From a virus, in the IMG/VR virus record IMGVR_UViG_3300044998_000005, positions 1 through 20,091 of that record: 20,091 nt of DNA, one strand, 5' to 3'. Below the pieces are notes generated by a model. That model was not told where the DNA came from, did not search any database, and worked only from the letters and a program-made list of their open reading frames with translations. This document shows, piece by piece, positions 1-20,091 of this stretch. The translations under genes were made by a program, and so were the position numbers. The number at the start of each line of letters is the position of its first letter. The stretch's first letter is position 1.

Positions 1-3000
1 CGACCGTTCGCGCCAAACGCGGCCAAGTTCGAGCCGTTGAGCAGGTCTGCTTCGGTGCAGCTTGCAAGCAGTGTGGCGTCGCCTGCGGTTACGATTACCT
101 TGAAAGAGTTTACGGTGTCAGTCTGAAGCAGGGAATCAGGAACCTCTGGAACCGTAAGCGCCAAGGCCACACACCCTTCATTGGTGTTCGAGACAGCCTC
201 ATAGAAGGCCCGTTCATTTACAGACAGATATGCACTGGCACCCATCCATGAAGTGGTCTTCAAAATCGGACTCAAGTGCATGTAGACCCCGAACTGATTC
301 GTGTAGGTCAGGTCATGCGACGGCATTATCAACGGAACGTCGAGTACATAAAGGTCGCCGCCAAGGTCGAACGGAATCTGTTGATTGTATCCGGTGCCCG
401 CGTCCGCATTGAATTGTACGGCCTCATCCGACTGGAAACTGGTGCCCCGGATTCCTATGGAGAAGTCATTGTTGTAAGTAACCTCGGCGGCTTTTACAGT
501 GTAGGTAAGAGCGCCGACTTCGACAGAGCCGACATCTCCCGGTTCGACCTTGAAGAACTTCGGCGGCAGACGGAAGTCATAACTCACGCGAGAAGACCAC
601 GCAGTCCACAGTGCGCGATTGGCAAGCGTCTTCGCCTCGATAGCCGTCATGGCAATCGGGACTTCATATGTGATCTGTTCGTTCGATCTGTTCGTGGCGA
701 TATGCTGCGAGCGTGTAGCGAACTGCATGGACCAGTTGTACGACAGGGACTTGTCGAGATAGCGCAACAAGACACGCTGAGGCACCGCAATCTCTTCTTC
801 ACGGCGGAATGTGAAGCTCACGCCATCCGGTGCGCTGGCAGACGGCAGCAACAACTCGCCATTGACCACCTCGAAATCGGTACTGTTGTATCCAACCGGC
901 TTGCGCAGGAACTTCACCTTGCCATCCGACTCGATGACATCCAGACGATAGAGCGCGGAACACGCATTGATGACTGCGCGATAGGAGGTAATCTGAGAGA
1001 TTATGGCCCCGTCAATCTCATCGTCAATCTCCGGGTCCACATAGATTTCGGTAAGCAGGTATCCAGCGTAGAGAGCCATGCCGGTCAGGAAATCGGCAAG
1101 CGGCATACGGGCATCGCCGAGGCGGTCATAATAGAACATGGACAGCGCCTTGTCCATGCTATCCAACTGGTTTGGTCCATTAGCGCCGGAGCCTCCAGTG
1201 CCGATACCTGCAAACATTCGCATCTTGGAAGAGAACATACGGGTGCTGTGTCCGACACGATAGTTCCCGTTCGTGTCAGTGAAGGTGTTCAGCGTCATGA
1301 AGGTCAGGTCGAGTTCATGGGTGCTGCCGTCCACAGCCGTCTGCCAAGCGAAATAACCGTTCGACAGATCATGCAGGTGGTTATGATTGTCATGCGCGGG
1401 AGGCAGCTTGCCGGTACAATCCACAGAGGCAAGTTCATTGCCATCGGAATCGTACTTGTAGCACATGCCGTTGTCCAGAAAGACTATGTAGGCGTCTTCA
1501 TACGCATGGTAGTAGACATTGTTGATGCCTGAACCCATGTCCTTCCAAGTGGTTTTTGTAAAACCCTTGATGACACTGGCGGTACCGACACCTGTCCGGC
1601 CAGCCCCCGTGGCGATACGATAGCGATATATGTACCGATCATCAATCGCCATCATGTCGGAGAAACCGTAGCCCACCGTGCCCGGAGTGAACGAGTCGTA
1701 ATTGGGTCCGGCCTCGATCATTCCGATGTCGAGAATGTCGCTATCGCCTTTCAGATGCAGTACGGCAATGCCGATACCCGAATAGAATGACTGACAGAAT
1801 ATGTAGGTATCGACGCTGTAGATTCCGTAAACCAACTGAGGCGAGAAGAACCTTGGGTAATTTATATACCCCTGATGATAAGGGTTCCTGCTGTTTACAA
1901 AAACCTCGCTGTTCGGGTAGGAGTGAGACCCCGTAAACCCGGTCCTTGCGCCAATCCAGTTTTTCACCGAACCAGAAACAGGGTCCAGCATCACGAGCGG
2001 CTGACGGCCAAGACCTCCTTGCGGCATGGCGAGGATTACGTTGAGCCATGGGATATATGTCATGCCATAACCTACAACGGTGGCCTGCACACCCTTGATG
2101 CCAAGCAGGTTATCATCCTCCATGTCACCGGAGTTGTTATCCCAACCAACACCATCCCCCGAGTTCAGGTAGGAGGTGTTGACAAGGGTGCCGGTGGCCA
2201 TGTCATATGTGCGGCACGAGTCGCCCGTGTTCGGCCCATCCTTGTAGACCGAATAGTAGAGCATACGGTTCCAGTCAGCGAAACCGAACTGCTGGACACG
2301 GGAGCCGTTGGAGTCGGCAGTCGGATAGATATTGGTGACTGTGTAAGTGCTGGATGTCGCATCGCCGATTTCGACGGATATGGACGGCGGTCGGTTTCCC
2401 CACAGCGCCACCGGCAGATCCTTGATGACCATATACATCAGGTCGCGGAATGCGGGGACCATGCCCACACCCATTTTCTCTTCCATGGTCGGGTCCGGTT
2501 CCTGAGTCGGAGAGGCCGGATAGAACGTGAAATTGAACCCCTGAATCTTGGTCTGGCCCGTACCGCGCCGGTCATAGATGAGCGAGCCATCCGCCCACAC
2601 GCGCAGCACGTCACGCTTGGTGGCGTCCGTGTTGCCGGGCATACCGAAGCTCACGGCGTAGGTTGCAAAATACTGATACTCGGTCGTTTTCTGAGTCGGG
2701 CCACCGGAACCGCCGGACTTGGACTTCTTGATGTTCTCACGAAGCGGAATGGCCCACAGAATGTTGCCGTACAGACGACGCACACCGAACGTGATGGGGA
2801 TGGGCAGACCATAGAGCGAGAAAGGGATGTTCAAATCCTTCAGGCGCGGGCCTACCGTACTCTTGTCGCCGTCCGCCTGAACGATAGAGAATCCCGGAAT
2901 GTACCTGTCATCAGGCGGGTCTATGACCCTGAAATCAATTACATCATTACCACGGGGAACCCATCCGGTATAGGTCGTGTCCCGCTTGAGTTCGAGAAAA

Positions 3001-3050
3001 TCCCAACGGTCGAACGCATTGCTGTTGAACTCGGGCGGGCCGGTTAGCAT
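1..3050 (-). CDS. Phage tail hub / host-specificity protein, gp15- and J-like (partial, C-terminus outside window)
   Basis: The frame opens with ATG at 3050 and has no stop down to position 1, giving about 1,016 residues of a longer protein. Residues 1-230 match the N-terminal part of siphophage tail-tip proteins: a PITFGVRRLYGNILWAIP stretch, a RVWADGSLIYDRR strand pair, the EPDPTMEEKMG segment and DLPVALWGNRPPS. The hub fold resumes near residue 645 (LADFLTGMALYAGYLL, then ALYRLDVIESDGKVKFLRKP). Residues about 740-880 resemble the Phage-tail_3 domain (QRVLLRYLDKSLSYNW, FFKVEPGDVG). Between these lie about 370 residues that look like a beta-propeller insertion. The start overlaps the peptidase stop as TGATG, with AAGGAT 8 nt upstream, so the two genes are translationally coupled. 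It should form the central hub/fibre-bearing tip that contacts the host. Long plus-strand ORFs across it are shadows. Confidence 0.88.
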   Translation of the reverse strand, partial: MLTGPPEFNSNAFDRWDFLELKRDTTYTGWVPRGNDVIDFRVIDPPDDRYIPGFSIVQADGDKSTVGPRLKDLNIPFSLYGLPIPITFGVRRLYGNILWAIPLRENIKKSKSGGSGGPTQKTTEYQYFATYAVSFGMPGNTDATKRDVLRVWADGSLIYDRRGTGQTKIQGFNFTFYPASPTQEPDPTMEEKMGVGMVPAFRDLMYMVIKDLPVALWGNRPPSISVEIGDATSSTYTVTNIYPTADSNGSRVQQFGFADWNRMLYYSVYKDGPNTGDSCRTYDMATGTLVNTSYLNSGDGVGWDNNSGDMEDDNLLGIKGVQATVVGYGMTYIPWLNVILAMPQGGLGRQPLVMLDPVSGSVKNWIGARTGFTGSHSYPNSEVFVNSRNPYHQGYINYPRFFSPQLVYGIYSVDTYIFCQSFYSGIGIAVLHLKGDSDILDIGMIEAGPNYDSFTPGTVGYGFSDMMAIDDRYIYRYRIATGAGRTGVGTASVIKGFTKTTWKDMGSGINNVYYHAYEDAYIVFLDNGMCYKYDSDGNELASVDCTGKLPPAHDNHNHLHDLSNGYFAWQTAVDGSTHELDLTFMTLNTFTDTNGNYRVGHSTRMFSSKMRMFAGIGTGGSGANGPNQLDSMDKALSMFYYDRLGDARMPLADFLTGMALYAGYLLTEIYVDPEIDDEIDGAIISQITSYRAVINACSALYRLDVIESDGKVKFLRKPVGYNSTDFEVVNGELLLPSASAPDGVSFTFRREEEIAVPQRVLLRYLDKSLSYNWSMQFATRSQHIATNRSNEQITYEVPIAMTAIEAKTLANRALWTAWSSRVSYDFRLPPKFFKVEPGDVGSVEVGALTYTVKAAEVTYNNDFSIGIRGTSFQSDEAVQFNADAGTGYNQQIPFDLGGDLYVLDVPLIMPSHDLTYTNQFGVYMHLSPILKTTSWMGASAYLSVNERAFYEAVSNTNEGCVALALTVPEVPDSLLQTDTVNSFKVIVTAGDATLLASCTEADLLNGSNLAAFGANG

Positions 3051-3526
3051 CAGGCTAGATCCTTGTATCTGAAGGCAGCTATCAACGTCCTCCTTACATC
3101 ATCCGACACATACTCTTCAACCACCTTTCTGGCGTCCACGCTGGCATGAATGATTGTAAGCCGGTCTCCGATATGACTGGCCATGGCGACATGCTGTGGA
3201 AAGATCGGGATTCGCATTACGAGAATGTCCGCATCTTTCAGCCTTGTCATGTCCCGAACCCGGACAGCGAGCGGTGCCAGTGCCCGCATGAAGTCATAGT
3301 TCCTCGCTACCCTCCCATAGTCCAGCGAGTCATCGTAATCATGCAGGCCGAGTTCCTTGCCGACCACATATGGCAGGCCGATACAGTCTATGCCGGTACG
3401 GGTTCTGCCCTTGTGTTTCCAAGGAGTGCCGATGTAGCTACGGGCCAACCGGATACACTCGGTCCTGATCTCGTCAGGACGTACCAGTCTGGAGGAAGTC
3501 GTTGATGAAGTCGGGTCCGGGGACAA
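3050..3526 (-). CDS. NlpC/P60-family tail-associated cell-wall peptidase (GTA gp14-like)
   Basis: This 158-residue protein carries the papain-like NlpC/P60 triad: Cys48 in TGIDCIGL, His112 in FPQHVAMASH and a third polar His127 in IIHAS. The conserved ARSYIGTPWKHKGR stretch precedes the cysteine. The family cleaves peptidoglycan cross-links, and in this position it would open the cell wall during DNA delivery. No ATG or GTG is available at the natural N-terminus. I chose TTG at 3526 because AGAGGTG lies about 6 nt upstream; this makes the gene overlap the end of the hub gene by 53 nt. CTG at 3487 (145 residues) is the alternative but has no ribosome-binding site. A reading that extends further upstream (to 3685) is only a shadow of the hub gene. 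The stop overlaps the next start as TGATG. Confidence 0.87.
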   Translation of the reverse strand: MSPDPTSSTTSSRLVRPDEIRTECIRLARSYIGTPWKHKGRTRTGIDCIGLPYVVGKELGLHDYDDSLDYGRVARNYDFMRALAPLAVRVRDMTRLKDADILVMRIPIFPQHVAMASHIGDRLTIIHASVDARKVVEEYVSDDVRRTLIAAFRYKDLA

Positions 3527-4343
3527 AGGGTTCACCTCTGAAATTCTTGATGTTGTTGAACTTTGTACGGCAGGTGCCGATAGTCTTGTCACATCCGGCG
3601 ACGATTTCAAACGTATCTCCGACTTCAATATCGAACGGGAAACGCAGGGACAGGAAAAGAGAGTCCTGACCGCCGCCGTAAGCAAACTGGTTCAGGACTT
3701 CCATGGAGATACCATCGTTCGCACCGCTCGTGAATGTGATCACCCCGAAGGTATAGAACCCGTTGGGAGGGTCGGATGCCAGCGTGGCGCGAATCTTGGT
3801 CTGAGTCTCGACCACGTTTACAGTGCCGGTCGTGGTGAAAGCAGCCAAAGAAACCCCACAACGGCTATCGCCAAGGTCGGCGCGGCACTGGGCGGAATAG
3901 TATTCGCCGATGCGAACGTCGCCGCGTGTCAGAAGCCCACGGATTTCAAACTGGCCGCTACGCCGATTGGTGACTGTGATGGTGGAAAGGATGCCCGTGA
4001 GCAGGATGATCTTGCCGAGCGCCGTATTGGTGTAATCGACGACCGCGAACTCTACCACGGCCTTGTCGTAGACGCCACGGGCTACATCCACTTCCGCGAT
4101 GCCGTCATCCGAGAAGATGACATTGCAGTTGGTGGACTGGATGCCATTGTTTGCCGAGGACGTAATGGCCGCAACCTGAAGAGAATTGTCACGCAGGTAT
4201 GTGTTACCCGACACCACAACATTTGCGTCATTATCCGTGAGCCGGATGATAACGCCGTCTGTACGGGTGATCGTGATGATATGACACAGAGATGTGGTGC
4301 CCGAATCAAGCCGGGCTTGCAAGGTGGGATTGATGACCCTCAT
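3474..4343 (-). CDS. BR0599-type tail hub protein with four-cysteine (Fe-S-like) set (GTA gp13-like)
   Basis: The 289-residue protein matches the DUF2163/phage_BR0599 pattern. The N-terminal beta-rich part (residues 1-145) contains the typical ITRTDGVIIRLTD opening, and the C-terminal part starts at GEYYSAQCRADLGDSRCG. Four cysteines are suitably placed: Cys153, Cys162, Cys251 and Cys258. The Rhodobacter GTA hub and lambda gpL coordinate an iron-sulfur cluster with equivalent cysteines, so this protein probably does too; that is inferred from the family. It would sit at the distal end of the tail between the DUF2460 protein and the gp15-like hub. ATG at 4343 overlaps the upstream stop (ATGA) and is preceded by GAGGTG at normal spacing. 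The C-terminal codons overlap the peptidase start region. Confidence 0.87.
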   Translation of the reverse strand: MRVINPTLQARLDSGTTSLCHIITITRTDGVIIRLTDNDANVVVSGNTYLRDNSLQVAAITSSANNGIQSTNCNVIFSDDGIAEVDVARGVYDKAVVEFAVVDYTNTALGKIILLTGILSTITVTNRRSGQFEIRGLLTRGDVRIGEYYSAQCRADLGDSRCGVSLAAFTTTGTVNVVETQTKIRATLASDPPNGFYTFGVITFTSGANDGISMEVLNQFAYGGGQDSLFLSLRFPFDIEVGDTFEIVAGCDKTIGTCRTKFNNIKNFRGEPFVPGPDFINDFLQTGTS

Positions 4344-4939
4344 TCACGCACCTCTTCAATCGGAATGTTCGGGATCGAGCCCGCATTCCAGATTTCCATT
4401 TCGACATCGAGTGTGTCCTGAGCGAAATGGACCGGCACATCGAACTCGCCCGTGAGGGTGATGACTACCCCGTTGGCCGGAGCCACACTGAAGCGGATTA
4501 TACCACCTGTTTCCAGAGACCAGTTGGCATCCGGCACCGCAACGCCGTTAGCATAGACAGTGAGCGTGGACTCAATCGGGCGCTTGATCGGGCGCGTGAA
4601 AGGAAGGACCGAATCAGCGTAGTATCGGATGCACTGGAAGTCAGTCACGACGCCGTTACCCGTTCCAAGAGTCTCACCCTCGAACTCATAGTCCGACCAG
4701 TCGCGGAACAGAAATCCACGCAGACGGCCCCGGCGGGCATAGAAGAACCTGATGATGTCCCGAAGGTTATCCTTGGACTGGATGCCGTAGCCTACCTGCC
4801 CTCTGTAGAGCGGATAGTTCCAGTTCTGATTGGTCACGAGAGATCCGCCATCGGTGCGGTTCACGATGGTATTGAATTGGGGGCCACCGCGCACACCGCG
4901 CTCGACATCCACCGGCATCCTTACTGCGTCAATTATCAT
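4340..4939 (-). CDS. DUF2460-family distal tail protein (GTA gp12-like)
   Basis: The 199-residue protein has the DUF2460 hallmarks: an N-terminal GGPQFNTIVNRTDGG segment, the IIRFFYARRGRLRGFLFRDW block around residues 62-81, and a C-terminal half rich in short beta strands (TVYANGVAVPDANWSLE, GEFDVPVHFAQD). The family forms a ring at the distal end of the tail tube, below the tape measure and above the hub. Its ATG overlaps the tape-measure stop as ATGA. The AGGAG lies immediately against this ATG, which is tight, so initiation probably relies on coupling to the tape-measure gene. Its own stop overlaps the next start in the same ATGA fashion. Confidence 0.88.
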   Translation of the reverse strand: MIIDAVRMPVDVERGVRGGPQFNTIVNRTDGGSLVTNQNWNYPLYRGQVGYGIQSKDNLRDIIRFFYARRGRLRGFLFRDWSDYEFEGETLGTGNGVVTDFQCIRYYADSVLPFTRPIKRPIESTLTVYANGVAVPDANWSLETGGIIRFSVAPANGVVITLTGEFDVPVHFAQDTLDVEMEIWNAGSIPNIPIEEVRE

Positions 4940-7900
4940 CTCCTGCCTGCCCTTCGATTTGCACGGTCCACCATACTCGCCACGGCAGACTCGATCTGCG
5001 CCCTGTTCTGGCGGAAAGACTCAGCGTTCGGAGTGTTTATAGTCATCTGCACCTGCACACGATTGTCCTGAGCCCCGACGCCGCCCTTGGCAGCCATTGC
5101 CGCCTGTGCCTTTTCGGACGGACGCGGCGCACCACCCACACCATAGGGGTCGTTAGCGCCATAATTAGGCCCGCCCTGCATCGGAGTGTAGGTCTGAAAG
5201 TCCTTGATCTTGGAGGCTGCCTTGGCCATCTCCGGCAGCGCCTCCTTGAACTGTTCAAAGTTGGCACCCGCGTCACGATACCTTTTAAGGGCCTCTATCG
5301 CGCTTTTCTGCTTGGCCATCAGACCGGAAATTTCATTCTCACTTGCATAGAGGTCAGTCAGCATGTAGTCCAGCTTATATGCAAAAGGAGCGTTTGAGTC
5401 ATATGAGGAAAATATGTGTCTGCTATGCTTGTAATTGGCTGCGTATTCACTGTCGCCCGGCAGCAGCTTGTTAGCTCTTATAAAGGCTGAATATTCATCC
5501 TGATCAAAAGCCCCCTGTGAGGTATACACATAGGGAGTTCCGATTCCGATTCCGAATCTACTGGGATAATGAGGCCCGGTTTTCAGGACTGCGGAAGTTT
5601 CAAACCCGCTACCCTTGAAGGATGTGGACTGGTCGAGTGCTACAGCCGAACGCTGAAGCATTTTGGCCGTGTTCTGGTTCTGGACTACAATTTCCTGCAC
5701 AACCTGCTCGTTGGAGCGGGCGGCCATTCTGTTACTGGCCACGACAGCATTGGCCATACGGTTGATGGCCTTTACAACCAATGCAGTGTTGTCGTTGGCC
5801 GCAGTGACGCCGTTGGACTGAAGCGCATGATTGGGGATGATGCTGCCGGTCGTGTTCGGCGTGAAGAGTTCGGGGCCTTTCTCACCCACGAGGTATGTGT
5901 TGCCTGACAGCACGGGGCCACCAGCCGCACGAGCGCCATCAAGCCCACCAGAGCTACCGGAAGAGCCGCTTTGACCGGCAGCCGCCTTGGCAGCCGCCAG
6001 ACGCCTGAATGCTTCTGTCAATGCGTTCACACCAGCCACCGCACCCTGAGCCGCAGATCCCGCCGCACGGAAACCAGCCGCAGCCGCCTCACCGGCAGTC
6101 TTGGCAGCCGTCAGCAACGGATTGAGACTGGACATGAGGTCGGACATCTCCTTGACCTGTCCGGCAGCGATGGTCGAGGACTCGGCGCTGGACAGAATGG
6201 CCGTAGCCATGGCGCGAGACGCATTGGCCGCGCCGGATGCCTGCGTGTTCACACTCTTCATGGACCCCGCGAGCAAATCAGCCGGAGCCTTGGCCGCAGC
6301 CGTGGCGGCAGTCGTGCTGGTCGTGGCCGTACCTGCATCCGTGGTGTACTTCTCCCAATCCTTGGTTACACGCGCAAGATTGTTGAAACCATCCTCAGAC
6401 GATTTCATGTAACTACCGGCCTGAAGGAGTCCTTCTCCGAGAGTGCGATAGCCCATATCAACACGTTTGATTTCCTCAGCCAAGGAGGTCTGCGCAATCC
6501 TGAGCGCATCCGTACCCGTCTTGACGCCAAGCAACGGAGACAACAGGGCATTGGAGTTATCCGTCAATGCTTCGACCGCACTGCCCGCGCTCTGTGTAGC
6601 GCCGGTACCCTGCACCATGGATATTACGATGTTGTCCATCGCAGCGGCCACCTGCACAGCCTTCAGCGCAGTCTCATCCGATACGGCACCCATCTGGTTG
6701 AGGATGAGGATGACGCCAGAGACAGCGCGAACGACCGGAACCAGTGCCGCTGCAATAAGGATACCCGCACCACGAACCAGTACCTCCAACGCCGCACTGA
6801 CCGCCGTGATGGTGCCTTCCCACGTCACCCACGAGGGCAGCGCCTCACCGATGACGCTGGTCATCTGACCCAGCACACCCACAAGAGAGGAAATCATTCC
6901 GAAGAAGAGGTCCACTTCCTTCCGCACGGTCTCTACGTTCTGGTAGAGATACACGAAAGCCGTAACCGCCGCCGCGATGCCCGTGGTAATCAGGGTGAGG
7001 GGATTGATTGCCATGACAAGGTTGAATACCTTGACGATACCAGTCAGGCTGGTCATCGCTCCCGCGATACGGAAAAGCCCCGCAATCAGACTGGCCGTAG
7101 GTGCCATCCACGCAGCAATGGCGGAGCCGAACTGGATGGCAACAACCGCCGCTGCCGCGATGGCCACCGCCGAGAGGTTATTTGCAACGAACATAAGCGT
7201 CTTGGAAAACACTCCGAAGATGCCTGTGCCACGATTGATGTCCCCGAGCACTTCGATGACCGCGCTCTTGATACGCATGAAACCCTGCTCCAGCGTAGGG
7301 ACCGTCTTGTCGAACTCTTTCTGTAGTTCCGGCGCAGCAGCGGCCACGGCCTTGACAACGCGCTCGGTCTCAAGAATGCCGGGGTTGGCCTTGGCAAACG
7401 CCAGCAACTGACCGCCGCTGACCCCGAACTCCTTGCCGATGGCGGCGGCAAGAGCGGGCAACTGCTCGGCCACGGAACGAAGCTCGTCGCCGCGCAGAGC
7501 GCCGGACGCAAGGGCCTGCGTGAACTGGATCATGGCGTTTCTGGCTTCCATGCTCGTTGCACCACCAACGTTGACGGCGAGCGACAGACCCCTCATGACC
7601 TTTTCCAGATATTCGCTGGAATACCCTAAAGTTTCGGTCGAGCGGATGAGACGGGAATAGATAATCGCGTTCGCTTCAAGGTCCGTGCGGGTCTCACGGG
7701 AAATCTGAGAGACGAACTGCTGAGCCCGAGCAAAATCTTCGGCAGACTTGGTAGCCACCTTGAGACGGTTGTCGATACGAGTTGCGGCATCAATCAAATC
7801 CACGAGTCCGGTAGCAGCACGGACGGTAGACGCCACGACGAGGGCCTGTCTGAAGAACTGAAGCGCGTTGGCCGATCTTTGAGCGGCGGCACCGACCTGA

Positions 7901-7968
7901 TCAATCGCAGCAGCCGTCGCCTGAGCGCCGGACTGTGTTACGATGATCTGGAAGGTGTGTGTGGCCAC
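4936..7968 (-). CDS. Tail tape measure protein
   Basis: At 1,010 residues this is the longest complete gene, and it sits just after the chaperone block, the usual tape-measure position. Residues about 65-230 match the tape-measure N-terminal domain (TRIDNRLKVATKSAEDFA, GYSSEYLEKVMRGLSLAVN, ASGALRGDELRSVAEQLPAL). Residues about 255-345 and 395-425 contain hydrophobic, possibly membrane-inserting segments. An Ala/Gly/Ser-rich stretch follows, then GGPVLSGNTYLVGEKGPELF near residue 690, a motif common in siphophage tape measures. The protein sets tail length and helps DNA pass the envelope. Taking the usual 1.5 angstrom per residue, the tail would be about 150 nm. The start is GTG at 7968, with a weak AGGGT 8 nt upstream and an 8-nt gap after the previous gene. 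Confidence 0.93.
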   Translation of the reverse strand: MATHTFQIIVTQSGAQATAAAIDQVGAAAQRSANALQFFRQALVVASTVRAATGLVDLIDAATRIDNRLKVATKSAEDFARAQQFVSQISRETRTDLEANAIIYSRLIRSTETLGYSSEYLEKVMRGLSLAVNVGGATSMEARNAMIQFTQALASGALRGDELRSVAEQLPALAAAIGKEFGVSGGQLLAFAKANPGILETERVVKAVAAAAPELQKEFDKTVPTLEQGFMRIKSAVIEVLGDINRGTGIFGVFSKTLMFVANNLSAVAIAAAAVVAIQFGSAIAAWMAPTASLIAGLFRIAGAMTSLTGIVKVFNLVMAINPLTLITTGIAAAVTAFVYLYQNVETVRKEVDLFFGMISSLVGVLGQMTSVIGEALPSWVTWEGTITAVSAALEVLVRGAGILIAAALVPVVRAVSGVILILNQMGAVSDETALKAVQVAAAMDNIVISMVQGTGATQSAGSAVEALTDNSNALLSPLLGVKTGTDALRIAQTSLAEEIKRVDMGYRTLGEGLLQAGSYMKSSEDGFNNLARVTKDWEKYTTDAGTATTSTTAATAAAKAPADLLAGSMKSVNTQASGAANASRAMATAILSSAESSTIAAGQVKEMSDLMSSLNPLLTAAKTAGEAAAAGFRAAGSAAQGAVAGVNALTEAFRRLAAAKAAAGQSGSSGSSGGLDGARAAGGPVLSGNTYLVGEKGPELFTPNTTGSIIPNHALQSNGVTAANDNTALVVKAINRMANAVVASNRMAARSNEQVVQEIVVQNQNTAKMLQRSAVALDQSTSFKGSGFETSAVLKTGPHYPSRFGIGIGTPYVYTSQGAFDQDEYSAFIRANKLLPGDSEYAANYKHSRHIFSSYDSNAPFAYKLDYMLTDLYASENEISGLMAKQKSAIEALKRYRDAGANFEQFKEALPEMAKAASKIKDFQTYTPMQGGPNYGANDPYGVGGAPRPSEKAQAAMAAKGGVGAQDNRVQVQMTINTPNAESFRQNRAQIESAVASMVDRANRRAGRR

Positions 7969-7976
7969 AGCGTACC

Positions 7977-8423
7977 CTACTCTTTCGTTATGATTTTGAT
8001 AGAACTAGCACGTACCCCCATGGCCTGCAATCCCTTGGATACCATACCATTCGGGCGGTGCTTGGCGTCCCCGTATTCGAGAACCCCGATGTAGGGCACA
8101 TTGTTGGTGATGAATGCCGTCTTGCCGCCCCTGTAGGCTGCCATGGCGTTCCTTGCGCGCGCCTTGGTAATCGCCCTAGCCGCCGAGGCCCCTGTGCCCT
8201 TCACAGATCCCGGAACATGAGGAGGGACTTCGCCGTTGGCAGGGCCTCCGACAGTAACCAGCCAGTTGGATACCGCTCTGGTGGTATCGACCGGCGTCTG
8301 GTCCGCGATGGTCTCGATACCAGCCTCGACAATGAGTTTGACGGCGGCATCCATACCAGCCTGCACCGATTTGGCCCACGACTTCGTGACGGCTGGCATC
8401 TGACTGAACGGATATGTGGGCAC
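7977..8423 (-). CDS. HK97 gp10-like tail-completion / minor tail protein
   Basis: The 148-residue protein shows the gp10-like pattern: an N-terminal amphipathic helix (residues 12-40), a QTPVDTTRAVSNWLVTVGGP strand region, then helix-rich Ala/Arg segments and ITNNVPYIGVLEYGDAKHRP near the C-terminus. The TPVDTG-like and NxxPYxxxLEYG motifs are the family signature. Such proteins usually act at the head-tail or tail-terminator joint. The start is GTG at 8423 with AGGAAG 7 nt upstream; the GT reading frame ends 2 nt before it. Its place between the chaperone and tape-measure genes is not the usual one, since the family normally sits between head-closure and tail-terminator genes. Confidence 0.75.
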   Translation of the reverse strand: MPTYPFSQMPAVTKSWAKSVQAGMDAAVKLIVEAGIETIADQTPVDTTRAVSNWLVTVGGPANGEVPPHVPGSVKGTGASAARAITKARARNAMAAYRGGKTAFITNNVPYIGVLEYGDAKHRPNGMVSKGLQAMGVRASSIKIITKE

Positions 8424-8425
8424 GG

Positions 8426-9228
8426 CTATCTTCCTTTCGCGCTATGGGGTCCGTTGGATGCGGCCTGAATCCGGTTTGCGGCCTTCTTCTCGATATACAC
8501 CTTGTCCATGGCGCGTATCAACCAAGTGAATCTCTGAAGCTCTTCCGTCGTGTCAGCAAAACCATTCACAGTTGCGTAGTGGTGGATTGCAGTCCATGGA
8601 ATCACCCCATCCACCCGGCATGTGCTGAGTTCAAAAAAGGCTTCATATTCTGCATGGAGCCAAGGCAGAAGTTCCGGTGCATTGGCTATGCGATCCGGCA
8701 CCTTCTGCTTTGCTCGATACGCCTGTAAAACAATATCTGCGTCCTTGTCCCCATGATCGAGATAGTAGACAAGGACCTCGGTCAGTTTCCCGCTTCGTCC
8801 TCGACCGTGGCCGGGTTGAAGGTGGACAGGGACTGCGACTCACCCATAAGGAAGTCGTAGAGCGCCGGAAGCTGTTTCATCAGGGACTCGGCGGCTTCAC
8901 GGCTGAATGGGATGGTCTCACCCTTTTCATTCTGAACGTCCTTCCAGTCGAGCAGGATGGCCTCGAAGAAGCACTTGCGGGCAATGTCGTTGATGATGTC
9001 CATGCGCTCCGGCGTGATGTCCTTGGTGCTTCGGAAGAGCGCCAGATGCGGCTTCATGAGCGCAGCTTGCGTTTTGGTGTACCTCTTGTTCGCGCCGCCT
9101 GCGCGGGCGATCCTGAACGCGGGCGGGTTGGGGTTCGACTCAGTGGGTTCGCCAGCGGGGTAGATCCACTTGCCGGAGACCTCCATGTTCTGGTCAGTCT
9201 TGAAAGTGTCGAACAGCACGTTGCTCAT
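8426..9228 (-). CDS. Tail assembly chaperone GT, -1 frameshift product
   Basis: This 267-residue product is made when ribosomes slip back one base at GGGAAAC (8791-8785), just before the stop of the shorter chaperone. The first 148 residues are shared with that protein. After the slip the frame continues CTG ACC GAG ... without a stop, adding 119 residues (LTEVLVYYLDHGDKDADIVL..., ending at TAG 8428-8426). A GTG at 8701 within this extension is followed by the same frame, but it has no convincing ribosome-binding site, so the extension need not be a separate gene. The arrangement copies lambda gpG/gpGT, where the T part contacts the tail-tube subunit and the G part binds the tape measure. Its position between tube and tape measure agrees. 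Confidence 0.87.
8741..8791 (-). promoter_or_regulatory. Programmed -1 ribosomal frameshift signal
   Basis: On the minus strand G GGA AAC (8791-8785) fits the X XXY YYZ slippery rule in the zero frame GCG GGA AAC TGA. Eight bases later a perfect 9-bp stem forms between GTCCTTGTC (8776-8768) and GACAAGGAC (8749-8741), with an 18-nt loop. The lambda G/T site is GGGAAAG, so this is one base away from a known working site. Spacing and stem size are typical of frameshift stimulators. Confidence 0.87.
8782..9228 (-). CDS. Tail assembly chaperone G-like protein (unshifted product)
   Basis: The 148-residue product ends at TGA 8784-8782, immediately after the slippery heptamer. It is mostly helical and acidic, with a conserved-looking core around residues 15-60 (KWIYPAGEPTESNPNP, ARAGGANKRYTKTQAALMKP) and a helix containing ARKCFFEAILLDWKDV. 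It should coat and fold the tape measure during tail assembly and is normally absent from virions. I place the start at ATG 9228 (MSNVLFD) rather than four codons upstream, because GGAG then lies 6 nt before the start; the upstream ATG would include its own Shine-Dalgarno. The 20 nt before and including this start are nearly the same as those of the gene starting at 12995. Confidence 0.82.
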   Translation of the reverse strand: MSNVLFDTFKTDQNMEVSGKWIYPAGEPTESNPNPPAFRIARAGGANKRYTKTQAALMKPHLALFRSTKDITPERMDIINDIARKCFFEAILLDWKDVQNEKGETIPFSREAAESLMKQLPALYDFLMGESQSLSTFNPATVEDEAGN

Positions 9229-9249
9229 TGTCATCTCCATTGTTGTTGA

Positions 9250-9271
9250 GGCCGGAGTTCATGCCCCGGCC
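9250..9271 (-). other. Intergenic hairpin between tail tube and chaperone genes
   Basis: GGCCGGGG and CTCCGGCC form an 8-bp stem with one G-U pair around the loop CATGAA in the minus-strand RNA. Read from the plus strand the same pair would be an A-C mismatch. No U-run follows, so it is not a classical terminator; it may slow RNA decay or polymerase and so separate the highly expressed tube message from the downstream tail genes. Confidence 0.5.
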
Positions 9272-9312
9272 CCATTCGTATACTCAAAGGTTGACCATGA
9301 CGCAAGAGCCTA

Positions 9313-10848
9313 TTAGGCAGATGCGGCGGTCGGCAGGTAGTCGAAGAAGCTGATGAGCAGGGTGTGGTCAAAGACCTCATCCGCAGCAGCAGGCATTTCG
9401 AGGTTGAGCATGATGGGCTTGTCCTGCTCGACATTCAGACGACCGTCACCGAGGGCGATGAGCGGGATGTCGATGGCGATACCCGCGTTGTCCTTGACGA
9501 CGATGCCGTGCATGGTCACATCGCTGTTGTTGCGCACGGCGCTGACAGCGGTCACATTCGAGAAGTAGGCCATGGCGCTACCCTCCACGATGAACTGGCC
9601 AGCGGTCATGTCGAACGACCCCAAGTGGGAGACGGCCTTGTTGGCAGACACATTGTTGTTCACGTTGATGGTGAACTCCGACAGGAAGGCGAACAATGCC
9701 GAGGGATTGGCACCGGCAGAACGGTCGAGCAGGGACATCTTGAGCACCGCGAAATCGTTCGAGGTGTTGTAGGCGTCTTCCGCCTCGATGCTCGGGCGGC
9801 TACCGGCCTTGACCCCCGTTACGCCCGTGCGCTGCTCGTGGTCGATACCCATGAAGCTCATGCTGACCGTGGCCTTGTCAGCCGTGGAAAAATTGAACTC
9901 GGCCACGTTCGGCACCGCTCCCACAACATACTCGCTCTGGATTTGCGAGGGGTTGGAGTCATCGGGTGCGCCAAGAGTGCGCTCAAGCTGGAAGGTGCGG
10001 CGAACCTGAAGACCGCCTGTTGCTTCGTTCTTGATGACCCGACCGAACCACAGGCGGATGGTGCTGGAGGCGTTGGCCTCGGTCACCATGGTCGTGTTGG
10101 TCTTGTCGAAGGTCAGGCGGTTGGCCGCGACGGTGTAGATGCGAGCCCATGTGTTGTTGGCCGCATTGGTAAACCGGGTGCCCGTCGTGTCACCGCCAAT
10201 GTAGATCCACTCGCCCGGAACGAGGCCGAGTGTGGTGAAGTCCAGAGAAGTGGAGGTCAGGGCCGGAAGAGTGCCAGAGGCATCCACGTCGATGTCACCG
10301 GCGGTGCCCTGATGGCCGACCACGACAATTCTGGCATTGGCGGGCGGCGAAGCCTCATCGGTCAGGGTGCCGTCTGCGACTTCGACCGAAGTGTTCGTGG
10401 TGATGGCCGTGACCACATTGACGGTGTTGTTTCCGGGGTTGGTGAAGCCCGATCCCTTGATGATGGAGCCGACGAAAAAGCCCGCAGTAGACGCGACCTC
10501 ATATTCGTCAGGGTTCGCGCCATCGGTATCCACCGCCGTTACGACCTCTTCACCCTTGCGGCGGAAGTCCGCAAAGAAGAAACCCTGCATCAGATCCTGA
10601 AGACCATTCTGGAGAAGGTCCGATGTGAAACCACCCGTGGCGTCGAGATCCACGATGACGCCCTTCTTGCGCTGACGACCTTGATTGATGGGGTTGCGAG
10701 CAACCAGCTTGTACTGCCCGCCAAAGTCGTTGTATTCGTTCGGCTCCAGCGGATACCAGACAGCCGAGCCGTTTGCCACGCCGATGCTGGTCTCCAGCGA
10801 ATAGCGAAGGCCAGTGCCGTTCGAGTCGATCTTGTTTACAGCGGCCAT
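9313..10848 (-). CDS. Major tail tube protein
   Basis: The 511-residue, beta-rich protein matches siphophage tail-tube proteins of the Phage_tube_2 type: GLRYSLETSIGVANGSAVWYP near the N-terminus, then NPINQGRQRKKGVIVDLDAT (residues 52-71) and SDLLQNGLQDLMQGFFFADF (76-95). The C-terminal third contains SEFTINVNNNVSANKAVSHLG and EGSAMAYFSNVTAVSAVRN, also typical of tube proteins. Residues about 117-270 hold two similar beta units (see findings), which makes the protein longer than many tube subunits. It polymerises into the hollow tail on which the tape measure acts. AAAGGAGACACAA precedes ATG at 10848, a strong ribosome-binding site suited to an abundant protein. Confidence 0.88.
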   Translation of the reverse strand: MAAVNKIDSNGTGLRYSLETSIGVANGSAVWYPLEPNEYNDFGGQYKLVARNPINQGRQRKKGVIVDLDATGGFTSDLLQNGLQDLMQGFFFADFRRKGEEVVTAVDTDGANPDEYEVASTAGFFVGSIIKGSGFTNPGNNTVNVVTAITTNTSVEVADGTLTDEASPPANARIVVVGHQGTAGDIDVDASGTLPALTSTSLDFTTLGLVPGEWIYIGGDTTGTRFTNAANNTWARIYTVAANRLTFDKTNTTMVTEANASSTIRLWFGRVIKNEATGGLQVRRTFQLERTLGAPDDSNPSQIQSEYVVGAVPNVAEFNFSTADKATVSMSFMGIDHEQRTGVTGVKAGSRPSIEAEDAYNTSNDFAVLKMSLLDRSAGANPSALFAFLSEFTINVNNNVSANKAVSHLGSFDMTAGQFIVEGSAMAYFSNVTAVSAVRNNSDVTMHGIVVKDNAGIAIDIPLIALGDGRLNVEQDKPIMLNLEMPAAADEVFDHTLLISFFDYLPTAASA

Positions 10849-10863
10849 TTGTGTCTCCTTTGG

Positions 10864-11295
10864 CTAGGCAATTTCGTCATAGTCGAAATCCGCAAATACG
10901 TTGGTCTGAAGGTACGGACCCGAATGGCCCACATCTACAACCCGCGCATTGCGGAATGTAATTGCGTCTGATCCGGTATTTACACCGCGAAAGGCACCCT
11001 TGACAACCCCCGAAATCAGGTCGGCAGTTACCTGCCCCGAACCGTACTTCGTGAATATCTGGACCATTACCATTCCGTAGACCCGGAAACGCCGGTTGCC
11101 CGCCTCCCCGAGGGACTTCTGGACTTCGTTGGTGAGGTCCACGAAGATACGGATGAACTCTGCGTCACCGCCCGGACTATCCTTCACCGCATCCGGGTAG
11201 TAGATAGGCACGGAGGAATAGGCAGACGCGGCCATAACCGTCCGAAAACGTCCATAGATGGCGTCACGCGCCGCAGTGGTACTTGCAATCGGCAC
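10864..11295 (-). CDS. Tail terminator protein (DUF4128-like)
   Basis: The 143-residue protein has an N-terminal helix (STTAARDAIYGRFRTVM), a central strand-turn region (EFIRIFVDLTNEVQKSLGEAG, RRFRVYGMVMVQIF) and a helix with ADLISGVVKGAFRGV, ending in strands with YLQTNVFADFDYDEIA. This order matches the DUF4128 / tail-terminator fold, which caps the tail tube at its head-proximal end. The start is GTG at 11295, with GAGG 8 nt upstream, 5 nt after the preceding stop. Its place directly before the tube gene fits. A tail-completion protein of related fold is the alternative. Confidence 0.78.
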   Translation of the reverse strand: MPIASTTAARDAIYGRFRTVMAASAYSSVPIYYPDAVKDSPGGDAEFIRIFVDLTNEVQKSLGEAGNRRFRVYGMVMVQIFTKYGSGQVTADLISGVVKGAFRGVNTGSDAITFRNARVVDVGHSGPYLQTNVFADFDYDEIA

Positions 11296-11300
11296 CCGTG

Positions 11301-11681
11301 TTACCTCTTCACAATAAACTCGTAAGCAATCCTTACATCACCCGGACCTATGGGGCAAGCCTTCACGACCTTGTAGAGCTTGCCGTTGTCCGTGATGTGG
11401 TCGATGTCCTCAAGGTCTTCCGGCACCGCCAGCGAGTCATGAGCAATCATCATCTTCTCTTCGCCGCGCCGAAGAATACCCCCCTTCTCATCCTCTTCCT
11501 CGATTGGGTAGAATATCGCCTTCACCGTGCCGACGATGGCCGAATCCGCAGAAGGGTTGGGTCCACGCCAAGGCTTGGAGTTATCCAGCGGAGTCCGCAC
11601 CTTGCGATAGAGCACGACTGTCCGACCGTTCTCTTCGATGAGCCGTTTGGCAGTCGCAGCCGCTCGAACGTAGTTGACCAT
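11301..11681 (-). CDS. Head-closure-like protein
   Basis: The 126-residue protein is small and beta-rich, with LIEENGRTVVLYRKVRTPLD at residues 12-31, a variable loop with WRGPNPSADSA, the VGTVKAIFYPIEEEDEKGG stretch and a C-terminal strand pair DRVRIAYEFIVKR-like end (GDVRIAYEFIVKR). These features fit siphophage head-closure or stopper proteins that seal the neck after packaging. I use ATG at 11681, which overlaps the upstream stop as TAATG and has GAGGGG just upstream, instead of an earlier ATG at 11735 that would run 54 nt into the adaptor gene. Position between adaptor and tail terminator supports the call. Confidence 0.7.
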   Translation of the reverse strand: MVNYVRAAATAKRLIEENGRTVVLYRKVRTPLDNSKPWRGPNPSADSAIVGTVKAIFYPIEEEDEKGGILRRGEEKMMIAHDSLAVPEDLEDIDHITDNGKLYKVVKACPIGPGDVRIAYEFIVKR

Positions 11682-12316
11682 TATCCCCTCGACAACCTCA
11701 CGGCCATGCCGGTCTTCACGATGGGTTTGAGCCATTCGTCCGCCACCGGATACTCCGGCAAGTTGATAAGCGATGACATATCAGAGTTCGGACCCGGCGC
11801 ACGTCCATTGAGGACCAGCCTCCACTGTTCCTGATTATACCACGTCTCCTCCTCGACAGGTCCAACCCTCTGTCTTTCACGCTGAACAAGCCCGCCCTTG
11901 GAAATGGCTGTCTCTCCGGTGTCAGGATCCACGGCGTTGAAAGTGTTCGCGGGCAGCGGCAGAAGGTCGCCGAGCTTCAGCGCGATCAGGGAATATTCCA
12001 CTACTGCTCGTTTCAGTTCCTTCGGAATGGTCGATGTCTGAATGTAGTCGCCCTGATTGGTCCACGCATCCGAGCGCGGCCACATCAGACTCTGGTCACG
12101 ATCACGAAGCTCCCCGACAAACTTGGTTCCGAAACGCTTGTCCACATAGTCCGTAGCCTTCACGATGGCGGGTTCGATGAGAGCATCCGTATATGCTCCC
12201 GTATTTGAAGCAGCCGCCGCAATACCACGCGCCGAGTGCCAGTCACGAAAGAACTGCACGGTGATATACGCATTGGCATCCGGTACGAGTGTGCCGTCTT
12301 CGACAATGATGGCCAT
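11681..12316 (-). CDS. Head-tail adaptor, DnaT-like family protein
   Basis: The 211-residue protein begins MAIIVEDGTLVPDANAYITV, the recognisable N-terminus of a phage family often labelled 'DnaT-like ssDNA-binding'. In phages it lies where the gp6-type head-tail adaptor belongs, and the helical middle (ALIEPAIVKATDYVDKRFG, QSLMWPRSDA, IPKELKRAVVEYSLIAL) fits an adaptor that docks under the portal. The C-terminal segment (GGLVQRERQRVGPVEEETWY) is also common in that group. ATG at 12316 follows GGGAGGTC at 4 nt. A terminator lies just upstream, so this gene may start a tail-side transcription segment reached by readthrough. I do not support a DNA-binding role from sequence alone. Confidence 0.77.
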   Translation of the reverse strand: MAIIVEDGTLVPDANAYITVQFFRDWHSARGIAAAASNTGAYTDALIEPAIVKATDYVDKRFGTKFVGELRDRDQSLMWPRSDAWTNQGDYIQTSTIPKELKRAVVEYSLIALKLGDLLPLPANTFNAVDPDTGETAISKGGLVQRERQRVGPVEEETWYNQEQWRLVLNGRAPGPNSDMSSLINLPEYPVADEWLKPIVKTGMAVRLSRG

Positions 12317-12349
12317 ACGAGACCTCCCTTCCTCATGGTGAAGACCTTA

Positions 12350-12379
12350 ATACAAAAGGGGCGGCTTGCGCCACCCCCC
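12350..12379 (-). terminator. Rho-independent terminator before the adaptor gene
   Basis: On the minus strand GGGGTGGC and GCCGCCCC pair over a GCAA tetraloop (8 bp with one U-G pair), followed directly by TTTTGTATT. Read from the plus strand the wobble would be a C-A mismatch, so the element works in the direction of the genes. It lies between the stop at 12408 and the ribosome-binding site of the next gene, so it would reduce rather than end expression of the tail genes. Confidence 0.8.
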
Positions 12380-12407
12380 AATGTCCAGCCCGAAATGTCC
12401 TTTGTCC

Positions 12408-12995
12408 TCAGACAGCCTCCATGGCCTTCTCACGGTTCCATCCCGGCATTGCCGCTTCGATGTCCTTGCGAGTCACGTTGGCCACGCCGGAGGCTGTAGC
12501 CACAGCCTGAACGCTCGGGAGACCGGCCTGTGTCCAGTGGTCGTCCACAGTCGGATCGAGCGCGTTGATGCCGTCGATGATCTTCAGTACCTGCGGGTCG
12601 GATGCCTGTAGCGCGGCATCGCTTTCACGTCCTCCCGGTACTCCGTCCCCGTCGGAAACACTCCCGGCTCCATCGGTCGAAGTTCCAGTTGTTCCAGTCC
12701 CGCTGGCCGCGCCGGAGTCGGCATCGTCGGCTGATACTCCACTCGGGTCCGTCCCTGCCGGTCCATCCAGAATCTCGTTTGCGCCATTGGCGGTCTCCTT
12801 GTTCCTGCGGTCGCGTTCCTGTGCCGCCGCGAGTTCATCAGATCCAGCAAGATAGGCATTGTAGGTAGCCATGTACCTGATGAGGCCGTCCATGGACTTG
12901 AGATCCCCCGTCAGTTCAAGTTCGCCGTTGACGAAGGTCGATCCATTGATCTCAATGGTCCTGCCAGCGTAATGGCCGGTGAGAATCAGTTTCAT
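12408..12995 (-). CDS. Two-domain head-region protein of unknown function
   Basis: This 195-residue protein has three parts. Residues 1-60 form a small beta/helix domain (KLILTGHYAGRTIEINGSTF, then a helix with MDGLIRYMATYNAYLAG). Residues about 78-128 are low-complexity Gly/Ser/Thr/Asp/Ala. Residues 135-192 are a compact helical domain containing ALDPTVDDHWTQAGLPSVQA and VTRKDIEAAMPGWNREKA, a motif I recognise from other phage head-region proteins without a known function. The start is ATG 12995, not the ATG four codons upstream, because GGAG then lies 6 nt before it. Terminators lie on both sides. A head-assembly or decoration-linked role is a guess from position only. Confidence 0.6.
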   Translation of the reverse strand: MKLILTGHYAGRTIEINGSTFVNGELELTGDLKSMDGLIRYMATYNAYLAGSDELAAAQERDRRNKETANGANEILDGPAGTDPSGVSADDADSGAASGTGTTGTSTDGAGSVSDGDGVPGGRESDAALQASDPQVLKIIDGINALDPTVDDHWTQAGLPSVQAVATASGVANVTRKDIEAAMPGWNREKAMEAV

Positions 12996-13041
12996 TGTCA
13001 TCTCCATTGTTGATGTTGTTCATTCACCCATAGCACAAATC

Positions 13042-13067
13042 AAAAAGGGAGCACAAGTGGCCCCCTT
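13042..13067 (-). terminator. Rho-independent terminator after the decoration-like gene
   Basis: AAGGGGGC and GCTCCCTT pair on the minus strand (8 bp, one G-U) around a 7-nt loop CACTTGT, followed by TTT and a further AT-rich stretch. On the plus strand the wobble becomes an A-C mismatch. It would limit transcription from the capsid and decoration genes into the downstream genes. Confidence 0.75.
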
Positions 13068-13094
13068 GATGATTGCCTCCCCGTTCCCGTGCAC

Positions 13095-13307
13095 TTACGC
13101 GACGAACCTAGCCTGAAGGTACACAGTGCCACCAGTCAGTTGCGTGGCGGTAGCATCGGCCCATGCCGTATCATTGATCGAATTGGAGGCACCCTGCGCA
13201 GCCGTGATGGCAGCGCCAGAGGAGGCGGCTTCGACGACCATCACGTCAACACCCTCCTGAAGGATGTTCTTTGCGCTTGCAGGCAGTTTCACCATGTAGA
13301 CGGCCAT
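13095..13307 (-). CDS. Small decoration-like protein next to the major capsid gene
   Basis: The 70-residue protein (MAVYMVKLPASAKNILQEGV...) is Ala/Ser/Thr-rich with few charges and ends in short beta strands (GGTVYLQARFVA). I do not recognise a named family. Small proteins encoded right after the capsid gene and under the same strong initiation signal are often head decoration or cement proteins, so that is the most likely role, by position. AAGGAGTACGAACA precedes the ATG, a leader that resembles the one before the major capsid gene (AAGGAGTATCAACCA), which fits co-expression at high level. It is flanked by a hairpin upstream and a terminator downstream. Confidence 0.55.
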   Translation of the reverse strand: MAVYMVKLPASAKNILQEGVDVMVVEAASSGAAITAAQGASNSINDTAWADATATQLTGGTVYLQARFVA

Positions 13308-13343
13308 TGTTCGTACTCCTTGTGAATGAATGGGAAGAAGACA

Positions 13344-13363
13344 GGGTGGGTGTCACCCCACCC
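13344..13363 (-). other. Hairpin just after the major capsid stop codon
   Basis: GGGTGGG and CCCACCC form a perfect 7-bp stem (8 with an outer G-U) around GTGACA. The following bases TGTCTTCTTCC are pyrimidine-rich but lack a U-run, so it is a weak terminator at best or a 3'-end stabiliser for the capsid message. Confidence 0.55.
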
Positions 13364-13370
13364 CATCCGA

Positions 13371-14291
13371 TTAGTTGGTGATGCCGTCGGCAGCCGACAG
13401 ACCCTTCTCGGAGAACAGGGCCAGACCGCAGTACCACCTGACGCGGTAGATGTGCTCGTCCTTGGTCTCGCTCTCGCCCACGTCCACGACGCTGAGGCCA
13501 GCGGCGTTTGCGGCGGTCAGACCGGCGATACCATGCGAACGGCTGCCGTCATCGAGGGTGCCTGCGAAGATGGTAGTCTGATTAGAGCCGCTGCCCTTCA
13601 CCTGATCGATGGGGATCCAGTCGTTGCGGAACATCGGGATACCACGATAGGCGGGCACTTGGGCACCGGACGGAAGCTGCACGACCTCCGAGATGTTTGC
13701 GCCGCCAAGTCCGCGCAGAAGCGCCATGTACGAGCGAAGCGGGCGGGCATGCAGGGTGATGTAGTCAACCTGACCGTCCTTGTCGGTGACAAGATCGATG
13801 AGTTCATCGAGGAACGCGAACGACAGCGCGCCGCCGTTGTTGCCCGTGTTGACCTTCTGATTGGATGCGGTCAGCGCAATCAAACCAGTGAACTGATCGG
13901 CAGTGCCGGTCCCGTTGATGAGCATGTTCTGATACTTGCGGCCCGCCGACTTCGCCTTGGAGGCGATCTGGATGGCCGTCTGGTCGTTGCCGTCACCCGA
14001 GCGGGTCGCCTGAATGAGGCCGTTGACCTCGGCATCACCAACAATCGTGGTCAGACTGGAAGTGATCTGCGTGAAGGTCGCAGCCCCCTTCGATGCGATG
14101 GTGTCGCCGACACCCTCCACATCAACGTCACCGAGGACGTTTTCGCGGTTGTAGGCAAGGGCGTTACCCTCGATGCCCTCGAACGGAAGCATCTCATAGA
14201 AGCGGTTGACGGTGATGACGTTCTCGATCAGGCCAGCAACAAGGTCGTCCTGAGCCAGCTTAGCGCTTTCAGCGAGGGTTACGGAAGCCAT
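13371..14291 (-). CDS. Major capsid protein, HK97 fold
   Basis: The 306-residue protein matches siphophage HK97-fold capsid proteins that lack a large cleaved N-terminal domain. Typical parts are the N-terminal arm (ESAKLAQDDLVAGLIENVIT), the loop region around NVLGDVDVEGVGDTIASKG (residues 50-70), the spine helix with QIASKAKSAGRKYQNMLING (residues about 107-126), and the axial-domain strands near the C-terminus (HIYRVRWYCGLALFSEKGL). It forms the icosahedral shell. The ATG at 14291 follows GAAGGAGTATCAACCA, a strong ribosome-binding site, and the gene has its own promoter and a folded leader. Scaffold and decoration-like genes on either side agree with the call. Confidence 0.9.
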   Translation of the reverse strand: MASVTLAESAKLAQDDLVAGLIENVITVNRFYEMLPFEGIEGNALAYNRENVLGDVDVEGVGDTIASKGAATFTQITSSLTTIVGDAEVNGLIQATRSGDGNDQTAIQIASKAKSAGRKYQNMLINGTGTADQFTGLIALTASNQKVNTGNNGGALSFAFLDELIDLVTDKDGQVDYITLHARPLRSYMALLRGLGGANISEVVQLPSGAQVPAYRGIPMFRNDWIPIDQVKGSGSNQTTIFAGTLDDGSRSHGIAGLTAANAAGLSVVDVGESETKDEHIYRVRWYCGLALFSEKGLSAADGITN

Positions 14292-14424
14292 TGGTTGATA
14301 CTCCTTCTAGGGTTCAGGTTCGTTACGGTCATGAGGCTCGGATACCCGATTTTCATTGACCTTCCTCGGCTCACCCTAAGAGGTCCGTCCCCTCGTTGCG
14401 CGATGCACAACAAGAAACCGTTGT
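14292..14424 (-). promoter_or_regulatory. Structured 5' leader of the capsid message
   Basis: The leader of about 130 nt can fold into several elements in the minus-strand RNA. A hairpin GTTGTGC-ATC-GCGCAAC (14411-14395, one U-G pair) lies near the predicted RNA start. An outer stem pairs CCTCTTAGGGT (14383-14373) with ACCCTAGAAGG (14313-14303), 10 of 11 positions including one U-G pair. Inside it are GGTCA/TGACC (14361-14357 with 14331-14327) and TCGG-GTAT-CCGA (14349-14338). The 3' arm of the outer stem contains most of the capsid Shine-Dalgarno. Confidence 0.5.
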
Positions 14425-14428
14425 AAAG

Positions 14429-14458
14429 AAAATATGCCAAATATGGTTAACGTGTCAA
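14429..14458 (-). promoter_or_regulatory. Sigma-70-type promoter for the capsid gene
   Basis: A perfect -35 box TTGACA lies at 14458-14453. The -10 box is less clear: CATATT (14436-14431, 16-nt spacer) or TATTTT (14434-14429, 18-nt spacer), each matching four of six consensus bases. It sits directly after the U-run of the scaffold terminator, the expected place for a new transcript start, and would begin RNA near 14424. Confidence 0.65.
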
Positions 14459-14463
14459 CCCCC

Positions 14464-14497
14464 AAAAACAAAGACCCCGGATTTTACTCCGAGGTCT
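14464..14497 (-). terminator. Rho-independent terminator after the scaffold gene
   Basis: AGACCTCGGA and TCCGGGGTCT form a 10-bp stem (one U-G pair) around GTAAAA on the minus strand, followed by TTGTTTTTGG. On the plus strand the same position is a C-A mismatch. It closes the packaging/membrane/scaffold transcript 40 nt after the scaffold stop. Confidence 0.85.
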
Positions 14498-14536
14498 GGT
14501 TTTCGTGTATCTCGAATGCGAAATAACTGACCGACT

Positions 14537-15373
14537 CTAGCGACGGCTACCGAGATTGGCGAGACCGGCGCTGATCTTGGCCACCGAGGACTTTTCGGTG
14601 CTCCGGCCGGGAACCTGCTGGCCGGTCGGCAGCTTGCCGGACCCCGGAGGCTTTCCGCCGCCAGCGGGCGTCGAAGACTTGAAAGCCATCGGATACTTGG
14701 TCTTCATCTCGTTGACCAGTGACTTGATGGACATTTCGTTACCGCTGTTGTCGAGACGCACGTTGTTCTCGGCATCGACAACCTTGACCGTGTAGGTGCC
14801 GTCTTCGGCAGCCACGACCTTGGAGAACTTGCGCACCAGAGGCATGATGAGGTCGAGACCGCCATCGACGGTGCCCGCTTCCGCCAGAGCGGCAGCCGCA
14901 GCCGAGTCGATCATGTAGGTCTCCAGCGATTTGCGCATGTTGGCCAATTCGCTGTCCTTCTTCGTGGTCACTTCGAGGACGCGCTTGTCGAAGTCCTTCT
15001 TGATGGCTTCGAGATTGGTGCGAACCTCCTTGCCGCCCTTGACCTGATCGAGCAGTTCGGTGACCTTGGTCTTCACGATCTCGGGGATTTTGGTAATATC
15101 GTCGCCGATTTCCCAACCGACTTCGGTCAGTGTGGAAGTGACTTGATCGAGGATGGCGCGGCGCGTGGCATCCTTCCTGTTGTCTTCCTGACGCTGAAGC
15201 CCGACCGTCTTGAGCTTCTTGCTGGCACCAGTGTAGGCTTCGGCCAGAGGCTTGATGTCGGCCTTGAGGACGAACTTGCCATTCGCCTTGTCCTCTTCGT
15301 AATATCCCCGGATGTTCTCCGGCACGATGTCGATCACATCGACGGAAGCGTTCGCAATAAAGTCCCAATCCAT
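14537..15373 (-). CDS. Scaffold-like head assembly protein
   Basis: The 278-residue protein is highly charged and helical, with a Lys/Glu/Asp-rich stretch at residues about 85-150 (KTKVTELLDQVKGGKEVRTN, then EAIKKDFDKRVLEVTTKKDS) likely to form a coiled coil. An Ala-rich helix follows at residues 152-168, and a Gly/Pro/Ser/Lys-rich tail at about 233-262 (TPAGGGKPPGSGKLPTGQQV). This composition and a place immediately before the major capsid gene are typical of scaffold proteins, which shape the procapsid and then leave. The family is not certain, since scaffolds diverge fast. ATG at 15373 has AAAGGAG about 8 nt upstream, but that site is the 3' arm of a 12-bp hairpin. No capsid protease gene is seen between portal and capsid. 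Confidence 0.72.
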   Translation of the reverse strand: MDWDFIANASVDVIDIVPENIRGYYEEDKANGKFVLKADIKPLAEAYTGASKKLKTVGLQRQEDNRKDATRRAILDQVTSTLTEVGWEIGDDITKIPEIVKTKVTELLDQVKGGKEVRTNLEAIKKDFDKRVLEVTTKKDSELANMRKSLETYMIDSAAAAALAEAGTVDGGLDLIMPLVRKFSKVVAAEDGTYTVKVVDAENNVRLDNSGNEMSIKSLVNEMKTKYPMAFKSSTPAGGGKPPGSGKLPTGQQVPGRSTEKSSVAKISAGLANLGSRR

Positions 15374-15376
15374 GTT

Positions 15377-15426
15377 GTCATCTCCTTTTCTGGTCTGGAA
15401 TTAACCATACCCTTAAAGGAGATGAC
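15377..15426 (-). promoter_or_regulatory. Hairpin burying the scaffold ribosome-binding site
   Basis: In the minus-strand RNA GTCATCTCCTTT (15426-15415) and AAAGGAGATGAC (15388-15377) form a perfect 12-bp stem with a 26-nt loop. The 3' arm is the complete Shine-Dalgarno region of the scaffold gene, three bases before its ATG; the 5' arm begins 17 nt after the stop of the upstream membrane gene. There is no U-run, so translation control is more likely than termination. Confidence 0.75.
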
Positions 15427-15443
15427 CAATTGTTGTCAAGCCC

Positions 15444-15986
15444 TTAGTCGTTGCCATTTCCGGGGGCAAGTCTCATCCCGGCCAACGGGTCGCCCGCGTC
15501 CTTCTCAGGCATCTTCGACTCAGTGGGTTCAATGAGAACTTCAGGCTCAGGAATATCCCACGGCCAATCAAGGTCGAAAATGCCGCGAACAGAGCGGGAT
15601 TTCCTGCTCTTGAACCGGAGTTTGGCCTGCCCCTTGCCCTCCCGCAAAGCCTGCTCGATTTTCTCGGCTGTCTCCGAACTCCACGGCAGGACATAGTAGA
15701 CCGGCACCCCGCCATCCAAGGGCTCCAGCAAGACATGAATAGCCTTTCCTGTGACCGGCTTGAAACCGAGGATGTTACCCTCTTCAATCACATTGAACAT
15801 CATGGCAGGCTTCGGCGTACCCATGGCGACGGACATCGAGGCGTAGGTAGCCGGAAAGCCTATAAAGAAAACCACCATGGCAATCGGTTTGTAGATGGTC
15901 TCCGTTCGGGCGTGGGTAATGAGCCAAGCCATGACTCCGAACATGGTGATAAGCAACAAGACTGCAAGGGCATGTTGCCAGATCAT
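15444..15986 (-). CDS. Two-helix membrane protein, third gene of the ExbB/ExbD-like cassette
   Basis: I do not recognise this 180-residue protein. It has two hydrophobic segments at residues about 5-24 (HALAVLLLITMFGVMAWLI) and 33-53 (KPIAMVVFFIGFPATYASMS), joined by a short positively charged loop (THARTETIYK). A soluble domain follows at about 65-125 with strands KAIHVLLEPLDGGVPVYYVL and a helix SETAEKIEQALREGKGQAKL. The tail is Pro/Asp/Glu-rich. The Arg/Lys in the short loop suggest the loop is cytoplasmic, which would place both ends in the periplasm. ATG at 15986 overlaps the stop of the ExbD-like gene (ATGA), with GGAGG 9 nt upstream, so it belongs to the same translational unit. An accessory subunit of that membrane complex is the best guess. 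Confidence 0.72.
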   Translation of the reverse strand: MIWQHALAVLLLITMFGVMAWLITHARTETIYKPIAMVVFFIGFPATYASMSVAMGTPKPAMMFNVIEEGNILGFKPVTGKAIHVLLEPLDGGVPVYYVLPWSSETAEKIEQALREGKGQAKLRFKSRKSRSVRGIFDLDWPWDIPEPEVLIEPTESKMPEKDAGDPLAGMRLAPGNGND

Positions 15987-16627
15987 CTTCCTGTACCTCC
16001 GCCATTATATGCATCGGGCAAAGTCAACATACCCTTCAGTTCAATTTCCCTGTTACCCACCAGCTTGCGGTAAACATTGTTGATACTGTCCATATCGACA
16101 TCGCCATTCTCATCGACCACAAAACGGACTCCTGTCTTCTCCTGACCGTCTGCCTTTATGATGATCTTGGTCACAACGATGTTATCAATGGAGTCATTGC
16201 TGTGCCGGTTGCGCTTGGAGATAGCCATGTCAACAGTCATGGGAAACGTGGCATTGGCGCACCTGAAGCACTGGACATTGATGATGTACTCACCGGGCAC
16301 AATGCCGCGAGTGAAAGCGTCCTCATAGTTGATCGGCGTGGCATCGGGAAGCTGACCACGGTCGTCCCGCAGCAAGTTCCATATGACGCCAGCCTTGTTG
16401 CTGTAGCCTACAGGACCGGGCTCACCCGGCCCCATCATCCACAGGTCCACATCAATGTCGCCGTTCGGCCAGACGATATGAGCTATGATGTCGCCAGCGG
16501 CCTTGATCTCCCCCTTGCCGGAATCAGCCTTGGGGTTGAGGCTCTGTATCATTACGACAGTCAGGATAGCGAACATCGAGACCACGATGAGGGAATATGT
16601 TCGGAAAAGAAGGTATGTGCTCTTCAC
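15983..16627 (-). CDS. ExbD/TolR/MotB-like single-anchor periplasmic protein
   Basis: The 214-residue protein has one N-terminal membrane helix (residues 6-28, LLFRTYSLIVVSMFAILTVV) and then a periplasmic part. This is the layout of ExbD, TolR and MotB, and the gene follows an ExbB/TolQ-like gene with a 4-nt overlap (GTGA), as those pairs do. The helix lacks the acidic residue that carries protons in the known partners. The periplasmic region (about 43-135) contains NGDIDVDLWMMGPGEPG, LLRDDRG and GEYIINVQCFRC, a pattern like the DUF2135/YfaP beta-sandwich (DVDL...P.G...DD...G.Y.V). Cys120 and Cys123 form a CxxC. A second strand/helix segment (151-190) follows. Start is GTG at 16627. The ExbD-type call rests on layout and partner rather than on a clear domain match. 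Confidence 0.6.
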   Translation of the reverse strand: MKSTYLLFRTYSLIVVSMFAILTVVMIQSLNPKADSGKGEIKAAGDIIAHIVWPNGDIDVDLWMMGPGEPGPVGYSNKAGVIWNLLRDDRGQLPDATPINYEDAFTRGIVPGEYIINVQCFRCANATFPMTVDMAISKRNRHSNDSIDNIVVTKIIIKADGQEKTGVRFVVDENGDVDMDSINNVYRKLVGNREIELKGMLTLPDAYNGGGTGR

Positions 16628-17205
16628 GGAATGTCCCCCCGCATGACGTTTTCGAGCTTTGCCTCCTCCAGCAATTCATCCTCGGCTTGCGCAACCACGT
16701 CAGCCGTGTGCTTGACGACGACGAAATTCACTTCGGTCCACAGCGCGAACATGGCCCCGATAATGGTGGTGCTGATCTCGACACGAAGACCGGCCACCAT
16801 CTGAACGGCAATATGCTTGATACCTTCGACACTGCCGAAGTTGCCGGTATTGACACCGGACAGGGAAAGCATAAGGCCATAGAGGGTGCCGATAAGACCG
16901 AGGAACAGCATCCAGCCCGCCGCGCGTTCAATCCATTCCATCTGCTTCAGACGCAGACTGCCAATCAACTTCTCATCATGGATATGGCTGCCGTTCAGAT
17001 TGTTGGCGGCTCTGTTGATTTCCCACGCCTTGCGCATTGTGCCAATCCAGACCAGAACGAAGAGTCCAGCCGTGCCGTAGTTAAGTCGGGTTGTGTCGGC
17101 ATGGAACAGGGTGTTCAGCCATCCGGTCTGATAGTCAGTGATGGCCAACCAAGCGATTGCCAGCGCATTCAGCAGCACCAGCTTGTAAATCACGATATGC
17201 TTCAC
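16624..17205 (-). CDS. MotA/TolQ/ExbB-family membrane channel protein
   Basis: This 193-residue protein has hydrophobic segments at residues about 4-22, 44-58, 97-117 and 142-164. The last two carry the family signature. FLGLIGTLYGLMLSL (101-115) corresponds to the LGLLGTVWGIM motif of TolQ/ExbB, and VAGLRVEISTTIIGAMFALW (137-156) to the following GIAEAL..TA.GL.AAIPA helix, including the conserved polar Thr146/Thr147. A charged cytoplasmic segment lies between (62-95), as in the family. Members form pentamers that use ion flow to move or energise a partner inserted in the pore. The start is GTG at 17205 with AGGAGAG upstream; the stop overlaps the ExbD-like gene. Finding it between small-terminase-like and scaffold genes is unusual. 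Confidence 0.78.
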   Translation of the reverse strand: MKHIVIYKLVLLNALAIAWLAITDYQTGWLNTLFHADTTRLNYGTAGLFVLVWIGTMRKAWEINRAANNLNGSHIHDEKLIGSLRLKQMEWIERAAGWMLFLGLIGTLYGLMLSLSGVNTGNFGSVEGIKHIAVQMVAGLRVEISTTIIGAMFALWTEVNFVVVKHTADVVAQAEDELLEEAKLENVMRGDIP

Positions 17206-17220
17206 GGGTCTCTCCTGTGA

Positions 17221-17412
17221 CTACCAGCGGGGAGGAGGCGGCGCGTTGCGCGCGGCTTCCTCATACTCTTCACGAAATGCATCGTCCATGCCAAGTTCAC
17301 GCTGAAGCTGAGCGAGACTCACATTGGCGCTCTGAGCGCAAGTGACATCGGGAAATCCACGACTCTTGGCTATGACCACCTGCTTCTTCCACGTCTTGAT
17401 GACCTTGTTCAT
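17221..17412 (-). CDS. Small helix-turn-helix protein, small-terminase-like
   Basis: The 63-residue protein contains VTCAQSANVSLAQLQRELGM followed by DDAFREEYEEAARNA. This is the helix-turn-helix pattern of small terminase and phBC6A51-type proteins (a helix, a G/N-V-S turn, a second helix, then D-x-F-x-x-x-x-x-E-A). It is far shorter than a full small terminase, which also needs an oligomerisation region. AAAGGTAG precedes ATG at 17412, 2 nt after the previous stop. It could be a regulator, a cut-down terminase partner or a DNA-binding cofactor of the 242-residue neighbour. Only the DNA-binding fold is supported by the sequence. Confidence 0.6.
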   Translation of the reverse strand: MNKVIKTWKKQVVIAKSRGFPDVTCAQSANVSLAQLQRELGMDDAFREEYEEAARNAPPPPRW

Positions 17413-17414
17413 GG

Positions 17415-18143
17415 CTACCTTTCTATCCTCGTCTGTCTGGTATTCTGTGCCGCAACAGGCTTGGCGTCCACGTTGGTTGGCGTTATGTCAATCATGTTTC
17501 TCTTCTGGTTCTCCAGAGTTTTTGCCGCTTCCCTCTCCCATGCGTCCAGATCGGTCGCACGGGCGGGCAGCACGGCCACACCATGATTGATGTTTCCGCT
17601 GATGGCGATTTCAGACTTCTCGCCGTACTTCTCACGCATGTTGGCCTTGTACCAGAACTGGGTGAGGCCGGAGTCATAGACGCGCTTGTACCCGGTAATC
17701 TGTCCCTGATAGGTAATAGGCTCCAGAGTGCCGTCGATGACACGATGACGAATCTTTTCTTCCGCCACGAACATCAGGAAGATGTCCATGGCCATCTGCC
17801 AGTTACGGGCGAAATCCGGGAACTTCTGCCGGGCCAGATACAAGGCGCGTTCACCGAGGCCAGACGCAATCTGAGCCTTCCTGAAGCTGCCGGTCTTGGC
17901 AAGAACAGTCAGGAACTTGCGATGGCCTTCTTCCATGCGCAAATCCAACTGATTTATCGGGCGGTTCTTTTCAGGATATATGACGACCCAATCATCCTCG
18001 GAAGCGCCCATCTGCGCATATTCGTCCGGCTTCTCACGGGGAGTCAGCCTTACGGGAACCTCGGGAGCGGGCTGTTCAGCTACCTCTTCAATCTCCCACG
18101 GGTCCGGCTCAATCGGCAGAGTCTTCTTCGGGCGTCTTGTCAT
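17415..18143 (-). CDS. Small-terminase-like helix-turn-helix protein
   Basis: The 242-residue protein has a disordered, Pro/Glu-rich N-terminus (residues 1-40). A helix-turn-helix follows at about 74-120: HRKFLTVLAKTGSFRKAQIA, then SGLGERALYLARQKFPDFAR and NWQMAMD. After this come a long helix (IFLMFVAEEKIRHRVIDGTL) and a strand pair around EPITYQGQITGYKRVYD that leads into LTQFWYKANMREKYGEK. The order HTH, central helix, G...Y.G hairpin and ...Lk...P.kY matches small terminase subunits of several siphophages, which bind pac/cos DNA and feed it to the large subunit. A gene placed after the portal is unusual. ATG at 18143 has only a weak AAGG about 9 nt upstream. Confidence 0.65.
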   Translation of the reverse strand: MTRRPKKTLPIEPDPWEIEEVAEQPAPEVPVRLTPREKPDEYAQMGASEDDWVVIYPEKNRPINQLDLRMEEGHRKFLTVLAKTGSFRKAQIASGLGERALYLARQKFPDFARNWQMAMDIFLMFVAEEKIRHRVIDGTLEPITYQGQITGYKRVYDSGLTQFWYKANMREKYGEKSEIAISGNINHGVAVLPARATDLDAWEREAAKTLENQKRNMIDITPTNVDAKPVAAQNTRQTRIER

Positions 18144-18168
18144 CTGTATTTGCCTTGTTCATGGGCTT

Positions 18169-19650
18169 TTAGCCCTTCTTTACCGAATTATCCACGTTTG
18201 CGCCAGCAGAGCCATCGACGTTGAAACCTGTCGCAAACGGAGACTTGATGGTCGGCTCGTCCTCAAGTTCCCTGACATTCTCATCATTGTCGAAGTCGTC
18301 AGCCAGAGCGCCACGGCGCTTCAACTCGTCAATGAAATGCCTGCGGGAGATGTCGCGGTTGCGGCGAGCCTCGGCCAGAGTACGCAGATCAATATCCTTG
18401 ACATCCTCCGGGCCGAAATCCGTGGCTATCTTGACCTCGAACTTCTTGTTACTCAGGCCCATGAGGTCAGCCGTAATCCACAGGGCGGACTCCACGGCGT
18501 CGATGAACCGGAAGGTCATATCCTGCAACGGGCTGGTAGCCTCGGCGCTATCGAGCGCACGGGCCGTAGCCGTCTGGCCGCCCGGACGCTTGCGCAGGAA
18601 CTCGGCACCGTAGGCGGCCATGTCCTGCTCCAGCTTTTCGAGATCCTTGGCACCTGCCTCGATAGCCTTGCCGGAGTGTTCGACGTAATAGAACTTGCCG
18701 TTCTCCGCACGGGTCGCAAGCAACTGCCGGGGACCAATCACCATTACGTCATTGTTCGGCGTATCGTGCGCACCGGACACCGCCAGCATCGGGAAGCGGG
18801 CAACCGTGAGGATGTTCCGCTGATCCGACATCGACTGCCAGTGCGCGATATTAAGATAGGCGAGATCTTCCAGAGGCGGCTTGCCGGTCATGTTGCCGTC
18901 CTGATTCGCGTAGAAAGTCACCCATGGAATATAGTCAAGGCCGGTTTCCCCGCCATCCACAGATACCCACACCGACTTCTTGGTGCGCTGGTCCGTGCGC
19001 TCTTCCAGAAGCTCCCACCTGCCGGGGGACAACACGCGAATGCGATTGACGGCGGTTTCCGTGAAGCCCACACGTTCAACGGATGTTTCCATGATGCGGA
19101 TGTGATCCGGCTGAAGCACACCGTTGACAGTGGTGTACCCGATGAAGATCACGTTCTCGGGCGAGATGAGGGACCAGTACGGACGAACGCCCTCATTCTG
19201 GTCATCGGCCATGGTGCGCTGCCTGCCGTCCGGCATCATGGTAAGGCGCGGCATCTCGATCATCACATGGGCGAAAGACTTGGCGATGCCTTCACGGAAC
19301 CACGAACGGCAGAAAACATGCAGGTTGTTGGACTGCATGTCCACATCAGTCAGGAACTCCTCAAGCTCTTCCGGTGCGTCCTTGACATACACCTTGTCAG
19401 AAAACGGTTTGCCCACAAGGGCATCGAGCGTGAGTTCAGTCATGTTCAGAAGGGTAGTAGTATTCAGGCGATCCCGATAGTTCGGGTCCGACTCGTGCGG
19501 ATGCTGAGGCAGATATAGCTTGCCCGCCGTACGCATGGCGGATGTGCCACCGAGCAGCGTGTTGATCATCCTCCACTTGGGCAGCATGAAGTCATATGCC
19601 GCGCTCGTGGTGGATGGGTCGTTCGCCTTCTTCTCGTCATACAAAGCCAC
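18169..19650 (-). CDS. Portal protein (DUF4055-like)
   Basis: The 493-residue protein matches the DUF4055 portal family. It has PKWRMINTLLGGTSAMRTAG and LYLPQHPHESDPNYRDRLNT near the N-terminus, then TTLLNMTELTLDALVGKPF, a stem/wing region around GLDYIPWVTFYANQDGNMTG with LEDLAYLNIAHWQSMSDQRN, and a C-terminal helical segment GGQTATARALDSAEATSPLQ. It forms the dodecameric ring through which DNA is packaged and released. GTG at 19650 is preferred over TTG at 19656: GGGAG then lies 7 nt upstream, whereas it abuts the TTG. The C-terminal end is Asp/Glu-rich and disordered. The gene follows the large terminase, as usual. Confidence 0.87.
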   Translation of the reverse strand: MALYDEKKANDPSTTSAAYDFMLPKWRMINTLLGGTSAMRTAGKLYLPQHPHESDPNYRDRLNTTTLLNMTELTLDALVGKPFSDKVYVKDAPEELEEFLTDVDMQSNNLHVFCRSWFREGIAKSFAHVMIEMPRLTMMPDGRQRTMADDQNEGVRPYWSLISPENVIFIGYTTVNGVLQPDHIRIMETSVERVGFTETAVNRIRVLSPGRWELLEERTDQRTKKSVWVSVDGGETGLDYIPWVTFYANQDGNMTGKPPLEDLAYLNIAHWQSMSDQRNILTVARFPMLAVSGAHDTPNNDVMVIGPRQLLATRAENGKFYYVEHSGKAIEAGAKDLEKLEQDMAAYGAEFLRKRPGGQTATARALDSAEATSPLQDMTFRFIDAVESALWITADLMGLSNKKFEVKIATDFGPEDVKDIDLRTLAEARRNRDISRRHFIDELKRRGALADDFDNDENVRELEDEPTIKSPFATGFNVDGSAGANVDNSVKKG

Positions 19651-19711
19651 GGTCAATCTCCCGTCTACATTCTGGCATGTTTACCACTCACCCGTCCCCG
19701 GTTCAAGTCCC

Positions 19712-20091
19712 TCAGAAATTGCGCCGCCACATTCCGGGAATAACCCAGTTCAGGCGGTAGCGCGTCATGTCTCCCAAATGGTCCTCATACTTCTCGGGCA
19801 CATCATCCGGGTCTGCCTTGTCGCGCGGCATGGTCGGGACGTATGTCATCCAGTATTTGCAGCGCTCGCAGACGAACATACCCGGCTTTTCACGAGTGCC
19901 ATCCCTCCCCGGCTTGGCCTGTGTCAGGCGCGACCGCAACATCTGCCAGCCACGCTTGCGCGAGCCCGGTGTCTTGTCGGCACGTTCCCAGTAGACACCC
20001 TTGTCCATCATGTCGTCAATCGGCGCGCGCCCGGTTCCACGAGAGTCCTTGGACCAGATTTCCGTATCAGCCGGACCCGGCAACACCCGGC
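19712..20091 (-). CDS. Terminase large subunit, C-terminal end (partial)
   Basis: The last 126 codons of a gene whose beginning lies beyond the window. The segment includes TEIWSKDSRGTGRAPIDDMM, GVYWERADKTPGSRKRGWQM with LRSRLTQAKPGRDG, and the end DDVPEKYEDHLGDMTRYRLN. These fit the C-terminal RNase H-like nuclease domain of large terminases; the Asp of DHLGDMTRY is in the place of the last metal-binding carboxylate. A CxxC (CERC) lies in the strand before it, as in many members. The protein cuts and pumps phage DNA into the head. The stop TGA is at 19714-19712. The next 61 nt to the portal start hold nothing apart from the portal ribosome-binding site. Confidence 0.83.
   Translation of the reverse strand, partial: RVLPGPADTEIWSKDSRGTGRAPIDDMMDKGVYWERADKTPGSRKRGWQMLRSRLTQAKPGRDGTREKPGMFVCERCKYWMTYVPTMPRDKADPDDVPEKYEDHLGDMTRYRLNWVIPGMWRRNF

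Follow-up and report, generated by a model that had tools for sequence, protein, structure and literature searches.

Three adjoining genes on a virus genome fragment, here named P1, P2 and P3, very probably encode a machine of the proton-motor type, built from a ring protein, a plug protein and a third subunit. The fragment (the window, meaning the whole stretch of 20,091 bases analysed) is the IMG/VR virus record IMGVR_UViG_3300044998_000005. Our best explanation of the trio as a whole, held with even confidence, is a proton-driven machine of ring, plug and P3, most likely serving superinfection exclusion. The known proton-driven 5:2 motors act in nutrient uptake, the stability of the outer membrane, motility, secretion and defence against phages. 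Phage records annotate the trio genes as hypothetical, and the open-access papers we searched held no description of a phage-borne ExbB/TolQ/MotA motor, covering only host Ton/Tol systems, hosts and Zorya.

Gene layout in the window

All recognisable genes of the window lie on the minus strand, in the order portal (phrog_145), small terminase (phrog_4044), a 63-aa gene, P1, P2, P3, scaffold (phrog_206), major head protein (phrog_212) and then tail genes (Table 1). A sequence-only reading of this DNA had placed the three genes between small-terminase and scaffold genes, linked by two 4-nt overlaps. Their coordinates, strand and overlaps were confirmed (P1 ends at 16624 and P2 starts at 16627; P2 ends at 15983 and P3 starts at 15986), as was their position, through the phrog_4044 and phrog_206 assignments and the 63-aa gene in between.

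Table 1 Features of the window discussed in the text.
Feature	Coordinates	Strand	Remarks
P1, ring protein of the MotA/TolQ/ExbB superfamily	16624..17205	-	193 aa, four predicted membrane helices
P2, plug protein	15983..16627	-	214 aa, one membrane helix and a periplasmic beta sandwich
P3, two-helix hairpin and OB-like domain	15444..15986	-	180 aa, predicted periplasmic
63-aa gene directly upstream of P1	17221..17412	-	Kept within this phage group (family f13)
Small terminase subunit gene	17415..18143	-	phrog_4044, E 2.2e-16
Head scaffolding protein gene	14537..15373	-	phrog_206, E 1.7e-23
Terminator-like stem-loop after scaffold gene	14472..14497	-	10-pair stem, then T run
Thr107 codon of P1 (GLIGTLYG)	16885..16887	-	Aligns with TolQ T145 / ExbB T148
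Glu143 codon of P1, last core helix	16777..16779	-	Window's clade only; one helical turn before pore Thr147
Thr147 codon of P1	16765..16767	-	Aligns with pore Thr of TolQ (T178) / ExbB (T181)
Thr10 codon of P2	16598..16600	-	Site of plug Asp in 94/97 relatives

The trio is probably transcribed together with the small terminase and scaffold genes, because consensus scans of the stretch from one to the other returned no minus-strand terminator-like site and a single weak promoter-like match (9/12, inside P2). The stem-loop after the scaffold gene is the probable end of this transcription unit and is followed by a promoter-like site at 14458-14431, before the head gene. These scans, which report consensus matches only, support the earlier proposal that the trio is expressed with packaging and scaffold proteins. 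The tail genes include the types DUF2460, phiJL001 Gp84 and BR0599, which we take to be named after alphaproteobacterial phages and prophages, and these gene types suggest an alphaproteobacterial host for the window phage.

Gene order around the packaging genes differs between phages. In the window group (window positions 17415-19656) the portal gene comes first and the small terminase gene after it. In the related Bordetella phage CN2 (locus L017, 6001-9481) the small terminase gene instead lies ahead of that for the large terminase, and a head-morphogenesis gene lies between portal and scaffold; the window has no such gene there.

Predicted ring, plug and third subunit

On sequence comparison, P1 is a true member of the MotA/TolQ/ExbB superfamily. 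The window protein itself scores 21.0 bits against PF01618, short of the curated cut-off of 22.9, and two relatives pass (36.6 bits for L161 and 34.9 bits for L024). A family profile (A8), built from 75 P1 proteins and searched against solved chains, picks up solved motors and little beyond them, matching MotA (1.1e-8), the further PF01618-type chain 8vvn (2.8e-7), ZorA (7e-7), TolQ (6e-6), ExbB (1e-4) and PomA (6e-4). The motifs GLIGTLYG and STTIIG, read earlier as signature helices of the superfamily, do line up with GLFGTVWG and ATALG in the helices of TolQ. When P1 is aligned to TolQ from the surveyed genomes, Thr107 and Thr147 fall on both pore threonines, which in TolQ stand beside the essential plug Asp (PMC12215075). 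Position 147 is Thr in 72 of the 75 aligned rows, and position 107 is Thr in 56 and Asn in 19. We call the relationship to TolQ remote because TolQ reaches no more than 22-26 bits with the family profile. P1 would form a ring of the pentamer type.

P2 is a plug-type partner by architecture and not a member of the ExbD family. Its AlphaFold2 model (pLDDT 89) has a membrane helix (residues 3-30) followed by a sandwich of nine strands and, at the C-terminus, a short helix, so the single anchor and periplasmic domain described in the sequence-only reading are present, but its comparison with ExbD, TolR and MotB goes no further. Window P2 matched no Pfam family at E up to 1, PF02472 (ExbD/TolR) included, and the same search returned nothing for its relative in L024 and only DUF2135 at 0.017 for that in L161. 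ExbD, TolR and MotB require an Asp in the anchor helix. With no match to the ExbD model, an anchor without the needed Asp and a periplasmic domain shaped like TerD, P2 was rejected as a protein of that family. Scans of P2 and P3 against Pfam, PHROGs, NCBIfam and PADLOC gave nothing useful, and Foldseek found no match under 1e-3 for either model.

The sandwich of P2 aligns with TerD chain 3ibz at a VIA-align Z of 11.8 (146 residues, 4.6 A) and with four further TerD-like chains at Z 9.0-10.5, the five alignments spanning 134-147 residues. Among chains other than TerD, one from a radial-spoke protein reached Z 8.9 and the others at most 6.5. Comparison of P2 with eight TerD proteins by hhalign gave a probability of 1.7%, and PF02342 (TerD), searched in 27 genomes with the trio, failed to find P2. 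Because these sequence tests lend no support to homology, we claim likeness for the fold alone: as modelled, the periplasmic domain of P2 appears TerD-like in fold only. We know of no TerD protein that serves as the head of a membrane motor. Only one of the 27 genomes, that of Rhizobium esperanzae (genome G004), has a PF02342 gene above the cut-off and also a prophage trio (L100).

The model of P3 (pLDDT 86) shows two helices and a small OB-like domain, bearing out the two helices and soluble domain described earlier. Structural matches of the OB-like domain score Z 5-7.6, and since values up to 7.6 are within the range of common arrangements, the likeness concerns fold only. Both ends of P3 would be periplasmic by the positive-inside rule, because the loop between the helices is basic (mean 2.7 K/R, 0.2 D/E).

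The trio resembles ExbB-ExbD and TolQ-TolR (PF01618 / PF02472) in its two core ring helices, its pore Thr and the same order of neighbouring genes, and P2 shares with ExbD and TolR the single N-terminal helix, with the helix Asp present only in the wider P2 family. It differs from them in having a third subunit and no TonB- or TolA-like partner, and its P2 lacks an ExbD domain and, within the window's clade, the plug Asp as well. A MotA is the best profile relative of P1, but the peptidoglycan-binding OmpA domain and flagellar genes of MotA-MotB systems are absent. Zorya shares a phage-related setting with the trio, and ZorA is among the solved structures closest to P1; however, P1 lacks the long ZorA tail, P2 lacks the OmpA-like domain of ZorB, and the trio is carried by phages rather than directed against them. 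PADLOC matches of P1 were weak and to the ZorA core only, and none of the effectors ZorC, ZorD and ZorE was found among the window proteins scanned. GldL-GldM, a system of Bacteroidota, has an acid on the ring helix and none on the plug helix, as in the window's clade only, while its periplasmic parts differ from those of the trio.

We infer that the trio is a proton motor of the 5:2 type, distinguished by a new axle head and an additional, third subunit. A ring of P1 would surround the helices of a P2 plug dimer in a 5:2 assembly (the models here are of single chains), and proton flow would drive rotation, as in ExbBD, TolQR, MotAB, ZorAB and GldLM. The periplasmic work would be done by the beta sandwich of P2 and the OB-like domain of P3. 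Protons would be carried by the plug Asp in most relatives and probably by ring Glu143 in the window's clade.

Occurrence in phages and bacterial chromosomes

The trio is one conserved module whose genome region varies by phage lineage. When phage records were searched by tblastn with P2 as query, Rhizobium and Sinorhizobium phages were returned in which P1 and P3 are its neighbours, and scans of IMG/VR yielded >100 relatives. The scan patterns cover the periplasmic domain, and the conserved membrane Asp is therefore no artefact of the search. All three genes are present in 78 of 89 distinct phage loci, always in the order P1-P2-P3 (78/78), and P1 and P2 lie no more than 20 nt apart in 57 of the phage loci. 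Within the window's clade P1, P2 and P3 are under purifying selection (dN/dS 0.07 to 0.31). The recurrence of order and sequence in scores of loci, together with low dN/dS, argues that the trio is not a chance arrangement. Two further marine loci (L084, 877-2738; L087, 3135-4998) differ from all the others: a P3-like gene precedes both the protease and P1.

The carriers are unrelated phages, comprising 16-3-like phages, Pootjesviridae, RHph_I1_18 and the window group. In 16-3-like phages P1, P2 and P3 are split by a GIY-YIG or HNH endonuclease gene or by other small genes, and in Pootjesviridae the trio lies between gyrase and late sigma-factor genes. Outside the window group the trio has genes for a protease, an exonuclease or a sigma factor as neighbours and is distant from the head genes. 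Because the trio is found elsewhere in other lineages, its place in the packaging block is peculiar to the window's phage group, namely the window's clade and the loci L024 and L055. The outcome that the sequence-only reading named as counting against it, related phages with the genes single and at random places, was half seen: their place varies, but the genes stay together.

A gene for a secreted HtrA-like protease of the trypsin type, whose H, D and S motifs look intact, lies directly upstream of the trio in 36/89 phage loci. Examples are L002 (7102-7812), L003 (6842-7489) and L011 (7235-8134), and the protease also precedes the trio in probably marine phages (L071, L083). Genes for SbcD-like or related metallophosphoesterases (exonucleases) occur shortly after the trio in two unrelated groups, the Pootjesviridae (L013-L015) and the 16-3-like loci. 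GIY-YIG or HNH genes inside Rhizobium phage trios (L002, 8234-8992; L004, 8231-8968; L003, 8800-9342) are inserted between P1 and P2 or between P2 and P3; homing endonucleases are often found in conserved gene blocks.

A genome scan returned 239 relatives, and all three genes were present in 78 of the 80 kept. Some of these chromosomal relatives are Rhizobiales prophages. The majority are trios that stand alone, found in Azospirillum, Kiloniellaceae, Geminicoccaceae, Granulosicoccaceae and further genomes, mainly of Alphaproteobacteria (including Rhodospirillales). The stand-alone trios have no conserved neighbours and are surrounded by housekeeping genes; a defence-island setting was looked for around the chromosomal trios and not found. 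P2 was present in 63/385 sampled alphaproteobacterial genomes and in 2/121 Rhizobiaceae, once in a prophage trio and once with a stop codon inside the match. A tree of P1 and P2, made by a quick method without bootstrap, places most phage trios in one group, split from the chromosomal group by a branch of support 100, with trios of the Pootjesviridae type more distant.

Position of the acid and possible function

The plug Asp is present in 94/97 P2 proteins, chromosomal ones included, and the three exceptions all belong to the window's clade. At this site T, A or G stands in these three and in three more close relatives, also of the clade (Thr10 in the window). Exactly these six window-clade loci without the plug Asp have Glu at position 143 of P1 (6/75 rows), four residues, or one helical turn, ahead of pore Thr147. 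Glu143 is kept throughout the six members, even at identities of only about 41%, and by alignment TolQ has a Glu at the neighbouring position, equivalent to P1 142. Two loci outside the clade that share the portal-to-scaffold position, L024 and L055, retain the plug Asp, indicating that the swap was later than, or independent of, the move into the packaging block. Since the working acid of GldLM is on the ring (GldL Glu49; PMC8986121), a motor of this kind can run on a ring acid. By this analogy, the proton carrier of the window's clade is probably Glu143 of the ring instead of the plug Asp, and we lean towards a motor that is still driven there.

The clade has a long stem branch in the tree of P1 and P2, and the acid swap is a single event on that one long branch, which leaves room for coincidence or a dead motor. 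The trio of this clade could act passively, as a ring in the membrane, or could poison other motors, as the loss of an Asp conserved in all other relatives and the long stem branch would allow. Decay of this kind is opposed by purifying selection across all three genes, by a pore-facing Glu gained and kept by all six members and by the retention of both pore threonines, and we consider a dead or passive motor unlikely. Poisoning of host TolQR or ExbBD through mixed complexes, raised in the sequence-only reading, is far less probable still: hosts do have TolQ and TolR, but the trio is a complete ring-plus-plug set with its own plug in every lineage and nearly always its third subunit as well, and P1 is only remotely related to TolQ by the family profile. 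The same applies to help with packaging, also proposed earlier, or with virion assembly at the membrane. In its favour are the operon shared with small terminase and scaffold in the window's group and the matching position in L024 and L055; in most relatives the trio lies apart from the head genes, and we regard such a role as highly improbable. Whether the trio represents a widespread, unnamed family of phage-borne three-protein proton motors, in which the acid moved from axle to ring in the window's clade with function kept, we judge to be evenly balanced.

We hypothesize that the phage uses the trio to alter the host envelope during infection, a job favoured by two periplasmic heads, the secreted protease upstream, the unrelated carriers and the TerD-shaped head. 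The protease points to the periplasm, and the spread over unrelated phages, untied from head genes, fits an accessory trait. Superinfection exclusion, the shutting out of other phages, is our leading guess for this job, though a tentative one. TerD-containing Ter systems of phages are thought to act against superinfecting phages (PMC7824862); as this precedent reaches the trio through the fold of P2, it is only a lead.

Two other envelope roles appear less probable. The motor might help lysis by disrupting the outer membrane or its tethers late in infection, alone or with the secreted protease, in keeping with an endolysin gene within about 5 kb in about 28/89 phage loci from several groups and with the predicted expression of the window trio alongside late genes. 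Yet most of these endolysin neighbours come from one group, the trio lies away from lysis genes in Pootjesviridae and in the window group, chromosomal trios occur in bacteria that do not lyse themselves, and Rhizobium phage RHph_TM3_3_14B has the trio together with its own endolysin and an adjoining Rz-like spanin (phrog_1403, 4e-6), so we consider a lysis helper unlikely. The example of RHph_TM3_3_14B also disfavours the trio as a stand-in for the Rz/Rz1 spanin; a PF03245 probe found no spanin in nine trio phages but is insensitive, having missed the one detected with PHROGs. Alternatively, the phage copy could be an auxiliary version of the chromosomal trio that maintains envelope or periplasm function in the host while infection proceeds. 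The stand-alone chromosomal trios, without conserved neighbours and in housekeeping surroundings that fit an envelope function better than defence, are consistent with such upkeep, as is the HtrA-like protease beside many phage trios. However, Rhizobiaceae, the hosts of many carriers, have no chromosomal trio in the 121 genomes searched, so its function is not essential there, and a well supported branch parts phage from chromosomal trios; we give upkeep about as little credence as lysis.

If the proposed motor is real, it would be a new type shared by phages and by the chromosomes of Alphaproteobacteria and some other bacteria. If the acid has indeed moved in the window's clade, this would be a natural rewiring of a 5:2 motor to a GldLM-like layout within a virus lineage, and natural versions with the acid on plug or ring would offer a rare test of proton uptake in such motors. 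Since Rhizobium phage 16-3, a classical laboratory phage, carries the trio, its function is directly testable.
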